From: Saprospiraceae bacterium
GTDB taxonomy: Bacteria; Bacteroidota; Bacteroidia; Chitinophagales; Saprospiraceae
Assembly (NCBI GenBank): GCA_020629715.1
Contig: JAHDCU010000001.1
Location: 372,001-436,000 of the forward strand
Length of the DNA stretch: 64,000 nt
Direction: 5' to 3'
The notes below the pieces were generated by a model that ran no database searches, was not told the origin of the DNA, and was given only the letters and a program-made list of their open reading frames with translations. Each line of letters opens with the position of its first letter. Positions within the stretch are counted from its first letter, which is position 1. Both the position numbers and the translations under genes were made by a program. Below are positions 1 to 64,000 of the stretch, piece after piece.

Positions 1-541
1 ATTTAATGCATTTGCCATCAGTGGTCTGACTGCTTCACAGATAGATGGGGATAATCTGGCAGGATTCCGTAAACTTGGATATACATTAGGTCTAGGTGTC
101 CACTATGACTTTAATCAAAAGTACTATGGAGGATTAGAATTGCTCAATACTCTTAAAGGTAGCCAATCCAAAATATCATTATCAGGTACTGGAAGTTTTA
201 GCAATACTTCACTTAATTATTTAGAGGTTCCTATATATGCAGGTATTAGAGATTGGTATATAGATGGTGAAGATTATTATAAAGTAGGCGCTGAAGGTGG
301 ATTATCCATAGGCAATTTAATCAGTGCTTCGAGCGAAAATACAGCATATGAAAATAGAACTGATGAGTTCACAAGAATAGATATTAGCTATCTACTGGGT
401 ATATATTATGCCTTTTCTAAAAGATGGACAGTGGGTGCTAGATATACAAGAGCATTCACCAATTTATTCAAAGATGAATCTACCGGAATCGAGCGTTTGA
501 GATCTTATAACTGGAGTTTCAGATTGCAATTTCATTTTTAG
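1..541 (+). CDS. Outer-membrane beta-barrel protein, 5' end outside window
   Basis: The frame is open from base 2, so the start lies upstream of the window and only about the last 179 residues are seen. They alternate short amphipathic strands with glycine, tyrosine and aromatic residues and finish with a strand ending in F-H-F, the usual C-terminal signature of an outer-membrane barrel. This resembles the porin-like OMP_b-brl family common in Bacteroidota. A TTG at 140 could be mistaken for a start, but strand-like coding sequence continues in frame before it. A lipoprotein gene follows 37 bases later on the same strand. Ligand unknown. Confidence 0.75.
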   Translation, partial: FNAFAISGLTASQIDGDNLAGFRKLGYTLGLGVHYDFNQKYYGGLELLNTLKGSQSKISLSGTGSFSNTSLNYLEVPIYAGIRDWYIDGEDYYKVGAEGGLSIGNLISASSENTAYENRTDEFTRIDISYLLGIYYAFSKRWTVGARYTRAFTNLFKDESTGIERLRSYNWSFRLQFHF

Positions 542-578
542 CATTGGGCAATGCAATGAAAAATACGATCTTTGGAAT

Positions 579-1115
579 ATGAAGAATTTATTCTATGCAT
601 TTTTTATGATCATTGTATCCGTAAGTGTAATATCTTGCGGTGCTGATAAATCTACAAAAACTACCGAATCAAGTGCCTCAACTCAAGCTACGAAAGTCGA
701 AACGGTAGAAACCATCACAGGTCAAGCAGGAAATCCTTTCCAAAGCATACCAGGTGACGTGATGAGAAATCTATGGGAAAATTGTGAACTTATAGACTAC
801 ATATTCTACGAGCTACCATTCAGTATGAACCAAAGCGAAAAAAGTGGTATCCAATCTACTATTGCACAGGTAAGTACTACAGCACAACAATCCTATCCAG
901 CTTCATGCAAACCTATAGCTCGGCAGATGTATCAAGTAGGAGGAGAGATAGTGCTAGAAGCAGATGTCTATTTTAGCCAAGAATGTCAGTTTTTTGTATT
1001 TATGGAAAATAATAAACCCAAATACGCCAATCAAATGACTAAACAGGGAGCAGAGTTTTTTGGGAATATTATCAATCAAGCCATGAAAACCAGAAGTAAC
1101 ATTGGACAGCAATAA
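579..1115 (+). CDS. Lipoprotein of unknown function
   Basis: The 178-residue product starts with a basic-hydrophobic signal peptide and a lipobox (V-I-S-C-G) that puts the lipid-modified cysteine at residue 20. It is therefore predicted to be exported and membrane anchored. A Ser/Thr-rich linker follows, then a compact domain with four cysteines (about residues 69, 106, 146 and one in the signal). I do not recognise the domain. Its last 14 bases overlap the TTG start of the downstream Ppx/GppA gene, which suggests co-transcription. Confidence 0.7.
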   Translation: MKNLFYAFFMIIVSVSVISCGADKSTKTTESSASTQATKVETVETITGQAGNPFQSIPGDVMRNLWENCELIDYIFYELPFSMNQSEKSGIQSTIAQVSTTAQQSYPASCKPIARQMYQVGGEIVLEADVYFSQECQFFVFMENNKPKYANQMTKQGAEFFGNIINQAMKTRSNIGQQ

Positions 1116-2013
1116 TTATGCGGTCATAGATCTGGGATCAAATACATTTCATGTTCTCATTTTCTCATTTGAGGAAGACCCTTTCCGACTATTATATAGG
1201 AATAGAGAATATGTATTCCTATCTGAAAAAGGAGTGAAAACTATAGGTGATGAGGCCTTTCATCGCGGTATGAATTGTTTGGGTGAATTTCATAAAACTT
1301 GTGAATCATACAACGTAAGCGCTGTAAAAATAGTCGGTACTGAGACCTTAAGAAAAGCCTCTAATGGTCCACAATTCCTTAAGGAGGTGAATGATCGATT
1401 TGGATGGTCCATTGAGTTAGTCTCTGGTCAACAAGAAGCGGCCTTGATTACCGAAGGCATTAAATTATCAGGTGCTCATACCCAGGATACAGATCTCATT
1501 ATGGATATCGGGGGAGGAAGTGTAGAGTTTGTTGTGATACAAAATACAGAGGTGCTATTTTCTGAAAGTTTTCCAATCGGCTTATCAATATTGAAAAATA
1601 CATTCCACCACAACGAACCGATGAATGTGGTCGAAAAAGAACAGATGTATAATTTTGTTCAAAAATCACTGCATAGCCTATTGAGTTTCATTAAAAACAA
1701 AAATATTGATAGCATCATAGGAGCAAGTGGTTCTTTTGAAGTATTGACTTCGCTCACTCAAAGTACCACCTTAAATAATCATTGCGTCGAGGTAGATCTA
1801 GTTTATACTGCTACTATAATTGAAGATATTTCAGGACTTAATTATGATGAGCGCTTAGGCTACAACGGCCTTCCTAATAGTAGGGCTAAACATATGGTAG
1901 TTGCACTACAACTCATAAAAGCGGTCATCGACATGGTCAAACCTAAAAGACTTATTGTGTCTGACTTTGCCTTAAAAGAAGGTGTAATAGCCAACTGGAG
2001 GAACAATATTTAG
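1102..2013 (+). CDS. Ppx/GppA family phosphatase (exopolyphosphatase-like)
   Basis: At 303 residues this matches the short form of the family with only the two-lobed ASKHA nucleotide-binding core. Visible motifs are the phosphate-1 loop D-L-G-S-N-T-F-H near residue 10, the T-E-T-L-R-K segment near residue 75, and the phosphate-2 loop D-I-G-G-G-S-V-E-F near residue 133. Family members hydrolyse polyphosphate or pppGpp in the cytoplasm. The C-terminal HD domain of long Ppx proteins is absent, so the substrate cannot be assigned. The start is TTG inside the end of the preceding lipoprotein gene; no better upstream start was seen. Confidence 0.85.
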   Translation: MDSNNYAVIDLGSNTFHVLIFSFEEDPFRLLYRNREYVFLSEKGVKTIGDEAFHRGMNCLGEFHKTCESYNVSAVKIVGTETLRKASNGPQFLKEVNDRFGWSIELVSGQQEAALITEGIKLSGAHTQDTDLIMDIGGGSVEFVVIQNTEVLFSESFPIGLSILKNTFHHNEPMNVVEKEQMYNFVQKSLHSLLSFIKNKNIDSIIGASGSFEVLTSLTQSTTLNNHCVEVDLVYTATIIEDISGLNYDERLGYNGLPNSRAKHMVVALQLIKAVIDMVKPKRLIVSDFALKEGVIANWRNNI

Positions 2014-2063
2014 ACAAGACTAAATATTTATTTAATCTGATTTAATTTTTCTATTTTAGTATC

Positions 2064-3554
2064 GTGATTGAAATTTTAGAACAACTTATTTCTCCTTTTG
2101 GTATACGTGCTATCATAGCATCTTCTATGGTAGGAGTGATGTGTGGAGCGATAGGTAGTTTCATCGTATTACGTAATATGAGTATGATCGGAGATGCATT
2201 ATCTCATGCCATACTTCCTGGTATTGTGGTTGCGTTTTTACTCATAGGATATAATACACTTGGATTTTTCATAGGTTCCGTTTTAGCAGGTCTTGCTACG
2301 GCCTTTGTCATCACATGGATACAGCAAAATGTACAGACTAAAAATGATGCGGCCATTGGTATCGTATTTACCGCCATGTTTTCAATCGGCGTCATTGGTA
2401 TAAGTCATCTGAGTAGGCATAGTGAAGAAGGAGTCCATCTTGATCTTAAGGACTTTTTGTTCGGTAATGTATTGGGAGTCAGCAATGAAGATCTAGTCAT
2501 TACTGCAATTGTACTCGTATATACATTGATCTGTATCTATTTATTTTATCGATATCTGTTTATTACTACTTTCCAACCCATAATAGCTAAGACGATGGGG
2601 ATATCTGTGAAATATGTCCATTATTTTTTAATGCTATTATTGTCTTTTGCAGTAGTTGCTTCCTTACGTACTGTAGGAGTTATTCTAGTTGTTGCCATGC
2701 TTATAACACCTGCTGCTACTGCCCTACTCCTCAGTCATAGACTCCAGAAAGTCATCGTAATCTCCTCTCTTATTGGATTGATATCGGCAATACTTGGTAC
2801 GATAGGCGCATTTGCCCTCGATACTACTCCTGGTCCATTGATGACGCTCGTGGCTACACTGATATATGGTATTGTAATCATATTTGCTCCAGAGCAAGGG
2901 ATAGTAGCGAAATATAGAATCAAGAGAAAGCAATATTGGAAAATATTGCAAGAAGATATCTTGAAACAGGTATTTAAATCTTCAGATAAAGGTGCTACGG
3001 TTACCAGCGTCGCTGAAAAACTAAATGTGAGTATCAAGCAGATTGAACGATCAATTCAAAAAGCATCTATTGATAAGTTATTTATCAAAAAAGGTGAACA
3101 ATTAGAACTCAGCTATGCTGGTCAGCAACGAGCTAATTCACTGGTAAGAGCACATCGTCTGTGGGAGTCATATCAGGTAAATACTATGGGGATTGACAAT
3201 CAGCGTATTCACCAAGAAGCTGAGATACAAGAACATAAACTCACCGATGAGCTTCTTGACGAGATCGAACAAAAACTTGGAAATCCCAAAGTGGATCCTC
3301 ATGGTAGTCCAATCCCTGAGAAACGAAAACTACCTAATCGAGCTTTATTATCTCTTGCAGCTCGTACTAAAGGCACCATTGCGAAATCACAAATTAGTGA
3401 CAAAATAGAAAGTGAATTGTGGGAACTAGGCTTAATGCCATTGACAACGTTTACCCTTATCGCAAAGGACCGGAAATCTCTCAGAATCAAACAAAATGAT
3501 CGAAGTATTAGAATTCCGAATACATTAGCTCAGTATATCAATATCGAAGAATAG
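2064..3554 (+). CDS. Metal ABC transporter permease fused to DtxR/MntR-like and FeoA-like domains
   Basis: Residues 1 to about 280 are a multi-spanning permease of the ABC-3 (ZnuB/MntB) type, with the characteristic G-D-A-L-S-H-A-I-L-P-G motif near residue 42. The remaining 215 residues are soluble: a winged-helix segment (about 295-345), then a DtxR/MntR metal-binding domain with R-A-H-R-L-W-E-S, H-Q-E-A-E-I-Q-E-H and G-N-P-x-x-D-P-H-G-S-P-I-P, then an FeoA/SH3-like tail. The tail should sense Mn, Fe or Zn in the cytoplasm. The start is GTG at 2064. No ABC ATPase or metal-binding lipoprotein gene lies next to it. Convergent with rbfA; the two coding ends abut exactly. Confidence 0.9.
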   Translation: MIEILEQLISPFGIRAIIASSMVGVMCGAIGSFIVLRNMSMIGDALSHAILPGIVVAFLLIGYNTLGFFIGSVLAGLATAFVITWIQQNVQTKNDAAIGIVFTAMFSIGVIGISHLSRHSEEGVHLDLKDFLFGNVLGVSNEDLVITAIVLVYTLICIYLFYRYLFITTFQPIIAKTMGISVKYVHYFLMLLLSFAVVASLRTVGVILVVAMLITPAATALLLSHRLQKVIVISSLIGLISAILGTIGAFALDTTPGPLMTLVATLIYGIVIIFAPEQGIVAKYRIKRKQYWKILQEDILKQVFKSSDKGATVTSVAEKLNVSIKQIERSIQKASIDKLFIKKGEQLELSYAGQQRANSLVRAHRLWESYQVNTMGIDNQRIHQEAEIQEHKLTDELLDEIEQKLGNPKVDPHGSPIPEKRKLPNRALLSLAARTKGTIAKSQISDKIESELWELGLMPLTTFTLIAKDRKSLRIKQNDRSIRIPNTLAQYINIEE

Positions 3555-3929
3555 CTACTTTTCTTGATCTCCCATTTGGTTTTTATCATACAGATTATCA
3601 AACAATCGATCTACGCGATCTATCTCATCTAATGTATCGTCAAGATAAATTTCGATACTTGGTATACGTCTTACATGCTTACGTATACGTCGAGATAATT
3701 CTGATTTCAACAATGGAAGGTGCTCTTGTAAATTCAAAATCACTGCCTGCTTATTCTCAGTATTATAGACGCTCAAGTATATCTTAGCCATCCCCATATC
3801 TGGAGTAAGTTTGGCATGCGTAACCGTCACAAATGCATCCCCATAAATGTATGATCCTTGTTGTTGCAAAATAGGTCCAAAATTTCTTCTCACTAATTCT
3901 GCCACCTGTCTCTGTCTCTTGGTTTCCAT
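3555..3929 (-). CDS. rbfA: Ribosome-binding factor A
   Basis: The 124-residue product has the RbfA KH-like layout: an N-terminal helix (R-Q-R-Q-V-A-E-L-V-R-R) with the E-L family signature, a central segment with V-T-V-T-H-A-K-L-T-P-D, and a C-terminal V-R-R-I-P-S-I-E-I-Y-L-D-D-T strand. Normal family length is 110 to 130 residues. RbfA assists late maturation of the 30S subunit by binding near the 16S rRNA 5' end. It is divergent from recG, with a possible -7 box in between. Confidence 0.93.
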   Translation of the reverse strand: METKRQRQVAELVRRNFGPILQQQGSYIYGDAFVTVTHAKLTPDMGMAKIYLSVYNTENKQAVILNLQEHLPLLKSELSRRIRKHVRRIPSIEIYLDDTLDEIDRVDRLFDNLYDKNQMGDQEK

Positions 3930-3953
3930 AATTGCTTATTTATATTCGTATTA

Positions 3954-3961
3954 CAAAGCTA
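3954..3961 (-). promoter_or_regulatory. Possible -7 promoter box of rbfA
   Basis: Read on the minus strand the bases are TAGCTTTG, a full match to the Bacteroidota TAnnTTTG -7 consensus, 24 bases before the rbfA start codon. No clear TTTG at the -33 position was found, so this is only a half match. Confidence 0.4.
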
Positions 3962-4022
3962 AGGGAGAAACCCGATTATATGGCATCTTGTTTATAATTT
4001 GCATATCGAAGCATAACAATCT

Positions 4023-6143
4023 TTGGAAAAAGCACAGCATATACTTGATACACCTATAGCCTACCTAAAAGGTGTGGGTCCTCTACGTGCAGAGCTCTTG
4101 CAGCAAGAGTTGAGGATATTTACGTTTAGAGATATACTGTTTCACTTTCCATTTAGATATGTTGACAAAACTAAAGTGCATCGTATCAGTGAAATCAGAG
4201 AAGAAGGTCAGCAGGTATTACTAAAAGGAACACTGGTCTCTTTAGAAAAGGTATCGATGAATAACCGAAGATATCGACTCACTGGACTATTCAAAGATGC
4301 TTCCGGCTTTATCGAGTTGACATGGTTTCAAGGGGTGAAATGGCTAGAAAAATCACTGAAGCCAGGGAGACAATATTCAGTATTTGGTAAGCTATCTAAG
4401 TATGGTTCTAAAAAAAGTATTGCCCATCCAGAAATGGAAGAAATAGATGCTAATAAGGCAAGTATACAACCCCAACTATCTCCGGTATACCCTTCTACAG
4501 AAAAGCTCAATAAGAGAGGATTAGATGCCAAAGCAAGAAGGAAAATGATCATAGAGGTCTTTCAAAAGTTAAAGCCAAGAGACATCCCCGAGACCTTACC
4601 ACAATATATTCTTGACAAAATCAAACTCATAAATAGATACGAAGCCATACGGGATATACACTTTCCAAAATCAAGTGAGAGCCTCAAACTTGCAACTAAT
4701 CGTATCAAATTTGAAGAGTTTTTTATGCTTCAGATGCGTATGCTTTTGAGTAAAAAAAATCGCCAGTCCAAACTCAAAGGTGCCATATTCGGCTCTATAG
4801 GAGAGCAGTTCAATTACTTTTTTAAAAACATACTTCCCTTTGCACTGACAGGTGCTCAAAAGCGAGTACTCAAAGAGATACGACATGATCTAGGTAGCGG
4901 TATCCAAATGAATAGACTCCTTCAAGGTGACGTGGGAAGTGGTAAAACAATAGTCGGCCTGATGACCATGCTCATGGCCTTGGACAATGGCTTTCAATGC
5001 GCCTTGATGGCACCTACAGAAATATTGGCACAGCAACATTTTGCCAGCATAGCCGAGTCTTTAGAGCATATGGATATCCGAGTAGAGTTTTTATCAGGAA
5101 GTGTAAAAGGTAAAAAACGTAAACTGATATTAGAAGATCTCGCAGCGGGAGAAATATCCATATTGATCGGTACTCATGCGCTTATCGAAGATCCCGTACA
5201 GTTCAAAAATCTAGGTCTTGCCATCATAGATGAGCAACATCGATTTGGTGTCAAGCAACGATCTAGGCTATGGACCAAAAACAATGATATCGCTCCCCAT
5301 ATCTTAGTCATGACTGCTACTCCAATACCTCGAACTCTGGCGATGACCGTATATGGTGATCTCGACGTATCCGTCATAGATGAACTACCACCCGGTAGAA
5401 AAGAAATCAAAACCATCCATCGCACGGAGAGCCATCGATCTAAGATTATCAGTTTTATGCATCATGAGATCGGCAAGGGTCGTCAGATCTATGTGGTATT
5501 TCCACTAATCGAAGAATCGGCAAACCTAGACCTCCAAAATCTCAATGATGGCTATGAGCAATTATTACAATATTTTCCTAAGCCAAACTATCAGATCAGC
5601 GTTGTACATGGACGTATGAAAGCTGCTGATAAGGATGCCGAAATGCAAAGATTCGTGGAGGGCAAAACACAGATCATGGTCGCTACAACAGTCATTGAAG
5701 TGGGTGTCAATGTCCCCAATGCTTCGGTCATGATTATCGAAAATACAGAGCGATTTGGACTATCACAACTACACCAACTACGCGGTCGCGTAGGTCGTGG
5801 AGCAGAGCAAAGCTATTGCATATTGATGTCAAGCTATAAGGTATCAAAAGAAGGTAAAGAACGGATCAAAACCATGGTGGAAACCAATGATGGTTTCAAA
5901 ATCGCAGAAGCTGATATGCGGTTACGTGGACCTGGGAATATTGAAGGCCTTCAGCAAAGCGGCATCATGGATTTTAAGCTACTCAATCTTGTACAAGACA
6001 ATGAAATCATCAAAGTCGCAAGACATTACGCCGAGCAAGTTATAGAGGACGACCCCAACTTAATGAAAGATGCCAATCTACCATTAAAAAGGGCAGTCAT
6101 GGGAATGCGAAATCGTATAAAAGACTGGGGGCGGATCAGTTAA
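4023..6143 (+). CDS. recG: ATP-dependent DNA helicase RecG
   Basis: At 706 residues this is a full-length RecG. The N-terminus has the wedge/OB-fold region (L-K-G-V-G-P near residue 15, then about 60-150). The helicase core shows Walker A G-D-V-G-S-G-K-T near residue 302, the D-E-Q-H box near 402, T-A-T-P-I-P-R-T near 430, and the C-terminal R-G-R-V-G-R-G motif. RecG remodels stalled replication forks and Holliday junctions. A stop codon at 4014-4016 leaves TTG at 4023 as the first usable start. Its last four bases overlap the convergent NlpC/P60 gene. Confidence 0.95.
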   Translation: MEKAQHILDTPIAYLKGVGPLRAELLQQELRIFTFRDILFHFPFRYVDKTKVHRISEIREEGQQVLLKGTLVSLEKVSMNNRRYRLTGLFKDASGFIELTWFQGVKWLEKSLKPGRQYSVFGKLSKYGSKKSIAHPEMEEIDANKASIQPQLSPVYPSTEKLNKRGLDAKARRKMIIEVFQKLKPRDIPETLPQYILDKIKLINRYEAIRDIHFPKSSESLKLATNRIKFEEFFMLQMRMLLSKKNRQSKLKGAIFGSIGEQFNYFFKNILPFALTGAQKRVLKEIRHDLGSGIQMNRLLQGDVGSGKTIVGLMTMLMALDNGFQCALMAPTEILAQQHFASIAESLEHMDIRVEFLSGSVKGKKRKLILEDLAAGEISILIGTHALIEDPVQFKNLGLAIIDEQHRFGVKQRSRLWTKNNDIAPHILVMTATPIPRTLAMTVYGDLDVSVIDELPPGRKEIKTIHRTESHRSKIISFMHHEIGKGRQIYVVFPLIEESANLDLQNLNDGYEQLLQYFPKPNYQISVVHGRMKAADKDAEMQRFVEGKTQIMVATTVIEVGVNVPNASVMIIENTERFGLSQLHQLRGRVGRGAEQSYCILMSSYKVSKEGKERIKTMVETNDGFKIAEADMRLRGPGNIEGLQQSGIMDFKLLNLVQDNEIIKVARHYAEQVIEDDPNLMKDANLPLKRAVMGMRNRIKDWGRIS

Positions 6144-6601
6144 TTACCCTCCTCAAATGGATCACTATACCCTACTAGTCTATCTGCATAGTATTTTTGA
6201 TATTGATGATCTTCCACCAAACCTCTCGTTTGAGTCATGTGAATAAAAAATATCGTATCACTCATCATTCTAGACACAACACCTACATGACCTATACGAT
6301 TATCATTTTTATTTGAGCCCTTGAAGAATATGAGGCATCCCGGTTCTACATCTTTACTGGTAATATGCTTTGTATACATATACTGAGATCTTGAATCTCT
6401 AGGCAGATCGATACCCACTTTTTTATATAATTGTCGAGCAAAAGAAGAGCAATCTAATCTATTGAAGTTTTGCCCTTTCTCAGTTTTATACTGTTGTTTT
6501 AACTCTGACAACAAAGCCAATTTTATGTTATCATCCCGAAATGCATAGATTCGAAATATCAGCGCTAAGACTAAAATCACGAACCACTTCAATTTTGTCA
6601 T
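6140..6601 (-). CDS. NlpC/P60 (C40) family cysteine hydrolase
   Basis: The 153-residue product has an N-terminal hydrophobic segment (residues 6-20) that would export it or anchor it in the membrane. The catalytic triad of the NlpC/P60 fold is visible: Cys51 in D-C-S-S-F, His105 in I-G-H-V-G-V-V, and His121 in F-F-I-H. Such enzymes usually cut the D-Glu to diamino-acid bond in peptidoglycan stem peptides, or related amides. There is no cell-wall binding domain. The gene is convergent with recG, overlapping it by four bases. Confidence 0.85.
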   Translation of the reverse strand: MTKLKWFVILVLALIFRIYAFRDDNIKLALLSELKQQYKTEKGQNFNRLDCSSFARQLYKKVGIDLPRDSRSQYMYTKHITSKDVEPGCLIFFKGSNKNDNRIGHVGVVSRMMSDTIFFIHMTQTRGLVEDHQYQKYYADRLVGYSDPFEEGN

Positions 6602-6704
6602 ACTCTATTAACGATAAGCATATTTATTTCTTATTAGAAAGTATATCGTATCGAACAAAATAACTAATGGAGTACTAAGATGAGTGTAATCAAATGAAAA
6701 TACA

Positions 6705-6995
6705 ATGGAACAAATAATATCTCAAAATGCAAATGTACAAGCTCAAGAATCAATTACTAAATATAGAGTCTTGCTTGATAGACTAGATGAAATGATCACT
6801 ACAAAAGGTAGAGGCTACAGAGTCACCGAAGAGATCAATGATGCCTTTTGGGAGCAGATAGACATACACAGGGATCGGCTTTCGGAGCAAATAAATCATC
6901 TCAAAACTGATCCAATTAATCAAAACTTAAAAGAAGAACTGAAGCAAGCTGACTCTATCTACGAGGCAGCCCGAAAGTATATCAGCAAGTATTAA
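6705..6995 (+). CDS. Small helical protein of unknown function
   Basis: This 96-residue protein has no signal peptide or membrane segment. It is predicted almost wholly helical and rich in charged residues and glutamine. I do not recognise a family. It is the first gene of a same-strand run of small genes reaching to about 9.2 kb that includes a ribosome hibernation factor-like gene, which suggests a shared stress or stationary-phase context. Confidence 0.6.
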   Translation: MEQIISQNANVQAQESITKYRVLLDRLDEMITTKGRGYRVTEEINDAFWEQIDIHRDRLSEQINHLKTDPINQNLKEELKQADSIYEAARKYISKY

Positions 6996-7047
6996 TGGGA
7001 TCCGAGATATCAACTTCAACCCTTTTTATAATCAAATACTAATCAAA

Positions 7048-7389
7048 ATGACAACTACCATAGAATGTCCCTTTAATTTAAGCCCAGAAAATCGTAAACA
7101 CATAAAACAATTCATGGACAACTTGGGGAAATATGAAAAAAGGATTACTCAAAGTAATGTCTTTTTCAAAGAAGATGATGGAAATACTCCTAATGACATC
7201 TCAGTACAAATACGTGTAAGAGTACCTGGAGAAGATATATTCGTCCAAGATACCGATCCACAAGCTATGACTGCTTTTGGAAAAGCATATAAAAGTCTTA
7301 AACGACAAGTCAAAAAGCGTCGCGAAAAACTGAATGATCATCAGTCCCCAATTAGGGAATTAAATGAAATTGTAAATAATACATACTAA
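7048..7389 (+). CDS. HPF/RaiA-like ribosome-associated protein
   Basis: The 113-residue product resembles the short hibernation-promoting factor fold. It has an N-terminal strand-helix, a central V-F-F-K-E-D-D-G segment, a strand I-R-V-R-V-P-G, and a basic helix K-S-L-K-R-Q-V-K-K-R-R-E-K typical of HPF/RaiA proteins, which bind between the 30S A and P sites in stationary phase. Usual short HPF length is about 95 to 115. The stop codon overlaps the next start (TAATG), implying translational coupling. Divergence from classical HPF leaves some doubt. Confidence 0.7.
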   Translation: MTTTIECPFNLSPENRKHIKQFMDNLGKYEKRITQSNVFFKEDDGNTPNDISVQIRVRVPGEDIFVQDTDPQAMTAFGKAYKSLKRQVKKRREKLNDHQSPIRELNEIVNNTY

Positions 7390-7610
7390 TGAAAACTCCG
7401 CTCAAATCAAGGATTACGATTATCTCTGTTTTGATCGTAGCTATAGTTATCATTATTAATTTACCCAAGTATTCTTCTAATGGTATACCTGTAGATAACC
7501 AAACTATATCAGAACAGATAATTACGGAGCAAGACGGTATCCAAATTTCCAAAAATGATACCCTCATCACACTGAAAGATAGTCTTACTCCTAGTACTAT
7601 AAAACCCTAG
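7389..7610 (+). CDS. Small single-pass membrane protein, unknown
   Basis: The 73-residue product has one strongly hydrophobic N-terminal segment (residues 9-25) preceded by basic residues, so it is either exported with an uncleaved anchor or has its C-terminal 45 residues outside the membrane. No family was recognised. It starts within the stop codon of the HPF-like gene, which supports it being a real, co-translated gene. Confidence 0.55.
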   Translation: MKTPLKSRITIISVLIVAIVIIINLPKYSSNGIPVDNQTISEQIITEQDGIQISKNDTLITLKDSLTPSTIKP

Positions 7611-7706
7611 ATTCAGTAGAATCATATTGAAGATTAGAACTTCAAACCCTAACATAGAAATCAATTATTTATAAACGTCAGTCATGACACTTAAAAACTA
7701 TACAAC

Positions 7707-7871
7707 ATGTTAAGATGGATAATCACTTTTTTAGTAATCGCATTTATCGCAGCAATTTTAGGTTTCGGAGGAATAGCCGGTGCAGCAGCAGGAATAGCTA
7801 AAATTATATTTTTTGTTGCCATTGTACTCTTTGTACTTTCTCTAATCAAACGAATTGTGAGTAGAGTCTAG
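7707..7871 (+). CDS. DUF1328 family small membrane protein
   Basis: A 54-residue frame starts [16 protein letters not shown] and continues [18 protein letters not shown], ending with a second hydrophobic segment and a basic tail (I-K-R-I-V-S-R-V). This is the complete DUF1328 (YtjA-like) pattern: two membrane helices separated by a glycine/alanine turn. Family members are often found in stress or biofilm gene sets, but the biochemical role is unknown. It lies between two other small genes on the same strand. Confidence 0.85.
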
Positions 7872-7921
7872 AAATCATTTTATACTCTAACCTTTTTTTT
7901 AACTCTAAATCAAAATCAATT

Positions 7922-8500
7922 ATGAAATATTTTAAAAATATACTTCCTATATTCTTATTAGCCATAGGAATAACATCATGTGATGTACAACAAACGAAAG
8001 AAGGTGAATTACCAGACGTGGATATATCAGCAGAAGCTGGTACTTTGCCTGAATTCGATGTGGACTGGATGGATGTCAACGTCGGTACTAAAACGAAGAC
8101 AATAACAGTCCCTACAGTAGAAGTAGTCATGGAAGAAAAGACTGTGGAAGTACCTTATATAGAAACTTCATGGCCTGATGAAAAAACTAAACTTTATGAA
8201 CAAACAATTATGGTGGAGGCTGAAATCTCTAATCAAAATAAGTCACTAGAAATAGATAAAATATATGCAAAAGGTGATCGACTGATTGTGGTTTCAAGTT
8301 TAGAAACTACGGAAGAATCGTTAGGAGATAAAAGCATAAGAGTCTCGGATCAGGTAGTTATCAAAGCTCCAGATCTTACTGTAAAACACTATATAATCGG
8401 CGATAAACCGAACAGATCCTTCAACAACAACTATAGCTATATCAAAAGTAATGATGACATAGCATCAAAAATAGACGGCGCCAAAGTAATTTTTGGATAA
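7922..8500 (+). CDS. Lipoprotein of unknown function
   Basis: The 192-residue product has a signal peptide with lipobox I-T-S-C, predicting an acylated cysteine at residue 20. The mature part is acidic, with repeated short valine/threonine/glutamate strands (T-V-P-T-V-E-V-V-M-E-E-K-T-V-E-V-P) and no cysteines. I do not recognise the fold. It follows the DUF1328 gene by 50 bases and ends before a hairpin at 8525-8550. Confidence 0.65.
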   Translation: MKYFKNILPIFLLAIGITSCDVQQTKEGELPDVDISAEAGTLPEFDVDWMDVNVGTKTKTITVPTVEVVMEEKTVEVPYIETSWPDEKTKLYEQTIMVEAEISNQNKSLEIDKIYAKGDRLIVVSSLETTEESLGDKSIRVSDQVVIKAPDLTVKHYIIGDKPNRSFNNNYSYIKSNDDIASKIDGAKVIFG

Positions 8501-8524
8501 TATAAACTCCTTCAATTAAAATCT

Positions 8525-8550
8525 AAAGGCGCGGACCAAACTGCGCCTTT
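8525..8550. terminator. Hairpin, possible terminator
   Basis: AAAGGCGC (8525-8532) and GCGCCTTT (8543-8550) form a perfect 8-bp stem with a 10-base loop just after the lipoprotein gene. The downstream U-tract is short, so termination may be partial. Confidence 0.55.
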
Positions 8551-8573
8551 TCCAATAATCACAAAAAATTATA

Positions 8574-9179
8574 ATGAAACATTTACTAAATACTTTAATC
8601 ATACTATTCGGTACTACTGTTGCCTTTTCACAAAACGTAGGTGTGAAAGGTGGATGGTCACTTTCTAATCTATCATCATCTGACGGACAAATCGAAGATG
8701 TCAACGCCAGAAATGGATTCACTATCGGTGTATTCTCGAGGTACGATTACGATCTTATTGGATTTCAAGCTGAGCTTCTATATACGCAGAAAGGTAGCAG
8801 CTATGAGAGTTCGCTTTTTGATGTAGAGGTAGAAAGCAATTATCTCGAATTACCTCTAACTATGCATCTGAACCTTCTTGAACCGTTTTACATCTATGCT
8901 GGACCTCAATTTAGCTATCTGATGAACAGCCAAGTAAGATATTCTGCACTTAACGGATCAGATGTAGTTAATGATAATGATGAATCCAACTATAATCGCT
9001 TGGACGTCGGTGGTGTAGTCGGTGTAGGATTCCGATGTACTGACCATGTTGCCATAGATGCTAGGGTAAGTAAAGGTTATATAGATTTTGACGAAGATCG
9101 GACCTTTGGAGATGTTGTAGAAGAATCTCAAAATCTGAAGAATTTCAATTTTCAACTGACCACAGCAATCTCATTTTAA
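8574..9179 (+). CDS. Outer-membrane beta-barrel (porin-like) protein
   Basis: The 201-residue product has a cleavable signal peptide ending F-S-Q, then G-V-K-G-G-W-S-L-S-N and alternating amphipathic strands such as G-F-Q-A-E-L-L-Y-T-Q-K-G-S, finishing in an aromatic strand (T-T-A-I-S-F). This is the usual PorT/OMP_b-brl_2 type pattern with about eight strands. It is probably an outer-membrane protein. It has its own terminator downstream. Function beyond the fold is not evident. Confidence 0.82.
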   Translation: MKHLLNTLIILFGTTVAFSQNVGVKGGWSLSNLSSSDGQIEDVNARNGFTIGVFSRYDYDLIGFQAELLYTQKGSSYESSLFDVEVESNYLELPLTMHLNLLEPFYIYAGPQFSYLMNSQVRYSALNGSDVVNDNDESNYNRLDVGGVVGVGFRCTDHVAIDARVSKGYIDFDEDRTFGDVVEESQNLKNFNFQLTTAISF

Positions 9180-9258
9180 TCATAAATGCCATCCCAATAA
9201 GCAATTACAATCTCATGTTACATACTCCTTGTAACCATTTTAAACAAGGTTATATAGC

Positions 9259-9296
9259 AAAAAGCTATCCGGTTTTACCGTTTAGCTTTTTTTTAT
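9259..9296 (+). terminator. Rho-independent terminator
   Basis: AAAAAGCTA (9259-9267) pairs with TAGCTTTTT (9283-9291), with an inner CGGT/ACCG stem and a run of eight T residues. It lies 80 bases after the outer-membrane barrel gene. Confidence 0.8.
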
Positions 9297-9374
9297 TTTA
9301 TCCTAGATATATTAGAACAATCAGGTCAAACTGAGGTATGATAAATGAGGCATCACGATAAAAATTTAACGCTA

Positions 9375-10736
9375 ATGATATCAAGTATAAACCCCGTCAA
9401 TAATCAGAAAATTAAAACATATACACCTCATAGTAAAGAGGATATACATAGTATAATCAAGGCAAATCATGCTGCTTACTGCACATTGAGCAATAGTACT
9501 TTGGAGAGTCGTATTGCATGCATCACTAGCCTAGCCGAAAAACTAAACGATGCAAAACCTAAACTTGCAGAGCTCATGACTCTAGAGATGGGAAAAACCT
9601 TACATCAAGCTACTCAGGAGATCGAAAAATGTATATGGCTTTGCCAATACTATAATGAGCAGGCGCCTAGCCTTTTGGAAGATAAACATATCGAGACTGA
9701 TGCTCTAAAGAGTTATGTAAGCTATCGACCACTGGGTAGTATACTTATGATAATGCCATGGAATTTTCCTTTTTGGCAAGTATTTAGAGTTGCAGTACCC
9801 AATATACTTGCAGGAAATGCTTTGATACTTAAGCATGCTAGCAACGTAACAGGCTGTTCTATGGCCATTGAGGATTTGTTTTCAAGTATTGGACTACCGC
9901 CTGATTCTCTTAGAAGCGTTGTACTGCCCTCAGACCGAATAGAAGAAATCATATCGCATCGCTATATCCAAGGAGTAAGTCTGACGGGCAGCGGTCCTGC
10001 AGGCTCATCTGTAGCCAGTCTAGCTGGTAAATACATTAAAAAAACGGTACTAGAACTAGGTGGATCTGATCCTTATATCATATTACCTGACGCTGATATC
10101 GAACTAGCCGTATCTCAATGTGTAAGTTCTCGAATATTGAATGCTGGCCAGAGTTGTATAGGTGCCAAACGATTTATCATACATCAAGATATCTATGATT
10201 ACTTTTCTCAATCGTTTATTGATAAAATGGGCGATCTCATGGTAGGTGACCCTAAGACCAATGTCGATCTCGGGCCACTAGCAAGAGTAGATTTAAGAGA
10301 TGAGGTACATGATCAAGTGATGAAATGTTTACATCTTGGAGCTGAGCTAAGATTAGGTGGAAAGATTCCTGATATGGAAGGTGCTTATTATGTGCCAACT
10401 GTCCTTGAAAATATATTGCCAGGTATGCCAGGATATGATGATGAAATCTTTGGACCAGTGGCAAGTTTGATAAAAGCTTCAGACGAAGATGACGCCATCC
10501 GAATAGCCAATGACACTGCCTTTGGTCTCGGAGCTGGGATCTTTACCCAAGACCTAGAAAAAGGAGAACACATCGCTAGATACAAGCTGAACGCAGGAAG
10601 TTGCTTTGTCAATCAATATGTAAAAAGCGACCCTAGACTACCCTTTGGCGGTATTGGTATCAGTGGTTATGGAAGGGAATTATCTACAGAAGGGATGCGA
10701 GAGTTTGTGAATGTCAAAACCGTTTACATTAAATAA
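9375..10736 (+). CDS. NAD(P)-dependent aldehyde dehydrogenase, succinate-semialdehyde type
   Basis: The product (453 residues from 9375) is a complete aldehyde dehydrogenase. The active-site Glu lies in L-E-L-G-G-S-D-P, the catalytic Cys in N-A-G-Q-S-C-I-G-A, and the C-terminal E-I-F-G-P-V and P-F-G-G-I-G-I-S-G-Y-G-R-E motifs are intact. Overall it resembles the short NAD-dependent succinate-semialdehyde dehydrogenases (Sad/GabD type), which oxidise the aldehyde to succinate. Substrate choice cannot be proven here. An ATG at 9345 would add ten residues; I prefer 9375 because S-S-I-N-P-V is the usual family N-terminus. It stands alone. Confidence 0.88.
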   Translation: MISSINPVNNQKIKTYTPHSKEDIHSIIKANHAAYCTLSNSTLESRIACITSLAEKLNDAKPKLAELMTLEMGKTLHQATQEIEKCIWLCQYYNEQAPSLLEDKHIETDALKSYVSYRPLGSILMIMPWNFPFWQVFRVAVPNILAGNALILKHASNVTGCSMAIEDLFSSIGLPPDSLRSVVLPSDRIEEIISHRYIQGVSLTGSGPAGSSVASLAGKYIKKTVLELGGSDPYIILPDADIELAVSQCVSSRILNAGQSCIGAKRFIIHQDIYDYFSQSFIDKMGDLMVGDPKTNVDLGPLARVDLRDEVHDQVMKCLHLGAELRLGGKIPDMEGAYYVPTVLENILPGMPGYDDEIFGPVASLIKASDEDDAIRIANDTAFGLGAGIFTQDLEKGEHIARYKLNAGSCFVNQYVKSDPRLPFGGIGISGYGRELSTEGMREFVNVKTVYIK

Positions 10737-10840
10737 AATCTTGTAGGAAGTACAGCATGAGTTGATATGAAAGTCAATAGCTGTTTATGAGCATCACCTA
10801 TAATTATAATCTCAACGGACTTTTCTAAAAACACCAAAAA

Positions 10841-11320
10841 ATGTCATTACATAACTCACTAGGATATTTACTTAAAATCGCTGTTTTCTTGGCGGTATTA
10901 GGGGTGGTTTTACTTTCACTCACCGTTTTTATATACTCATTTTATAGTATTTTCAAAGTCATAGATTTGGTTCTGTTCCATAAACCAGAGGATGGAGAAG
11001 TTATTCTAAAAGCACTCAAAGCGATTGATTCTGTGCTACTTGGAGTTGTATTCTTTATGATAGGTCTGGGACTCTATGAGTTATTCATCCATAAAATAAA
11101 TAATCTCCCCGATTGGCTTCAGATTAGAAATATAGATGAATTAAAAGCAATGTTGATCAAAGTAGTTGTGCTCGTGATTGGGATCTCATTTACAGGTAGA
11201 ATAGTCACATGGGACGGCAATTCTGATCTATTAGGTTATGGAATAGGGCTTGGTGCAGTAATTGCAGCATTGAGTTTTTTTCTACGTGTCAAAATCAAAG
11301 AGGAAAAGGAAACAAAATAA
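10841..11320 (+). CDS. YqhA family (UPF0114) membrane protein
   Basis: The 159-residue product has about four membrane helices (roughly 10-35, 65-85, 105-120, 130-145) and the family signature Y-E-L-F-I-H-K-I-N-N-L-P-D-W-L followed by I-D-E-L-K. UPF0114/YqhA proteins are inner-membrane proteins of unknown function found across bacteria. Its place inside a stretch of stress-type genes fits a role in envelope homeostasis, but that is inference. Confidence 0.85.
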   Translation: MSLHNSLGYLLKIAVFLAVLGVVLLSLTVFIYSFYSIFKVIDLVLFHKPEDGEVILKALKAIDSVLLGVVFFMIGLGLYELFIHKINNLPDWLQIRNIDELKAMLIKVVVLVIGISFTGRIVTWDGNSDLLGYGIGLGAVIAALSFFLRVKIKEEKETK

Positions 11321-11490
11321 TACGTTGTCTTTTGGTTTATTCTAACTATTTGAGATAAAAAGGTCTTAGTAGGAGATTGGCCAATTAGACAACCATTACA
11401 TTTCCATCTTGAAAATGATCACTCCATTCACCAAAACACCTTAACTCGACTTTTATCTACATAGATATATGCTGAACAACCCTTTAAAAC

Positions 11491-11520
11491 AAAAGTCAAT
11501 TCTAATTAGAACTGACTTTT
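11491..11520 (-). terminator. Hairpin overlapping the end of the holin-like gene
   Basis: On the minus strand AAAAGTCAGTTCT and AGAATTGACTTTT form a 13-bp stem with one G-U pair and an AATT loop, followed by a T-rich run. The stop codon of the gene at 11502 lies inside it. The wobble pair favours minus-strand use. Confidence 0.55.
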
Positions 11521-11996
11521 CTTTTTTCATAAAAGCGCTTGATTATTTTGACTATAGTGGCTTGTATGTAGGCGAAAAAAATATTTTTCATTTTCATTAT
11601 GTTTTTAATCATTAGATCGGGTGAATCTAAATTTTGGGTAATCTGATAAAAAATCTCTGTGCTATCTGTAATCAATTGATCAGCATCGTATTCAGTATTT
11701 TTCTCAACTTGATGCTGCTCTTCTGGTTTGATTTTCATACTCCAAGAACTCATAGCTCTTTTTATGCCCCATGTAAAAATGGATATTAGAATAATGTGCA
11801 ACAGAAGAAATATTCCTACGATGCTATATACGTTAAGACCAGCAAATTGAAAGAACAATACAACTAATGCATTTATACCGATGTAAATCATAATTACTGA
11901 TAGCAGAATCAAAAAAATCATTACCGCCATGGCAATGATTTTTTTGCTTATCTGACCAGCAAATGCTTGAAGATATGTTTTCAGGAATTCAGGCAT
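11502..11996 (-). CDS. Two-helix membrane protein, holin-X/phage-holin-like
   Basis: The 164-residue product has two long hydrophobic segments (about 17-45 and 52-78) followed by a charged, helical cytoplasmic tail. This layout resembles the proteins often annotated as phage holin family or Holin-X superfamily that sit next to YtxH genes in bacterial chromosomes. I see no lysis genes, so a phage role is unlikely. It lies 14 bases after the YtxH gene, and the two probably form one operon. Confidence 0.55.
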   Translation of the reverse strand: MPEFLKTYLQAFAGQISKKIIAMAVMIFLILLSVIMIYIGINALVVLFFQFAGLNVYSIVGIFLLLHIILISIFTWGIKRAMSSWSMKIKPEEQHQVEKNTEYDADQLITDSTEIFYQITQNLDSPDLMIKNIMKMKNIFFAYIQATIVKIIKRFYEKRKVSSN

Positions 11997-12010
11997 CGCT
12001 ATATCTTATT

Positions 12011-12292
12011 TTAGTTTAATTGAGCCTTCGCTTTCGCTTTTACATCTTCGACCTGACTGGTAATTTGATCTATTACTTGAGCGGCCTGTGTCTTAAGCTC
12101 CGAAGACCTTGATTTGAATTTATCGATCTCTTCATTGATTATTTCGAGACTAGAATCTTTCAAATCTTTACCTACGGCTTCTGCCTTAGACAAAAATTTC
12201 TGTCCTTTTTCTGATTTTAAATAAAGAGTGGTGGCTGTCGCTGCTGCAGCACCTAATATCATTCCAGCGATTAATTTTCCTTGTGATTTCAT
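12011..12292 (-). CDS. YtxH domain protein
   Basis: The 93-residue product begins with a short membrane helix (G-K-L-I-A-G-M-I-L-G-A-A-A-A-T-A) followed by Y-L-K-S-E-K-G-Q-K-F and a long charged amphipathic helix. This is the YtxH/gas-vesicle-like stress protein pattern. Family members are small envelope-associated stress proteins of unknown mechanism. It is the first gene of a two-gene minus-strand unit with the holin-like gene. Confidence 0.82.
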   Translation of the reverse strand: MKSQGKLIAGMILGAAAATATTLYLKSEKGQKFLSKAEAVGKDLKDSSLEIINEEIDKFKSRSSELKTQAAQVIDQITSQVEDVKAKAKAQLN

Positions 12293-12450
12293 TAATGTGA
12301 TTATGGGTTAAGTAAATGTGTTTATCACTTTTCTTACTCCTTCAAGAACTGAACTGTTCGATAGGCAACTCAAAAAATATTTCAGAAATCCTCTGCATCA
12401 CCGTGGATCGAACATTTATGATATCACTATAGTAAGATGATAAACTGCTT

Positions 12451-12609
12451 ATGAAATTTAAGAAACAGAAGATCAAAAGAACTGATACAACTATAAGTGC
12501 TTCGAGACGCAATATATTAATGAGACTGTTACCTAAACATCGAAAGCGATTCTTGAAAACAATACAAGAAATGAAAATTTCACAATCACATAAATTAAAT
12601 CAGATATGA
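12451..12609 (+). CDS. Small highly basic protein, unknown
   Basis: A 52-residue frame starting MKFKKQKIKR contains about 18 Lys/Arg residues and few acidic ones, so it would bind nucleic acid or the ribosome if expressed. No family was recognised. Its TGA overlaps the ATG of the next small frame (ATGA), and that pair leads into the UspA-like gene 8 bases later. The overlap arrangement is the main reason to believe it. Confidence 0.45.
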   Translation: MKFKKQKIKRTDTTISASRRNILMRLLPKHRKRFLKTIQEMKISQSHKLNQI

Positions 12610-12761
12610 CACCAAGAATAAAAATACTCCATGTAGACAGCAAATGGACTAGCATCAGATATGTAAACTCCAATGCCAAATCAAGAATAAAAACGGAACA
12701 ATTGAAGAGTGATTTCGAAAAGGGAATTCTTGACGTTGTAAATCCTCAATCTTTAAAATAA
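12606..12761 (+). CDS. Small protein, unknown, coupled to the preceding gene
   Basis: A 51-residue frame (start MTPRIKILHVDSKW) overlaps the previous stop by ATGA and ends 7 bases before the UspA-like gene. It is polar, with no signal or membrane segment. Function unknown. The tight spacing on both sides suggests a single transcript 12451-14116 or beyond. Confidence 0.45.
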   Translation: MTPRIKILHVDSKWTSIRYVNSNAKSRIKTEQLKSDFEKGILDVVNPQSLK

Positions 12762-12768
12762 TCAAATC

Positions 12769-13593
12769 ATGAATATACAATCTATAATATCAAACCATGA
12801 ACAAACCCCTAAATCCTATCTGCAATATGTTGCTCAACTTGCTCAAGAATTGAAGGCAGCTGTAACATTACGTACAAGAGTACCCGCCATGCATCTTGCA
12901 CCTATGGCAAGTCACTCTTACAGCGATCCAATATCCAGTATGCCAGTAGGAAATGTGCTCCAAGAAAAAGTAAACAATCATGTAGAAGAGCATATGAAGC
13001 GTCATATGGAAACGATAAAACAAAGCTACAGTAAAGTAGATTATAAAATAAACTACGGTGAAATACTCTCTCATGTCGAAGATATCGAAGATCAAACAGA
13101 TACTCTTCTTTGGATACAATCACTAAATAGTACGGACAGCTTTACCAATCAATTTTTCGGAACGCGAGAAACGGAGCTATCTAAACTGACGGAATCTCCT
13201 TGTCTCAATGTACCTCAAGGATTGAAGTATAAAAAGCCAAAATCATTGACTTGCTTCATACGAGGTATAGACCAATCGATAACCAAAAAACTATTCGAGA
13301 TTAAGAACCGCCTGGGTTTTCATATTAATTATGTCTTTGAAGGATCTGAAGATCATGCACTTTCTATACGAAAAGCATTATCCAATATGGACATGAACAT
13401 GGATGACCTAGATGGTACTATCAAAATTTTAGATAATGAGCTTGACGGAGGATTCTTTGCAGATTACCTTCCCAAACTTCAGTCTGATTGGATCGCCTTT
13501 GTCGGTTTTGAAACAGACTTTTTTGGAAGACTAATGTCCGTCAGTACCAATGAGCTCATACTTAAGACTAACAGACCGACCCTTATTTTGTAA
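12769..13593 (+). CDS. Divergent universal stress (UspA-like) tandem protein
   Basis: The 274-residue length fits two fused UspA folds. The boundaries look right: the first half ends F-F-G-T-R-E-T-E-L-S-K-L-T-E-S-P-C-L-N-V-P and the second ends E-L-I-L-K-T-N-R-P-T-L-I-L, both typical last strands of UspA domains. The ATP-binding G-x2-G-x9-G motif is not clear, so it may not bind nucleotide. The next gene is Dps, which supports a stress role. It is cytoplasmic with no signal peptide. Confidence 0.65.
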   Translation: MNIQSIISNHEQTPKSYLQYVAQLAQELKAAVTLRTRVPAMHLAPMASHSYSDPISSMPVGNVLQEKVNNHVEEHMKRHMETIKQSYSKVDYKINYGEILSHVEDIEDQTDTLLWIQSLNSTDSFTNQFFGTRETELSKLTESPCLNVPQGLKYKKPKSLTCFIRGIDQSITKKLFEIKNRLGFHINYVFEGSEDHALSIRKALSNMDMNMDDLDGTIKILDNELDGGFFADYLPKLQSDWIAFVGFETDFFGRLMSVSTNELILKTNRPTLIL

Positions 13594-13627
13594 ACATTAT
13601 TTTTTTAACTAAAAAGACTTTAACCAA

Positions 13628-14116
13628 ATGAATTATTTAGGATTACCTAACAAAAAACTAAAGACCGTAGCACAATCATTGAATGTACTACTCTCCTCAT
13701 ATACTGTATACTATCAAAACCTCAGAAGTTTTCACTGGCACATAAAAGGTGATAATTTCTTTCAACTACATGAACTATTTGAAAATCTCTACAATAATGC
13801 CAAGTCAAATATCGATGAAGTGGCAGAGCGAATTTTAACCTTACGCTTTAAACCCTTAGGCTCTATGAGTGATTACCTGACTCACAGTACAGTAGATGAA
13901 GCTAGAGACGAAATGAGCGATGAACTCATGATCACAACCTTGATCAATAACCATCAGCAACTCATCAAAAATATGAGAAAAGTGCTTAAGCTAGCTGGTG
14001 AAGTAAATGATGAAGGTACCATCGATCTAGTAGCTGGATTCCTAGGCGAAGTCGAGAAAAATACGTGGATGCTAGATGCCTGGAAAAGCAAAAAATTTAA
14101 CCCTACAATCATGTAA
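13628..14116 (+). CDS. dps: Dps family DNA-protection ferritin
   Basis: The 162-residue product matches Dps in length. The inter-subunit ferroxidase ligands are all present with normal spacing: His36 (F-H-W-H-I-K-G), His48 (Q-L-H-E-L), Glu52, Asp63 and Glu67 (I-D-E-V-A-E-R-I). Dps dodecamers oxidise Fe(II) with peroxide, store iron and may shield DNA in stationary phase. It follows the UspA-like gene by 34 bases and precedes an AI-2E family gene by 4 bases. Confidence 0.92.
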   Translation: MNYLGLPNKKLKTVAQSLNVLLSSYTVYYQNLRSFHWHIKGDNFFQLHELFENLYNNAKSNIDEVAERILTLRFKPLGSMSDYLTHSTVDEARDEMSDELMITTLINNHQQLIKNMRKVLKLAGEVNDEGTIDLVAGFLGEVEKNTWMLDAWKSKKFNPTIM

Positions 14117-14120
14117 GATC

Positions 14121-15176
14121 ATGACAACCAACTTAAAAAATGCATATTACTTTATAGCCACATCGATTTTGATTGTTGTGGCTATGTTTTATCTCAAATT
14201 TGCCTTAATACCGTTATGCTTCGGAGCATTATTGGCTATCTTGATCAATCCCGTGATTCTTTGGATACAAAAGTTTGTGAAGATTCACATCCTCGCATAC
14301 CTTATGGTCACCATTTTACTCTTGATCATTTTTGGTATTCCTCTTACACTAATTTCACTCTCAGTAGTAAGCTTGGTCGAAGATCAATCTCTTGAGATGG
14401 TAGATGTCAGCAACACAGTAGCTGATTATCGAAAGACGATCGAAACTTCTCAATGGAGTCAGTACATCGATATGAGTAATATTAAAGAAATCTTAGCCTC
14501 TGGTGCTTCAAAAGTCCAAGAGTTAATGACTTTTGTAATCGTTGATAGTGTAAGCTTTATCACCAATGCGGGTTTAGCCATTCTATTTTCATACTTCTTA
14601 TCAGCCTATTATACTAATGCTAAACGTAAGATCCTTGAAGACTCTAATCGTGTAGAACGAAAAAGGATCAAAGAGGTCATCTCTAGGATACCTACTGTAT
14701 TGAGATCTTATGTATTCGGTACTGGTCTGGTGATGCTCATCATCAGCATATGTACATACGTTTTATTCCTAATGGTTGGATTAGATCATGCTTTACTTTG
14801 GTCAGTAATCATAGGTCTATTGACGATAATCCCCTTTATTGGATCAGCCATAGGCATCATGCTCCCATTAGGATATAGTCTGATGCAAAATGGATCGGTA
14901 TCCGAATTCTTAATAATCCTATTTGGTTATTTAATCATTCAGCAGATAGAAGGAAATTTTATTACACCAAAAATCGTTGGAGATAAGGTCGGACTAAACC
15001 CCTTTATCATCATTATATCAATGCTATTACTATCCCAAGTATGGGGTATAGCAGGAGTGATGTTAACCATTCCTATTGTGGCTGTGATGAAAGTACTATT
15101 GGAAGAATATCAAATGGATTTATTAGCAGAAATTGTCTTTTCTAGCAAAGAAAATAATGATAACAAGGAGGATTAA
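14121..15176 (+). CDS. AI-2E family transporter
   Basis: The product (351 residues from the ATG at 14121) has about eight membrane segments and the family pattern: paired N-terminal helices, a soluble insert, then helices including G-L-L-T-I-I-P-F-I-G-S-A-I-G-I and Q-Q-I-E-G-N-F-I-T-P-K-I-V-G. Members export autoinducer-2 or exchange sodium for protons; the substrate here is unknown. An upstream in-frame ATG at 14076 lies inside dps and was rejected. Probably co-transcribed with dps. Confidence 0.85.
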   Translation: MTTNLKNAYYFIATSILIVVAMFYLKFALIPLCFGALLAILINPVILWIQKFVKIHILAYLMVTILLLIIFGIPLTLISLSVVSLVEDQSLEMVDVSNTVADYRKTIETSQWSQYIDMSNIKEILASGASKVQELMTFVIVDSVSFITNAGLAILFSYFLSAYYTNAKRKILEDSNRVERKRIKEVISRIPTVLRSYVFGTGLVMLIISICTYVLFLMVGLDHALLWSVIIGLLTIIPFIGSAIGIMLPLGYSLMQNGSVSEFLIILFGYLIIQQIEGNFITPKIVGDKVGLNPFIIIISMLLLSQVWGIAGVMLTIPIVAVMKVLLEEYQMDLLAEIVFSSKENNDNKED

Positions 15177-15195
15177 ATCATTAAACGTAATGATG

Positions 15196-15897
15196 TTACT
15201 TCATTTTACGAAAAGCCCATCGTTCACCATTATTCCATGACTTAGCATTATTCCCAATGTTCGGTATTCCATTATTTGATTTCAGCAATCCTGCCATATG
15301 TAGAAGGTTGTAAGTCATAAAGGTTATGTTACGATTAGTAAAATCATTATCCTGCGCCTCACTTTCTTCATCTAAATATGAAGGACCTGGACCTACCTCG
15401 CCTAGCCAGGCGGCATCTGCTTGAGGAGGTATCGTATATCCTATATGCTGTAATGCATACAGTGTTGACATGGCGACATGCTTTGCACCGTCTTCATTAC
15501 CCGTGATGATACATCCTCCTACCTTACCGTAATATAAATATTGGCCTTGAGCGTTGGTCATACCAGATAGACCGTAAAGTCTCTCTATCAGTTTGACACA
15601 TTCTGAGCTTTTCTCACCCAACCATATTGGTGACCCGATAACTAGAATATCAGCATCGAGTATACTCCTTTTAATCTTACTGAAACCATCTGTTTGATAG
15701 CCATGCTCAGTCATATCAGGATATACTCCTGCAGGAATATTATAATCTACAAGCCGAAAGTATTCATTATAAATACTAAGACGGTCAAGTATATCTAGGG
15801 ATAAACGCATTAACCCTTCCGTGTGGGAAGGGTTAGGAGATTTTTTAAGAGTACAATTAATATAACATGCTCTTAAATTAGAATCTATATTGCTCAT
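15196..15897 (-). CDS. Flavodoxin-like NAD(P)H oxidoreductase
   Basis: The 233-residue product has a flavodoxin fold. An FMN phosphate loop follows the first strand (N-C-T-L-K-K-S-P-N-P-S-H-T), then I-G-S-P-I-W-L-G-E-K-S-S for the isoalloxazine-binding loop and G-K-V-G-G-C-I-I-T-G-N-E-D-G-A for the third loop. Such proteins usually reduce quinones or other electrophiles. It lies 4 bases downstream of the ECF sigma factor gene (using its later start), so the two are probably one operon. Confidence 0.82.
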   Translation of the reverse strand: MSNIDSNLRACYINCTLKKSPNPSHTEGLMRLSLDILDRLSIYNEYFRLVDYNIPAGVYPDMTEHGYQTDGFSKIKRSILDADILVIGSPIWLGEKSSECVKLIERLYGLSGMTNAQGQYLYYGKVGGCIITGNEDGAKHVAMSTLYALQHIGYTIPPQADAAWLGEVGPGPSYLDEESEAQDNDFTNRNITFMTYNLLHMAGLLKSNNGIPNIGNNAKSWNNGERWAFRKMK

Positions 15898-15900
15898 GGA

Positions 15901-16416
15901 TTATGCAACTTTTAATTCTTCACTTTGCAACACCTCTTTGAGTTTCTTTCTTGCAAAATTAATTCTGCTTTTCACCGTACCTATGGGAATATTTAATTTC
16001 TGAGATATCTCGTTGTACTTAAACCCCTTGATATGCATGATGAGAGGCATTTTGCTTTTTAGACTAAGATCTTCGATATTTTCTTTGATTTCATTTACCC
16101 TAATGCTTGATACAGCATCATTTCTCGTAGTGTAAGCATTTTGAAGAGCGAAAGTAAAATCCTCTATTGGAGCATTGACGACTGCACGTTTCTTTCTTTT
16201 ATTATATCGAGTTATAAATGTATTTTTCAATATGGTAAAAGACCAACTTTTGAAACTCGAGTCTTCACGAAAATTATGCATCCCTCGAAAAGCTTTTATT
16301 GCAGTTTCTTGCACAAGATCTTGAGCTTCAACATCATTTTTAGTCAATTTTCTGGCGAAATTGATCAACGCTGGTTTATGCTTCTTGAAATATTTGGAAA
16401 ATTTAGAATTTGTCAT
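15901..16416 (-). CDS. ECF-type RNA polymerase sigma factor
   Basis: The product (171 residues from 16416) has sigma region 2 (D-V-E-A-Q-D-L-V-Q-E-T-A-I-K-A-F, then F-K-S-W-S-F-T-I-L-K-N-T-F) and region 4 (Y-N-E-I-S-Q-K-L-N-I-P-I-G-T-V-K-S-R-I). It would direct RNA polymerase to a stress regulon. An upstream in-frame ATG at 16443 adds nine residues before the usual start. No anti-sigma gene is adjacent. A paralogue lies at 56442-56942. Confidence 0.9.
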   Translation of the reverse strand: MTNSKFSKYFKKHKPALINFARKLTKNDVEAQDLVQETAIKAFRGMHNFREDSSFKSWSFTILKNTFITRYNKRKKRAVVNAPIEDFTFALQNAYTTRNDAVSSIRVNEIKENIEDLSLKSKMPLIMHIKGFKYNEISQKLNIPIGTVKSRINFARKKLKEVLQSEELKVA

Positions 16417-16503
16417 AGTAGGTATTTTGGTTAGATAATACACTATAATAACTTAACACAAACACTAAATGTTCGTTTTTTGCACATTTAATTTACTTTT
16501 TAT

Positions 16504-17013
16504 TCACATTTCCTTATTTTTCACATTATTGACTGCCTTTACCATAGTCTCGTTATAACCTAATCCTCTCTCCAGTAGGATCATTAATTCATCAATCTCG
16601 TATTTGAGATCATCATCGGCATCTCCTCTCGCTTTACGGAGTTTATGCACGGACTTAAACCCTTCGGCTATTTTCTGCACTTTCATGGTATCCTCAATAA
16701 ACTGGAACACCTCTGGATCACTAGATTCTATTGAACCTAATGGTTCAAGTGGATTCTTAATCTCTGCTAAGGTATGGGGATCGTGCTCGACACCATCTTT
16801 GAACTTCAATAATATTAAGTCTCGTAGTCGGATGCTGAATAGTTTGGACATATTCAATAAAACTCTAAGTCTGGGTTCTACATTCTTGGTTTCATACGCT
16901 GTGATATTACTTCGTTTTATGCCAAGTTTATTCGCTAATTCATCCTGACTCCATCCCAGTCTTTTCCGATAATAGCGAATATTATGCGCTAAAATGCTGG
17001 ACTCCTTTTGCAT
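16504..17013 (-). CDS. XRE-family transcriptional regulator
   Basis: The 169-residue product has an N-terminal Cro/CI helix-turn-helix (about 8-65: N-I-R-Y-Y-R-K-R-L-G-W-S-Q-D-E-L-A, I-K-R-S-N-I-T-A-Y-E) and a C-terminal helical region of about 100 residues with no recognised ligand domain. It is transcribed away from a second XRE gene with the same overall layout, 85 bases apart. The two may regulate each other through that shared gap. Confidence 0.85.
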   Translation of the reverse strand: MQKESSILAHNIRYYRKRLGWSQDELANKLGIKRSNITAYETKNVEPRLRVLLNMSKLFSIRLRDLILLKFKDGVEHDPHTLAEIKNPLEPLGSIESSDPEVFQFIEDTMKVQKIAEGFKSVHKLRKARGDADDDLKYEIDELMILLERGLGYNETMVKAVNNVKNKEM

Positions 17014-17098
17014 AATAGAGATATTTTATTCCCAAATGTAATCTATTTGCACGATTTTATTACCTTGTACATAATATTAACTTAGATATGCTTTAAAT

Positions 17099-17602
17099 AT
17101 GCAGATTAAGACTAAAAACATACCTCTTCCAACTTCTTTTGGCAAAAATCTCCGCTATCTACGCAGGGTGAAAGGTATTAGCCAAGCCAAACTAGCTACA
17201 GAGCTCGGACTAAAACGTAATAATATAACATCTTACGAATCAGGTATCGTCGAACCCAAAGCGACTACTTTTCTTAAAGTATGTACATATTTCGATATCG
17301 AGCCAGAAGTCATGTTGCAATCTACTTACACTGAAAGCAGCTTATCTAAGGCAAATGAAAACAATCAAAGAGGGATTATCAAAGATTATATTGCGGGCTA
17401 TCTAACTGAATTTATTGTCTACACTAATGAACTCACCAAAATACATGAAGGATATCAACAGTTTCAGGAGTTGAGGACTACTTCTGTAAATACTCCTCTG
17501 CCATATCACAAAGCTTGGCGAGATATGATGAGTCTGATCAAGTTTTACTTAAATACTAATTGGTCTTTCATACAATCATTTTCCAATAATGAAGAGGAGT
17601 AG
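17099..17602 (+). CDS. XRE-family transcriptional regulator
   Basis: The 167-residue product has an N-terminal Cro/CI helix-turn-helix (about 14-70: N-L-R-Y-L-R-R-V-K-G-I-S-Q-A-K-L-A, L-K-R-N-N-I-T-S-Y-E) that is clearly paralogous to the divergent neighbour at 16504, plus a helical C-terminal region of similar length but different sequence. It is followed by the PA2169 family gene 86 bases later. Confidence 0.85.
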   Translation: MQIKTKNIPLPTSFGKNLRYLRRVKGISQAKLATELGLKRNNITSYESGIVEPKATTFLKVCTYFDIEPEVMLQSTYTESSLSKANENNQRGIIKDYIAGYLTEFIVYTNELTKIHEGYQQFQELRTTSVNTPLPYHKAWRDMMSLIKFYLNTNWSFIQSFSNNEEE

Positions 17603-17687
17603 AAAAAATACATAGCATATCGAACATCTTTTTGATCCGTAGAGTAGGATAAGCGAAACATAAATTATTTAACTCTAAACCATAAAG

Positions 17688-18146
17688 ATGAATATCGATC
17701 AAATAAAAAGTTCTCTTCAAGATTTAATCATACGATTACAAGATGCCGAGAAAGGCTATTTAGAAATATCCAAAGCTACCAGTAACATAGAATTCAAAAA
17801 TTGGCTAGAAAAATACGCTAATGAACGACATCAATATCATAGAGCTCTTGAAATGCATTCAAAAGCATTAGGTGGTAACCCTGAAGTGAAAACAAGCTTT
17901 CTAGGTTCTCTACACCGAATATTTATAGATATTAAACTCAATGCTATTGATGACGATATAACGGATGTCATCGATGAAATCGAGCGAGGATCTAATGTCT
18001 TGATAGAAGATTATGATAAAGTGATCAACGAAGTCAAACTTCCTGAAAATATTGCTTCAACCATATTGGAGCAACGAACAAAAATTAAAGAAGAAATTGA
18101 AGGCCTCAAGGCCCATAAAAATATAGTAGAGGCTGTAGTAGCCTAG
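17688..18146 (+). CDS. PA2169 family four-helix-bundle protein (DUF2383)
   Basis: The 152-residue product is an all-helical, ferritin-like bundle with the family features L-I-x-R-L-x-D-A-E-K-G-Y near residue 14, E-R-H-Q-Y-H-R-A-L near 48, and D-D-x-x-V-I-D-E-I-E-R-G near 88. Members are linked to stress conditions, but no activity is established. It ends before two consecutive hairpin terminators. Confidence 0.85.
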   Translation: MNIDQIKSSLQDLIIRLQDAEKGYLEISKATSNIEFKNWLEKYANERHQYHRALEMHSKALGGNPEVKTSFLGSLHRIFIDIKLNAIDDDITDVIDEIERGSNVLIEDYDKVINEVKLPENIASTILEQRTKIKEEIEGLKAHKNIVEAVVA

Positions 18147-18160
18147 ATTATGGTTAGAGT

Positions 18161-18191
18161 CCCGCATGAGAGATCATGTGGGTCTTTTTTT
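18161..18191 (+). terminator. Rho-independent terminator
   Basis: CCCGCATGA (18161-18169) pairs with TCATGTGGG (18174-18182), with one G-U pair and a GAGA tetraloop, followed by seven T residues. It is well placed 15 bases after the PA2169 gene. Confidence 0.88.
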
Positions 18192-18203
18192 CTTATTTTA
18201 CAT

Positions 18204-18225
18204 ATGCCCAACATGGGCATTTTTT
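18204..18225 (+). terminator. Second, tandem terminator-like hairpin
   Basis: ATGCCCA (18204-18210) and TGGGCAT (18214-18220) form a perfect 7-bp stem with an ACA loop and a five-T tail. It lies 13 bases beyond the first terminator and just ahead of the MscS gene. Confidence 0.6.
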
Positions 18226-18246
18226 ATTTCAACTAAATAGACATTT

Positions 18247-19116
18247 ATGATTCAAGACCTCATCGATAACCTGAAAGGATATTACAATGATATCATCGCT
18301 TTACTACCTAAACTTCTATTAGCAATAATCGTCTCCTTCGTTTTATATTCACTCATGAAGTGGGTCAAACGAAAAACGATCAGCTTTCTAAGAGAACGTG
18401 CTGATGATAAATTGCTCATCTCATTTGTCAATAGTATATCTAACATTATAGTGGGCATAGTCGTGACTCTGGTCTTTTTAAGCATTATCGGATTGGGTAA
18501 TGTAGCAGGATCAATACTTGGGGCTGCAGGTATCTCGGCTTTCGTGATAGGATTTGCACTTAAAGATATTGGTGAAAACTTCTTAGCCGGAATCATCATG
18601 GCTTTCGATCGTCCCTTTAGATTAGGTGATACTGTCATGACAGGCAGTGTAGAAGGTACTATCACGCAAATGAGCCTGCGTGATACGCATATCAAGACCT
18701 TTGATGGAAAAGATGTATATGTGCCTAATGGTCAGATCATTAAAAATCCGCTTTATAATTATACCATAGACGGATTTATGCGTGGTAGTTTTACGGTAGG
18801 TGTTGATTATGGAGAAGATATAGAAGTAGTACGTAGCATAATACTCAGTACTATTCAATCAATACCTGGAATACTGACAGAACATAAGCTACCCCGAACT
18901 CATGTCAAAAATCTGAATACAAGCACCATAGATATTGAAGTCCACTATTGGATTGATACATTTGATAAAAAACACTCCAGTTTGGAGATCAAATCACGAG
19001 CTCAAGCATCAGTCATCAAAGCTTTAACAAGTAAGGAGGTAGGTATGCCAGCTGATATTGTTGAGATTAAAAACTACGATCAAAAAGTTAAACTAGAGCA
19101 GGTAGCTAGTGTATAA
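18247..19116 (+). CDS. MscS-type mechanosensitive ion channel
   Basis: The 289-residue product has three N-terminal membrane helices and the pore-lining TM3 signature (A-G-S-I-L-G-A-A-G-I-S-A-F-V-I-G-F-A-L-K), then the MscS beta domain (F-R-L-G-D-T-V, V-P-N-G-Q-I-I-K-N-P-L) and a C-terminal alpha/beta domain. It should open under membrane tension after hypo-osmotic shock. A second, longer MscS is at 24704. Followed by its own terminator. Confidence 0.93.
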   Translation: MIQDLIDNLKGYYNDIIALLPKLLLAIIVSFVLYSLMKWVKRKTISFLRERADDKLLISFVNSISNIIVGIVVTLVFLSIIGLGNVAGSILGAAGISAFVIGFALKDIGENFLAGIIMAFDRPFRLGDTVMTGSVEGTITQMSLRDTHIKTFDGKDVYVPNGQIIKNPLYNYTIDGFMRGSFTVGVDYGEDIEVVRSIILSTIQSIPGILTEHKLPRTHVKNLNTSTIDIEVHYWIDTFDKKHSSLEIKSRAQASVIKALTSKEVGMPADIVEIKNYDQKVKLEQVASV

Positions 19117-19138
19117 TAATATTCGATACATGCCAAAA

Positions 19139-19176
19139 GTCGTAATCTTAAACACCAGAATTACGGCTTTTTTTTT
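19139..19176 (+). terminator. Rho-independent terminator
   Basis: GTCGTAAT (19139-19146) pairs with ATTACGGC (19160-19167), with one G-U pair, followed by nine T residues. It ends the mscS transcript. Confidence 0.85.
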
Positions 19177-19308
19177 CAACAGCACAGTATATGATATCAG
19201 ATTTGAAAAAGTTGCATTTAATATCACTTAAGATTTGTTATTTGATATCGGAATTATGATATGCGGAGTAAGGCCGCTGGCAATATTCAGTCTTATCTAT
19301 TTTTAGTG

Positions 19309-19482
19309 GTGATGTTTATTCTTTTAAAATTTATCGACAATTATCTTTTCCCAATAAAAATGGCGCTTGGTTTTTAGTCCTAATCGCCTTTTTTGTCAAT
19401 AAGCTTCTTTGGTATTAGTGGTTTAGTCTTTGCGATAAATTCATTTGAAGCTAAAGGACTTACTTTTGTGATTAGTTGTTAG
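19309..19482 (+). pseudogene. Possible decayed membrane-protein gene fragment
   Basis: Two reading frames joined at about 19413 give a hydrophobic, protein-like peptide. The first part reads N-K-N-G-A-W-F-L-V-L-I-A-F-F-V-N-K-L-L-W-Y and stops at TAG; the second reads I-S-G-L-V-F-A-I-N-S-F-E-A-K-G-L-T-F and stops at 19482. I see no intact start. It is best explained as a frameshifted remnant. The family is unknown and the call is tentative. Confidence 0.3.
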
Positions 19483-19881
19483 TCGGTTTTAATAGTTTGA
19501 AGAAGACCACTGAAAAAAACATAAAGAAAAACCAATCGTTGATTCCATATATTGTGTAGAAAATTCCTGCCATTGTATCCTTCTCAAAAACGGACGAAAG
19601 ACTGTTTTTCATTATCCAACTAGTCCAATTAACAGAATAGATAAGTTTCTCTAATACAAATACACCTATAAGCCATTTCAATTGTTCATATTTCTGTGAC
19701 ATTGTTATATAAATTAATCCCCATACAGCTATCTGAACTAGTCCAAAATCAGACATCACATTAGGGTCTATTTCTGGTATTGTTTCATTAGTTAGAAATC
19801 TAGAAAAAATTAAAGGCCTGTAATATTCATTATGCCGGCAATAATAAATCCCTTTTTGATTATTTCATCGTTTAATTTCAT
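19472..19881 (-). pseudogene. Frameshifted small membrane-protein gene
   Basis: An ATG at 19881 opens a frame (MKLNDEIIKKGF, then I-A-G-I-M-N-I-T-G-L) that meets TAA after 23 codons. Adding one base in the T/A tract at about 19803-19815 restores a continuous frame through S-R-F-L-T-N-E-T-I-P-E into the 95-residue downstream frame, which has three or four membrane helices (I-A-V-W-G-L-I-Y-I, F-V-L-E-K-L-I-Y-S, W-F-F-F-M-F-F-S-V-V-F-F). The family was not recognised. Either a true single-base deletion or an assembly error in a homopolymer. Confidence 0.55.
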
Positions 19882-19906
19882 AGCATTCTACATTTCATTC
19901 TATTTT

Positions 19907-20761
19907 TTACTTTAACTCTTTCAATAGAGTTTCAGCTGCTAGTTTTCCTAATTCATTAGATGCTAAAGGGCTTGATCCAGTAATTAATTTTCTGTCAACA
20001 CAAACGGTTTTGTCCATCTTTGTATTCATTAAGTTTGCCCCAAGGGATTTTAGTCGTTCACTTAATCCATAAGGCATTTTGCCTGGCAGATAGCCCATCA
20101 TTGGTGTTTGATTATCCACTGAATCAGGAAAAACAGCTAAGTTATACCCCTTGTATAGAAATTCTTTATTATCTAAAGTTGTTGCAAGGAATGCTCCGGG
20201 TCCGTGGCATAGACTTATAGTAAATAAGTTATTTTCATGTGCCCACCTAAGTATTGTATCGATATTCTTGTCTTCAGGAATTCCAATCATGGCTCCATGA
20301 CCTCCAGGAATAAATATGGCTGCATAGCTTTCCGATTGGTCAAAAGAATTGTTTATGAAATCTGAAAGGCTAAGAGGTTTTTCAAAATTCGATTTAAGTT
20401 GATCATAAATAGCTTTAACCTGTTCGTCTTTCTTAGGGAAAGCCCACATTTCAAAAATTGCTGGTTTTCCAGTTGGCGTTGCAATTTCAAATTCGAAGCC
20501 TGCATTTTTTAAATGAAGCATTGGCAATAAGGATTCAACTGGATGGTTTCCAGTAGAAAAGTACTTACCATTTTTCATTTTTAAATTCTTTTCTTCTGTG
20601 CAGATTACCAAGATCTTAGATTTCGGTCCTTTGTATTTCTGGTACGAGATATTTTCAAAATCTGTTTTATCAGACACTCCTATTTTTAGTGCCAATTTAG
20701 AGGGACTGTAAGATCCATCTGATTCTAGTTTTGGTGCTATACCAAATAGTTTTTTTAACAT
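19907..20761 (-). CDS. hchA: DJ-1/PfpI protein of the HchA (Hsp31) type
   Basis: The 284-residue product matches HchA in length and in key positions: Glu76 in N-H-P-V-E-S-L, G-G-H-G-A-M near residue 154, and the catalytic nucleophile Cys185-His186 in S-L-C-H-G-P-G-A. HchA acts on methylglyoxal as a glutathione-independent glyoxalase; a protein deglycase or holdase role has also been proposed. It lies 10 bases after a nitroreductase gene, and a Crp-type regulator lies upstream, so the three look like one electrophile-response unit. Confidence 0.9.
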   Translation of the reverse strand: MLKKLFGIAPKLESDGSYSPSKLALKIGVSDKTDFENISYQKYKGPKSKILVICTEEKNLKMKNGKYFSTGNHPVESLLPMLHLKNAGFEFEIATPTGKPAIFEMWAFPKKDEQVKAIYDQLKSNFEKPLSLSDFINNSFDQSESYAAIFIPGGHGAMIGIPEDKNIDTILRWAHENNLFTISLCHGPGAFLATTLDNKEFLYKGYNLAVFPDSVDNQTPMMGYLPGKMPYGLSERLKSLGANLMNTKMDKTVCVDRKLITGSSPLASNELGKLAAETLLKELK

Positions 20762-20771
20762 TACTTTTGTT

Positions 20772-21401
20772 TTAAATGTAATTCACTAATTCTTCAATAG
20801 GTTTCCTAACTTTTACAAGATTTACTAACCAATCATTACCCGCATCTCTATACCCTATGGGTAAAAGTAAAGTGCTTTTAAGACCCTTTTCTTCTAAATT
20901 CAATATCCCGTCTAATGCATTGGAATCAAATCCCTCCATAGGTGTACTATCAAGACCTTCTGCTGCGGCCTGCACAATTGCTGACATAAATGCAATGTAT
21001 GTTTGACGAGCTGCATGTTCGAAATTTTGTTGAGGATCTTTTTGTGGATAATTAGATAATAGCTGTTGACGATAATTTTCCCAACCCTCATTTTTAAATC
21101 CCCTGATTTCATTGGTTAGATCAAACATATGATTTATCCTATCTGCGGTATAGTGATCCCATGCTGCAAAAACTAATAGATGTGAACAATCTGTGACCTG
21201 AGATTGATTCCATGCGATCTCTCTAATTTTCGATTTCACCTCTTTATCTGTTATGACAAACACTTCAAAAGGTTGCAAACCACTTGATGTGGGAGCCAAT
21301 CTTATCGCCTCTAAAATGTTATCAATTTTCTCTTGAGATACTACTTTGCCGTTCATTGCTTTAGTAGCATATCTCTTCTTTAGTAACTGTATATAATCCA
21401 T
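20772..21401 (-). CDS. Nitroreductase family NAD(P)H oxidoreductase (NfsB-like)
   Basis: The 209-residue product has the FMN-binding nitroreductase pattern: K-K-R-Y-A-T-K near residue 8, L-A-P-T-S-S-G-L-Q-P-F near residue 36, a central A-A-R-Q-T-Y-I-A-F-M-S-A-I-V-Q-A-A-A-E-G segment, and a C-terminal P-I-G-Y-R. These enzymes reduce nitro compounds, quinones or flavins. It is transcribed with hchA, with a 10-base gap. Confidence 0.88.
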   Translation of the reverse strand: MDYIQLLKKRYATKAMNGKVVSQEKIDNILEAIRLAPTSSGLQPFEVFVITDKEVKSKIREIAWNQSQVTDCSHLLVFAAWDHYTADRINHMFDLTNEIRGFKNEGWENYRQQLLSNYPQKDPQQNFEHAARQTYIAFMSAIVQAAAEGLDSTPMEGFDSNALDGILNLEEKGLKSTLLLPIGYRDAGNDWLVNLVKVRKPIEELVNYI

Positions 21402-21466
21402 TGTACTGATTTTGAGTACAAAGGTCAGTATTCAGAGGGTCTTAAAAATTGATCTATGGTAAGAAA

Positions 21467-22042
21467 TTATGAATTTGAGATTTCCTTTCTGACTCGGCTT
21501 AAACTTTCTGGGGTAATTCCTAAAAATGAGGCGATTTGATAATTGGGGATTACTTTTTCGAATACTTCATAATCCTCAATAAATTTCTCATATTTCTCTT
21601 TTGCATTTAGAGTTAAAAGTCCAAAGATTCTTTTTTGAAGTGCGGCAATTCTATTTTGAAGATTCGTACGATTGATTAATCCAAACTCAGGAAATTTGTA
21701 ATAAAGTCCTTCAAGTTGTGATTGCTCAATTATTACAAGTTTAGAGTGCGAAAGACTTTCAATACTGAGTATAGACTTTTGATTATTGAACAAGGTCATG
21801 TAATCGCTAATCCACCAGTTTTTAGTAGCAAATTGTAAGGTATGATCTTTGCCGTTTTCAGCTATGTAAAAAGCCCTTATACATCCACTTGATACAAAAA
21901 TTTGGAGCTTTCTACTCGTATTTTTTTGAAGTATGACTTCTCCCTTTCCTACATTTTTTTCAATTGCAATTGCTTTTAGATCGTTAATAAGATCTTCCGA
22001 TAAAGCAGTACTTTTTTCTATATATTCGATTAGTTCTTTCAT
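21467..22042 (-). CDS. Crp/Fnr-type transcriptional regulator
   Basis: The 191-residue product has an N-terminal cyclic-nucleotide-binding-like beta roll (G-E-V-I-L-Q-K-N, S-S-G-C-I-R-A-F-Y) and a short C-terminal helix-turn-helix (Y-Q-I-A-S-F-L-G-I-T-P-E-S-L-S-R-V-R-K). This is the common short Bacteroidota form. Ligand-binding Arg/Glu residues of true CRP are not obvious. It is 65 bases upstream of the nitroreductase gene on the same strand, so it probably controls that gene and hchA. Confidence 0.85.
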   Translation of the reverse strand: MKELIEYIEKSTALSEDLINDLKAIAIEKNVGKGEVILQKNTSRKLQIFVSSGCIRAFYIAENGKDHTLQFATKNWWISDYMTLFNNQKSILSIESLSHSKLVIIEQSQLEGLYYKFPEFGLINRTNLQNRIAALQKRIFGLLTLNAKEKYEKFIEDYEVFEKVIPNYQIASFLGITPESLSRVRKEISNS

Positions 22043-22327
22043 TTCAATCCATTACCACTAACTATGTAATATCAATAACCTCTTTACATACCTCATAAAT
22101 GATATAGATAAGAGAGCATCTTATCTTGGGAATACTGATATGAATTGTAAGGTTTAGGCTATGTCTACATCTGAGTTATTCGCCTTCATTTCGGACTAAT
22201 TTTAAACATCATTCTTAATGACATCTAATAGCATCAATAGTATGCTAAAAATAGACTTATAAAGACAAAAACTGATGTTAATTTTAAGGGAGTGTAAACT
22301 ACAGAATTTTTTTTAAAGATTAAATAG
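22043..22327. other. Intergenic, no feature recognised
   Basis: An AT-rich spacer between the regulator start and the end of the EEP family gene. I see no frame of useful length, hairpin with a T-run, or repeat. It should hold the promoter of the Crp-type regulator gene. Confidence 0.5.
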
Positions 22328-23284
22328 CTACCAGGCGAGGGAAAAGTAAATAGGTAAATGATCAGATCCTGTATTTCTCATAACTTTCAAGTTTTTGAGT
22401 TTAAATTGTGGACTACAAAAAACATGATCTAATGGTATTCTGAAAGGTGACCATGCTGGAAAAGTAGCATAAAATCCCCTTCCCTGACGAGGATCCCTTA
22501 GACCTGATATACGTTTAAATGCTTTACTCGTTTTACTCCATGCAACATCATTGAGATCACCAGCAAGGATTACTTTTTCAAAAGCTGGCAGGTTTTCGAT
22601 AGAATACGCTGCAGAGAGCAATTCTAGATCTTTTGGCTTAGCAGAAGTGGCATGTCCAGCGATTGGCGGCTCTGGATGAACACCAATGATATGAATAAGC
22701 TGCTCGTCCATCTTAATAGTGGCATGAATAGAGGGAACATGATTTTTAATCCGGTGCTTAATTTCTGCATGCTCATACTTATACTTACTCATCATGATAA
22801 GACCATAAGTATTCTCTCTCAGTTCTTTGATGACGTAAGGATAAGCCTCTCGAAGGACCTCAAGACGCTTACCCCACTCGATATTTGTCTCTAGTAATAA
22901 AACTACGTCAGCATCTGAAGAACTTATGAGCTCAACCGTACTTTGGTAATCCGTATTGTCTTGATAGACATTGTGGACTATGCAGCGTATAAGATGTTTA
23001 GAATCTTTATCAGCGGTAGCTATTGTTACATTTGCCCAAGGCATGAATGCAGCAATACTTTTATAGCATACCCTTATAACACATATGTTTACAGCTAACA
23101 AAAGAAGTTGAATCCACCCATAGGGAAGCAGAAATACTACAAGTGTCAGCAATAAAATTGAAAGTATTAAATAAGGTATTCTCAGATTGATCTGGGATCT
23201 CCACAGCCAATACGAGCTGTTGAACGTAGGTGCAATAGTTAATAAAAATAGTACTGAGGTCAGTATGGTTATACCTGTAAGCAT
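22328..23284 (-). CDS. Membrane-anchored endonuclease/exonuclease/phosphatase (EEP) family protein
   Basis: The 318-residue product starts with about three membrane helices (residues 1-80), then an EEP hydrolase domain. Its motifs are I-R-C-I-V-H-N-V-Y, D-A-D-V-V-L-L-L-E-T-N, I-I-G-V-H-P-E-P, L-A-G-D-L-N-D-V-A-W and a terminal S-D-H-L-P-I, which give the usual metal and catalytic residues. The domain would face the periplasm or the cytoplasm depending on topology. Substrate may be nucleic acid, a phosphoinositide-like lipid or another phosphodiester. It overlaps the preceding PPOX-like gene by one base. Confidence 0.85.
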   Translation of the reverse strand: MLTGITILTSVLFLLTIAPTFNSSYWLWRSQINLRIPYLILSILLLTLVVFLLPYGWIQLLLLAVNICVIRVCYKSIAAFMPWANVTIATADKDSKHLIRCIVHNVYQDNTDYQSTVELISSSDADVVLLLETNIEWGKRLEVLREAYPYVIKELRENTYGLIMMSKYKYEHAEIKHRIKNHVPSIHATIKMDEQLIHIIGVHPEPPIAGHATSAKPKDLELLSAAYSIENLPAFEKVILAGDLNDVAWSKTSKAFKRISGLRDPRQGRGFYATFPAWSPFRIPLDHVFCSPQFKLKNLKVMRNTGSDHLPIYFSLAW

Positions 23285-23778
23285 TAGGCAAACGATATTT
23301 TATAGTTTTCCTCTTTAGAGCTTTCATATTGCTCTCCTTTGACAAGCGCTTTTCCTATTTTTAAAAGTTGAGGTAGTTTATATAAAGACGAATCCCATAT
23401 TTCTACTTCTTTGATATTGCATTTTACCAAGACAAGCGATTCCGATTTTGGACCATCAGGAAACCAAGCTCTTACGAAAGGATTGAAGTATTTTTCTTTC
23501 TTAGCAAGGCTAAAGTCCAATTCACTCATCGCTCTGATCGTCAAATAGGTATTTTTTTCAGGCTTCGAAATATTGAGCAACACTTCCTGTTCTTTTCTTA
23601 GCTCTGATACTTTTCCAGACGATAGATCAGTAAAAAACCAAAGGGCATTCTCTTCAAAACTGGCTTTAGCCATGGGTCTAGCAGACATCTTGTTATTTGT
23701 ATCCTGAGATATCATCATACATGTAGTAGACTCTTGTATAACTTCCTTTATTCTAGCAATTTGTTCGTTTCTGTTCAT
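23284..23778 (-). CDS. Pyridoxamine-phosphate-oxidase-like general stress protein
   Basis: The 164-residue product has the split-barrel FMN-binding pattern of the general stress protein 26 group: S-A-R-P-M-A-K-A near residue 32, L-W-F-F-T-D-L-S-S-G-K near residue 46, and W-F-P-D-G-P-K-S near residue 109. Members bind flavin and are induced under stress; most do not make pyridoxal phosphate. It overlaps the downstream EEP family gene by one base. Confidence 0.82.
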   Translation of the reverse strand: MNRNEQIARIKEVIQESTTCMMISQDTNNKMSARPMAKASFEENALWFFTDLSSGKVSELRKEQEVLLNISKPEKNTYLTIRAMSELDFSLAKKEKYFNPFVRAWFPDGPKSESLVLVKCNIKEVEIWDSSLYKLPQLLKIGKALVKGEQYESSKEENYKISFA

Positions 23779-23926
23779 TGTATTATGTATTTGATGAGTA
23801 CTTATGTTATCTCATTTTTAGTCAATTGTTCGATAGTCATCGCCAAACAATTTGATATGGTCTGATCGAACAGTCATCGCATATGTCCAGTAAGAAGGGT
23901 GTATTGATTAACTAAACCCATCATAA

Positions 23927-24616
23927 ATGAAGACCCTAATACATACTTTTATACTTTTACTATTTACCTCTATCACCTCTAACAGTCAAACACTCGTACA
24001 TCACGACGCCATGATCAGCATAGATGGTGAAATGGTTCAAACCATAGAAATAAAACTTGACCCAAAAAAGGAGACCGTTAAAGACAACTTTGCAGAATGG
24101 ATAGAAGATAACTATAGCGTAGATCTAGACGATAGAAAATGGTTATTTTTTGATAAAGAGTTCTTGTCAGCTGAAGGAGTTGTAGTTCCCACTATATCTA
24201 ATAGAAAAATAGACTTAAAAGCCAAAGTCAGAGAATCTGAAAAAGGAATAACCACTATGAATGTATTTGCATCTTTTGGATATAATAATTGGATCACGGA
24301 TAGAGATCATCCGAGCGAGTTTGCAGCGTTGAGAGGTATTGTCTATGAATTTGTTGAAGAGTATCTACCCGAATATTATATTGAGCAGATCGAGGATCAA
24401 AAAGATAAAGTAAAAGATCTTACCAATACACAAGAGGACTACCAAAAGGATTTCGTAGATAACCAAAAAAAAATAGAAGATCTCAGAGCAGAGAATGAAG
24501 AGTTATCAATGAAACTTAGAGAAAATCAAAGAAAAATCAATATGGCCAAGTATAGTTTGAAGACTAAAAATCAGGCTTATGATGAGATCATAGATCGCAC
24601 CTCTGACCTAAAATAA
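23927..24616 (+). CDS. Exported coiled-coil protein, unknown
   Basis: The 229-residue product has a signal peptide (residues 1-21, ending S-N-S-Q), a mixed alpha/beta domain to about 150, then a long charged coiled coil (D-Q-K-D-K-V-K-D-L, I-E-D-L-R-A-E-N-E-E-L) to the end. I do not recognise the folded part. It precedes an MscS gene by 87 bases with a 10-bp hairpin in between. Confidence 0.62.
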   Translation: MKTLIHTFILLLFTSITSNSQTLVHHDAMISIDGEMVQTIEIKLDPKKETVKDNFAEWIEDNYSVDLDDRKWLFFDKEFLSAEGVVVPTISNRKIDLKAKVRESEKGITTMNVFASFGYNNWITDRDHPSEFAALRGIVYEFVEEYLPEYYIEQIEDQKDKVKDLTNTQEDYQKDFVDNQKKIEDLRAENEELSMKLRENQRKINMAKYSLKTKNQAYDEIIDRTSDLK

Positions 24617-24628
24617 CATTATAGCTGG

Positions 24629-24661
24629 GCTAGCCAGAGAGCTTTTAGTTTTCTGGCTAGC
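24629..24661 (+). terminator. Hairpin, weak terminator candidate
   Basis: GCTAGCCAGA (24629-24638) and TCTGGCTAGC (24652-24661) form a perfect 10-bp stem, but no T-run follows. It could be an attenuator or a processing site ahead of the mscS gene. Confidence 0.45.
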
Positions 24662-24703
24662 ATCTAAACTACTTTTCCAATATTCAAAAAATACTCTAAG
24701 CAC

Positions 24704-25636
24704 ATGGAAACCATAAACGAACAAATAAATAGCTCTTACGGAAATCTAGTCGATAAAATGACAGACTGGCTTAATGAGGCCATCCTACAATTACCTAATT
24801 TATTGATTGCCCTTGCGGTCGCAGTAGCAGGATTTTTCATCAGTAAATATGTCAGTACCATTGCAAAAAAGACAGCTAATAGATTCACAAATAATAAAAC
24901 TGTATTAAACCTAATCTCCAATTTATCAGCAGCACTATTCGGTGTCTTTGTACTGTTTACAGTGCTCAGTATTTTGAATCTTGGCGAGACTATCAATAAA
25001 ATATTAGCTACTGCAGGTGTTTTAGGCTTGGCAGTAGGTCTAGCACTCCAAGACCCTATGAATAATCTTTTTTCAGGTGTATTTATGTCGGTAAGGGATT
25101 TATACCAAATTGGTGATCTCGTCGAAACCAATGGCTATTTCGGAACTATAAAAAATATAGATCTCAGAGTCACCAAATTAAAATTACCTACAGGACAAGA
25201 TGTAATTATACCCAATAAAGATGTCATCCAAAACCCGCTTAAAAACTATACCGCCTCTGGTGAACGCAGGATAGATCTAGAATGTGGAGTTAGTTATGGT
25301 GACGATCTGGAAAAAGTAAGGCGAATAGCAGAAAAAGCGATTTCAGCCATGCATTCTAGATTGGAAAGTAAACCTGTGGATCTTGTATACACATCATTTG
25401 GAGATAGTTCTATCAATTTTACACTAAGATTTTGGATCACTACCAATGGTCAACGAGACTTCCTCATTGAGCGATCTAAAGCAATTGTCAGATTGAAAAA
25501 AGCTTTTGACCAAGAGGATATTATGATTCCATTCCCTATCCGAACATTAGATTTCGGAATACGTGGTGGAGATTCTCTAAAAACTATGATCCCAAAACAA
25601 TTTAAAACCAAACAACTTGATCCTGCTAATAATTAG
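24704..25636 (+). CDS. MscS-type mechanosensitive ion channel
   Basis: The 310-residue product has three membrane helices and an MscS pore helix (A-T-A-G-V-L-G-L-A-V-G-L-A-L-Q-D), followed by the beta domain (Y-Q-I-G-D-L-V, I-P-N-K-D-V-I-Q-N-P-L) and the C-terminal cage domain. It differs clearly from the paralogue at 18247. A 150-residue helical protein gene follows 38 bases later. Confidence 0.93.
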   Translation: METINEQINSSYGNLVDKMTDWLNEAILQLPNLLIALAVAVAGFFISKYVSTIAKKTANRFTNNKTVLNLISNLSAALFGVFVLFTVLSILNLGETINKILATAGVLGLAVGLALQDPMNNLFSGVFMSVRDLYQIGDLVETNGYFGTIKNIDLRVTKLKLPTGQDVIIPNKDVIQNPLKNYTASGERRIDLECGVSYGDDLEKVRRIAEKAISAMHSRLESKPVDLVYTSFGDSSINFTLRFWITTNGQRDFLIERSKAIVRLKKAFDQEDIMIPFPIRTLDFGIRGGDSLKTMIPKQFKTKQLDPANN

Positions 25637-25674
25637 TAGCGATCGACATTACTTAACCGCATAAATAAAAATAA

Positions 25675-26127
25675 ATGAAAGCATTCGCTATAAATTCGAC
25701 CACCGTAATTCCAAGACTCAAAATAATATTAGAGCAAGATCTTGAGGCCTTAGCAGAGCTAAAGAAACAGAACAATCAGTTTCAAAAATTTGTCAAAAGT
25801 CTCATGTCTGCCAAGAGAAAGATGATATCCATCCTACCTGGCAATATGAATGGGATGGAACAAGTACCTACTACTGGCTCGGTAGTATCACTAAAAAAGT
25901 ATGATGACAAAATAGAATCTATGAATAAGGATGAAGTTGCCTTGACAAAACTCATCTATCAGACGGAACTTAGTCAATACGACTTTGTCAAAAAAGCGCA
26001 AGGTGAAATGGGCCTTCCTGTAGGACTACAAAATATCTTGGGCGATATAGCAAGCATGTATCAAAAGATAATCGATCAACTCAAACGAGCAAAAAATACG
26101 CATTCGCTTAATCCAATAGTAGTGTAG
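25675..26127 (+). CDS. Helical protein of unknown function
   Basis: The 150-residue product is predicted mostly helical, without signal peptide or membrane segments, and has a charged core (L-E-Q-D-L-E-A-L-A-E-L-K-K-Q-N). It may be a four-helix bundle like the PA2169 group, but no motif proves it. It shares a transcript with the MscS gene and ends at a strong terminator. Confidence 0.6.
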   Translation: MKAFAINSTTVIPRLKIILEQDLEALAELKKQNNQFQKFVKSLMSAKRKMISILPGNMNGMEQVPTTGSVVSLKKYDDKIESMNKDEVALTKLIYQTELSQYDFVKKAQGEMGLPVGLQNILGDIASMYQKIIDQLKRAKNTHSLNPIVV

Positions 26128-26150
26128 TAATAAATCATTGATCCTTAAGA

Positions 26151-26180
26151 AAGCTTAGAACTTAACGTTCTAGGCTTTTT
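26151..26180 (+). terminator. Rho-independent terminator
   Basis: AAGCTTAGAAC (26151-26161) pairs with GTTCTAGGCTT (26167-26177), with one G-U pair and a 5-base loop, then a T-run. It lies 23 bases after the helical protein gene. Confidence 0.85.
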
Positions 26181-26310
26181 GTAATTATATACCATAGTTG
26201 TATAGTATCCCTAAGAGAATTACAGAATCGAGAGAAGAAAAAATCAACTTACCAGTTTTTTATTTAGTAGAGTATGAGGAGTTCCAGATAAACTTCTACA
26301 CCCAGCCTTG

Positions 26311-26384
26311 TGGAGCCTAGGGGAGTCGAACCCCTGACCTTTTGACTGCCAGTCAAACGCTCTAGCCAACTGAGCTAAGGCCCC
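26311..26384 (-). tRNA. tRNA-Ala (anticodon GGC)
   Basis: Seventy-four bases fold as a full cloverleaf on the minus strand. The acceptor stem GGGGCCT/AGGCTCC contains the G3-U70 pair that identifies alanine tRNAs. The anticodon loop is CTGGCAG, giving GGC, and the T-arm is AGGGG-TTCGACT-CCCCT. The discriminator is A and CCA is not encoded. Confidence 0.97.
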
Positions 26385-26432
26385 ATTACAAGATCTAAGG
26401 AACGTTAGAGTCCTATTCTTAAAAGCATATCG

Positions 26433-26440
26433 CAAATATA
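26433..26440 (-). promoter_or_regulatory. Possible -7 box of tRNA-Ala
   Basis: On the minus strand the bases read TATATTTG, a full TAnnTTTG match 48 bases before the tRNA 5' end. A TTTG lies upstream, but at a spacing of 25, longer than the usual 18-20. Confidence 0.4.
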
Positions 26441-26583
26441 GAGATTCGATATTAATATAGGTTTACAAAGTAAAGCAATAATAGAAGAATGATTTCTTAG
26501 CGTTAAAAACTTCTAGTTCTGAAATGAATCGCTCAGTCCAAAACTGAAAAATTACTATATTCATTTCAATTAACTCTAATGTC

Positions 26584-27552
26584 ATGCGCAGCTCTACTCT
26601 TTTTCTTCTCATCTTAAGTTTACATTCCTACGTTTTTGGTCAAACGGAGATTACATTATCGATCCAGCATACTCAGGGCACTGCAGCCTTCGAGCTGGGA
26701 AAAACCTCAACAAACAACCTAAATCATCAGTATAAAACAGATAGGTTGGAATATTACATTTCTGAAATTTCATTGATACATGACAATGGTACAGAAACTC
26801 AAATTGAAGATCTCTATCTACTCGTCGATGCTTCAGAAACCACGAGTGTAAGTCTTGGAAATTTCGATGTTACAAACCTTGAAAAAGTACAATTTCATAT
26901 AGGGGTAGATTCCATCAATAACCATGGCGACCCAACATTATATCATGGCACTCATCCACTTTCACCTCAGGCACCTTCTATGCACTGGGGATGGACAGCG
27001 GGTTATAGATTCGTCGCATATGAGGGCTATAGTGGTACGAATTTGAATCAGCAATTCCAGATACATAGCTTAGGAGATATCAATTATTTCACTACTGTTG
27101 TGGATGCTGAAGTCAGTGCATCCAACGGTACTTTGGATATCATTTTAGACGCTGATTATAGCAAGGCTCTTCAGGATATTGAAATGAATTCTGGGCTCAT
27201 CGTGCACAGTGATAATTTGCAAGCTAGACAACTATTAGAAAACTTTAGAGATTATGTCTTTTCTAATTCTACTTTAACCAATACCATTGACCAAATAGAC
27301 GACCAGATAAAATTGGAAATTTTTCCAAATCCTACTCATGATTTTATTACCGTCAAAATAGATACTGAAAAAATTCAAGTAGAGCAACCAGTACTAAGAA
27401 TTGTCGCATCGAATGGAACAATCCTTCATGAAACAAAGTATAATGGCGAATTCAAAACGATAGACTTTACATCGTTCTCCTCTGGCAATTATATACTACA
27501 GTTAATTTCAAATAGAGATATCATAAGCTCTCGACCAGTCATTGTCCATTGA
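26584..27552 (+). CDS. MbnP-like metal-binding protein with T9SS sorting domain
   Basis: The 322-residue product has a signal peptide (ending V-F-G-Q), a body that fits the MbnP family (Y-Y-I-S-E-I-S-L, F-H-I-G-V-D-S near residue 115, and the conserved M-H-W-G-W-T-A-G-Y-R-F-V-A-Y-E-G near 137-152), and a C-terminal T9SS domain (F-P-N-P-T-H-D-F to the end, about 75 residues). MbnP proteins of methanotrophs bind copper after a partner MbnH peroxidase converts a tryptophan to kynurenine. Two peroxidase genes follow directly, so the pairing is conserved here. Confidence 0.85.
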   Translation: MRSSTLFLLILSLHSYVFGQTEITLSIQHTQGTAAFELGKTSTNNLNHQYKTDRLEYYISEISLIHDNGTETQIEDLYLLVDASETTSVSLGNFDVTNLEKVQFHIGVDSINNHGDPTLYHGTHPLSPQAPSMHWGWTAGYRFVAYEGYSGTNLNQQFQIHSLGDINYFTTVVDAEVSASNGTLDIILDADYSKALQDIEMNSGLIVHSDNLQARQLLENFRDYVFSNSTLTNTIDQIDDQIKLEIFPNPTHDFITVKIDTEKIQVEQPVLRIVASNGTILHETKYNGEFKTIDFTSFSSGNYILQLISNRDIISSRPVIVH

Positions 27553-28562
27553 GAACTTTAACCCTATTTATCATATTGTCCGTTTATCTATTGTCATGTG
27601 AAAAGGGAACTTCAATTAAACCTGACAATGAACCAGAATTAATGGTGATACCAATGGGATTCTCTTCAATCGAATTCCCAGAAGGTAATGAATATAGTAA
27701 TGAGAGGTGGCTTCTCGGTAAAAAGCTATTTTATGATTCTATCATGTCTCGCGATTATTCTGTAAGCTGTGGTTCTTGTCATAAACAAGAGTTTGCCTTT
27801 GGAGACCATATGGATTTTAGTAGAGGTACTGAAGGTAGATCTGGTACTCGGAATACTCCAAGTATCGTCAATATTGCATATCACCCTTACTTTACTAGAG
27901 AAGGCGGTGTACCTACGCTCGAAATGCATGCACTTGTACCCATTCAAGAACATGATGAGTTCGATTTCAACATACTCCATATCGCAGACCGCATATCTAA
28001 CGATGATCAATACGTTACACTCTCTTTAGAAGCGTACGATCGACAGCCTGATCCTTTTGTCATAACGAGAGCACTTGCTTGCTTTCAGCGTAGCCTGATT
28101 TCAGGTAATTCTAGCTATGATCAATATTTATATAATGGGGAAGAACTTTCAGAAAGAGCAAAATTTGGAGAAGAGTTATTTTTTAGCGAACGGACGCAAT
28201 GTAGTGCTTGTCATGATGGGTTTAACTTTACCGACTATAGTTTTCAAAATACGGGGCTGTATGAAGAATATTTAGACAATGGAAGATTTCGCTTAACGGG
28301 TAAAGAAGAGGACCTCGCAAAATTTAAAGTGCCAAGCTTGAGGAATATTGAACTTACTGCACCTTATATGCATGATGGCTCTTTAGAAACATTAGATGAA
28401 GTTTTGGAGCATTATAATTCAGGTGGTCATGATCATCCGAATAAAAGCACTTTGATCCAACCATTGGCACTCAATACTCACGAAATAGATGCTTTAAAAG
28501 CGTTCTTAAAGAGCTTAACCGACCATTCGTTCATAAATAATGATTTTTTCTTACCAGATTAG
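27549..28562 (+). CDS. Di-heme cytochrome c peroxidase/MbnH-like lipoprotein
   Basis: The 337-residue product has a lipobox (Y-L-L-S-C) and two heme c sites: C-G-S-C-H near residue 75 and C-S-A-C-H near residue 218. This is the bacterial di-heme peroxidase (CCP/MauG/MbnH) fold. The F-T-R-E-G-G segment replaces the usual W-D-G-R, and A-P-Y-M-H-D-G marks the C-terminal region. The TTG start overlaps the stop of the MbnP-like gene. Its likely role is oxidative tailoring of that partner; a peroxide-scavenging role is the alternative. Confidence 0.85.
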   Translation: MRTLTLFIILSVYLLSCEKGTSIKPDNEPELMVIPMGFSSIEFPEGNEYSNERWLLGKKLFYDSIMSRDYSVSCGSCHKQEFAFGDHMDFSRGTEGRSGTRNTPSIVNIAYHPYFTREGGVPTLEMHALVPIQEHDEFDFNILHIADRISNDDQYVTLSLEAYDRQPDPFVITRALACFQRSLISGNSSYDQYLYNGEELSERAKFGEELFFSERTQCSACHDGFNFTDYSFQNTGLYEEYLDNGRFRLTGKEEDLAKFKVPSLRNIELTAPYMHDGSLETLDEVLEHYNSGGHDHPNKSTLIQPLALNTHEIDALKAFLKSLTDHSFINNDFFLPD

Positions 28563-28566
28563 TAAA

Positions 28567-29661
28567 ATGAATTTTTTCAGAATTAAAAATATATTAATCC
28601 TCAGTGTCGGATTCATCTACTTAGTTTCTTGTTCGAAAGAAACTTCAGAATCAATAGCCGTTTATGATAATACACCATATAGTCTAGAAATTGGACATTT
28701 CCCTGAGCCCAATTTACCAAGTGATAATCATCTTACTATTGAAGGTGTCAAACTAGGACGTATGTTATTCTATGAAAAAATGCTGAGTAAAGACAATTCG
28801 CAGTCCTGTGCATCTTGTCATGACCAAAACAATGCCTTTACTGATACCAGCAGATTTTCTATCGGTGTAGAGCAGTTGCCAGGACATCGTCAAGCTATGT
28901 CTGTTTTCAATATGGCATGGAATAGTAATGCATTTTTCTGGGATGGCCGATCTGAGCAACTTCGGGATCAAGCACTACTACCGATTCAAGATCCTTTAGA
29001 AATGAACGAAACGCTTGAAAATGTTATCGATAAACTTACTAGTCAAAAGGTCTATCGTGATCAATTTATAAGAGCTTTCGATACGGAAGTCATCAATGCT
29101 CAATACGTAGCTATTGCTCTAGAGCAGTTTATGCTTAGTATCGTCAGTACCAATAGTAAATTCGATCAGTATAAAACTGGCAGTATTGAACTTACGGAAA
29201 GTGAAGAACGTGGACGTATTTTATTTGAAACAGAGTACAATCCATTTTTTCCAGAATTATCGGGCGCAGACTGTGCCCATTGTCATGGAGGCATTAATTT
29301 TGAGAATGACCGATATATGAATAACGGTATGGATACTGATGAGCAATTTGTCGATTTTGGTCGAGAAGAAGCTACCAACCTTTCATCAGATCGAGCGAAG
29401 TTTAAAGTACCCACATTACGAAATATTACGCTTACAGCCCCATACATGCATGACGGTCGTTTCCAAACCTTAGAAGAAGTTATTGATCATTATAATGAGC
29501 ATATTGTGCTCTCTAGTACTATTGATCCAGCTCTGATACAGGTGGCTGATAATGGAGGACTGCAATTAACTGAGCAGGATAAAATCGACCTTATTAATTT
29601 TCTAGAAACACTAACGGACGAAACTTTCCTACAAAATCCAGCCTATTCTAATCCATTTTGA
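28567..29661 (+). CDS. Di-heme cytochrome c peroxidase-like lipoprotein (second copy)
   Basis: The product (364 residues from 28567) has a lipobox (Y-L-V-S-C-S) and heme sites C-A-S-C-H and C-A-H-C-H, with F-F-W-D-G-R-S-E-Q-L-R-D-Q-A-L-L-P-I between them and A-P-Y-M-H-D-G-R near the end. Closer to canonical CCP than the first copy, it keeps W-D-G-R. It starts 4 bases after the preceding stop; an earlier in-frame ATG at 28540 lies inside that gene and was rejected. Two non-identical peroxidases next to one MbnP suggest divided roles. Confidence 0.85.
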   Translation: MNFFRIKNILILSVGFIYLVSCSKETSESIAVYDNTPYSLEIGHFPEPNLPSDNHLTIEGVKLGRMLFYEKMLSKDNSQSCASCHDQNNAFTDTSRFSIGVEQLPGHRQAMSVFNMAWNSNAFFWDGRSEQLRDQALLPIQDPLEMNETLENVIDKLTSQKVYRDQFIRAFDTEVINAQYVAIALEQFMLSIVSTNSKFDQYKTGSIELTESEERGRILFETEYNPFFPELSGADCAHCHGGINFENDRYMNNGMDTDEQFVDFGREEATNLSSDRAKFKVPTLRNITLTAPYMHDGRFQTLEEVIDHYNEHIVLSSTIDPALIQVADNGGLQLTEQDKIDLINFLETLTDETFLQNPAYSNPF

Positions 29662-29727
29662 TAGTTAAACATTTAATAAAAACCTGAAATCAAACTATAT
29701 AGAGTATATCTTTATGGGGATTATAGC

Positions 29728-30171
29728 ATGTCTAATTCAATAACATATCGCTCTTTTAGCCTCCTCATGGCATTTCTGATACTATTCAGTAGCTCTGGAT
29801 TGACGATGGATATGCACTTTTGTCAAGGACATCTCAAGCGAATAAATCTTTTTGGTAAAGCTAAAACATGTGCTGAGGTAGTGAAGTCTTGTTGCCATGC
29901 AAAAGCTTTAAAAACTGCTTGTGGCATTAACGATGATCACGTAGGTTGCTGTAACAATACCGAAGTGCTACTCGATATGGACATCGAGTCTACAGCGCTG
30001 ATTTCTACAGATATCAGCAATGATAACATCATATGGCTTAAAGCCTATGTTTCTATATTTTTAAAAAATCTCTACATCAGTGGCTATCATAGCTATACTG
30101 ATTACGCTTACCTTCCACCTCCCGATCTGAAACAAAATACTGTAGTGTTGTTTCAGAATTTCCGTTTATAG
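29728..30171 (+). CDS. HYC_CC_PP family exported protein
   Basis: The 147-residue product has a hydrophobic N-terminal segment followed by H-F-C-Q-G-H-L-K, then C-A-E-V, S-C-C-H, and V-G-C-C-N, and ends with A-Y-L-P-P-P-D. This is the order of motifs that names the HYC_CC_PP family of Bacteroidota: cysteine pairs and His residues suited to metal binding. Function is not established, but such genes commonly sit beside HMA-domain and metal-efflux genes, as here. Confidence 0.8.
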   Translation: MSNSITYRSFSLLMAFLILFSSSGLTMDMHFCQGHLKRINLFGKAKTCAEVVKSCCHAKALKTACGINDDHVGCCNNTEVLLDMDIESTALISTDISNDNIIWLKAYVSIFLKNLYISGYHSYTDYAYLPPPDLKQNTVVLFQNFRL

Positions 30172-30248
30172 ACTTTCATATTTTCAGATTGATACAGTAG
30201 GAGCTTGTCCTTAGTCTCCTACTCATTATCTAATTACTAATATGAAAT

Positions 30249-31028
30249 ATGAAAAATATATATCTGTTGATGTTACTCATTATAGGAGGCATCAACATAC
30301 AAAAAGGGTCAGCACAAGGACCACCAATTACAGCTGATAAGCCTGTAATGCTCGGTGAAGGTACTAAGTTGGTCAAAAGCTTGACCGAGATAAGAAACAC
30401 TGAACGAGGAACTGTTACTTCAATACCTCTTATGGTTCATTATCTACCGAGTTCTAATAGCTTGATAGGTGTACATATACCTTATGTCAACTATAGTTTT
30501 GATCAACTCAATGAAAGTGGTTCTACAATTGGCGACATCTCTATTTTGGGTAAATACCAATTTTACCGTAAAGATCAGATGGGTAAGACCTTTCGTATAG
30601 TAGCGAAAACACTTCAAACTATAGGTACTGGTGATCCGCTCGGTATAGATGGTATGAGTCTTGGCACCTATCAATCTTATCAAGGTTTTGTCGCTGGGTA
30701 TGAATCACTCAAATATGGAATTTCCAATGAACTGGGCTATAATCTTGTTCCCGATGGTACACGTGATGAAATCAGATACAAACTTGGGTTTGGTTTACCC
30801 CTTATGAAACCAAGCTATCCCGTAAATAAAGTAAATCTCTACTTTGAATATCAGAGTATGTGGTTTGTAGAAGATGAGGAGTACATGCTTCTATATGCTC
30901 AAGGTGTCCAATATGCCAAAAATCGTGTCACGGTAGAGGCGGCCATTCAATTTCCACTTATCCAAGAGCTCAAAGTAAGTCCAGAATTGAACTTCAGTTT
31001 ATACTTAGGAGCTCGTATTATTATTTAA
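30249..31028 (+). CDS. Outer-membrane transporter-like barrel protein
   Basis: The 259-residue product has a signal peptide (ending G-S-A-Q) and then alternating strands with G-D-I-S-I-L-G-K-Y-Q-F near residue 97, a pattern of the MetA-pathway-of-phenol-degradation type barrels, ending in L-Y-L-G-A-R-I-I-I. It is predicted to lie in the outer membrane. It lies between the HYC_CC_PP and HMA genes, so it may serve in metal uptake or export; the ligand is unknown. Confidence 0.7.
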   Translation: MKNIYLLMLLIIGGINIQKGSAQGPPITADKPVMLGEGTKLVKSLTEIRNTERGTVTSIPLMVHYLPSSNSLIGVHIPYVNYSFDQLNESGSTIGDISILGKYQFYRKDQMGKTFRIVAKTLQTIGTGDPLGIDGMSLGTYQSYQGFVAGYESLKYGISNELGYNLVPDGTRDEIRYKLGFGLPLMKPSYPVNKVNLYFEYQSMWFVEDEEYMLLYAQGVQYAKNRVTVEAAIQFPLIQELKVSPELNFSLYLGARIII

Positions 31029-31046
31029 AAATTTAAAATAAAAACA

Positions 31047-31682
31047 ATGAAAAATATCATTCTTATAATTAGCGCATTATTATTTATCACGCTCATATCA
31101 CCATCTGAGCTTTCTGCTCAAAATGATCGAGACCAGATCACCGTACAAGTTGACGGACTAGGTTGTCCATTTTGTGCATATGGCTTAGAAAAAAAATTCA
31201 AAGAATTTAAAGGCATCAAAGATGTCAAGATTGAAATGGAAACTGGAATATTTACGTTTTCCTACCCAACAGAAAAAGCGATTACGCTTGAGATGATTGA
31301 AAAGCAAGTCGATAAAGCTGGCTATACAGCCGTATCCAGCCAAATTATTCGTTCAGATGGTACTACTGAAGAAAGTAAGCAGAACATCACAGAATTATCT
31401 GAAGAGTCTGAAATAGTCACTAAAGATATTTTCGTTGCTGGTAACTGCGGCATGTGCAAAGCTCGAATCGAGAAAACGGCTAAAGGAATATCGGGAGTCG
31501 TATCCGCAGAATGGGATAAGGAGAATAAACTCCTAAAACTGGAGTATGACAGTTCACAGACTTCTATTGGTGATGTGGCTGCAGCGGTATCAAAAGCGGG
31601 TCATGACACAAAATATACGAAAGCAGAAGATGACATCTATGAAGATCTACCTGGCTGTTGTCATTATGATCGAGTACAATAA
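31047..31682 (+). CDS. Exported protein with two heavy-metal-associated (HMA) domains
   Basis: The 211-residue product has a signal peptide (residues 1-25, ending L-S-A-Q) and two HMA-type ferredoxin-like domains. The first has G-L-G-C-P-F-C-A-Y near residue 39, and the second has A-G-N-C-G-M-C-K-A near residue 132. Both keep the C-x-x-C pair that binds Cu(I) or a similar soft metal. A further C-C-H lies at the C-terminus (G-C-C-H-Y). It is a periplasmic metal chaperone candidate for the MbnP/peroxidase cluster. Confidence 0.88.
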   Translation: MKNIILIISALLFITLISPSELSAQNDRDQITVQVDGLGCPFCAYGLEKKFKEFKGIKDVKIEMETGIFTFSYPTEKAITLEMIEKQVDKAGYTAVSSQIIRSDGTTEESKQNITELSEESEIVTKDIFVAGNCGMCKARIEKTAKGISGVVSAEWDKENKLLKLEYDSSQTSIGDVAAAVSKAGHDTKYTKAEDDIYEDLPGCCHYDRVQ

Positions 31683-31752
31683 AATCAAGATACCAAAAAA
31701 TGAAATACTGGAAGAGCAGGTAGCTGCTCTTCTTTCAAAACCTAAGAAAATC

Positions 31753-32562
31753 ATGATACGACATATAATAACCTTATCTATTTTTTCAGCTTTCTTTATT
31801 CGTTGCCAAAATATCCCGCAGTGGACTTATAATGATAACATACCACTCAATGATATTACACCGATTGGAATAGCCATTACAAACAGTAATTCGATCTGGG
31901 TAGCTGATGGAGATCATAATCAAATCATCAAAATAAACGGCGAAGGATCTCCTCTACTCTCGATGGATTCACTTGAGCGACCCATGCATATTGCCGCCAA
32001 TGGAGATAAAATTTTGGTACCAGAGTACGGGTTAGATCGGATCAGTGTTATTAATCAAAATATTCAAGATACGTTACCACTTACAGCTGAGTTAGATGCT
32101 CCAGCAGGAATTGACTTCCATGATAATCAATATGCAATTGCCGACTTCTATAATCAACGAATCTTATACGGTTCAGGTGAGAAATGGATCAGTATTGGTA
32201 AAGAAGGAAAAGCGGATGGAGAATTCTACTACCCCACCGATGTACAAATTACGCATGACAAAATTTACGTTGCGGATGCATACAATAATCGAGTCCAAGT
32301 GTTTGATACAACAGGTAAACACTTACTTACTTTAGGCGCTAACGAAAAAATGAATGCAGCTACTGGCATCTATGTATCAGATAGGGAAATATTCGTAACT
32401 GATTTTGAAAATGACCGTCTGGTGATCTATAATCTCGAAGGTCAACTACAACAAATCATCACCGAAAACTTAGACAAACCTACCGACGTTATCATCGTAG
32501 AAGGAGAGATATGGGTGACCAATTACAAAGGAAAAAGTATCAGCACTTTTATCAAATCATAA
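31753..32562 (+). CDS. NHL-repeat lipoprotein
   Basis: The product (269 residues from 31753) has a lipobox-like end to its signal (F-F-I-R-C) and then six similar segments of about 40 residues with V-x-D-x-x-N-x-R-I/V-Q-V-F type endings, for example V-A-D-A-Y-N-N-R-V-Q-V-F and V-T-D-F-E-N-D-R-L-V-I-Y. This is an NHL six-bladed propeller. The open frame runs back to 31546 inside the previous gene; the ATG at 31753 gives the signal peptide. It overlaps no neighbour and precedes an HMA gene by 3 bases. Confidence 0.82.
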   Translation: MIRHIITLSIFSAFFIRCQNIPQWTYNDNIPLNDITPIGIAITNSNSIWVADGDHNQIIKINGEGSPLLSMDSLERPMHIAANGDKILVPEYGLDRISVINQNIQDTLPLTAELDAPAGIDFHDNQYAIADFYNQRILYGSGEKWISIGKEGKADGEFYYPTDVQITHDKIYVADAYNNRVQVFDTTGKHLLTLGANEKMNAATGIYVSDREIFVTDFENDRLVIYNLEGQLQQIITENLDKPTDVIIVEGEIWVTNYKGKSISTFIKS

Positions 32563-32565
32563 AAT

Positions 32566-33288
32566 ATGAAGCATACTTATAACATAAGTGGCATGTCATG
32601 TGGTAGCTGCGCTGCTAAAGTAAAATCAACATTATTAACAATACCTGAAGTCACTTTGGCTGAGGTAGATAAATCAACTGATACTGCCGTTATTGGCATG
32701 AGCTCTCACATAGCATTGTCGACCCTACAGGAAAAGCTGAAAGCACTAGATCCTAAATACGATATCTCTCCAACGGCTCATTCAGAGATAGTAGAGCAAT
32801 CTAAATCATGGTGGACCCAATATCGTCCAATATTACTGGTTTTCTTTTATCTATTACTCGTCACCTTGATCATCCAATGGAGCCGCGGAACATTTGATCT
32901 TAGTAGTTGGATGACCCATTTCATGGCAGGTTTCTTTTTGACCTTTTCCTTTTTTAAGATGCTTGATCTCTCTGGATTTGCAAATAGCTACATGACTTAT
33001 GATATCATCGCTAAGCGATGGCGAGGTTGGGGCTATTTGTATGCTTTTATCGAACTAGGACTAGGCATCAGCTATCTTATGCAATGGTCACCATTGATCA
33101 CCAATAGCATCGCATTTGCGGTGATGACCATATCTATCATCGGAGTGCTTCAAAGTGTCTTGAATAAACGTAAAATCCAATGTGCTTGCCTGGGTGCCGT
33201 ATTTGACCTCCCCATGAGTACAGTCACCATCATTGAGGATGCACTTATGATTGCGATGAGTGGATATATGATTTTGACCTTAATCTAG
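32566..33288 (+). CDS. HMA domain fused to MauE/DoxX-like membrane protein
   Basis: The 240-residue product starts with an HMA domain (G-M-S-C-G-S-C-A-A-K near residue 9), followed from about 85 by four membrane helices of the MauE/DoxX redox-membrane type, with Q-C-A-C-L-G-A-V-F-D-L-P-M-S near residue 205. MauE proteins help mature disulfide- or quinone-bearing redox proteins. The fusion places metal binding on the membrane component. It is the last gene of the metal cluster. Confidence 0.85.
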   Translation: MKHTYNISGMSCGSCAAKVKSTLLTIPEVTLAEVDKSTDTAVIGMSSHIALSTLQEKLKALDPKYDISPTAHSEIVEQSKSWWTQYRPILLVFFYLLLVTLIIQWSRGTFDLSSWMTHFMAGFFLTFSFFKMLDLSGFANSYMTYDIIAKRWRGWGYLYAFIELGLGISYLMQWSPLITNSIAFAVMTISIIGVLQSVLNKRKIQCACLGAVFDLPMSTVTIIEDALMIAMSGYMILTLI

Positions 33289-33337
33289 ACCTCTGATGTA
33301 GTGGCAATTGGGATCGATGCTCTTTTTATCTAGGAAG

Positions 33338-33697
33338 TCAGTTTACCTTTACAAGCTCTATAATCTGATCTTCCATATCCACATAGATCAGATCACAGTC
33401 CATGACCTCCAGCACAAAATTGGAAAAAATATCACCAAGAATAAAATTACAATCTAAGCTGAGTTCCCCAAGTTGCTCATTATAACTCCAAAAACCAGAA
33501 ACACAAATAGAACTCATGAGCACCTCTGATTCATCAACATACTCTCCATTAGAAAGGAAAGCGATAATCTTCGATGGGTCAGACTTATCTTGCCATGTAC
33601 CTATAATTTCGAAGTTATCCTCATCGCAAATCTTATTTTCAGAGCATGATAAAAACAGTAAACATCCAAAAAACATAACTAAGTGATAGAACTTCAT
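33338..33697 (-). CDS. Small lipoprotein, lipocalin-like
   Basis: The 119-residue product has a lipobox (L-F-L-S-C-S), and a strand-rich domain starts with I-I-G-T-W-Q, the usual first strand of lipocalin-like domains, with W-S-Y-N near residue 70. Four cysteines lie in the mature part. Binding partner unknown. It stands alone on the minus strand between two plus-strand units. Confidence 0.65.
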   Translation of the reverse strand: MKFYHLVMFFGCLLFLSCSENKICDEDNFEIIGTWQDKSDPSKIIAFLSNGEYVDESEVLMSSICVSGFWSYNEQLGELSLDCNFILGDIFSNFVLEVMDCDLIYVDMEDQIIELVKVN

Positions 33698-33845
33698 AAT
33701 TCAAATTTAACTAGAGCTAAAACGATCATATTGTCCTATTTGTATAAGCATTGAAAAGCATTCTTACGAATACAACGTTTATCTAGATCAGATAATCCAA
33801 ACAATAATCAATAAAAATTGATTGACATGCGTAATTTTACGCATA

Positions 33846-35684
33846 ATGAAAATAGCTTTTAAAAACACTTTTCGCCTATATCTACTTATAGCACTTATTC
33901 TTTGTGTTAATACAGATCATCATGCTCAAAAAGTCATAGATGATCGATATACTGACTGGAGTACTGAAGATCAACTTTTATCCGACGTAAACGATAACGG
34001 AAATAACTTAGACATACTATCCCTTGCATTTGATTATGATGAGACCTATCTATTTTTCAGAATAGAATTTGATCGAGAACTCAATCTCAATGATGATAAT
34101 GACATCAGACTATCCATTGACCTAGATAATGATAGTAGTACGGGTTCAGATTCTGGTCAAGTCGGTACCGATATAGAGTGGAATTTTGGTGATCGTTATG
34201 GTCGAGTATTCCAGTTTGGAGGATTCGAATTTCTCGATCATGAAGATGTTGGATATGCTGCACTTCCTACTACCACAGGATCAATCTTTGAATTTGCGGT
34301 CTTACGCAGTCAGTTCTATTTCGGATTTGAGATAAGAGCCGAAAATACTATCAAGGCTGTACTAGAAGACCGTAGAACTATAGGCGATAGAATACCTGAT
34401 AGTGGCTGGGCAGAATTTAGTTTGCCAGAGATCCAAGAAAGCATAATCATGCCGTACAGTATTGATAAACACCCTAATGCCGATTTACGCTTACTCTCAT
34501 ATAACTCATTACAGGATGGTCTGTTTCTGGGTGATCAACGTGATGCTCAACGAGATATCATCGCATCACTCGATCCTGATATTATTGCCTTTCAAGAAAT
34601 CTATGACAACGGCAAAGATGATGTACGTCAAGTGCTAGAAGATATATTACCAGGCAATACCTGGTATGTAGAAAAGTACTTTCCTGATATAATCACAGCT
34701 AGTAAATTCCCGATTACTCGCAAGCGCTTTATTGCAGGTAATGGTGGTTTTATTATTTGTGTAGATGAAAACTGTGAACAAGAGATACTACTTATTAATG
34801 CCCACTTACCTTGTTGCGATAATGATAGTGATAGACAAGATGAAGTTGATCAGATCATAAGTGCTATTCGATCAGCAAAATCGAATCCTTCATATGATCT
34901 TTATATAGAGGAGAATACTCCGATCATCATAACAGGAGATCTCAATCTGGTAGGTGAATATAGTCAACTCAATACCCTACTTACTGGAAATATTTCAGAT
35001 AATAACAGCTATGGTCCTGATGTCATTTTAGACTGGGATGGCAGCGATTTATATGATGAAACTCCTGTCATCACCAATGCTCCATTAAGTTATACTTGGT
35101 TTAATGATCAGACAAGTTTTACCCCAGGTAAGCTAGATTTTATCATTTATAGTGATGCTACTTGTTTTAGTGTCAATTCTTTTACATTAAATACTAATTT
35201 CTTATCACAAGAAGAACTTGACGAATATGATTGGGATGCTGACATCACAAGTAGAGCCTCCGACCATCTTCCTATTGTAATGGACTTTAATCTAGATAAC
35301 TCATTAGATAATGATGGTGATGGATTCACAATAGCTGAAGATTGTGATGACACGAATGCTGATATCAACCCTGATGCGATAGAAATACCCAATAATGGAA
35401 TTGATGAAAATTGTGATGGTCTGGATATGCTGACAAATATCTTAAATACAGAAATTGATAGTTTTTCAATATTTCCAAATCCGTTTTCAAATATGATTAA
35501 TATTAAAGGACATATAGGCCAAACAGCTATTCATGTCTATGATAGTATAGGTTCGTTAATCTACTCTACATCGTCCAATAAATCTAACATCATAGAAACT
35601 AGTAATTGGAAATCGGGTGTCTATATAGTTGAGTTTAGGTATAGATCAGGAGGGAGCTCAATGCAAAAAATAGTTAAGCTTTAA
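33846..35684 (+). CDS. Secreted EEP-family protein with MopE-type motif and T9SS domain
   Basis: The product (612 residues from 33846) has a signal peptide (ending H-H-A-Q), a beta-sandwich of CBM9/DOMON type (about 30-190), an EEP hydrolase domain (about 215-480: L-L-S-Y-N-S-L, I-I-A-F-Q-E-I-Y, L-I-N-A-H-L-P, I-T-G-D-L-N-L, S-D-H-L-P-I-V), a MopE-like acidic loop (D-N-D-G-D-G, D-C-D-D-T-N, I-D-E-N-C-D-G), and a C-terminal T9SS sorting domain. It is probably a secreted nuclease or phosphodiesterase. An earlier ATG at 33822 lacks a leader. Confidence 0.87.
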   Translation: MKIAFKNTFRLYLLIALILCVNTDHHAQKVIDDRYTDWSTEDQLLSDVNDNGNNLDILSLAFDYDETYLFFRIEFDRELNLNDDNDIRLSIDLDNDSSTGSDSGQVGTDIEWNFGDRYGRVFQFGGFEFLDHEDVGYAALPTTTGSIFEFAVLRSQFYFGFEIRAENTIKAVLEDRRTIGDRIPDSGWAEFSLPEIQESIIMPYSIDKHPNADLRLLSYNSLQDGLFLGDQRDAQRDIIASLDPDIIAFQEIYDNGKDDVRQVLEDILPGNTWYVEKYFPDIITASKFPITRKRFIAGNGGFIICVDENCEQEILLINAHLPCCDNDSDRQDEVDQIISAIRSAKSNPSYDLYIEENTPIIITGDLNLVGEYSQLNTLLTGNISDNNSYGPDVILDWDGSDLYDETPVITNAPLSYTWFNDQTSFTPGKLDFIIYSDATCFSVNSFTLNTNFLSQEELDEYDWDADITSRASDHLPIVMDFNLDNSLDNDGDGFTIAEDCDDTNADINPDAIEIPNNGIDENCDGLDMLTNILNTEIDSFSIFPNPFSNMINIKGHIGQTAIHVYDSIGSLIYSTSSNKSNIIETSNWKSGVYIVEFRYRSGGSSMQKIVKL

Positions 35685-36541
35685 TCTTCAAGAATGAGAT
35701 CTCGTACATATTCGAAGTCATTGAAAGGAATAAAATGACTCTTATCGCCTCGATCATGAATAGTCAAGATGGTGCTATCTATCTGTGTTTTACTAAAAGC
35801 TATATTTTCGGGACCCGGTGCAATCCAATCATTTATACAATGTAAATGGTGAACAGGTACTCGTAATTTTCCCCATATATCATGCACATCTTTCAGTTGC
35901 TGAGGATGCGATATTTTTTCTTCTGTCGCCACTTGTATAAAAGCTGGCATTAACGACTTTACCACCTTTAAATTGAGCAATTTTGCATACCAAAAGATCG
36001 GCTCGCTCTCAGGATCATTTACAGGAGAAAGCATGACAATCTTTTCTATACTATTTGAGTTAGCAGCTACATATGCCGATATGGGACCACCATAAGAATG
36101 ACCTACTAATGTGAAGGCCCTATCAGGATATTTGTCCATGATATCCAAAATTATACTAGACTGATCCTTGATTGACAATACTGCATTTCCGGCATACGAA
36201 CCTCCATATCCTAATCGATCTATCGCTATAAGATCGTATTGCTCGATAAGTAGACTATCAGTCATATAATCCTTATAGGCATCCCATGATCCAGGAGCAC
36301 CGTGTATAAAAATAATTAAAGGTTTTACCGATTGTGTATCTACTGTAGCGATGACGTAGCGATATGAATTTCCTCCGAGCTCGTCATGCACAATATCTAC
36401 CTGATATAAATACGGTTCAAAATATGCTATGATTTTTTCGTCAGAGAAATACATAAAAAATCCTAGCACATGCAATAAAGCCAAAATCACAAAAAATGAA
36501 ATCGATATCGAAAGAATCAAAACCTTTAAAGACTTAAGCAT
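35681..36541 (-). CDS. Alpha/beta hydrolase, membrane-anchored
   Basis: The 286-residue product has an N-terminal membrane helix (residues 10-32) and an alpha/beta hydrolase domain. The oxyanion loop is I-H-G-A-P-G-S-W near residue 80 and the nucleophile elbow G-H-S-Y-G-G lies near residue 148. The acid (N-D-W-I-A-P-G) and catalytic His (D-K-S-H-F-I-P) are visible. The enzyme may act on esters or peptides at the periplasmic face. Four bases overlap the convergent T9SS gene. Confidence 0.87.
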   Translation of the reverse strand: MLKSLKVLILSISISFFVILALLHVLGFFMYFSDEKIIAYFEPYLYQVDIVHDELGGNSYRYVIATVDTQSVKPLIIFIHGAPGSWDAYKDYMTDSLLIEQYDLIAIDRLGYGGSYAGNAVLSIKDQSSIILDIMDKYPDRAFTLVGHSYGGPISAYVAANSNSIEKIVMLSPVNDPESEPIFWYAKLLNLKVVKSLMPAFIQVATEEKISHPQQLKDVHDIWGKLRVPVHHLHCINDWIAPGPENIAFSKTQIDSTILTIHDRGDKSHFIPFNDFEYVRDLILED

Positions 36542-36665
36542 AAGGCAATCATAGGGTTATTAATATTAATAAATGTAAAAGCTATGTTAATGTGACTGGT
36601 ATAAATAGTTTGATGCATAGATATACGTAAAATTAGAAACAGAAACATTTTAGTTAAAGTTATCA

Positions 36666-37763
36666 ATGCCAGCAAAGTATCTAAATAATACATCTCATTA
36701 TTTCAACTGGATTTATATTGGACTATTGATAGGGCTAGTCATTTTGCAATATTCGATACAACTATCTCCTCCCATATTCACCTATGCTTATGCCCTACCT
36801 TGGTTTTTAATATTGGGAGCAATGGGTGGGCTATGTATAGCATGGAGCGCTGATAGGATAAGAAATACTCAACAGATACACTATGTATTATATATAGCCA
36901 TAAGATACACAGCAGCATACTTTATGGTATTTTCTGGGTATGCAAAATTAGATGATTCATATTTCCAGACCTCTTTAAGGACACTTGACCAAGCGATCAT
37001 AGAATTGGAGCCATGGCAATTGGCCTACAGCTTTTTCGATCATTCCTATCCGTATCAAGCCACTATCGGAGGTATCGAACTGTTAGGTGCAGCCTTGTTG
37101 TTATCACGATATACCGCCAAACTTGGCTCTTTATTACTTTCGGTAATACTAGTCAACGCGATTTTGATTAATTACACCTTTGAGCTCAATGGTGAATTAT
37201 GGGCTTGGAGCATGTTCGCATTAGCATCTTATCCACTGCTTCTAAACCTAAAGAGACTATATCGATTCTTTATGACTAATGAAAGCCTACCGATTATTCA
37301 ATATCCGTTATTTAACCATCGTCTTCTTTATAACAGTTTTAATTTCCTCAAGCTAGTACTCATCATAGGCCCTATAGTCATGTACCTATGGTCTGATGAA
37401 CGCCGAAATAAATGGACACGAGCAAATTATGATCATCCAATCGTAGGCGCATGGATTATAGATGATGTGTCCTACAGCACAGACTCTACTTATCAGATAC
37501 CTAAACTAGAGCGCCTTCTCATCAATAAAGGTCGCAGCGGTCATTTGATTACAAATGATAATCTGACCGGCTTCGAATACATCGTAGATACCATGTACCA
37601 TCAATTCGAAATGTATAATTTTCATGAATTTCGGACTATGGATGTGAAAGGTAAGTATGAAGTCCAAGATGAAGACACCATATATTTTGTAGGTCGTAAT
37701 CGGAAAGATTCTCTACGTTTTAAAATGATTAAAGATCAGCGATTTCGTGAGAGACTGAGATAA
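36666..37763 (+). CDS. DoxX-like membrane protein
   Basis: The 365-residue product has about seven membrane helices to residue 235, including the DoxX-type segment Y-F-M-V-F-S-G-Y-A-K-L-D and G-G-I-E-L-L-G-A-A-L-L-L, and then a soluble strand-rich C-terminal domain of about 125 residues (Y-D-H-P-I-V-G-A-W-I-I-D-D) resembling a lipocalin-like fold. Function is unknown. It stands alone between the hydrolase and the sulfotransferase cassette. Confidence 0.65.
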   Translation: MPAKYLNNTSHYFNWIYIGLLIGLVILQYSIQLSPPIFTYAYALPWFLILGAMGGLCIAWSADRIRNTQQIHYVLYIAIRYTAAYFMVFSGYAKLDDSYFQTSLRTLDQAIIELEPWQLAYSFFDHSYPYQATIGGIELLGAALLLSRYTAKLGSLLLSVILVNAILINYTFELNGELWAWSMFALASYPLLLNLKRLYRFFMTNESLPIIQYPLFNHRLLYNSFNFLKLVLIIGPIVMYLWSDERRNKWTRANYDHPIVGAWIIDDVSYSTDSTYQIPKLERLLINKGRSGHLITNDNLTGFEYIVDTMYHQFEMYNFHEFRTMDVKGKYEVQDEDTIYFVGRNRKDSLRFKMIKDQRFRERLR

Positions 37764-37930
37764 GATTTTCAGTAATAAAAGCACGTTTCTTTAAACAAAT
37801 CTCAGAAAGCAATATATGTTAAGGTGGTACATGAAATAGCCCATTTTTTTTGTCTACTACTAGACTTATTGTAACTTTCTGCTTGGTTTTAGACTAAATA
37901 ATCGCTTTTCTTAACAACAGAATCTGAGAA

Positions 37931-38119
37931 ATGAAAGAACTGAACGACATTCAGGAACTAGATCTGAGATTACCTAATGGTGAGCCTTTTGAGATTCCTG
38001 TACAGGGTAGCTTAGGGTTGTTAGCACTCGGGGATATTGGTTTAATGGCTTGGAGACAGAAAAAGCTTCAATTTATCAAAGCCCAACAAGGTTCAAAAAA
38101 CAACAATACGGAGAAGTAG
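37931..38119 (+). CDS. Small 62-residue protein before the sulfotransferase fusion
   Basis: The product has an acidic N-terminal half with short strands (L-D-L-R-L-P-N-G-E-P-F-E-I-P-V), a central G-S-L-G-L-L-A-L-G-D-I-G-L-M-A-W segment that could sit on a membrane, and a basic tail (W-R-Q-K-K). No tyrosine or cysteine is present. I do not recognise a family. Its stop codon is directly followed by the ATG of the large fusion gene, so they are surely co-translated. A 10-base element (AATCTGAGAA) lies just before its start and recurs before 40706. Confidence 0.65.
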   Translation: MKELNDIQELDLRLPNGEPFEIPVQGSLGLLALGDIGLMAWRQKKLQFIKAQQGSKNNNTEK

Positions 38120-40687
38120 ATGAAGGGAAACGGCAAGAATAAAGTGTTATTACTTGGCTGGGATGCAGCGGACTGGAAAGTAATCAATCCATTAGTTGAT
38201 CAAGGATTGATGCCCAATATGAAGAAGCTTATTGAAGGTGGTACTATTGCAAATTTGGCAACCTTAGACCCGCCTTATTCCCCTATGCTTTGGTCTTCGA
38301 TTGCTACTGGAAAACGTCCTTATAAACACGGTGTCTTAGGTTTTACAGAAATTACTCCAGATGGTAAGGATGTGAGGCCTGTGATGAGTATCAGTCGTAA
38401 GTGTAAGGCATTATGGAACATATTTAATCAAAATAAAATGAGATCGCATGTCGTCGGTTGGTGGCCAAGTCACCCAGCCGAGCCCATTAACGGCATTATG
38501 GTCTCTAACTTTTATCAACAACATACCGGACACATTAATCAACCATGGCCAATGCCTTCAGGTACAATACATCCTAAGGTTGAAGAAAAGCTCTATTCAT
38601 TTCTAAGAGTTCATCCTCAAGAATTAAATAGTGAACATATTTTACCCTTTATTCCTAATATGGGTAAAATTAATCAGAAAAAGGATCCTCGTGTATTCTC
38701 AGTTGCTAAAGTTACTGCACATGCTTCTTCATTACATGCAGCCTTTACTAATGCCATAAGAACTCAACCCTGGGATTTCGCCGCATTATACCTAGATGCC
38801 ATAGATCATTACTGTCATGGTTTTATGAAATATCACCCTCCAAAGAGACCTCATATCATTCAAGAAGATTATGATCTATATAAAAATGTTGTGACTGCAG
38901 GTTACCAATTCCATGATTTAATGCTTGGAAGAATCATGGAGCTTGTAGACGATCAAACAACAATACTACTTATTTCCGATCATGGTTTTCAGCCTGATCA
39001 TTTGAGGCCTGATAAAATACCAAATGAACCAGCAGGTCCTGCTTATGAACATAGTGATTACGGTATTTTAGTTGCTTATGGGCCTAATATTAAAAAAGAT
39101 AATATTTCATACGGGGCTAGTGTAATCGACATAGCACCGACTATTTTGGCACTACACTCACTTCCAATAGCGGAAGATATGGATGGTAGAGTTCTAACTA
39201 GTATTTTCGAAACACCTCCTGAAATAAAGTTGATACCCAGCTGGGAAAGCGTAAATGGAGATTCTGGACAAATTAAAAATTGGAATTCAGAGGAAAAAGA
39301 AAATACTTCTAAGGCGGTATTAAAACAACTTGAGGATCTTGGCTACATTGATTCTTTACCAAAATCACAAGAAGGTAAAATTGAAATGACCCGAAATGAA
39401 TGCAATTTCAATCTAGCAAGAGCCTATATTGATGGCAGTAAAATCGAAGAAGCAGTACCACTATTAGAACAACTTCGAAAAGTAGATCCTAGAGCAATAC
39501 GATATTCCTTTAAGCTTGCTTCATGCTACCAGATGCTAGGAAGGTTGAGTGACGCCAGAGCTATCATCGATGAAATTCGTGAGAAAGAGGTATATAATAG
39601 TCCTGCACTAGACATGATGGAAGGAAGTCTATTGTTGGGCGAAAAAAAGCCGAAATTAGCAATTGATTGTTTTAAAGCGGCCCAAGGAAAAGTCAATGCT
39701 CATCATTCAAGGATCAATTTCCAGTTCGCGAATGCATATCTAATGTTAAACAGATGGTCAGATGCCAAAGAGTATCTTAATAAAGAAATTGACATCGACT
39801 ATGATAATGCCGCGGCACATGCATTACTTGGAAGAACTTTTCTATTCGAAAATAAATATGAAGAAGCCTGTGATTCTTATCTAACGGCCATAGGTTTAGA
39901 TTTCAATAAGCACAATTATCATCATGCCTTAGGAACTGCTCTCTTTAAAATAGGTAAATATCACGAAGCAGTACATGCCCTAGAAAACAGTCTAAAACTA
40001 GCTCCCGATAATAACCCATGTAGAGAACTATTAATCAAAATCTACGGAAATCATCTTCATGATACAAAGAATTATAATCTACATCGATCAAAACTAAAAA
40101 TTCACAAGAAAGGATTAATATACGTGGTATCAGGCTTACCACGGTCCGGGACGTCTATGATGATGCAAATGCTAAAAGAAGGCGGACTTGAACTTTTTAC
40201 GGATGGTAAAAGAGAGACTGATGAAAACAATCCAAAGGGTTACTATGAACATGAGGCTGTTAAATCCTTAAGTAGAAATAGAAAATGGTTGATACAGGCG
40301 GAAGGAAAGGGAATAAAAATTATTTCACATTTACTGAAACACCTACCCTCTAATTTCGACTATAAGGTAATATTTATGGAACGCAATATTTCTGAAGTTT
40401 TAGCATCTCAAGGAAAAATGCTAAGTAGACTTGAGAAGAAAGTAGATAATTCTGTCTATCCGACTGCCTTAGAAAAGAAGTATCGAGAAGATATAAACGA
40501 TACCAAAGAATTTTTAGCTAATCAGCATAACTTTAAAGTTTTGTATATAAATCATCACGATATCTTAAAGAGCCCATTTTCTTCAGCTCTTGAAGTTGCT
40601 GAATTTGTAGATCAAAACTTAATAGTAGAAAAAATGTCAAACATCGTAGACCCTGCTTTACATAGAGAAAAGATGGTCTTAAACTAA
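38120..40687 (+). CDS. Alkaline-phosphatase-superfamily / TPR / sulfotransferase fusion
   Basis: The 855-residue product has no signal peptide. Residues 5-400 are a type I phosphodiesterase-like domain (L-L-G-W-D-A-A-D-W near 10, W-S-S-I-A-T-G-K-R-P-Y-K-H-G, L-L-I-S-D-H-G-F-Q-P-D-H, H-S-D-Y-G-I-L). Residues about 425-645 form TPR-like helices. Residues about 665-855 are a PAPS-dependent sulfotransferase (S-G-L-P-R-S-G-T-S-M near 673, V-I-F-M-E-R-N-I-S-E near 753). One protein thus joins phosphoester cleavage and sulfate transfer through a protein-binding arm. The target is unknown; the next gene encodes a secreted protein. Confidence 0.88.
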   Translation: MKGNGKNKVLLLGWDAADWKVINPLVDQGLMPNMKKLIEGGTIANLATLDPPYSPMLWSSIATGKRPYKHGVLGFTEITPDGKDVRPVMSISRKCKALWNIFNQNKMRSHVVGWWPSHPAEPINGIMVSNFYQQHTGHINQPWPMPSGTIHPKVEEKLYSFLRVHPQELNSEHILPFIPNMGKINQKKDPRVFSVAKVTAHASSLHAAFTNAIRTQPWDFAALYLDAIDHYCHGFMKYHPPKRPHIIQEDYDLYKNVVTAGYQFHDLMLGRIMELVDDQTTILLISDHGFQPDHLRPDKIPNEPAGPAYEHSDYGILVAYGPNIKKDNISYGASVIDIAPTILALHSLPIAEDMDGRVLTSIFETPPEIKLIPSWESVNGDSGQIKNWNSEEKENTSKAVLKQLEDLGYIDSLPKSQEGKIEMTRNECNFNLARAYIDGSKIEEAVPLLEQLRKVDPRAIRYSFKLASCYQMLGRLSDARAIIDEIREKEVYNSPALDMMEGSLLLGEKKPKLAIDCFKAAQGKVNAHHSRINFQFANAYLMLNRWSDAKEYLNKEIDIDYDNAAAHALLGRTFLFENKYEEACDSYLTAIGLDFNKHNYHHALGTALFKIGKYHEAVHALENSLKLAPDNNPCRELLIKIYGNHLHDTKNYNLHRSKLKIHKKGLIYVVSGLPRSGTSMMMQMLKEGGLELFTDGKRETDENNPKGYYEHEAVKSLSRNRKWLIQAEGKGIKIISHLLKHLPSNFDYKVIFMERNISEVLASQGKMLSRLEKKVDNSVYPTALEKKYREDINDTKEFLANQHNFKVLYINHHDILKSPFSSALEVAEFVDQNLIVEKMSNIVDPALHREKMVLN

Positions 40688-40705
40688 ATCACATAATCTG
40701 AGAAT

Positions 40706-41884
40706 ATGAAAAAAATTTACAAACAAAAAGGCAACAAAGTCAGCCTTTCAGATCGAATTAAAGCTTATAAAAAAGAGACTGTCTCCATTGGAGTGTTACC
40801 CTCTAGAAAAATACAAAGCAAAGCTTTAGCGGCAATGGGATTTTTAGCGGCATCTGCAATTGTTGGACCTGAACTACAGGCGCAATGCACCTTTACAGGA
40901 ACTGGTGCAACCTTTCCTGTTGATTTTGATGGTGATGGAGTCAGCGATTTTTACTTTTTAATGAATCAAGTAAACGGTACAGGAACAAATAGGATTTATG
41001 TTGTAGGGGAGAACGGTAATGGCGTTGTTGGTACCAATGCTCCCTTTTTTAGTGCTGTTTATCCAGGTACAGCATGTGGTCCTTGTTATCAAGCTGGATT
41101 TGGAGTACTTTATTCAAATTATGGTACAGGCTACGGTAATTTTGCACCTGGAACTACCGGATTTTTTCCTATAGTCTACAATGGAGGAGCTTCAACTGGC
41201 TTTATTTCTATCACTGTAAATTCATTGACAAGTATTACAATAAACAGTGTATTCAATGAACTTATAAATGGAGAAGTTCCTACTCAAACAGGAGGAGTAA
41301 ACGGTGCATGTAATGCAATTATTCTTCCTGTAGAATTCGCAAGTATAAAAATTGAAACTGTAGAAAAAAAGCATAAAATTATGTGGTCTACAGCATCCGA
41401 AATCAATAATAAAGGTTTTGTAGTAGAAAGATCAATGGATGGATCTAAGTTTGAAGAGATTGGATGGATAGAAGGAGAAGGAAATAGTTTTAGTATTAAA
41501 GAATACAGCTTCGTAGATGATAAAGCAAAGTCAAATATCTTATACTACTACAGACTCAAGCAAATGGACTTCGATGGCAACTATGAGTATAGTGATATCG
41601 TATCTGCCAAGTATGAAGATAAGAATGCACTGTCACTAGGAGACTTTGCTCCTAATCCTGCAAGAGCAATTGCGACCCTAGATGTCAATATAGGCGTTGA
41701 ATCTAATGCACAAGTCATTCTTTTTGATCAATTGGGCAACGAAATACTAAATAAAACCCAAACTTTATTTGCTGGAAGCAATACTCTAAACATCGAATTA
41801 AATGATGTACCTCCTGCTACCTATTTTGCTAAAGTGATTATTGGTAACGAGATCAACTACAAAAGATTAGTTGTAGTTGACTAG
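40706..41884 (+). CDS. Secreted T9SS protein with extended leader
   Basis: The 392-residue product has an unusually long leader: about 40 polar, basic residues before a hydrophobic stretch (A-A-M-G-F-L-A-A-S-A-I-V-G) that ends E-L-Q-A-Q. After it comes a tyrosine- and glycine-rich domain with an FG-GAP-like D-F-D-G-D-G-V-S-D, a fibronectin-like domain (W-S-T-A-S-E-I-N-N-K-G-F near residue 227), and a T9SS sorting tail (F-A-P-N-P-A-R-A). It starts 18 bases after the sulfotransferase fusion and is a natural candidate for its substrate. Confidence 0.82.
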   Translation: MKKIYKQKGNKVSLSDRIKAYKKETVSIGVLPSRKIQSKALAAMGFLAASAIVGPELQAQCTFTGTGATFPVDFDGDGVSDFYFLMNQVNGTGTNRIYVVGENGNGVVGTNAPFFSAVYPGTACGPCYQAGFGVLYSNYGTGYGNFAPGTTGFFPIVYNGGASTGFISITVNSLTSITINSVFNELINGEVPTQTGGVNGACNAIILPVEFASIKIETVEKKHKIMWSTASEINNKGFVVERSMDGSKFEEIGWIEGEGNSFSIKEYSFVDDKAKSNILYYYRLKQMDFDGNYEYSDIVSAKYEDKNALSLGDFAPNPARAIATLDVNIGVESNAQVILFDQLGNEILNKTQTLFAGSNTLNIELNDVPPATYFAKVIIGNEINYKRLVVVD

Positions 41885-41913
41885 TAGATTTTAACTATAA
41901 ACTACATAATAAC

Positions 41914-41950
41914 AAAAGCCTGGTTGAAATATCTCAATCAGGCTTTTTTA
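41914..41950 (+). terminator. Rho-independent terminator
   Basis: AAAAGCCTGGTTGA (41914-41927) pairs with TCAATCAGGCTTTT (41934-41947), with one G-U pair, followed by a T-run. The T-run continues into the end of priA on the other strand, so it may serve both genes. Confidence 0.85.
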
Positions 41951-44401
41951 TTGCGGATCTACATCAATATTAACCCTTACCGACTTGAGTCCGTTGGCAT
42001 TTCTTAGCTCTGATCTTAGTTGTAAAACCATCTTTTTGATTTCTACGATCTTTTGAAGATTTCTCTCCATTTTGATGGTGATGGTCTGCAGATATTGATT
42101 TCGTATCCTACCGATACCAGGCTCGGAGGGACCGATGATACGTTTCCCTAAATGCTTTTTCAGCTCATGTGCCATGACCTGTGCAGCTTCGGCTACTGTT
42201 CTTGCATTTTTATGCTTTAATGTAAGCCTTATCATTCGATAGAATGGTGGATATACAAACTGCTTCCGTTCGATGAGTTCTCTTTCGAATAATCTGTGAT
42301 AATTGTTATCCACGATATCAAGTATCACGGGATGATCGGGCTGAAAAGTTTGGATGATTACTTTCCCTTGCTTTTGCCGACGTCCTGCCCTACCCGCCAC
42401 TTGCGTCAGCAGCTGAAATGTACGTTCATGTGCTCTAAAGTCAGGAAACTGTAATAGCAGATCCGCATTGAGGATACCGACTACCGCAATATTATCAAAG
42501 TCTAACCCCTTGGTAATCATTTGAGTACCTACAAGTATTTGAATTTTTTGATGCTCAAAGTCAGATAATATCTGTTCGTATTGATTTTTCGTTTTTGCCG
42601 TATCAAAGTCTAATCTACCTACTTGTACCCCTTCAAATAGTTCTTGGATAACGTCTTCAATCTTTTCGGTACCTACTCCTTTTTCGATGAGATGATCATT
42701 GCCACATGCAGGACAGGTTTTTGGAATCTTAGTCCTATAATTACAATAATGACAGCGCATCTCTTGAAAATGCATATGCTTGGTTAAAGTCACATCACAA
42801 TTCATACACTCACTATTCCATGCACATACAGGGCATGAGATTGTAGGTACATATCCACGACGATTCTGAAAAATGAGTACTTGTTCTTTTTTAGCTAATG
42901 CTTGCTCGATAGCTTCGATGAGATCACTGCTAAAATGATCCTTGATCCTATTGGTCTTATATTGATACTTTAAGTCTACTAGTTGAATTTCTGGTAAGGC
43001 TACATTTCCATAACGCTCATGCATTTCTATGAGCTTATATTTATCGTTGAGTGTATTGCTATAACTTTCAATAGCGGGAGTAGCAGTACCCATTATGACA
43101 TGAGCTCCAGTAAGCCCAGCTAGATATACGCTGGCATCGCGGCCGTTATATCGCGGAGCTGGGTCATTTTGCTTATACGACGGATCATGCTCTTCATCTA
43201 CAATGATGAGTCCAAGATCTGAAAAAGGTAAAAAGACACTCGATCGAGCTCCTAGAATGATCTTTTTACCGGCTAATGCTGCTTTCCATAATTCTACTCT
43301 TTCATTAGCATTGATTTTACTGTGAAAGACACCGACTTGATCTCCAAATACTTGCACGATCCGCTTTACTATCTGCGTAGCTAGCGCTATCTCAGGCAAC
43401 AAAAATAGTGATTGCTTGCCTTGAGCTAATGCATTTTTTATCAACTCGATATACACCCGTGTTTTACCACTCCCTGTGACTCCATGCAAGAGCACATGTT
43501 TTTGTTCATTAAATGCCAATTGAATTTGCAGTACAGCATTTTGTTGTTCAACGCTAAGTGAAGGTATTGGTGATAGCTCCATTTTATCAGCAACTATCCT
43601 ACTCACTTCAAACTTCTGCTCTTCAAAGATCTCTTTTTTTACCAGCGCTGCTATATGACTACTATTGATCTCTGCCAAGTCATAAATAGATTTTTTATCT
43701 ACCCAAGGATACTCTTTGGCTAGCTTTTGATATGCCAATATTGCCCGAGTTTGTGGATCTGATCTTTTTGTTTTTTCAAGCGCTTCGATTAAGCGATTTT
43801 TATCTTCATTGTAGTACGGAGTAAGGTTGATATATGATTCTAGTTTAGGTTTGAAACGTTGCACTAGTTCCTCTCTAACAGTTATTGCTCCCAGATCTAA
43901 TAGCGATCGTATAATCGGATAAATTGATTTTCGATTGAGTATATCTTTAGCCTCACCAATAGATAACTCATGTTGTATCTCTAGTGCTTCGGTCAGTAAA
44001 TATTCTTGATCATTTAAATCATGAACATCAAACTGAAAGTCTTGATTGAGAATTAGCTTTGTTTCAGAATTAAGCTTTAATCCTGCGGGTAGAGCCACAT
44101 TCATGACTTCTCCTATACTACAGCAATAATAAGATGACAACCAATACCAGAATTCCAATTGAGTCTTAGTTATAATTGGATGCTTGTCAATGATAGATAT
44201 GAGATCTCTCGCCTTATAGTTGAGTGGAGCGATATTTGAAATTTCAACTACTATCGCCGAGTATAATTTATTGCGAAGAGGTACCTCAACCCTGATACCA
44301 AACTGCATATGAGGAATCATCTCTTCAGGTACCTTGTAACTATACTGCTTAGGTACCGCAAGTGGTAAGATTACTGAAGCATATGTATGAGACTCAGACA
44401 T
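41948..44401 (-). CDS. priA: Primosomal protein N' (PriA helicase)
   Basis: The 817-residue product is a complete PriA. It has an N-terminal DNA-binding domain, Walker A G-V-T-G-S-G-K-T near residue 303, D-E-E-H box near 400, and an eight-cysteine zinc region (C-P-V-C, C-x2-C, C-H-Y-C, C-P-A-C near residues 525-560) inside the second helicase lobe. It restarts replication at stalled forks. It is followed upstream by an HDAC-like gene on the same strand. Confidence 0.96.
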   Translation of the reverse strand: MSESHTYASVILPLAVPKQYSYKVPEEMIPHMQFGIRVEVPLRNKLYSAIVVEISNIAPLNYKARDLISIIDKHPIITKTQLEFWYWLSSYYCCSIGEVMNVALPAGLKLNSETKLILNQDFQFDVHDLNDQEYLLTEALEIQHELSIGEAKDILNRKSIYPIIRSLLDLGAITVREELVQRFKPKLESYINLTPYYNEDKNRLIEALEKTKRSDPQTRAILAYQKLAKEYPWVDKKSIYDLAEINSSHIAALVKKEIFEEQKFEVSRIVADKMELSPIPSLSVEQQNAVLQIQLAFNEQKHVLLHGVTGSGKTRVYIELIKNALAQGKQSLFLLPEIALATQIVKRIVQVFGDQVGVFHSKINANERVELWKAALAGKKIILGARSSVFLPFSDLGLIIVDEEHDPSYKQNDPAPRYNGRDASVYLAGLTGAHVIMGTATPAIESYSNTLNDKYKLIEMHERYGNVALPEIQLVDLKYQYKTNRIKDHFSSDLIEAIEQALAKKEQVLIFQNRRGYVPTISCPVCAWNSECMNCDVTLTKHMHFQEMRCHYCNYRTKIPKTCPACGNDHLIEKGVGTEKIEDVIQELFEGVQVGRLDFDTAKTKNQYEQILSDFEHQKIQILVGTQMITKGLDFDNIAVVGILNADLLLQFPDFRAHERTFQLLTQVAGRAGRRQKQGKVIIQTFQPDHPVILDIVDNNYHRLFERELIERKQFVYPPFYRMIRLTLKHKNARTVAEAAQVMAHELKKHLGKRIIGPSEPGIGRIRNQYLQTITIKMERNLQKIVEIKKMVLQLRSELRNANGLKSVRVNIDVDPQ

Positions 44402-44452
44402 AGAAGGATAAAGATATCTCTATTACCAACAATAATATACTACATATTGATC

Positions 44453-45355
44453 TTAGAAAAAGATATCCTGTGCTACTCGAAATGTATTGGCATGAGCTTC
44501 AATAATATCTCTGATCTCAGGAGAGTAACCACCCCCCATGCTGATTGCCACTGGAATCTCATTTTGATGACATAGGTCGAGTACATATCGATCACGTTCT
44601 TTACATCCTGCAATGCTTAAATCTAATCTTCCTAGTCGATCACTTTGGATAACATCGACACCACTTAGATAAAATATCATGTCTGGCTGCACTTCATCAA
44701 TCAATCTTGGCAAGGTCTCTTTTAGTTTACTTAGATAGCTTTGATCGTCAGTATGATCTGGCATACCGATATCAAGATTGGATGTTTCTTTTCTTAAGGG
44801 ATAATTCTTAGCACCATGCATACTAAAAGTAAATACACGATCATCGTGCTCAAAAATCTTTGCCGTCCCATTTCCTTGGTGAACGTCAAGATCAATCACC
44901 ATGATCTGAGAACTATCTCCTCGATTGAGCAAACAATTAGATGCAATAGCAATATCATTGAAAACACAAAATCCCTCTCCCCTATCTGCAAATGAATGAT
45001 GAGTACCACCTGCTATATTCATGCTTACACCATACTCTTTGGCAAAATAAGCACAATCTAAAGTTCCTTTAGCAATATATTTACCGCGCTCTACGAGTGC
45101 TTTAGTCATCGGGAATCCAATATTTCGTTCTTCTTTTCTACTTAGGGCTTGAGATTCGAGTTTATCTAAAAATCCCTTGGTATGTGTCAATATTAACTCT
45201 TCCCGAGTCAATTGTTCTGGATGAAAGAAATGATCATCAGTAACGGTGCCTTCATACAATAATTGCTCAGGTAACAACTCATACTTTATCATAGGAAACC
45301 TGTGCCCTTCAGGAAGTTTGTACTTATAAACAGTTGAGAAAGCAATTTTGAGCAT
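44453..45355 (-). CDS. Histone-deacetylase-family (AcuC-like) deacetylase
   Basis: The 300-residue product has the zinc hydrolase motifs of the family: G-G-T-H-H-S-F near residue 117, D-L-D-V-H-Q-G-N-G near residue 151, S-G-V-D-V near residue 227 and G-G-G-Y-S near residue 274 with the catalytic tyrosine. It would remove acyl groups from lysine side chains, polyamines or small molecules in the cytoplasm. It lies upstream of priA on the same strand, with a 51-base gap. Confidence 0.9.
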   Translation of the reverse strand: MLKIAFSTVYKYKLPEGHRFPMIKYELLPEQLLYEGTVTDDHFFHPEQLTREELILTHTKGFLDKLESQALSRKEERNIGFPMTKALVERGKYIAKGTLDCAYFAKEYGVSMNIAGGTHHSFADRGEGFCVFNDIAIASNCLLNRGDSSQIMVIDLDVHQGNGTAKIFEHDDRVFTFSMHGAKNYPLRKETSNLDIGMPDHTDDQSYLSKLKETLPRLIDEVQPDMIFYLSGVDVIQSDRLGRLDLSIAGCKERDRYVLDLCHQNEIPVAISMGGGYSPEIRDIIEAHANTFRVAQDIFF

Positions 45356-45388
45356 ACTCCATTACAAACTTGAGAACACCCCAATTGT

Positions 45389-48300
45389 TTATCGCAGTAT
45401 AGTGATATCTCCTGTGAGAATTTCTAGCGCTGAACCAATCGATCTGTTATAATTGATCACGTAGACATATACTCCCTGTGACACTTCTTCTCCTTTAAAA
45501 GTACCATCCCAAAAAGGATAATTTTCAGAAAGTACACCTGGAGCACCGCGATAGACCAGCTCTCCCCATCGATCATAAATATTAAATTCCGCGATCAGTA
45601 TATCTTCATTACTAAAGATCTCAAATGTATTATTTGCAGCATCTCCATTTGGGCTAAAGACATTAGGGATATAGATACTTGGCCCCACATCCAAAACGGG
45701 TACTGATAGCATCGCATCAATCATACAATCTTGTCCGTAGAATACTAGGGCTGTATAATTGGTTGTTATACTGGGACTGGCAATGGGATCTGGGCAATCA
45801 TTACATGAAAGACCATCTGTTGGAGTCCAGAGTATTTCTGTGTAGCTACCTGATATATTGAGGTCCAACTGATAAGACTGACCCTCAGTTATAACCTCAG
45901 ATGTGACATTGAGAGATATTGTTTCTATCGTGACCTCTACATTAATGATACTATCACAACCTGTAGAGGCTCCATTTTCTAAAATGATCTGATCTGTAGT
46001 GTTATTGGCATCAAAAGTCTCACCAGCAATCATAATTTCATCTCCATCACATATCATTTCAGATATAAAAGATTCAGCATCTTGCTCAAAGGATAAGTTC
46101 ACCACAATTATACTATCACAACCCGACGAGGCTGCTCCAAACAACGTATCCTGACCTGTAGGATTATTGATATCGTATATAGTGCCTAGTATATCTATAG
46201 ACTGATCAGCACAGAGTAGATCATCCAATATAGCGTTACTCGAGCTGTCGAAACTGATATCTACATTGATCAGACTATCACAACCATTGGCCGATTGTCC
46301 TTCTAGTACAACGACTCCCGTGGTGTTGCCTATATCAAATACCTCTCCACCGATATTGACCGATGTGATATCGCAATATAGGTCATCTAAATCATTTTCT
46401 CCAAACGATAAGAATTGTAAATCTACAGTAAACATCGTATCACATCCTGACAGATTGGGTACTAATTCCATACCACTAGGATTATTGATGTCAAAGGTTT
46501 GACCATTTACTAAAATAGATTCATCAGGGCACAAGACATCCATGATCATTGCTTCGATGACCTGAGCATCAGGAGCAAAATTGATAGTTTCAAAAACGTC
46601 TGGATTATCACATAACGCATTGGAAACACCAACAATATCGACATCCCACATTATATCTGCAGCCCCCAAAACTATAGACCCATCGAATACTAAATTTCCA
46701 TTGTCATTACATACTTCGTATTGTTGAGACATCACCACAGGATTAAGCGTAATACTCAATATATCTCCTAATTCGGATCTAAATTCTATATCTACAGTGA
46801 CGCCTGGGCCTCCACTTATTTCAAGAGTAAAAAATCCACAAGACCCTGTACACAATTGATTATCCAAATCTCCAAAACCTGCACTTGGAGGAGATACAAT
46901 GTCAAGCATGATAGTAGAGCTATCTTTAGGACACTCTATGCCGTCACCTACGTTATACTGTATCATAATCTCTTCACCCGCTGCATCAGCCTGAGCGGTA
47001 TAAGTAGAATTTAAAATCTGTCCAGTACCAGTTATAATACTGAATACACCTGGCATATCTGCTCCAATCAATAGATCAGTAAGTAATATATTTTCTCCCT
47101 CACAAACCAAAATGCCAACAACATCAGTGCCCGCAGAAACATTATCTACAATAGAAATAGCAATATCAGCGGTATCTGGAGTACATACCAAACAATCTTC
47201 ACATACAACATATTGGTAGTTTAAGGTATTGTTACTCATCCCATTCGTTTCTACTTCTGTATCTGTAATCTGAGCACCTGTTGCAGCATCAATGAATATG
47301 CCAGGCAAATCTCCATTAACTTCTGTTTGAAGATCGACTATAGCACCCTCACATACTGAAAGAGATAGATCAGATCCTGCGTCAAGTTCTGGGAAAATAG
47401 TCAACTCAACCATAGATGATGACTCTGGGCATAGAGATGTTCCTGCAATTGTGTACGAAAATTGAAAAGTTTCATTTTGATTTACTGCAGAAATGTCAAG
47501 TGAAGTAGAATCACTCAAGTCGAGCGAAATCGATCCAGCAACTTGCGACCAAACGCCACCCGCATCATGTATCCCTATCAATCCGTCAAGATTAATGAGA
47601 CTATCAGAAGCACAAAACTCAAGGATGGCATCAGATCCTATCAACGGTGCTTGAGCCCACTGAATATCAAGCTGAGCAGTATCACTACAGCCTGCGGATG
47701 TTATGGTATATTCGAAACTCAGATCTGTTCCAGACAGACTGGTAAGATCAATTTGGCTAGAAGGATTAATGATTATAGATTCATTAGATAATTCATTCCA
47801 TGAGCCTCCAGCAGCTCCACTAGCCGAGATATAGTCATTAAGGATCAGTTCATCTTGATAAGCTAAACATGGACTGATGATACTATCCTGACCTGCATCT
47901 GGTGTATCAGTAATATTAATATTGATAGCTAATTCATCTGTACAAGTACCATTATCCGCATATAGGTAAATGATTTGACTAGACGTGATGATATCTCCAA
48001 CATTGTAAGTATCGCCCATACCACCGCTTTCACTATAGTAGCCCGAAATTCCACTTACTCCAACGCCCAGAGGTGCCTCGATCATGTAAAAATCACAAGA
48101 CGTGGTATCCGCTACGTTTAATAATTGCGGTTGTTCTTGAATGGTAACACTTATAGTAGTTTGTTGAGGATCACATCCTACGGCATTCACCAAATAATCA
48201 AATGAGTAGATACCCGGGCCTGCAACCGCAGCATCGAATGTATTTCCCGAAAGCGCCGCTCCAGCATTTCCAATATTATCATTAAATATTCCTCCGAGTG

Positions 48301-51300
48301 AAGCTCCTGATTCTAGTAAGCTACTTAAATTGATTATTTCGATTGAACAAGTATCTACAACCTGGGCAGCTCCAGCATTGAGTTCTGTTTCTACATTCAA
48401 AGTAATGGTCGCAGTATCATTCTCACATGGAGCATCGTTTTCAATGATATACTGATATATTTCAGCTGTCCCAACTGCTCCGGTTATCGTGATCATTGTA
48501 TTGACACTATTTTCCTGATCATCTTCAAAAAAACCTCCGTTATCCTGATTATCCAGAAGCGTTGATAGATCTATCGTAGCACCAGCACATACATCTGTTT
48601 CAATATCGTCTCCAGCTGTCAATTCATTATTGATAGTAATATCAAAGGTGGGGTTATCTTGACAATCACCATGACTAGCATCAAAAATATAAAGAGTCAT
48701 ATCTGAGCTTATGATATCACCTTCATTAAATTGGATTCCTGCTCCTAATGGTCCAGTATAGTATAATGCATTACTAGATGTAGATCCTACGACTTGAATA
48801 CTAGGTAAAATATATTCTCCACAAACAGACTGGTTTCCAGGGTTTTGGAAAGTCAAAGGTACTTCTAGCGAAAGCGAAATCTCAACTATATCGGATTCAC
48901 AGCTACCATTGAATACCGAGGCATATACTGTATTTGTTTGGCTTGCATAACTATTAGGATTATTAATCTGTGAAGATCCATCACTAGATTCAAAATAGCT
49001 AACACTGCTTCCTGATCCATTATTAACTTGTCCATCCAAAGTAGTCAAATCAAATATTTCTACACCATTATTATCTACATCACAGACCTCTAACGCAGCA
49101 GGTACTGCAGATGGTTGAGTATTAAGCTGTAGTTGGACCGACTCCGGATTGAGCACCTGCCCCATGCATCCGCTATCATCACTTATCCAATTGATGGTCA
49201 ATAATCCGCTTGTAAATCCTGCGGCAATCAATAATTCTGAAATCGTAATTGTATTACTATTATCATCAAAATCAGCACTCAATCCAAAACCATCAATACA
49301 AAGAGTAACAAATGGACTACTGGGATCTATGGTCATAATGCCCGAATCCGTAAAAAAGGATGATGAAAGCTCAAAATCCATTTGATAGCTTGTCGAACTT
49401 CCTCCGAAATTAATTGGGATATCTACACATTGATCAATACATATTCCATATGGGCCAGGATCAAAAGATACAGTAGGACCAGGATCAATATTTGGGTCAT
49501 TTATATTTAATAATGCTTCACAACCAGAACCGTCATCCGCTACTACCCATAGATCATCTATTGCATTTAGATCTACATTACTAGGATTGGCAATCAATAC
49601 ACCGCCAGCATCAGGATCACCATCATACCACATAATTGTACTTCCTGGCAATATGCTATTATCAAAAGCAGTAAGATTGAAATTAGTCACATTATCCGCA
49701 CAATCATCAGGAATATTAGGATCAACTAAGTTTGGTGAATTTTCAATGGTAAGCATCGCAGTATTTACTCCAATATTAGCTGCGCATCCATTAGCGTCTA
49801 CAGCACTCAATAGCGTTACGCTATAAGTACCTGTAACGAATGCTGGAATCACCAAAGTAGGTGGATTCGCAATAAAATTTGGAAATGCTCCTTGAGAGCA
49901 TACCCCTAGTTCCTCACCGACATTGAGTGCAAAAGCGGGAAGATTAAAAGTACCGAAAGGTGCTGGAAGATTTATTGATAAGTCAAGAGTAAATGGTTCT
50001 GCTCCGTTGGAAAAAATAAAAGAAAAACCTTCATTTGCAAAGGTACATTCCCCTACACATAATGATACATCACCACCAAAGTTCACATCGCCTCCGACGC
50101 TATTGTTTACTGTAACTAGCACCGATGAACTACAATTATTCCCGTCGGTAACGAGAGCATATAATTGGGCTATTGACGATAGATTTACATTGCTATGAGG
50201 ATTGATTTCTATACCACCATTATATGGATCACCATCATACCAAGTTACATTTTCACTATTATTGACCGCTGACTCAAAGTCATTTAAATTAATCAATGAA
50301 GGAGCACAATAGTCAATATTTGGGTCATTGGCCGTTGGATCAGGTTCTACTGTAACGGTGAATTGTTCTTCTGATGTACATCCATTTCCATCGTCAACTT
50401 GTACCCATAATTCAATTGCACCAGTGGATAAATCTACAGATGTAGTATTAATAATGGGGCTACCTGTTGTTGACGGTTGTCCATCATACCACGTCACTGT
50501 TCCCGATGAGTTTACGTTAGAACTCTGAGAGCTTAAGTCATAAGAGCTAAGATTACTAGAGCAATCAGCTATAGGAAACTGAAATATAGAGGGGTTTCCT
50601 GTAATACTAACTGTAAACCGGACCTCTGTACTACATCCATCGCTACTTACAACTTCTACCCAAAAATCAAGTCCGCCACCAAATAAATTGACATCAGTAG
50701 GATCAGCAATAGGGCTTCCCCCTGCAGTAGGTTGACCATCATACCATATTACAGTACCCGATGTACTTACATTATTGTTTTCCGTAGTAAGGTCGTAATT
50801 TAGTAGTGTATTTTGACATCCATCTATGGTGATTGCATTTGCGTTAGGAGCCGCATTTATTGTTGGATTAATCTGTTGTTCTGAATCGCATCCTCCGTCG
50901 GATACCAATACCCAAAGATCTACAGGTGGATCTATATCAGCATCTGTAGGATCAGTAATTATTGATCCACCAGCTGAAGGTTGTCCATTATACCAGCTTA
51001 CAACTACAGCTCCACTACTATTCACAGCATTGGTATAGCTCGTCAGATCAACATTATCATTTGCACAATAGGCAATATTGGGATCATTAATTGGTGGGGA
51101 CGTTTGCTCTACTAAGACTACTGACTCTGTGGCAGTACAGTCATTTCTATCTGTTACTGTAAAAACATATTCACCTTCACTAAATGTGCCCGCTATTAAG
51201 GTTGTCGTTGTAGTAGTCGCAACCACCGAATTGACGCCCGTAGGATCAAATATCCAAGAGTATGGTCCATCTAGCGTAGTATTTGCAACAAGGTCAACAT

Positions 51301-51910
51301 CTTCGCCCGGACAGTAAGTTACATCTGGTTGAGCTTCTACACTAAAATTCGTATTTTCCCAGCATAACAAAACAATATTAGAAAACTCTATTGTTTCTCC
51401 GTTGCCCCAAGTCTGTGTAGTGATTTGGAAGCTCGCATCTGTCCCCGTACCAGAACAAAAAGTTTCTTGTATTGTACCGTTGGTATCGGATTGATTATTG
51501 TCACCAACAAGAAAAGTATATTCCTCCACTCCATCAATCATAAACTCTAGATAGAGATAATCCCAACAGTTACAACATCCACCAGCAAGTGGATTATTTG
51601 GGTCTCCAGCACAATCGCCAAAACTACCACATTCATCAGCTGATTCTAAATTACCACTACCTATCCACTCGTCACCGCTATATTGTAAGGAAATCGTATA
51701 ACTAGAACAATTACTTATATTAAACGGGCCGAAATTAGTAACTATGGCTTGATCACATGGTGCTACATTGCAAGGATTTTGATTAGAATCGCAATTAGGT
51801 TGACCTTCATTAGTATAAGTATTAGAGTCGTTTAAGAGGACAACTGGAAATTGAGCGAATACATTGAGGCTTAAAAAAAAACTAAGTAGACATAGAAGTA
51901 AAAACCTCAT
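45389..51910 (-). CDS. Giant secreted T9SS repeat protein with gliding-type C-terminal domain
   Basis: The 2173-residue product has a signal peptide (ending V-F-A-Q). A cysteine-rich N-terminal domain (about 20-190) is followed by five related modules with W-Y-D-G-Q/D-P-x-x-G-G (about residues 300-760), then many beta-sandwich-like repeats with the signature 'V-C-x-G-x-x-V-D-L', four 45-residue modules ending G-C-D-S-I-I-N-V (about 1820-1985), and a type B C-terminal T9SS domain (N-V-F-S-P-N-G-D, Y-D-R-W-G-E, W-D-G-T-F) from about 2083. It is likely a surface adhesin or matrix protein. Base use is more repetitive than in its neighbours. Confidence 0.93.
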   Translation of the reverse strand: MRFLLLCLLSFFLSLNVFAQFPVVLLNDSNTYTNEGQPNCDSNQNPCNVAPCDQAIVTNFGPFNISNCSSYTISLQYSGDEWIGSGNLESADECGSFGDCAGDPNNPLAGGCCNCWDYLYLEFMIDGVEEYTFLVGDNNQSDTNGTIQETFCSGTGTDASFQITTQTWGNGETIEFSNIVLLCWENTNFSVEAQPDVTYCPGEDVDLVANTTLDGPYSWIFDPTGVNSVVATTTTTTLIAGTFSEGEYVFTVTDRNDCTATESVVLVEQTSPPINDPNIAYCANDNVDLTSYTNAVNSSGAVVVSWYNGQPSAGGSIITDPTDADIDPPVDLWVLVSDGGCDSEQQINPTINAAPNANAITIDGCQNTLLNYDLTTENNNVSTSGTVIWYDGQPTAGGSPIADPTDVNLFGGGLDFWVEVVSSDGCSTEVRFTVSITGNPSIFQFPIADCSSNLSSYDLSSQSSNVNSSGTVTWYDGQPSTTGSPIINTTSVDLSTGAIELWVQVDDGNGCTSEEQFTVTVEPDPTANDPNIDYCAPSLINLNDFESAVNNSENVTWYDGDPYNGGIEINPHSNVNLSSIAQLYALVTDGNNCSSSVLVTVNNSVGGDVNFGGDVSLCVGECTFANEGFSFIFSNGAEPFTLDLSINLPAPFGTFNLPAFALNVGEELGVCSQGAFPNFIANPPTLVIPAFVTGTYSVTLLSAVDANGCAANIGVNTAMLTIENSPNLVDPNIPDDCADNVTNFNLTAFDNSILPGSTIMWYDGDPDAGGVLIANPSNVDLNAIDDLWVVADDGSGCEALLNINDPNIDPGPTVSFDPGPYGICIDQCVDIPINFGGSSTSYQMDFELSSSFFTDSGIMTIDPSSPFVTLCIDGFGLSADFDDNSNTITISELLIAAGFTSGLLTINWISDDSGCMGQVLNPESVQLQLNTQPSAVPAALEVCDVDNNGVEIFDLTTLDGQVNNGSGSSVSYFESSDGSSQINNPNSYASQTNTVYASVFNGSCESDIVEISLSLEVPLTFQNPGNQSVCGEYILPSIQVVGSTSSNALYYTGPLGAGIQFNEGDIISSDMTLYIFDASHGDCQDNPTFDITINNELTAGDDIETDVCAGATIDLSTLLDNQDNGGFFEDDQENSVNTMITITGAVGTAEIYQYIIENDAPCENDTATITLNVETELNAGAAQVVDTCSIEIINLSSLLESGASLGGIFNDNIGNAGAALSGNTFDAAVAGPGIYSFDYLVNAVGCDPQQTTISVTIQEQPQLLNVADTTSCDFYMIEAPLGVGVSGISGYYSESGGMGDTYNVGDIITSSQIIYLYADNGTCTDELAININITDTPDAGQDSIISPCLAYQDELILNDYISASGAAGGSWNELSNESIIINPSSQIDLTSLSGTDLSFEYTITSAGCSDTAQLDIQWAQAPLIGSDAILEFCASDSLINLDGLIGIHDAGGVWSQVAGSISLDLSDSTSLDISAVNQNETFQFSYTIAGTSLCPESSSMVELTIFPELDAGSDLSLSVCEGAIVDLQTEVNGDLPGIFIDAATGAQITDTEVETNGMSNNTLNYQYVVCEDCLVCTPDTADIAISIVDNVSAGTDVVGILVCEGENILLTDLLIGADMPGVFSIITGTGQILNSTYTAQADAAGEEIMIQYNVGDGIECPKDSSTIMLDIVSPPSAGFGDLDNQLCTGSCGFFTLEISGGPGVTVDIEFRSELGDILSITLNPVVMSQQYEVCNDNGNLVFDGSIVLGAADIMWDVDIVGVSNALCDNPDVFETINFAPDAQVIEAMIMDVLCPDESILVNGQTFDINNPSGMELVPNLSGCDTMFTVDLQFLSFGENDLDDLYCDITSVNIGGEVFDIGNTTGVVVLEGQSANGCDSLINVDISFDSSSNAILDDLLCADQSIDILGTIYDINNPTGQDTLFGAASSGCDSIIVVNLSFEQDAESFISEMICDGDEIMIAGETFDANNTTDQIILENGASTGCDSIINVEVTIETISLNVTSEVITEGQSYQLDLNISGSYTEILWTPTDGLSCNDCPDPIASPSITTNYTALVFYGQDCMIDAMLSVPVLDVGPSIYIPNVFSPNGDAANNTFEIFSNEDILIAEFNIYDRWGELVYRGAPGVLSENYPFWDGTFKGEEVSQGVYVYVINYNRSIGSALEILTGDITILR

Positions 51911-52091
51911 AATTCAGGGTGGTTCTAATTATAAAATTAGATTGATTTCTCTCGATTACAATGCAAGAATAAGGTATTTAAATATTCTTTTTTGGCATCC
52001 AAAATAAAGTTAACATAAACATCATATCTACCCAATTTATCAGGCTCCTAAATAAGATTGACTTTCATAAGAGCAATGATCAAGACTTCAT

Positions 52092-52099
52092 TACTTTTG
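52092..52099 (+). promoter_or_regulatory. Possible -7 box of lysS
   Basis: The bases TACTTTTG match TAnnTTTG 20 bases before the lysS ATG. No TTTG sits at the usual -33 spacing. Confidence 0.4.
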
Positions 52100-52118
52100 C
52101 GTCTATATATAAATAGCT

Positions 52119-53624
52119 ATGCAACTGAGTGAACAAGAAATCGTACGTAGAGAAAATCTTCAAAAGATAATTGATCTTGGCGTAAATCCATACCCAAGCG
52201 AATCCTTTGAAATCAATGCTTATAGTAAACAAATCAAAGCTGAATTTAAGGAAGGAGATGAGACCTATCAGGATGTTTATCTAGCAGGTCGTTTGATGTC
52301 TAGACGTATTATGGGAAAAGCATCATTTGCAGAGATACAAGATCGTGATGGTCGTATCCAAATCTATGTAAGTAGAGATGATATCTGTCCAGGAGAGGAT
52401 AAAATGATGTACAATTCTGTATTCAAAAAACTTATTGACTTAGGTGATTTTATCGGTATCAGGGGTTTTGCTTTTTTCACTAAAATGGGAGAGCTGACTA
52501 TACACGTCAAAGAACTTACACTTCTTTCAAAATCACTTAAACCATTGCCTGTTGTCAAGACAGATGCCGACGGTAAAGTATACGATGCAGTATCCGACCC
52601 TGAGATGAGATATCGACAACGCTACGTGGATCTTGTGGTGAATCCTGAGGTGAGAGATGTTTTTGTAAAAAGAACCAAAATGTACAATTCCATTAGAGAG
52701 TTTTTAAACGAAAAAGGCTATCTAGAGGTGGAAACTCCTATCCTTCAGCCGCTATATGGAGGTGCTGCAGCTCGCCCTTTCAAAACCCATCACAATACGC
52801 TAGATATGACGCTATATTTACGTATTGCCAATGAGCTATACCTTAAGAGACTTATCATAGGTGGATACGAAGGTGTTTACGAATTTTCAAAAGACTTCAG
52901 AAATGAAGGCATGAGTCGCTTTCATAATCCAGAATTTACGCAGATAGAGCTCTATGTTGCCTATAAAGACTATGAATGGATGATGAATATGGTCGAAGAA
53001 ATGATTGAAAAAATTGCTCTTGATCTTCACGGTACTACTCAGGTACCTGTTGGAGAGCATACTATCGATTTCAAAAGACCATGGAAAAGATATACCATGT
53101 ATGAAGCTATTGAGCATTTTACGGGTGTAGATGTATCTGACATGGATGAAGATGCACTTAGAAAAGCAGCTAAAGAACTCCATGTATCTACAGACCCGAG
53201 TATGGGTAAAGGGAAACTCATCGATGAGATTTTTGGTGAGAAATGCGAAGCTCAGCTAATACAACCTACTTTCATCACGGACTACCCGGTAGAAATGTCT
53301 CCACTGGCAAAGAAACATAGAACTAAAGAAGGCCTTGTGGAACGCTTTGAAGCCATCTGTAATGGTAAAGAAATATTGAATTCATTTAGTGAGTTAAATG
53401 ATCCTATCGATCAGAGGGCAAGATTTGAAGAGCAGCTTGAGCTTGGTAAAAGAGGCGATGATGAAGCTATGGTACTAGATGAAGATTTCCTTCGTTCTCT
53501 TGAATATGGTATGCCTCCAACCGCAGGTCTTGGGGTAGGAATGGATCGTCTAGCGATGATTATGACCAATCAAGACTCCATACAGGATGTTCTATTTTTC
53601 CCTCAGATGAAGAAGGAGGTATAG
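52119..53624 (+). CDS. lysS: Lysine--tRNA ligase (class II)
   Basis: The 501-residue product has the OB-fold anticodon domain (about 50-150) and the class II catalytic core with motif 2 (F-R-N-E-G-M-S-R-F-H-N-P-E-F-T) and motif 3 (G-L-G-V-G-M-D-R-L-A-M). It charges tRNA-Lys in translation. The ATG at 52119 gives a normal N-terminus (M-Q-L-S-E-Q-E-I-V-R-R). Confidence 0.97.
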   Translation: MQLSEQEIVRRENLQKIIDLGVNPYPSESFEINAYSKQIKAEFKEGDETYQDVYLAGRLMSRRIMGKASFAEIQDRDGRIQIYVSRDDICPGEDKMMYNSVFKKLIDLGDFIGIRGFAFFTKMGELTIHVKELTLLSKSLKPLPVVKTDADGKVYDAVSDPEMRYRQRYVDLVVNPEVRDVFVKRTKMYNSIREFLNEKGYLEVETPILQPLYGGAAARPFKTHHNTLDMTLYLRIANELYLKRLIIGGYEGVYEFSKDFRNEGMSRFHNPEFTQIELYVAYKDYEWMMNMVEEMIEKIALDLHGTTQVPVGEHTIDFKRPWKRYTMYEAIEHFTGVDVSDMDEDALRKAAKELHVSTDPSMGKGKLIDEIFGEKCEAQLIQPTFITDYPVEMSPLAKKHRTKEGLVERFEAICNGKEILNSFSELNDPIDQRARFEEQLELGKRGDDEAMVLDEDFLRSLEYGMPPTAGLGVGMDRLAMIMTNQDSIQDVLFFPQMKKEV

Positions 53625-53715
53625 TTGTCTGTTGACTAGTTGTCATCGTCAGAGTCAGTGGAACTTGTCTCGCCTATGGCGGTAGTCATCCTTAATAAGT
53701 TAAATGTAAAATTGC

Positions 53716-54483
53716 TTGATCATTTTTAGATACATATTAGGTACCATAAGAGCGCTATTATTATTGCTATTGATGGCTATCATGCTGTTTCTATATTTTA
53801 TCTCTATACCTATATTTGGAAATAAACCAGAAAGGGCTTTTAGGCTGCGGCGAAACTACATTAAGGGAGTTTTCATTATCATGAATATTCGTTTTGAGTT
53901 GAAGGGACTTGAAAATAGACCAGATGCACCAGCATTATACATAAGCAATCACCGATCATTTAGTGACCCCTTTTATCTCTGTCGTTATATAGATGCTTAT
54001 GTTATTGCTAAAGCAGAATTAGGTGATATCCCGCTAGTCTCTCAAGGAATACGTACTACAGGTATTATTTTCGTTAAACGAGAGGTACAATCCAGTCGAA
54101 GTGCCACAAGACAAGCCATGGTGGACATCGTCAACCATGGCTATAATGTAGCGGTATACCCTGAAGGTAAAACGAGCGATGAGCAGACAACACTACCATT
54201 TAAGCCGGGAACTTTTGAAGAGGCCGTTGAGTTAGATATTCCCGTCGTTCCCGTGGTATTAGAGTATATGCATAGCCGTGCATTATGGGTAGAAGGAGGG
54301 ATCGGGACTCAATTTTATCGTCAATTTGGTTATTGGTCTAATCCTGCCAAAATGAGTATACTTCCTCCCATGAAAGGGACGAATGGCATCGATCTCATGA
54401 ATAAAGTCCGTGACTGTGTAAATACTGAAATCACCAATATGCACCAAGGCTGGAGTTTGGCCTTTCCTACTCCGCAGGAATAA
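53716..54483 (+). CDS. plsC: 1-acyl-sn-glycerol-3-phosphate acyltransferase (PlsC-like)
   Basis: The 255-residue product has an N-terminal membrane segment (residues 5-30), the H-x4-D motif (N-H-R-S-F-S-D) near residue 77, and Y-P-E-G-K-T-S-D near residue 152. It makes phosphatidic acid or a related acylated lipid at the inner membrane. The start is TTG at 53716. Its 3' end overlaps the convergent msrB gene by 17 bases. Confidence 0.88.
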
Positions 54484-54829
54484 ACTTCATGGAGATACTG
54501 TTGACACAATGTCTTGTATTTTTTGCCGTAAGACGCTCACCTACAAATACATGCCCCAAGTGACCATTGCAATTATTGCAAACTATTTCTACTCTCCTAC
54601 CGTCAGCATCTGGTAGTCGCCTAACCGCCCCTTCAATCTCATCATCAAATGCTGGCCACCCACAACCGCTGTCAAATTTTGATTCTGATCTATATAATGG
54701 AGTTTCACATCTTCGACATATATAGATTCCTTTGGCAAAATGCTTATCATACTCACCCGTAAAAGGCCTTTCTGTTCCTTTATGTTGGATAACTCTTTCT
54801 TCCTCAGCATTCAATTTATTCCATGTCAT
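54467..54829 (-). CDS. msrB: Peptide-methionine (R)-S-oxide reductase
   Basis: The product (120 residues from 54829) has the zinc-binding pairs C-R-R-C and C-N-N-C, and the catalytic cysteine in R-H-C-V-N-S near the C-terminus, with W-P-A-F near residue 60. It reduces the R form of methionine sulfoxide. It follows msrA by 10 bases when the ATG at 54829 is used; the earlier in-frame ATG at 54859 would overlap msrA. Confidence 0.93.
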
Positions 54830-54839
54830 AATGAGAGAC

Positions 54840-55502
54840 TTATTTAAGCTTGTGAGCAAATTTTTCCTTCAATTTCGCAATTTTAGGATTAATGATTATT
54901 CGGCAATAACCATAATTAGGATTCAGTTTATAAAAGTTCTGATGATAGTCTTCAGCTATATAAAAATCACCTAGGGGTGAAATTTCGGTTACAATAGGTT
55001 TATCCCAAACGGTGGGAGCAAATTCATTTTTAGACTTCTCACCTATCCTTTTCTGTTCTTCATTATGATAAAAAATAGCTGATCTATATTGTGTACCTAC
55101 GTCATTGCCTTGTCTATTGAGGGTGGTAGGATCATGTGTAGTCCAAAAAATCTCTAAAATCTCTTCAAAAGAAATGACCTCAGGGTCATAAACCAACTGT
55201 GCTACCTCTGCATGACCTGTTTGCCCTGTGCATATATCTTTATATGTTGGATTTAGTGTTTGTCCTCCTGTATAGCCCGAGACTACCGATTTAACACCTA
55301 TAATATCTTGAAACACCGCCTCGATACACCAAAAACAACCAGCTCCTAAAGTAGCTTTCTCAAAGTTTTCGTTTTCTAGCATTTCGTTTTCTTGTTTGAT
55401 GAGCTGAAGATCTTCACCTGTAGGGTCATGCTGTCCACAGGCTATGAAGGTCGTAAAGAAGGATAACAACAAAAGTGACAAAAAGGGTTTATTCTGATAC
55501 AT
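54840..55502 (-). CDS. msrA: Peptide-methionine (S)-S-oxide reductase, lipoprotein form
   Basis: The 220-residue product has a signal peptide with lipobox (F-I-A-C-G), so it is predicted to be envelope anchored. The MsrA core has [12 protein letters not shown] near residue 53 (catalytic Cys), G-Y-T-G-G near residue 79, and G-H-A-E-V near residue 96. A resolving Cys lies in N-Y-G-Y-C near the end. It repairs the S form of oxidised methionine, with msrB directly downstream. Confidence 0.93.
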
Positions 55503-55557
55503 TGGGCGATTTTTAATTTCTTTTCAGATTTAATTACAAAATAAGAACTATCTAAAA

Positions 55558-55587
55558 TTTGTAAAGTTGTTATAGTTGCTATCTTTG
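55558..55587 (+). promoter_or_regulatory. Promoter of tRNA-fMet
   Basis: TTTG (55558-55561) and TATCTTTG (55580-55587) are separated by 18 bases, matching the Bacteroidota -33/-7 consensus. The predicted start point is about 75 bases before the tRNA. Confidence 0.75.
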
Positions 55588-55668
55588 CAATCCGATCGTA
55601 ATAATGATGACGATTATTCATTAAAAGTCTGTTAAATCTCAAACCAAAGAGATTACTAAAATAAATAT

Positions 55669-55731
<63 letters not shown>

Positions 55732-55741
<10 letters not shown>

Positions 55742-55883
55742 CTAGATTAGACCTAATTGATTGATTATCAATTGGGTCTTTTTTTGTTTGGCGTCTTTTA
55801 GACTCTTTATCTAACCAATTAAATTATCCAAACATAACATAAAAGTGTAGGTCATCCCGATAGCCATAGGGAGCCGCCGCTAC
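55732..55883 (+). repeat. Direct repeat of the tRNA-fMet 3' end
   Basis: The 11 bases GCCGCCGCTAC at 55732-55742 (tRNA acceptor 3' side) recur at 55873-55883, 141 bases downstream. No integrase gene is near, so an attachment-site origin is only a possibility. Confidence 0.4.
55750..55785 (+). terminator. Rho-independent terminator of tRNA-fMet
   Basis: GACCTAATTGA (55750-55760) pairs with TCAATTGGGTC (55768-55778), with one G-U pair, followed by seven T residues, 8 bases after the tRNA. Confidence 0.9.
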
Positions 55884-55944
55884 AGAGAAACCCTTGTTGA
55901 TCTCATGATTTTCAGGTGCTTTCTATTTTCATCTATTGTTTGTT

Positions 55945-56343
55945 ATGGAAATTTATACCGTATACATTCCCTACTCTCAGAAATATGATAATACCTATTT
56001 TGGTTTTATATCTAACCTAATCAGCAGGTATAAGTCTCATAATCATCTTGCAACGAAAGGATATACTATCAAGTTTATACCTTGGAAGGACATCTATTGT
56101 GAGTATTATCAAACTAAAAAAGAAGTTTTATCCAGAGAAAAGCACTTGAAATCCGGAATTGGTAGAAGTTTTGTAAAAGGTAATAACAATCATTGGAAAA
56201 AGTTGCTATTAAAGGTATATTTCACAAATAACGAAACCCCTTGTCATTCTATCGATCTAACATCCTTATCAATTTCTCAGATACTTAATAACTCTTTCTA
56301 CAATTCTTCAATAAAAGCTTCATTTCTAAATAATAATTTCTAA
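55945..56343 (+). CDS. GIY-YIG nuclease-family (UPF0213/URI type) protein
   Basis: The product (132 residues from 55945) has a single GIY-YIG domain: Y-T-V-Y-I and Y-F-G-F at the start, R-Y-K-S-H-N for the catalytic Arg region, and S-R-E-K-H-L-K-S-G-I-G-R with the metal-binding Glu. The second half of the usual motif reads Y-F-G rather than Y-I-G. Members are stand-alone nucleases of unclear role and are often found near RNA genes in this phylum. A second in-frame ATG at 55936 is three codons upstream. Confidence 0.85.
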   Translation: MEIYTVYIPYSQKYDNTYFGFISNLISRYKSHNHLATKGYTIKFIPWKDIYCEYYQTKKEVLSREKHLKSGIGRSFVKGNNNHWKKLLLKVYFTNNETPCHSIDLTSLSISQILNNSFYNSSIKASFLNNNF

Positions 56344-56441
56344 ACACCGTAACTACAACAAAAAAAACCTCCAAACACAATTTGTATTCAGAGGCCTATT
56401 GTTAAAACATTACAATGCTCAAGGGTTATTTTCTTATCGTA

Positions 56442-56942
56442 CTAGGCTCTTCTTGATGTGATTCTCTTTTTAAGGATGGTTCTAGCATAGTTTATCCTAC
56501 TTTTTACGGTACCAATCGGAATATCTAATACTTCCGCAATATCGATATAACTATTACCATTGACATACATGATAAATGGTTCTCGGCTCTTTTTTGGTAA
56601 TTGGTTTATCTTATCCCATAACAACGAACTCCGATCTTGATCTTCAGAATCCATTTCATTTTGTTGAACAAAATCGTCATGGAGATATTTATAATTTTCT
56701 AGTCTGGTTCGATAAACCTTAGTATACTTGATATTAGTCAGAAAAGTATTTTTCAAGATAGTCATAGCCCAACTTTTGAAATTAGATGATTTGTCAAATT
56801 TCTCTAGATTTCGAAATACTTTTAGAGATGTCTCTTGAATAAGATCATCCGCTTCGAATGGACTTTTAGTTAGATTCACTGCGAAACTATACAGATCCTT
56901 TTTGACAGGTGTAAAGTAGTGATCAAAGCATACAGTTGACAT
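56442..56942 (-). CDS. ECF-type RNA polymerase sigma factor
   Basis: The 166-residue product has region 2 (F-E-A-D-D-L-I-Q-E-T-S-L-K-V-F, F-K-S-W-A-M-T-I-L-K-N-T-F) and region 4 (I-D-I-A-E-V-L-D-I-P-I-G-T-V-K-S-R-I-N-Y-A-R). It is close in layout to the paralogue at 15901. No anti-sigma gene is seen, but a short frame precedes it by 5 bases. Confidence 0.9.
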   Translation of the reverse strand: MSTVCFDHYFTPVKKDLYSFAVNLTKSPFEADDLIQETSLKVFRNLEKFDKSSNFKSWAMTILKNTFLTNIKYTKVYRTRLENYKYLHDDFVQQNEMDSEDQDRSSLLWDKINQLPKKSREPFIMYVNGNSYIDIAEVLDIPIGTVKSRINYARTILKKRITSRRA

Positions 56943-56947
56943 AGTTT

Positions 56948-57094
56948 CTAATTTAGATTGGGTTGAGAGATAGGTATGATTGGGGTTGAATTAATATTTT
57001 CATGTATATACAGATCTTCGAAATACCATGATAGTCTTTCAACCATCTCTGAACGAAGTTCAGCAGCGTTAATATTTAATTCCGAGTTATTCAT
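56948..57094 (-). CDS. Possible 48-residue leader or small protein upstream of sigma factor
   Basis: An ATG at 57094 opens a 48-codon frame (MNNSELNINAAELRSEMVER) that stops 5 bases before the sigma-factor start. The product is short and helical. It might be a real small protein coupled to the sigma factor, or chance. Spacing favours translational coupling. Confidence 0.4.
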   Translation of the reverse strand: MNNSELNINAAELRSEMVERLSWYFEDLYIHENINSTPIIPISQPNLN

Positions 57095-57715
57095 TTTTGA
57101 CTAATTATACCTCACCTATACCATTCACCGTGCCAAAAACACAACCAACTGTTTATCAATTATTTACAGTAAAATAAAATACCATTATTTGCTTATATTT
57201 AATCAATTGCTTAAATATAAGCTCTCGATACTAGCATGTCCCTAACTATTTTAACGCATTCAGAAGAGGAAATAGAAACCAATCATTTATCCAGATATAT
57301 TATTATTCTCAATAAAAACCTGGCATAAATTATCCCTAAGTATTCATATAGCTCTGATCAAAATAGCTTGGTATACTCTACACAAGTGCATGAGAGAAAG
57401 TGAATGTATAAAATTGTAAAAATTTTGAATGTTGACGGCCATTGTTTTACCTCATATGGTTACTTCAAGATAAGATGGAAAGGATAATGATATTTTTTAC
57501 ATGCAAAGAAACTGAGCATCAAGTACATATTTACTCTATCATCTACAATTGATTGTGTAATACCAATCATAGTAATGTAATGGCTTATAAATTCTTTGAT
57601 GAAAAATATTTAAGATCTAGACATAAAACGTAGGGATAAGCCATAGCTATCTCAAGACTTTTAACAACGAGATTGGATATTTATCAGACCTAGAATACGT
57701 CATTTTTAACTGAAT
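57095..57715. other. Intergenic, no gene recognised
   Basis: An AT-rich stretch of about 620 bases. The longest start-to-stop frame I checked inside it has about 21 codons. I see no terminator or repeat. It probably contains the promoter of the minus-strand sigma-factor unit at its left end. Confidence 0.5.
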
Positions 57716-58021
57716 TTAGTATAAAGTACTATCTCTAGAGCCAGATCCTATTTCTGGCTTATGTAAAACAATGTTGTATTTACTAAAACAAGCCTTGATG
57801 AACTCCTTGGAAAACAAATAAATCGAACAACCAGAATCATACAAATAATAGTCGTGTAATTTATATAATTTCAATATCATCGAAAATAACTCCAACAAAA
57901 TCATCGGAGCATTATAGCGCCATGGACTTGGATTCTTAAAATCTTGTATTTTGGTGTTTCTGTGATGATATAATGGAAGTATTCTAGGCGATAACAGTTA
58001 TCGTATATCTATGATTTCCAT
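57716..58021 (-). pseudogene. Small gene interrupted by an in-frame stop
   Basis: An ATG at 58021 gives seven codons (M-E-I-I-D-I-R) and then TAA at 57998-58000. The same frame then continues without interruption for 93 codons in protein-like sequence (P-R-I-L-P-L-Y-H-H, N-P-S-P-W-R-Y-N-A-P, Y-D-S-G-C-S-I-Y-L-F, E-I-G-S-G-S-R-D-S-T-L-Y). The family was not recognised. An ATG at 57904 could make a shorter product. Confidence 0.4.
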
Positions 58022-58354
58022 TAGATTAGCGAATGATTGAATAATTTAGTTTCTCTTAATCGTTAACTCTTTAATATTATCAACATTAATCAGTCTATTG
58101 ACATAGATTTTTTCGAGAATATCATTCAAGATCAATGGGTACTTATCAGTAAAACGGCTAAGGTCATAGCCTATAAAAAGTCACTAAAGGAATATCTTGG
58201 AATCACTACATCAATAGATACTCTTTTTCAAATAAACCCCGAGTGGAATCTATTTAAATGGAAAAAGCTGATCTGCCAAAAGATCAATCATAATATACTT
58301 ACTACAGTCGTTCAACATGGCGAAATCAAAAACGTAAATGTATCTCTGTACACT

Positions 58355-59860
58355 TTGGATAGCCAAGAGGGTAAAACAGTGCTATACATCATACATGACA
58401 GAGCACTCGCCAACCCAATCCTGCCAAAGGAGTCACTGACCGATATCAATTGCTCTACTAGTGAAACTAATGATATCAAGGAGACCTTTATCTATGATGA
58501 TCTCGCCCCTAACCCTGTTTTTTATTTTAATGGACAAGGAAACATTACATATAGCAACTCGAAAGGGCTAATCTATAATGACCCTGAAGAGAATCATAAA
58601 AATGTAAATACTCTTTTTCTAGATTGCGATCTAGGTGATATGAGCACCACGATAAGTGAGTACCCCAGTAAAGATAAAGAAGTATTGGTACGAACGGTAA
58701 TGAAAAGTAAGTTAGGCTTCGTTCCTGGATACGCTCGTATGTCTAATTTTAGCCATCTGGATAATGATAGAAGTTTTCGACTTGAATATCTCATTTCTGA
58801 AGACATGCAGCTTATTGATAAACCACTAGAGGAGGCTATGGAGCGGTTAGATCGTGGTGCTAAGAAAGTAGATGATGTAATAGAAATACATAATGATGCG
58901 ATGTTAGGAAATTTTGATCTTTCTGATATCATCACCATCAGTCCTAACTATAAAAAGGTAATCAATCAGGTGATCCAGGTTGCTGACACCAATACTACTG
59001 TACTTATCACGGGAGAAACTGGCACAGGAAAGGAGCTATTGGCCAATTTACTTTTCAAAATGAGCGATCGACAAGATAAGATCATGGTCAAAGTAAATTG
59101 TGCAGCATTGCCCAAAGAGCTTATAGAATCAATCTTATTTGGTCATGAGAAAGGTAGCTTTACTGGGGCCGATCGCCGACAAATTGGAAAGTTTGAGTTA
59201 GCCCATGGAGGTACGATATTCCTAGATGAAATTGGTGAGATGCCTTTAGACTTACAAGCCAAATTATTAAGGGCTCTACAAGAAGGAGAAATAGAGCGCA
59301 TTGGCAATCCAGAAGCCATACCCGTGAATGTACGATTGATCTTAGCTACCAACAGAGATTTAGAACAAATGGTGAAGGAAGGCACGTTTAGATCAGACCT
59401 ATATTATCGTATATGTGTATTTCCTGTATATAACCTCCCACTCAGAGATCGTAAAGAAGATATCATGCCGCTGGCAAATTATTTTTTAAAGAAATCGAAC
59501 AAAAGATCAGGAAGGTCAGTACAGTTTATAAGAAAGAAGGATTCTCAGTTGCTACAACAATATAATTTTCCCGGAAATGTCAGAGAATTAGAGAATATAA
59601 TTGAAAGAGCGGTGGTTTCTTCCAGTACTGAAGCAGCAAACCTTGAATTCTTAAAAGCGTATTTCAGTAAGAATACGAATACCGAGAATTCTTATAATCT
59701 AGATGACGTGGTAATAAACCATATACAACGGGTCCTTAAACTAAAGAATGGAAAGGTAACTGGTCGAAACTCTGCGTCAGAATTACTTGGTATACCAGGA
59801 AAAACACTGGCATCAAAACTAAAAAAATTCAACATAAACCCAAACCTATACAAAAGTTGA
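58355..59860 (+). CDS. Sigma-54 interaction AAA+ transcriptional activator
   Basis: From the TTG at 58355 the product has 501 residues: a PAS-like sensor region (to about 195), a sigma-54 AAA+ domain (G-E-T-G-T-G-K-E near 224, G-S-F-T-G-A-D near 267, F-L-D-E-I-G-E near 286) and a short Fis-like C-terminal helix-turn-helix (S-A-S-E-L-L-G-I-P-G-K-T-L). The same open frame extends upstream to 58067 with more PAS-like sequence (S-I-D-I-D-F-F-E-N) but contains no ATG, GTG or TTG there. A start at ATT 58076 is therefore possible. Confidence 0.88.
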   Translation: MDSQEGKTVLYIIHDRALANPILPKESLTDINCSTSETNDIKETFIYDDLAPNPVFYFNGQGNITYSNSKGLIYNDPEENHKNVNTLFLDCDLGDMSTTISEYPSKDKEVLVRTVMKSKLGFVPGYARMSNFSHLDNDRSFRLEYLISEDMQLIDKPLEEAMERLDRGAKKVDDVIEIHNDAMLGNFDLSDIITISPNYKKVINQVIQVADTNTTVLITGETGTGKELLANLLFKMSDRQDKIMVKVNCAALPKELIESILFGHEKGSFTGADRRQIGKFELAHGGTIFLDEIGEMPLDLQAKLLRALQEGEIERIGNPEAIPVNVRLILATNRDLEQMVKEGTFRSDLYYRICVFPVYNLPLRDRKEDIMPLANYFLKKSNKRSGRSVQFIRKKDSQLLQQYNFPGNVRELENIIERAVVSSSTEAANLEFLKAYFSKNTNTENSYNLDDVVINHIQRVLKLKNGKVTGRNSASELLGIPGKTLASKLKKFNINPNLYKS

Positions 59861-60168
59861 TCAATCAGAGATTTAATATTTCTAACCATATCAAAATAAG
59901 CCTTCGCGATAGCGATAGTACACCACTAATGATGATCTTTGTGGCATCTTGGTCACCCTTTTCAGAAGCCGTCAATACTATTGCCCAAAAAGTAAAATTT
60001 GTAAGAAATGACATAAAAGTTATGATTATAGATGTAGATCGATATCCCGAAGAGAAAAAATCATTTTCGATTCGTTCAGTACCAACTTTCATATTCATCA
60101 AAAATCAAGAGATTAAGTTTAAAAGGGAAAAAATGATGAGTAAAAAGGAAATACTACAACTCATTTAA
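59857..60168 (+). CDS. Thioredoxin-fold protein lacking the CxxC active site
   Basis: The 103-residue product has the thioredoxin layout: a first strand (P-L-M-M-I-F-V-A-S-W), the active-site position as W32-S-P-F-S36 in place of W-C-x-x-C, and the cis-proline region V-P-T-F-I-F. With both cysteines replaced it cannot do disulfide exchange, so it may bind proteins instead. It starts with TTG overlapping the stop of the sigma-54 activator, so it may be a partner of that protein. Confidence 0.75.
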   Translation: MINQRFNISNHIKISLRDSDSTPLMMIFVASWSPFSEAVNTIAQKVKFVRNDIKVMIIDVDRYPEEKKSFSIRSVPTFIFIKNQEIKFKREKMMSKKEILQLI

Positions 60169-60863
60169 TCCTACCTTCCTTTCATCCAATATTTCCTCAT
60201 CAGACCATAACATTGGTTTTCAAATTTATCTGATGATGCTATCTATTTATCCAAGGCAAACCCCATTATTCATCAGCATAGAATCTTGAAGAGTCTGTAG
60301 CAATAAGCTAGAAGATTATAAACAAAAAAGTCGATGAACCAGGCGGCACATCGACTTTACAAAATATAAGTATAGGGTGTTTATGCTTATCAAAATAATG
60401 GACGATCTTGACGAATCCGTTTTACGATATCTTTATATCGACTATTATAGATTATGGTTCATTTAGTTACAATACAAGATCAATAAAAACTAAAATTCAA
60501 CAAGACCTCCATTATTGTTCTAAATCCGAATAAGTAGTATTAATCTTTTATGTTAAATGAGCTATTATTTTTTTGGACTCTTAATATACTTCTCAGTATT
60601 TATGTCACTTACTCTTTATTCAGAATTAGATGGACTTTTCGACTTTATTAGGTAATTATTCACAATTTTGATCGACTTTATTCTGAATGAAATTTTTCGC
60701 TTGGAGCTTTCTTTTATTGAGAATTCTAACTCATTCAAAACACTATCTGAATCTCTTTTTTTGTGAATTTTCCGTTCTTTAACAGAAAGTACAACCCTTA
60801 TACTTTTTCTAATTTCATTTGTTCGAAAGACAAAAAATAATTTTTACTTTTTTGAAAAATATT
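60169..60863. other. Intergenic, one hairpin, no gene recognised
   Basis: About 695 AT-rich bases between the thioredoxin-fold gene and the end of the acetolactate-synthase-like gene. A strong hairpin lies at 60327-60358. I see no credible coding frame. A small RNA or a long 3' UTR is possible. Confidence 0.5.
60325..60358 (-). terminator. Terminator-like hairpin on the minus strand
   Basis: On the minus strand AAAGTCGATG and CATCGACTTT form a perfect 10-bp stem, followed by extra T residues. It lies about 505 bases after the acetolactate-synthase-like gene, so either that gene has a very long 3' UTR or the hairpin ends a separate transcript. Confidence 0.6.
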
Positions 60864-62501
60864 CTAGGCGTTGAAGTAAGTATTCAAATCGGCAATAAGC
60901 TCATCATTAACTTCATTTGTGATCTTTACTTCTACAAGTGTAAGCTTATTATTTTCCAGATTAATACTCAAGCACTTGTGTAGCTCATCATAACTGCTTA
61001 CACTGCATGCATCAATACCAAAGCTTTCTGCCAGTTTTATAAAATCAGTACTACCAAACTTAGTCCCGGTAGGACTTTCGTTATTTAATTTTTGCTTCCA
61101 TTTTATCAATCCATATTCATCATCTTTGAAAACGACAATTACCCCTTTACAACCTGTTCTCTTTGCTGTTTCGAGCTCTTGAAAATTCATAAGAGCTCCT
61201 CCATCTCCCATCATGGCAACAATTTTTTTATCTGGATATACCACATTAGCACCTATTAGACCTGGAATAGCAATACCCATACTAGCCAATCCATTGCTTA
61301 TGATACAGCTATTTGGCTCATAAACAGGAAAATTTCTAGCTATCCACATTTTATGGCTTCCGACATCACTCAATACTATACTGTCCCTTGGCAATAAATC
61401 ACGAACCATTTGGATAACTCCTGGAACATTTATTGCATCTTTTTTCTTACCATACTGCTGGATCGAATCATGAATACGCTTTCTTATGGGTTCAAACCAA
61501 TCTTTACCTTTCACCTTTAAGTTTAGTTCACCAACCAATGCTTGTAATATACCTCTCGTGTTCCCGATGACTTGTAGTTTAGCGGAGTACTCATCATATA
61601 TTTCTGGGTAATTATGATTAATATGAATGATATCTAATTTTCTCTCAGCATTCCAATTTGTAGGTTCATATTCAATAATATCATAGCCTATGGTAATGAC
61701 GAGGTCAGTATTATCAAAAACCTCCATAACATAATCTCTAAAACCGAGGCCTACCGTTCCTATAGATAGTTTATGATCTGCGGGGATGACACCTTTGGCC
61801 ATAAATGTATTCACCACAGGAATATTATTTTTTTCTGCAAACTTCACCAATTGCTTGAAAGAGCCATCCCTAATCACTCCATTACCAGCAAGTATTATTG
61901 GTCGCTTGGCCCGGGATAATATATCTCGAATCGTTTCTACTGCTTCTTGTGAGAGTGCATTTAGACCACTCTCTATCTCTGGCAAACAACTATTGTAATT
62001 TGAAACTTCTATTGATGCTATATCTTCTGGTATCTCTATATGTGTAACTCCTGGTTTTTCCTCTTCAGCAAGTGATACAGCTTTTTTTACTATTTCCGAT
62101 ACTATACTTGAATTATATATGGTACCGCTCCATTTTGATATAGGTTCAAATATTTTTTTGATGTCGAGTAATTGATGACTTTCATGATGCAAACGATCCA
62201 TACTACCTTGAGCAGTTATTGCTACTACTGGAGCCCCATCCAAATGTGCATCAGCAAGACCAGTCACTAAATTAGTAGCTCCAGGACCTAAAGTCGATAG
62301 ACATACACCTGCCTTCTGAGTAAGTCGACCTATGACATTTGCAATAAATGCAGCTCCTTGCTCATGACGGGTAGGGATAAATTGGATATCTGATTTATCG
62401 AGTGCCAGTAACAGTTGTTCGTTTTCTTCGCCAGGTACTCCAAAAATGAATTCTACTCCTTCATCTTCAAGACACCTGACCAGTAGTTCTGAAATATTCA
62501 T
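60864..62501 (-). CDS. Thiamine-diphosphate enzyme, acetolactate synthase large-subunit type
   Basis: The 545-residue product has the three-domain ThDP architecture: the catalytic Glu in R-H-E-Q-G-A-A-F near residue 47, a middle domain, and the ThDP/Mg site (G-D-G-G-A-L-M-N-F-Q-E-L near residue 434). It resembles the catabolic (AlsS-like) acetolactate synthases that join two pyruvates and need no FAD. No regulatory small subunit or decarboxylase gene is adjacent, which fits the catabolic type. Other ThDP enzymes remain possible. Confidence 0.85.
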   Translation of the reverse strand: MNISELLVRCLEDEGVEFIFGVPGEENEQLLLALDKSDIQFIPTRHEQGAAFIANVIGRLTQKAGVCLSTLGPGATNLVTGLADAHLDGAPVVAITAQGSMDRLHHESHQLLDIKKIFEPISKWSGTIYNSSIVSEIVKKAVSLAEEEKPGVTHIEIPEDIASIEVSNYNSCLPEIESGLNALSQEAVETIRDILSRAKRPIILAGNGVIRDGSFKQLVKFAEKNNIPVVNTFMAKGVIPADHKLSIGTVGLGFRDYVMEVFDNTDLVITIGYDIIEYEPTNWNAERKLDIIHINHNYPEIYDEYSAKLQVIGNTRGILQALVGELNLKVKGKDWFEPIRKRIHDSIQQYGKKKDAINVPGVIQMVRDLLPRDSIVLSDVGSHKMWIARNFPVYEPNSCIISNGLASMGIAIPGLIGANVVYPDKKIVAMMGDGGALMNFQELETAKRTGCKGVIVVFKDDEYGLIKWKQKLNNESPTGTKFGSTDFIKLAESFGIDACSVSSYDELHKCLSINLENNKLTLVEVKITNEVNDELIADLNTYFNA

Positions 62502-63047
62502 ATGATAATGTTGAGAGGTTATACATTAATTAAAAATCATACTGAAAGCTTCCATTACCTTCAGTACCGTTGGTCTCGTATGTTTTTATTGAAACTTAGT
62601 TACTTATTAATTGTCGACATGCCGTTCCACTTATAAGAAGCGTAAATTGTAGCATCAATAAGCTTTAACTAATTTTCTTTCCTACTAAATTTTTACCCGT
62701 TTTGTTCGTAATGATAATGTCAAATAAATCTCGAAGAAAGGGTTCTAGCAGAGGGACGCTACCATTACGTATATTTTGATCTATGCAATGATAAATGAAT
62801 AGTAGGTCTTTTTAATCATTAGTTGACCTTAACTAAAAACCAGTAGTTCAATAGCTGATTTGAGAAATAATAATATTGAGATAACATCATTGGAATTAAA
62901 TTTCAATATTGCATATCAAGTAATCCAACAAGTGAACTACAAATGGAAAATCTAACTCGCAACCCAACAAACTATAAGTTCTATTCAAATATCTAAACAA
63001 CTGATCCAAAAAGTAACATAAGAGCGTTTTGCAGTAAAGTCATTTTG
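62502..63047. other. Intergenic, no gene recognised
   Basis: About 545 AT-rich bases without a credible frame, hairpin or repeat. It should contain the promoter of the acetolactate-synthase-like gene at its left end. Confidence 0.5.
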
Positions 63048-63611
63048 TTATAAATTACCCTTAGAATATTCCTTAAAAAACAACGCTGCTTCAATAACAA
63101 TGGAGTATAATTCACAAGATACTGATGCCATTTTGTTAGAAATGGACTCATGATTCGAAAACTTTTCACGTATGATTTCTGAGTGATGCTGTAGATAATA
63201 TAATGTTCTTTCGACCTCACTGAACATAAAGCTTAATTCAGATGCTGTTTTGTCCTTATTTATATCTCTTAATGCACAAAATTGATACATTTCTAAACCA
63301 GCAGGTTGAATTCTTATCGATTTACCCAAGGTTTGTATCAATAATAGATTTATGGTCTTTTCTGTGAAATCTAGTTTGGATCGTACAAGTTGTGAAAATG
63401 CAATAGCAGTTTCGTTCATACTTTGTATTTCGATTTTTTGTAAATGTATTTTCGCTGCTTTTAATCGCGCCATGTAAGCCAACACCTCTCTTGCTAAAAA
63501 TTGGTTCGATACATGATGACCACCCAATACGTGTCCTACTCTCTTCTTAAGCGTCCTTCTAGATTTTTGACTTGCAAAGCCGACCTGACTTTGATCAATT
63601 TCTCGTATCAT
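63048..63611 (-). CDS. Helical protein of unknown function
   Basis: The 187-residue product is predicted to be almost all helix, with no signal peptide. It has a basic N-terminus (S-R-R-T-L-K-K-R-V-G-H) and a central S-Q-L-V-R-S-K-L-D-F-T segment. I do not recognise a family. It stands alone on the minus strand. Confidence 0.55.
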   Translation of the reverse strand: MIREIDQSQVGFASQKSRRTLKKRVGHVLGGHHVSNQFLAREVLAYMARLKAAKIHLQKIEIQSMNETAIAFSQLVRSKLDFTEKTINLLLIQTLGKSIRIQPAGLEMYQFCALRDINKDKTASELSFMFSEVERTLYYLQHHSEIIREKFSNHESISNKMASVSCELYSIVIEAALFFKEYSKGNL

Positions 63612-63827
63612 ACGTTAAAAGCTTATCATTACTGTGTAACAAGGATACTATTTGTTTTACCACTTGTTCGGAAATTTTACGTGTGATTAAATTTTATACT
63701 ATGTTTTATGGGTAGAACATTCATTCATATGTACCGATCTTTCAATGAACTGTATCGATCAATATTTAAGATCAAATTATAGGGTCAATAATCAACAAAG
63801 CATATTAACTTTAAAAGAAAAATCAAC

Positions 63828-64000
63828 ATGCGAACAACAATCTATGTCGTTCTGCTCTGTATGAGTGGAATATCAAATCTGAACGCCCAGTTTTTTAATA
63901 AAGTTATAGACCGAGCTACGGATAAAATCGCCGATCGAGCAGCGGATAAATTAGCTGAAAAAATTGCCGATATGGCAATGCGTCCTATCAACTCCGCTAT
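63828..64000 (+). CDS. Exported protein, 3' end outside window
   Basis: An ATG at 63828 opens a frame that runs off the window end. The 57 visible complete codons begin with a signal peptide (MRTTIYVVLLCMSGIS, ending N-A-Q) and then a short repeat of amphipathic helix (D-R-A-T-D-K-I-A-D-R-A-A-D-K-L-A-E-K). This suggests an envelope protein with a helical stretch. The family cannot be named from this piece. Confidence 0.65.
   Translation, partial: MRTTIYVVLLCMSGISNLNAQFFNKVIDRATDKIADRAADKLAEKIADMAMRPINSA

Follow-up and report, generated by a model that had tools for sequence, protein, structure and literature searches.

A three-gene cassette in the genome of a Saprospiraceae bacterium, encoding a 62-residue protein, a phosphodiesterase-TPR-sulfotransferase fusion and an exported putative client, recurs in distant bacteria. 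The association goes beyond chance, since the fusion has full-length homologues and is accompanied across genomes by the small protein and by members of the client class; the same gene set in such distant lineages suggests an undescribed system that puts a chemical mark on particular proteins before export. Judged from sequence, the cassette has about an even chance of being a module that modifies dedicated, leader-marked surface proteins before their export. Searches of open-licence PMC full text brought up no description of the fusion or the module.

Organization of the locus

The window, that is, the whole stretch of DNA analysed, comprises 64,000 nucleotides of contig JAHDCU010000001.1. 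Within it the cassette was found as the preliminary description had drawn it (Table 1), with the TAG of the small gene abutting the ATG of the fusion gene (zero bases between) and a gap of 18 nt from fusion to client. The hairpin after the third gene (−19.9 kcal/mol for 41908-41952; z −7.1) is of terminator type, and a convergent gene (41948-44401) comes right after it; a simple terminator scan found no + strand terminator among the three genes, and the same scan also missed this hairpin. Promoter-like sites were no commoner in the sequence than in shuffles. Overall GC was 0.37 for the fusion, 0.36 for the client and 0.36 for the window, while third-position GC (0.28 and 0.24 for fusion and client, respectively) was below that of two compared neighbour genes (0.36 and 0.52). 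Base composition points neither way.

Table 1. Features of the cassette and its surroundings, in window coordinates
Feature	Position	Strand	Basis
AATCTGAGAA, first copy, immediately 5' of small gene	37921..37930	+	read from sequence
Small protein, 62 aa	37931..38119	+	ORF; homologues upstream of other fusions; profile A1
Small-protein conserved core, residues 23-42	37997..38056	+	profile A1
Fusion, 855 aa, NPP-type phosphodiesterase-TPR-sulfotransferase	38120..40687	+	ORF, Pfam
NPP/ENPP-fold alkaline-phosphatase-superfamily domain, ~residues 5-366	38132..39217	+	fold match, conservation
TPR-type helical repeat, ~residues 417-661	39368..40102	+	Pfam and fold match
PAPS-type sulfotransferase domain, ~residues 664-850	40109..40669	+	Pfam, motifs, fold match
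AATCTGAGAA, second copy, one base 5' of client ATG	40695..40704	+	read from sequence
Exported client, 392 aa, type IX secretion tail	40706..41884	+	ORF, Pfam, TIGR04183
Client long cytoplasmic leader, residues 1-39	40706..40822	+	hydropathy heuristic
Client leader Tyr21 codon	40766..40768	+	invariant column of A5
Client hydrophobic signal segment, ends ...LQAQ	40823..40885	+	hydropathy heuristic
Por_Secre_tail / TIGR04183 type IX sorting domain, client residues 316-390	41651..41875	+	Pfam, TIGR04183
Terminator-type hairpin ending the unit	41914..41947	+	folding energy and z score

Domains and catalytic sites of the fusion

The fusion, which lacks a signal peptide, has the domains previously claimed for it, all above the Pfam cut-offs and with both expected catalytic sets present. 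PF01663 covers residues 9-292 (93.4 bits; cut-off 23), fold matches include 6ael (Z 27.5; 2.9 Å over 288) and 7n1s (Z 26.6; 2.7 Å over 272), and the seven expected metal and nucleophile residues are in place (D15, S54, D229, H233, D287, H288 and H311, whose individual roles we take to be those of the NPP family). Profile, fold and active-site positions thus all assign the domain to the NPP/ENPP family, and its expected activity is that of a phosphodiesterase/pyrophosphatase. The nucleophile of NPP enzymes is Thr. The fusion shares fold and catalytic positions with ENPP and Xac NPP enzymes but has Ser at the nucleophile position, no signal peptide, and TPR and sulfotransferase parts attached; the choline-lipid hydrolases ENPP6/7 are also among its fold neighbours.

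A reading of this domain as a sulfatase was rejected. The sulfatase signature is C/S-x-P-x-R, which is absent from the fusion, its site reading S54-P-M-L-W, and the PF00884 profile was mixed, scoring 24.2 bits in the window fusion (cut-off 25) and 31.8 in the second Halobeggiatoa fusion; for these reasons the idea is kept only inside one of the alternatives weighed below. Distant relatives of the domain gave no function either: two of their neighbourhoods were read and had no shared theme. Plasmids gave 55 matches, of which the 10 listed come from haloarchaea and belong to the 'alkaline phosphatase family' (24-28% identity); no phage match was found.

Pfam TPR repeats lie above cut-off at ~430-640, in a part whose fold resembles the TPR superhelix of O-GlcNAc transferase (OGT) and SPINDLY. 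Those enzymes likewise join such a superhelix to a protein-modifying transferase, whereas the fusion has another transferase chemistry and a phosphodiesterase besides; we know of no client leader for either.

From residue 669 onwards, the family profiles place the protein in the PAPS-dependent sulfotransferase superfamily (Sulfotransfer_3, 28.2 bits, cut-off 27; Sulfotransfer_1, 26.5 bits, cut-off 22). By the known definitions of the 5'-PSB (P-R/K-S-G-T-T/S) and the 3'-PSB (R...S), we take SGLPRSGTS and R755/S763 to be the corresponding motifs. Tyrosylprotein sulfotransferases (TPST) fill the top seven places by Z (12.9-13.6), led by 5wrj (Z 13.6; 3.0 Å over 165). TPST1/2 are eukaryotic Golgi enzymes that act on acidic motifs; they supply the highest-Z solved folds, yet share only 14-17% identity with the domain and do not come first in Foldseek. 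Kinship with them is not decisive, because the polyketide-pathway sulfotransferases 4gox (12.9) and 4gbm (12.7) score less than one Z unit below the best row, the glycopeptide sulfotransferase Teg12 is first in Foldseek, and cytosolic sulfotransferases come first in the sequence-profile search; 3-O-sulfotransferases and Stf0 (1tex, Z 11.2) are further fold neighbours. APS kinase was matched in all 16 fusion genomes and in 68 of 84 others, and therefore permits PAPS-based sulfation without discriminating it. It is plausible that the fusion sulfates the client or a client-linked lipid or glycan, given the conserved PAPS motifs, a modelled fold near protein-tyrosine and other sulfotransferases, and the APS kinase in all 16 fusion genomes.

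Two reciprocal pairs and one S-to-T change aside, every full-length gene examined retains the two catalytic sets intact. In the duplicated pair of locus L067, one copy lacks the phosphodiesterase site and the other (7980-10550) has lost the PSB motifs; the pair L044/L047 repeats this pattern, partially on the sulfotransferase side (S763N in L044), and the remaining exception is S676T in L061. The fusion gene of L071 is split. Since two copies decayed reciprocally in one family, both activities appear to be needed, and the completeness of the sets elsewhere argues for catalysis in a shared role.

Distribution and co-occurrence

The fusion recurs in Saprospirales/Chitinophagales, in giant sulfur bacteria of the Thiotrichales, in Melioribacteraceae and in Nitrospirota. 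Full-length homologues are 41-55% identical (second copies in two genomes, 31-33%), and those in named records 35-55%. When only matches covering the phosphodiesterase domain were counted, 16 of 100 related genomes carried it, in 20 genes, two of these genomes being represented solely by pieces at contig ends; the raw tally of 80 of 100 includes TPR-only matches. With duplicate locus records set aside (L053 = L032, L072 = L034 and L045 = L067), 41 distinct fusion genes remain, and 32 of them have the small-protein gene directly upstream.

With profiles built in part from the genomes then searched (A1, A4 and A5), the small protein was found in 16 of 16 fusion genomes versus 1 of 84 others (a weak match), and client profile A4 in 11 of 16 versus 0 of 84. 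A4 covers the leader, the signal peptide and the start of the exported domain, and its matches fall in 45 places, many on contigs other than that of the fusion. A5, built on a second, long leader type (one of three L033 paralogues omitted), adds three fusion genomes (G000, G018 and G051); the clients of L071, L057 and L110 and the reverse-transcriptase proteins are in neither profile. Among 395 genomes of the phylum, A4 matched one, without leader coverage. One genome (G347) has the small gene and no fusion, and both sampled congeners lack the fusion, one of them being 65% complete.

A search for the three genes side by side had been set beforehand as a test; they were so found in other genomes and, within the order, all three co-occur genome-wide, and the roles of client and of small-protein partner are therefore supported by genomic association.

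Loci differ among lineages. At one Nitrospirota locus an IPTL-CTERM client, exosortase H and XrtH_assoc lie near the fusion, and no small gene was found in that genome. In Halobeggiatoa five tandem clients adjoin the second fusion; 2 of 5 lack a Tyr ahead of their hydrophobic stretch, and in one ORF no signal segment is seen. At several Thiotrichales fusion loci no client is adjacent, three of them having reverse-transcriptase proteins instead, and one fusion locus contains gene duplication debris.

The small protein

Profile A1 aligns 30 small-protein homologues (one row, L035, omitted) around the hydrophobic core P..GSLGLLALG..GL.AWR..R, in which G26, L30, L31, G34, W41 and R42 are invariant. 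This core, which the preliminary description does not mention, resembles PEP-CTERM-type tails in sequence: 10 of 30 homologues gave sub-threshold matches to NCBIfam XDP1 (best E 0.0012, against a cut-off of 125 bits) and 6 of 30 to Pfam PEP-CTERM (lowest E 0.068), and no PEP-CTERM profile of either collection was above cut-off for any of the 30. IPTL-CTERM clients, and XrtH beside one fusion, are further points shared with PEP-CTERM/exosortase sorting. The layout differs, however, from signal peptide plus C-terminal motif, as no signal peptide was seen in the small protein and the core is internal, without a preceding hydrophobic segment; moreover, the Bacteroidota clients scanned mostly have T9SS tails. 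In Halobeggiatoa, the small-protein profile at E 0.01 matched only the genome's own small gene and 4 of the 5 tandem clients, with a profile-profile probability of 94.7%.

RaxST is a stand-alone enzyme. In the raxX-raxSTAB locus of Xanthomonas, a sulfotransferase gene neighbours those for a small precursor and for export, and the precursor is tyrosine-sulfated (PMC6637879). The cassette likewise encodes a sulfotransferase beside a small protein, but the enzyme shares its chain with a phosphodiesterase and TPR repeats, the clients, which have T9SS or IPTL-CTERM tails, are large surface proteins, and the 30 aligned small proteins have no invariant Tyr, Ser or Thr, for which reason a RaxX-like sulfated product was rejected as the leading idea. 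The small protein is a putative dedicated partner of the fusion, as its genomic association supports.

The client and its leader

The claim that the client is T9SS cargo stands: TIGR04183 (30.2 bits; cut-off 23) and PF18962 (29.6 bits; cut-off 27) identify a type A sorting domain. A tyrosine-rich secreted domain, also claimed, does not: the exported domain is rich in glycine (18%), and Tyr makes up 5.6% of it, against 4.8% of the remaining protein, with a local cluster. As a sulfation target it was rejected, Tyr in the exported domains of six aligned client homologues amounting to 1.9-4.6%. Sorting tails vary between type IX and IPTL-CTERM.

The leader is long, as had been noted; new is a conserved Tyr inside it. 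This Tyr, near the membrane segment, is the sole invariant residue of both leader alignments (27 rows), and in the 12 long leaders of A5, Tyr21 is the only invariant column. A Tyr no more than two residues into the hydrophobic segment was found in 26 of 26 scorable leaders versus 34 of 78 control n-regions of at least 10 residues (in one of the 27 leaders the heuristic placed no hydrophobic segment), and hydrophobic-x-x-Tyr in 25 of 26 versus 12 of 78. With a strict segment boundary the counts were 24 of 26 versus 33 of 78 and 22 of 26 versus 11 of 78, respectively.

YSIRK-type and other extended signal peptides have a conserved Tyr-containing motif before the hydrophobic segment. The client leader shares this feature and differ­s in being linked to an enzyme; none of the described extended-signal families matched in scans of the clients tested. 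Tyrosylprotein sulfotransferases usually prefer an acidic context, and no acidic residues surround the leader Tyr. Since this context is missing and signal peptidase should remove the leader, the Tyr may serve for recognition and not as acceptor.

Discussion

In the proposed module, the fusion would recognize the leader of a client precursor in the cytoplasm, ahead of export, using its TPR groove, the small protein or both. The sulfotransferase would then use PAPS to sulfate the client, at the leader Tyr or another site, and the phosphodiesterase would perform a coupled phosphodiester or pyrophosphate step, either clearing a PAPS/PAP-type nucleotide or trimming the acceptor. With its PEP-CTERM-like core, the small protein might act as a docking adaptor that joins enzyme and precursor at the membrane. 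The client would exit by Sec and pass to the sorting system of its lineage via a T9SS tail or an IPTL-CTERM tail (exosortase H adjoining in one locus).

A doubtful alternative is that the fusion modifies, in the cytoplasm, a lipid or glycan carrier that anchors or decorates surface proteins, the leader only bringing the client. T9SS cargo can be glycolipid-attached (PMC7468200 and PMC8545088), and the fold neighbours include glycan and small-molecule sulfotransferases (Teg12, 3-O-sulfotransferases and Stf0) as well as ENPP6/7. However, what recurs with the fusion is the client class; in ORF lists read by eye, with family models run on a minority of the neighbours, no recurring glycosyltransferase or carrier gene was noticed. 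Protein-tyrosine sulfotransferases head the fold matches by Z, and because the clients' sorting tails differ, no common anchor lipid is expected.

It is distinctly improbable that the two domains of one chain sulfate and desulfate the leader Tyr as an export switch, holding or releasing precursors at the membrane. The invariant Tyr near the signal segment, the TPST-like fold, the reciprocal decay (both activities being kept together) and the PF00884 scores suit such a switch, and an NPP-type enzyme reportedly has promiscuous sulfatase activity; against it stand the missing sulfatase signature and the lack of acidic residues near the Tyr.

We consider it highly unlikely that the enzyme domains leave the client untouched and that the fusion either chaperones or regulates client export from the cytoplasm or produces a small sulfated metabolite or signal. 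An OGT/SPINDLY-like superhelix could simply hold precursors, and some fusion loci have no adjacent client, but outside the reciprocal pairs and the S-to-T change of L061 the catalytic sets of full-length genes are complete.

That the genes sit together accidentally, or as passengers of a patchy island with no common function, is scarcely credible: the patchy distribution, the fusion-less congeners and the duplication debris would fit, but distant client genes still track the fusion, A4 clients are absent from all 84 fusion-less genomes, all 16 fusion genomes among the relatives have the small protein, and the linkage extends over several phyla.

A wider form of the pre-export modification module, which we think unlikely, would be a cross-phylum, sulfation-based licensing of export, in which a fused writer and processing enzyme reads a Tyr-bearing leader with the aid of a PEP-CTERM-like docking mimic and marks proteins before Sec, whatever the sorting route. 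To our knowledge, protein sulfation in bacteria is confined to very few cases, and we know of no leader-directed sulfation system. As a rule, only the secretion machinery reads sorting signals. If the proposed module is real, an enzyme that reads the leader of a surface protein, whichever sorting route follows, would represent a new level at which the content of the cell surface is controlled, and a recurrent enzyme fusion of environmental bacteria, giant sulfur bacteria included, would gain a function. The signature of small-protein core, fusion and leader Tyr makes its putative clients predictable from sequence.

The three-gene cassette and its fusion protein

The three genes that the preliminary description had placed side by side were confirmed as co-directional ORFs (table below), with the TAG of the small gene abutting the ATG of the fusion gene and 18 nt separating the fusion from the client. 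Copies of the 10-mer AATCTGAGAA immediately precede the start codon of the small gene (37921-37930) and that of the client gene (40695-40704), and the cassette is closed by a hairpin (z -7.1). A single fusion copy is present in the 4.13-Mb source genome. On the minus strand of the window, a 2173-aa ORF has a signal-like start, many repeats and, by eye, a gliding-type C-terminus.

Features of the cassette in the window and of related loci (L, locus records)
Feature	Coordinates	Strand	Remark
Small gene, 62 aa	37931-38119	+	ORF in window
Fusion gene, 855 aa	38120-40687	+	ORF in window
Client gene, 392 aa	40706-41884	+	ORF in window
Repeat-rich ORF, 2173 aa	45389-51910	-	window
Reverse-transcriptase-led protein	L059:11095-14757		beside fusion
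Reverse-transcriptase-led protein	L060:10962-12635	-	beside fusion
Reverse-transcriptase-led protein	L062:10762-13182		beside fusion
Reverse-transcriptase-led protein	L119:5942-7462		tblastn similarity to L060
Reverse-transcriptase-led protein	L120:201-1718		tblastn similarity to L060
Reverse-transcriptase-led protein	L121:5001-6533		tblastn similarity to L060
Fusion, first copy	L067:5437-7971
Fusion, second copy	L067:7980-10550
Four-domain fusion	L055:6475-9639
Small-protein homologue	L108:1468-1701		genome G347
Half small protein joined to secreted protein	L113:3560-4513
Fusion 5'-end fragment, residues 7-29	L110:3656-3724
Fusion 5'-end fragment, residues 7-57	L110:8888-9040

The proposed joining of phosphodiesterase, TPR and sulfotransferase in one product was likewise upheld, as PF01663, TPRs and sulfotransferase families all scored above the Pfam cut-offs. 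In an AlphaFold2 model (mean pLDDT 86.1), the N-terminal domain resembles NPP/ENPP enzymes (6ael, Z 27.5, 2.9 A over 288; Xac NPP 7n1s, Z 26.6, 2.7 A over 272), and the TPR part resembles designed TPRs and the O-GlcNAc transferase/SPINDLY superhelix. When the sulfotransferase domain was modelled by itself (pLDDT 86.9), the top seven rows by Z were human and tick tyrosylprotein sulfotransferases (TPSTs; 12.9-13.6), with polyketide-pathway sulfotransferases at most 1 Z below the top; Foldseek's own ranking was headed by the glycopeptide sulfotransferase Teg12, with TPST2 in fourth place, and in a PDB sequence-profile search cytosolic sulfotransferases came out on top (E 1e-4), TPSTs reaching only E about 0.2. 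Given these rankings, the C-terminal domain is, by profile and predicted fold, a sulfotransferase to which no kind is assigned. In L055 the fusion has an additional domain at its C-terminus, the fourth, which looks methyltransferase-like by eye and is also joined (46-49% identity) to the stand-alone sulfotransferases of L050 and L051.

Distribution of the fusion

Genomes (G) were sampled as 100 relatives, 395 members of the phylum and 274 of the class of G100. The fusion was found in 16 of the 100 relatives (20 genes; G070 and G085 were counted from contig-end pieces only), full-length copies being 41-55% identical to the window fusion and the second copies in G061 and G081 31-33%. It is absent from both sampled congeners (G001, 100% complete; G002, 65% complete). 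A genome-contig search with six exact peptide patterns gave at least 23 fusion loci, from Saprospiraceae/Saprospirales/Chitinophagales, Thiotrichaceae, Halobeggiatoa, Parabeggiatoa, Thiomargarita, Thioploca, a Melioribacteraceae MAG and a Nitrospirae MAG; further loci lie in MAGs labelled Bacteroidetes, Hyphomicrobiales and Proteobacteria, labels that can be wrong for MAGs. The closest named homologues of the window fusion are mostly Saprospiraceae MAGs.

Reciprocal decay of the two active sites

Seven expected phosphodiesterase and seven PAPS-motif residues were scored in an alignment of 22 fusions (A2) and again after the addition of 46 ORFs, among which most A2 genes recur and partial genes lack some positions. 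Both sets were complete in full-length fusions except L061 (T at S676), the L067 pair and L044/L047. L067, the record of G081, holds two adjacent fusion copies: in the first, none of the seven phosphodiesterase residues remains and the sulfotransferase is kept; in the second, the phosphodiesterase is kept and the sulfotransferase motif is lost. G061 shows this division over two contigs: in L047 the sulfotransferase has been kept and the phosphodiesterase residues are gone, and in L044 the phosphodiesterase has been kept and the sulfotransferase has diverged, with S763N. Since G061 and G081 belong to one family (f2), the decay in both may be one event. Such reciprocal loss in duplicate pairs is read as evidence that both activities would be needed, in trans if necessary.

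Among sequences not counted as fusions, the stand-alone sulfotransferase L050 carries A at S676, and the frame-broken L073 has one aberrant residue at the break. In L071, phosphodiesterase-TPR and sulfotransferase are encoded by two abutting ORFs, either a real split or an assembly frameshift.

The small protein

Homologues of the small protein share the core P..(E)GSLGLLALG..GL.AWR..R, with six positions invariant in 30. Of the 41 distinct fusion genes available with their 5' end (after removal of three duplicate records), 32 have the core directly upstream in the same direction. Among the nine exceptions, L036 and L040 (G099) and L037 (G073) have their small gene on a different contig, L056 has it about 1.6 kb upstream and L110 elsewhere in the genome; in L048 the form is weak (E 9e-5); for L044 and for the second copy in L067, the partner copy has a small gene; and for L063 a profile search of its genome found none.

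With no signal peptide visible, and with Tyr, Ser and Thr all missing from the invariant positions of the 30 homologues, the small protein is probably a docking part and not the modified product. Sub-threshold PEP-CTERM-type matches were seen among the 30 (XDP1 in 10, PFE-CTERM in 7, Pfam PEP-CTERM in 6). An ORF in L113 joins the N-terminal half of the small protein to a secreted protein with an IPTL-CTERM-like end and is read as a natural chimera or a recombination product.

Leader-bearing clients and their conserved tyrosine

By hand count, 21 of the 41 fusions have, no further than about 3 kb away, an exported protein whose tyrosine-bearing leader is visible. The L057 client is cut by a contig end, the Thiotrichales loci L059, L060 and L062 have a reverse-transcriptase-led protein in place of the client, and in L110 five tandem proteins with PEP-CTERM-like tails stand beside the fusion; at the remaining 15, some near contig ends, no leader client was seen.

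Leaders were aligned as a short type (A4, 15 rows) and a long type (A5, 12 rows, window included), and in each the sole invariant column is a tyrosine, beside or upstream of the hydrophobic segment. With a two-residue margin, Tyr occurs in 26/26 scorable leaders versus 34/78 control n-regions, and hydrophobic-x-x-Tyr in 25/26 versus 12/78; with a strict boundary the counts are 24/26 versus 33/78 and 22/26 versus 11/78, the controls being n-regions of at least 10 residues from the same loci, taken under equal rules from heuristic ORFs, some of them not real genes. Among the five L110 clients, which are outside A4 and A5, two lack a Tyr ahead of the hydrophobic segment and one ORF has no signal segment.

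Co-occurrence of the module genes

Among the 100 relatives, the small-protein profile A1 (E 0.01 or better) matched 17 genomes, namely all 16 fusion genomes, including G065, G073, G085 and G099, which gave it no row, and G044, which has no fusion and whose match (E 1e-3) lies inside a 559-aa frame. The client profile A4 matched 45 places in 11 genomes, all of them fusion genomes, and none of the 84 non-fusion relatives; as it spans leader, signal and first mature residues, it tests the client class, not the leader alone. The Fisher p values (1e-17 for A1, 3e-11 for A4) overstate independence, because the profiles include sequences from several searched genomes and the genomes are related. The informative part is the zero in 84 together with the unlinked paralogues, many A4 places being on contigs other than that of the fusion (nine of them in G070, a genome without a row in A4). 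A5 matched G000, G018, G051 and G054 (E 1e-12 or better) and also the non-fusion G035 (E 0.009). Together A4 and A5 matched 14 of the 16 fusion genomes; G081 and G085 were matched by neither.

In the 395 phylum genomes, A1 (E 1e-3) had three matches, in G000, G169 (fusion adjoining) and G347, and A4 had one, in G418, which has no fusion; that match covers only the part after an ordinary-looking signal peptide. The Bacteroidota genome G347 holds a clear small-protein homologue and no fusion at E 1e-10. In the 274 genomes, A1 (E 1e-4) matched G100 itself and G605, the latter in a secreted protein of 410 aa, at its PEP-CTERM tail.

Sorting signals and neighbouring genes

Window-type clients carry C-terminal T9SS domains. 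In the Nitrospirota locus L063, the fusion is followed by a 160-aa gene with weak acetyltransferase similarity only, an IPTL-CTERM client (31.5 bits; cut-off 20.5), exosortase H (91.6; 86) and an XrtH-associated protein (48.5; 35), and in G099 an IPTL-CTERM client bears a leader. In the Halobeggiatoa locus L110, a second fusion follows the five secreted proteins, whose tails read LPAEL.MLNLLGLGA.GLAAFRRRRDK; in this genome A1 (E 0.01) matched the own small gene, four of the five tandem proteins and nothing else, and profile-profile comparison of small protein and tails gave a probability of 94.7%. Two fusion 5'-end fragments lie between the tandem PEP-CTERM-like genes, as if the cassette had been duplicated.

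In giant sulfur bacteria, the reverse-transcriptase-led proteins have an N-terminal reverse-transcriptase domain, then a hydrophobic segment and a secreted-looking domain. RVT_1 was found in L059 and L060 (group II RT profile E 4e-34 in L060); L062, with no Pfam match, was assigned by tblastn similarity to L060. L120 and L121 end, by eye, in IPTL/PEP-CTERM-like tails. Phage-tail-collar-type proteins adjoin the module in L034, L038, L056, L065 and L118 (PF07484 in L118, the others by eye), and L118 also has a spermidine-synthase-like protein (PF01564), with a look-alike in L038.

A putative pre-export modification module

In the cytoplasm, the TPR groove, the small protein or both would recognise the client precursor through its leader, and sulfate from PAPS would then be transferred, most likely to the client; the NPP domain might contribute a coupled phosphodiester step, the substrate of which is the more tentative point. 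An APS kinase match in all 16 fusion genomes (E 1.5e-56 or better) indicates that PAPS can be made; with some match in 84 of the 100 genomes, it does not discriminate fusion genomes from others. The leader tyrosine may be an acceptor or a recognition residue, and its probable removal by cleavage favours recognition or a transient mark. The client would then proceed to Sec export and sorting, the established course for T9SS and exosortase clients in general.

The module as proposed resembles known systems in parts: like OGT it would be a protein-modifying transferase with a TPR reader, and like RaxST it is a sulfotransferase beside a putative export client, although the window module is a member of neither system. 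A literature search of open PMC full text returned no description of the fusion or the module. As its clients bear T9SS, IPTL-CTERM/exosortase H or PEP-CTERM-like signals, the module, judged from these sequences, appears to be tied to surface proteins and not to one secretion system.
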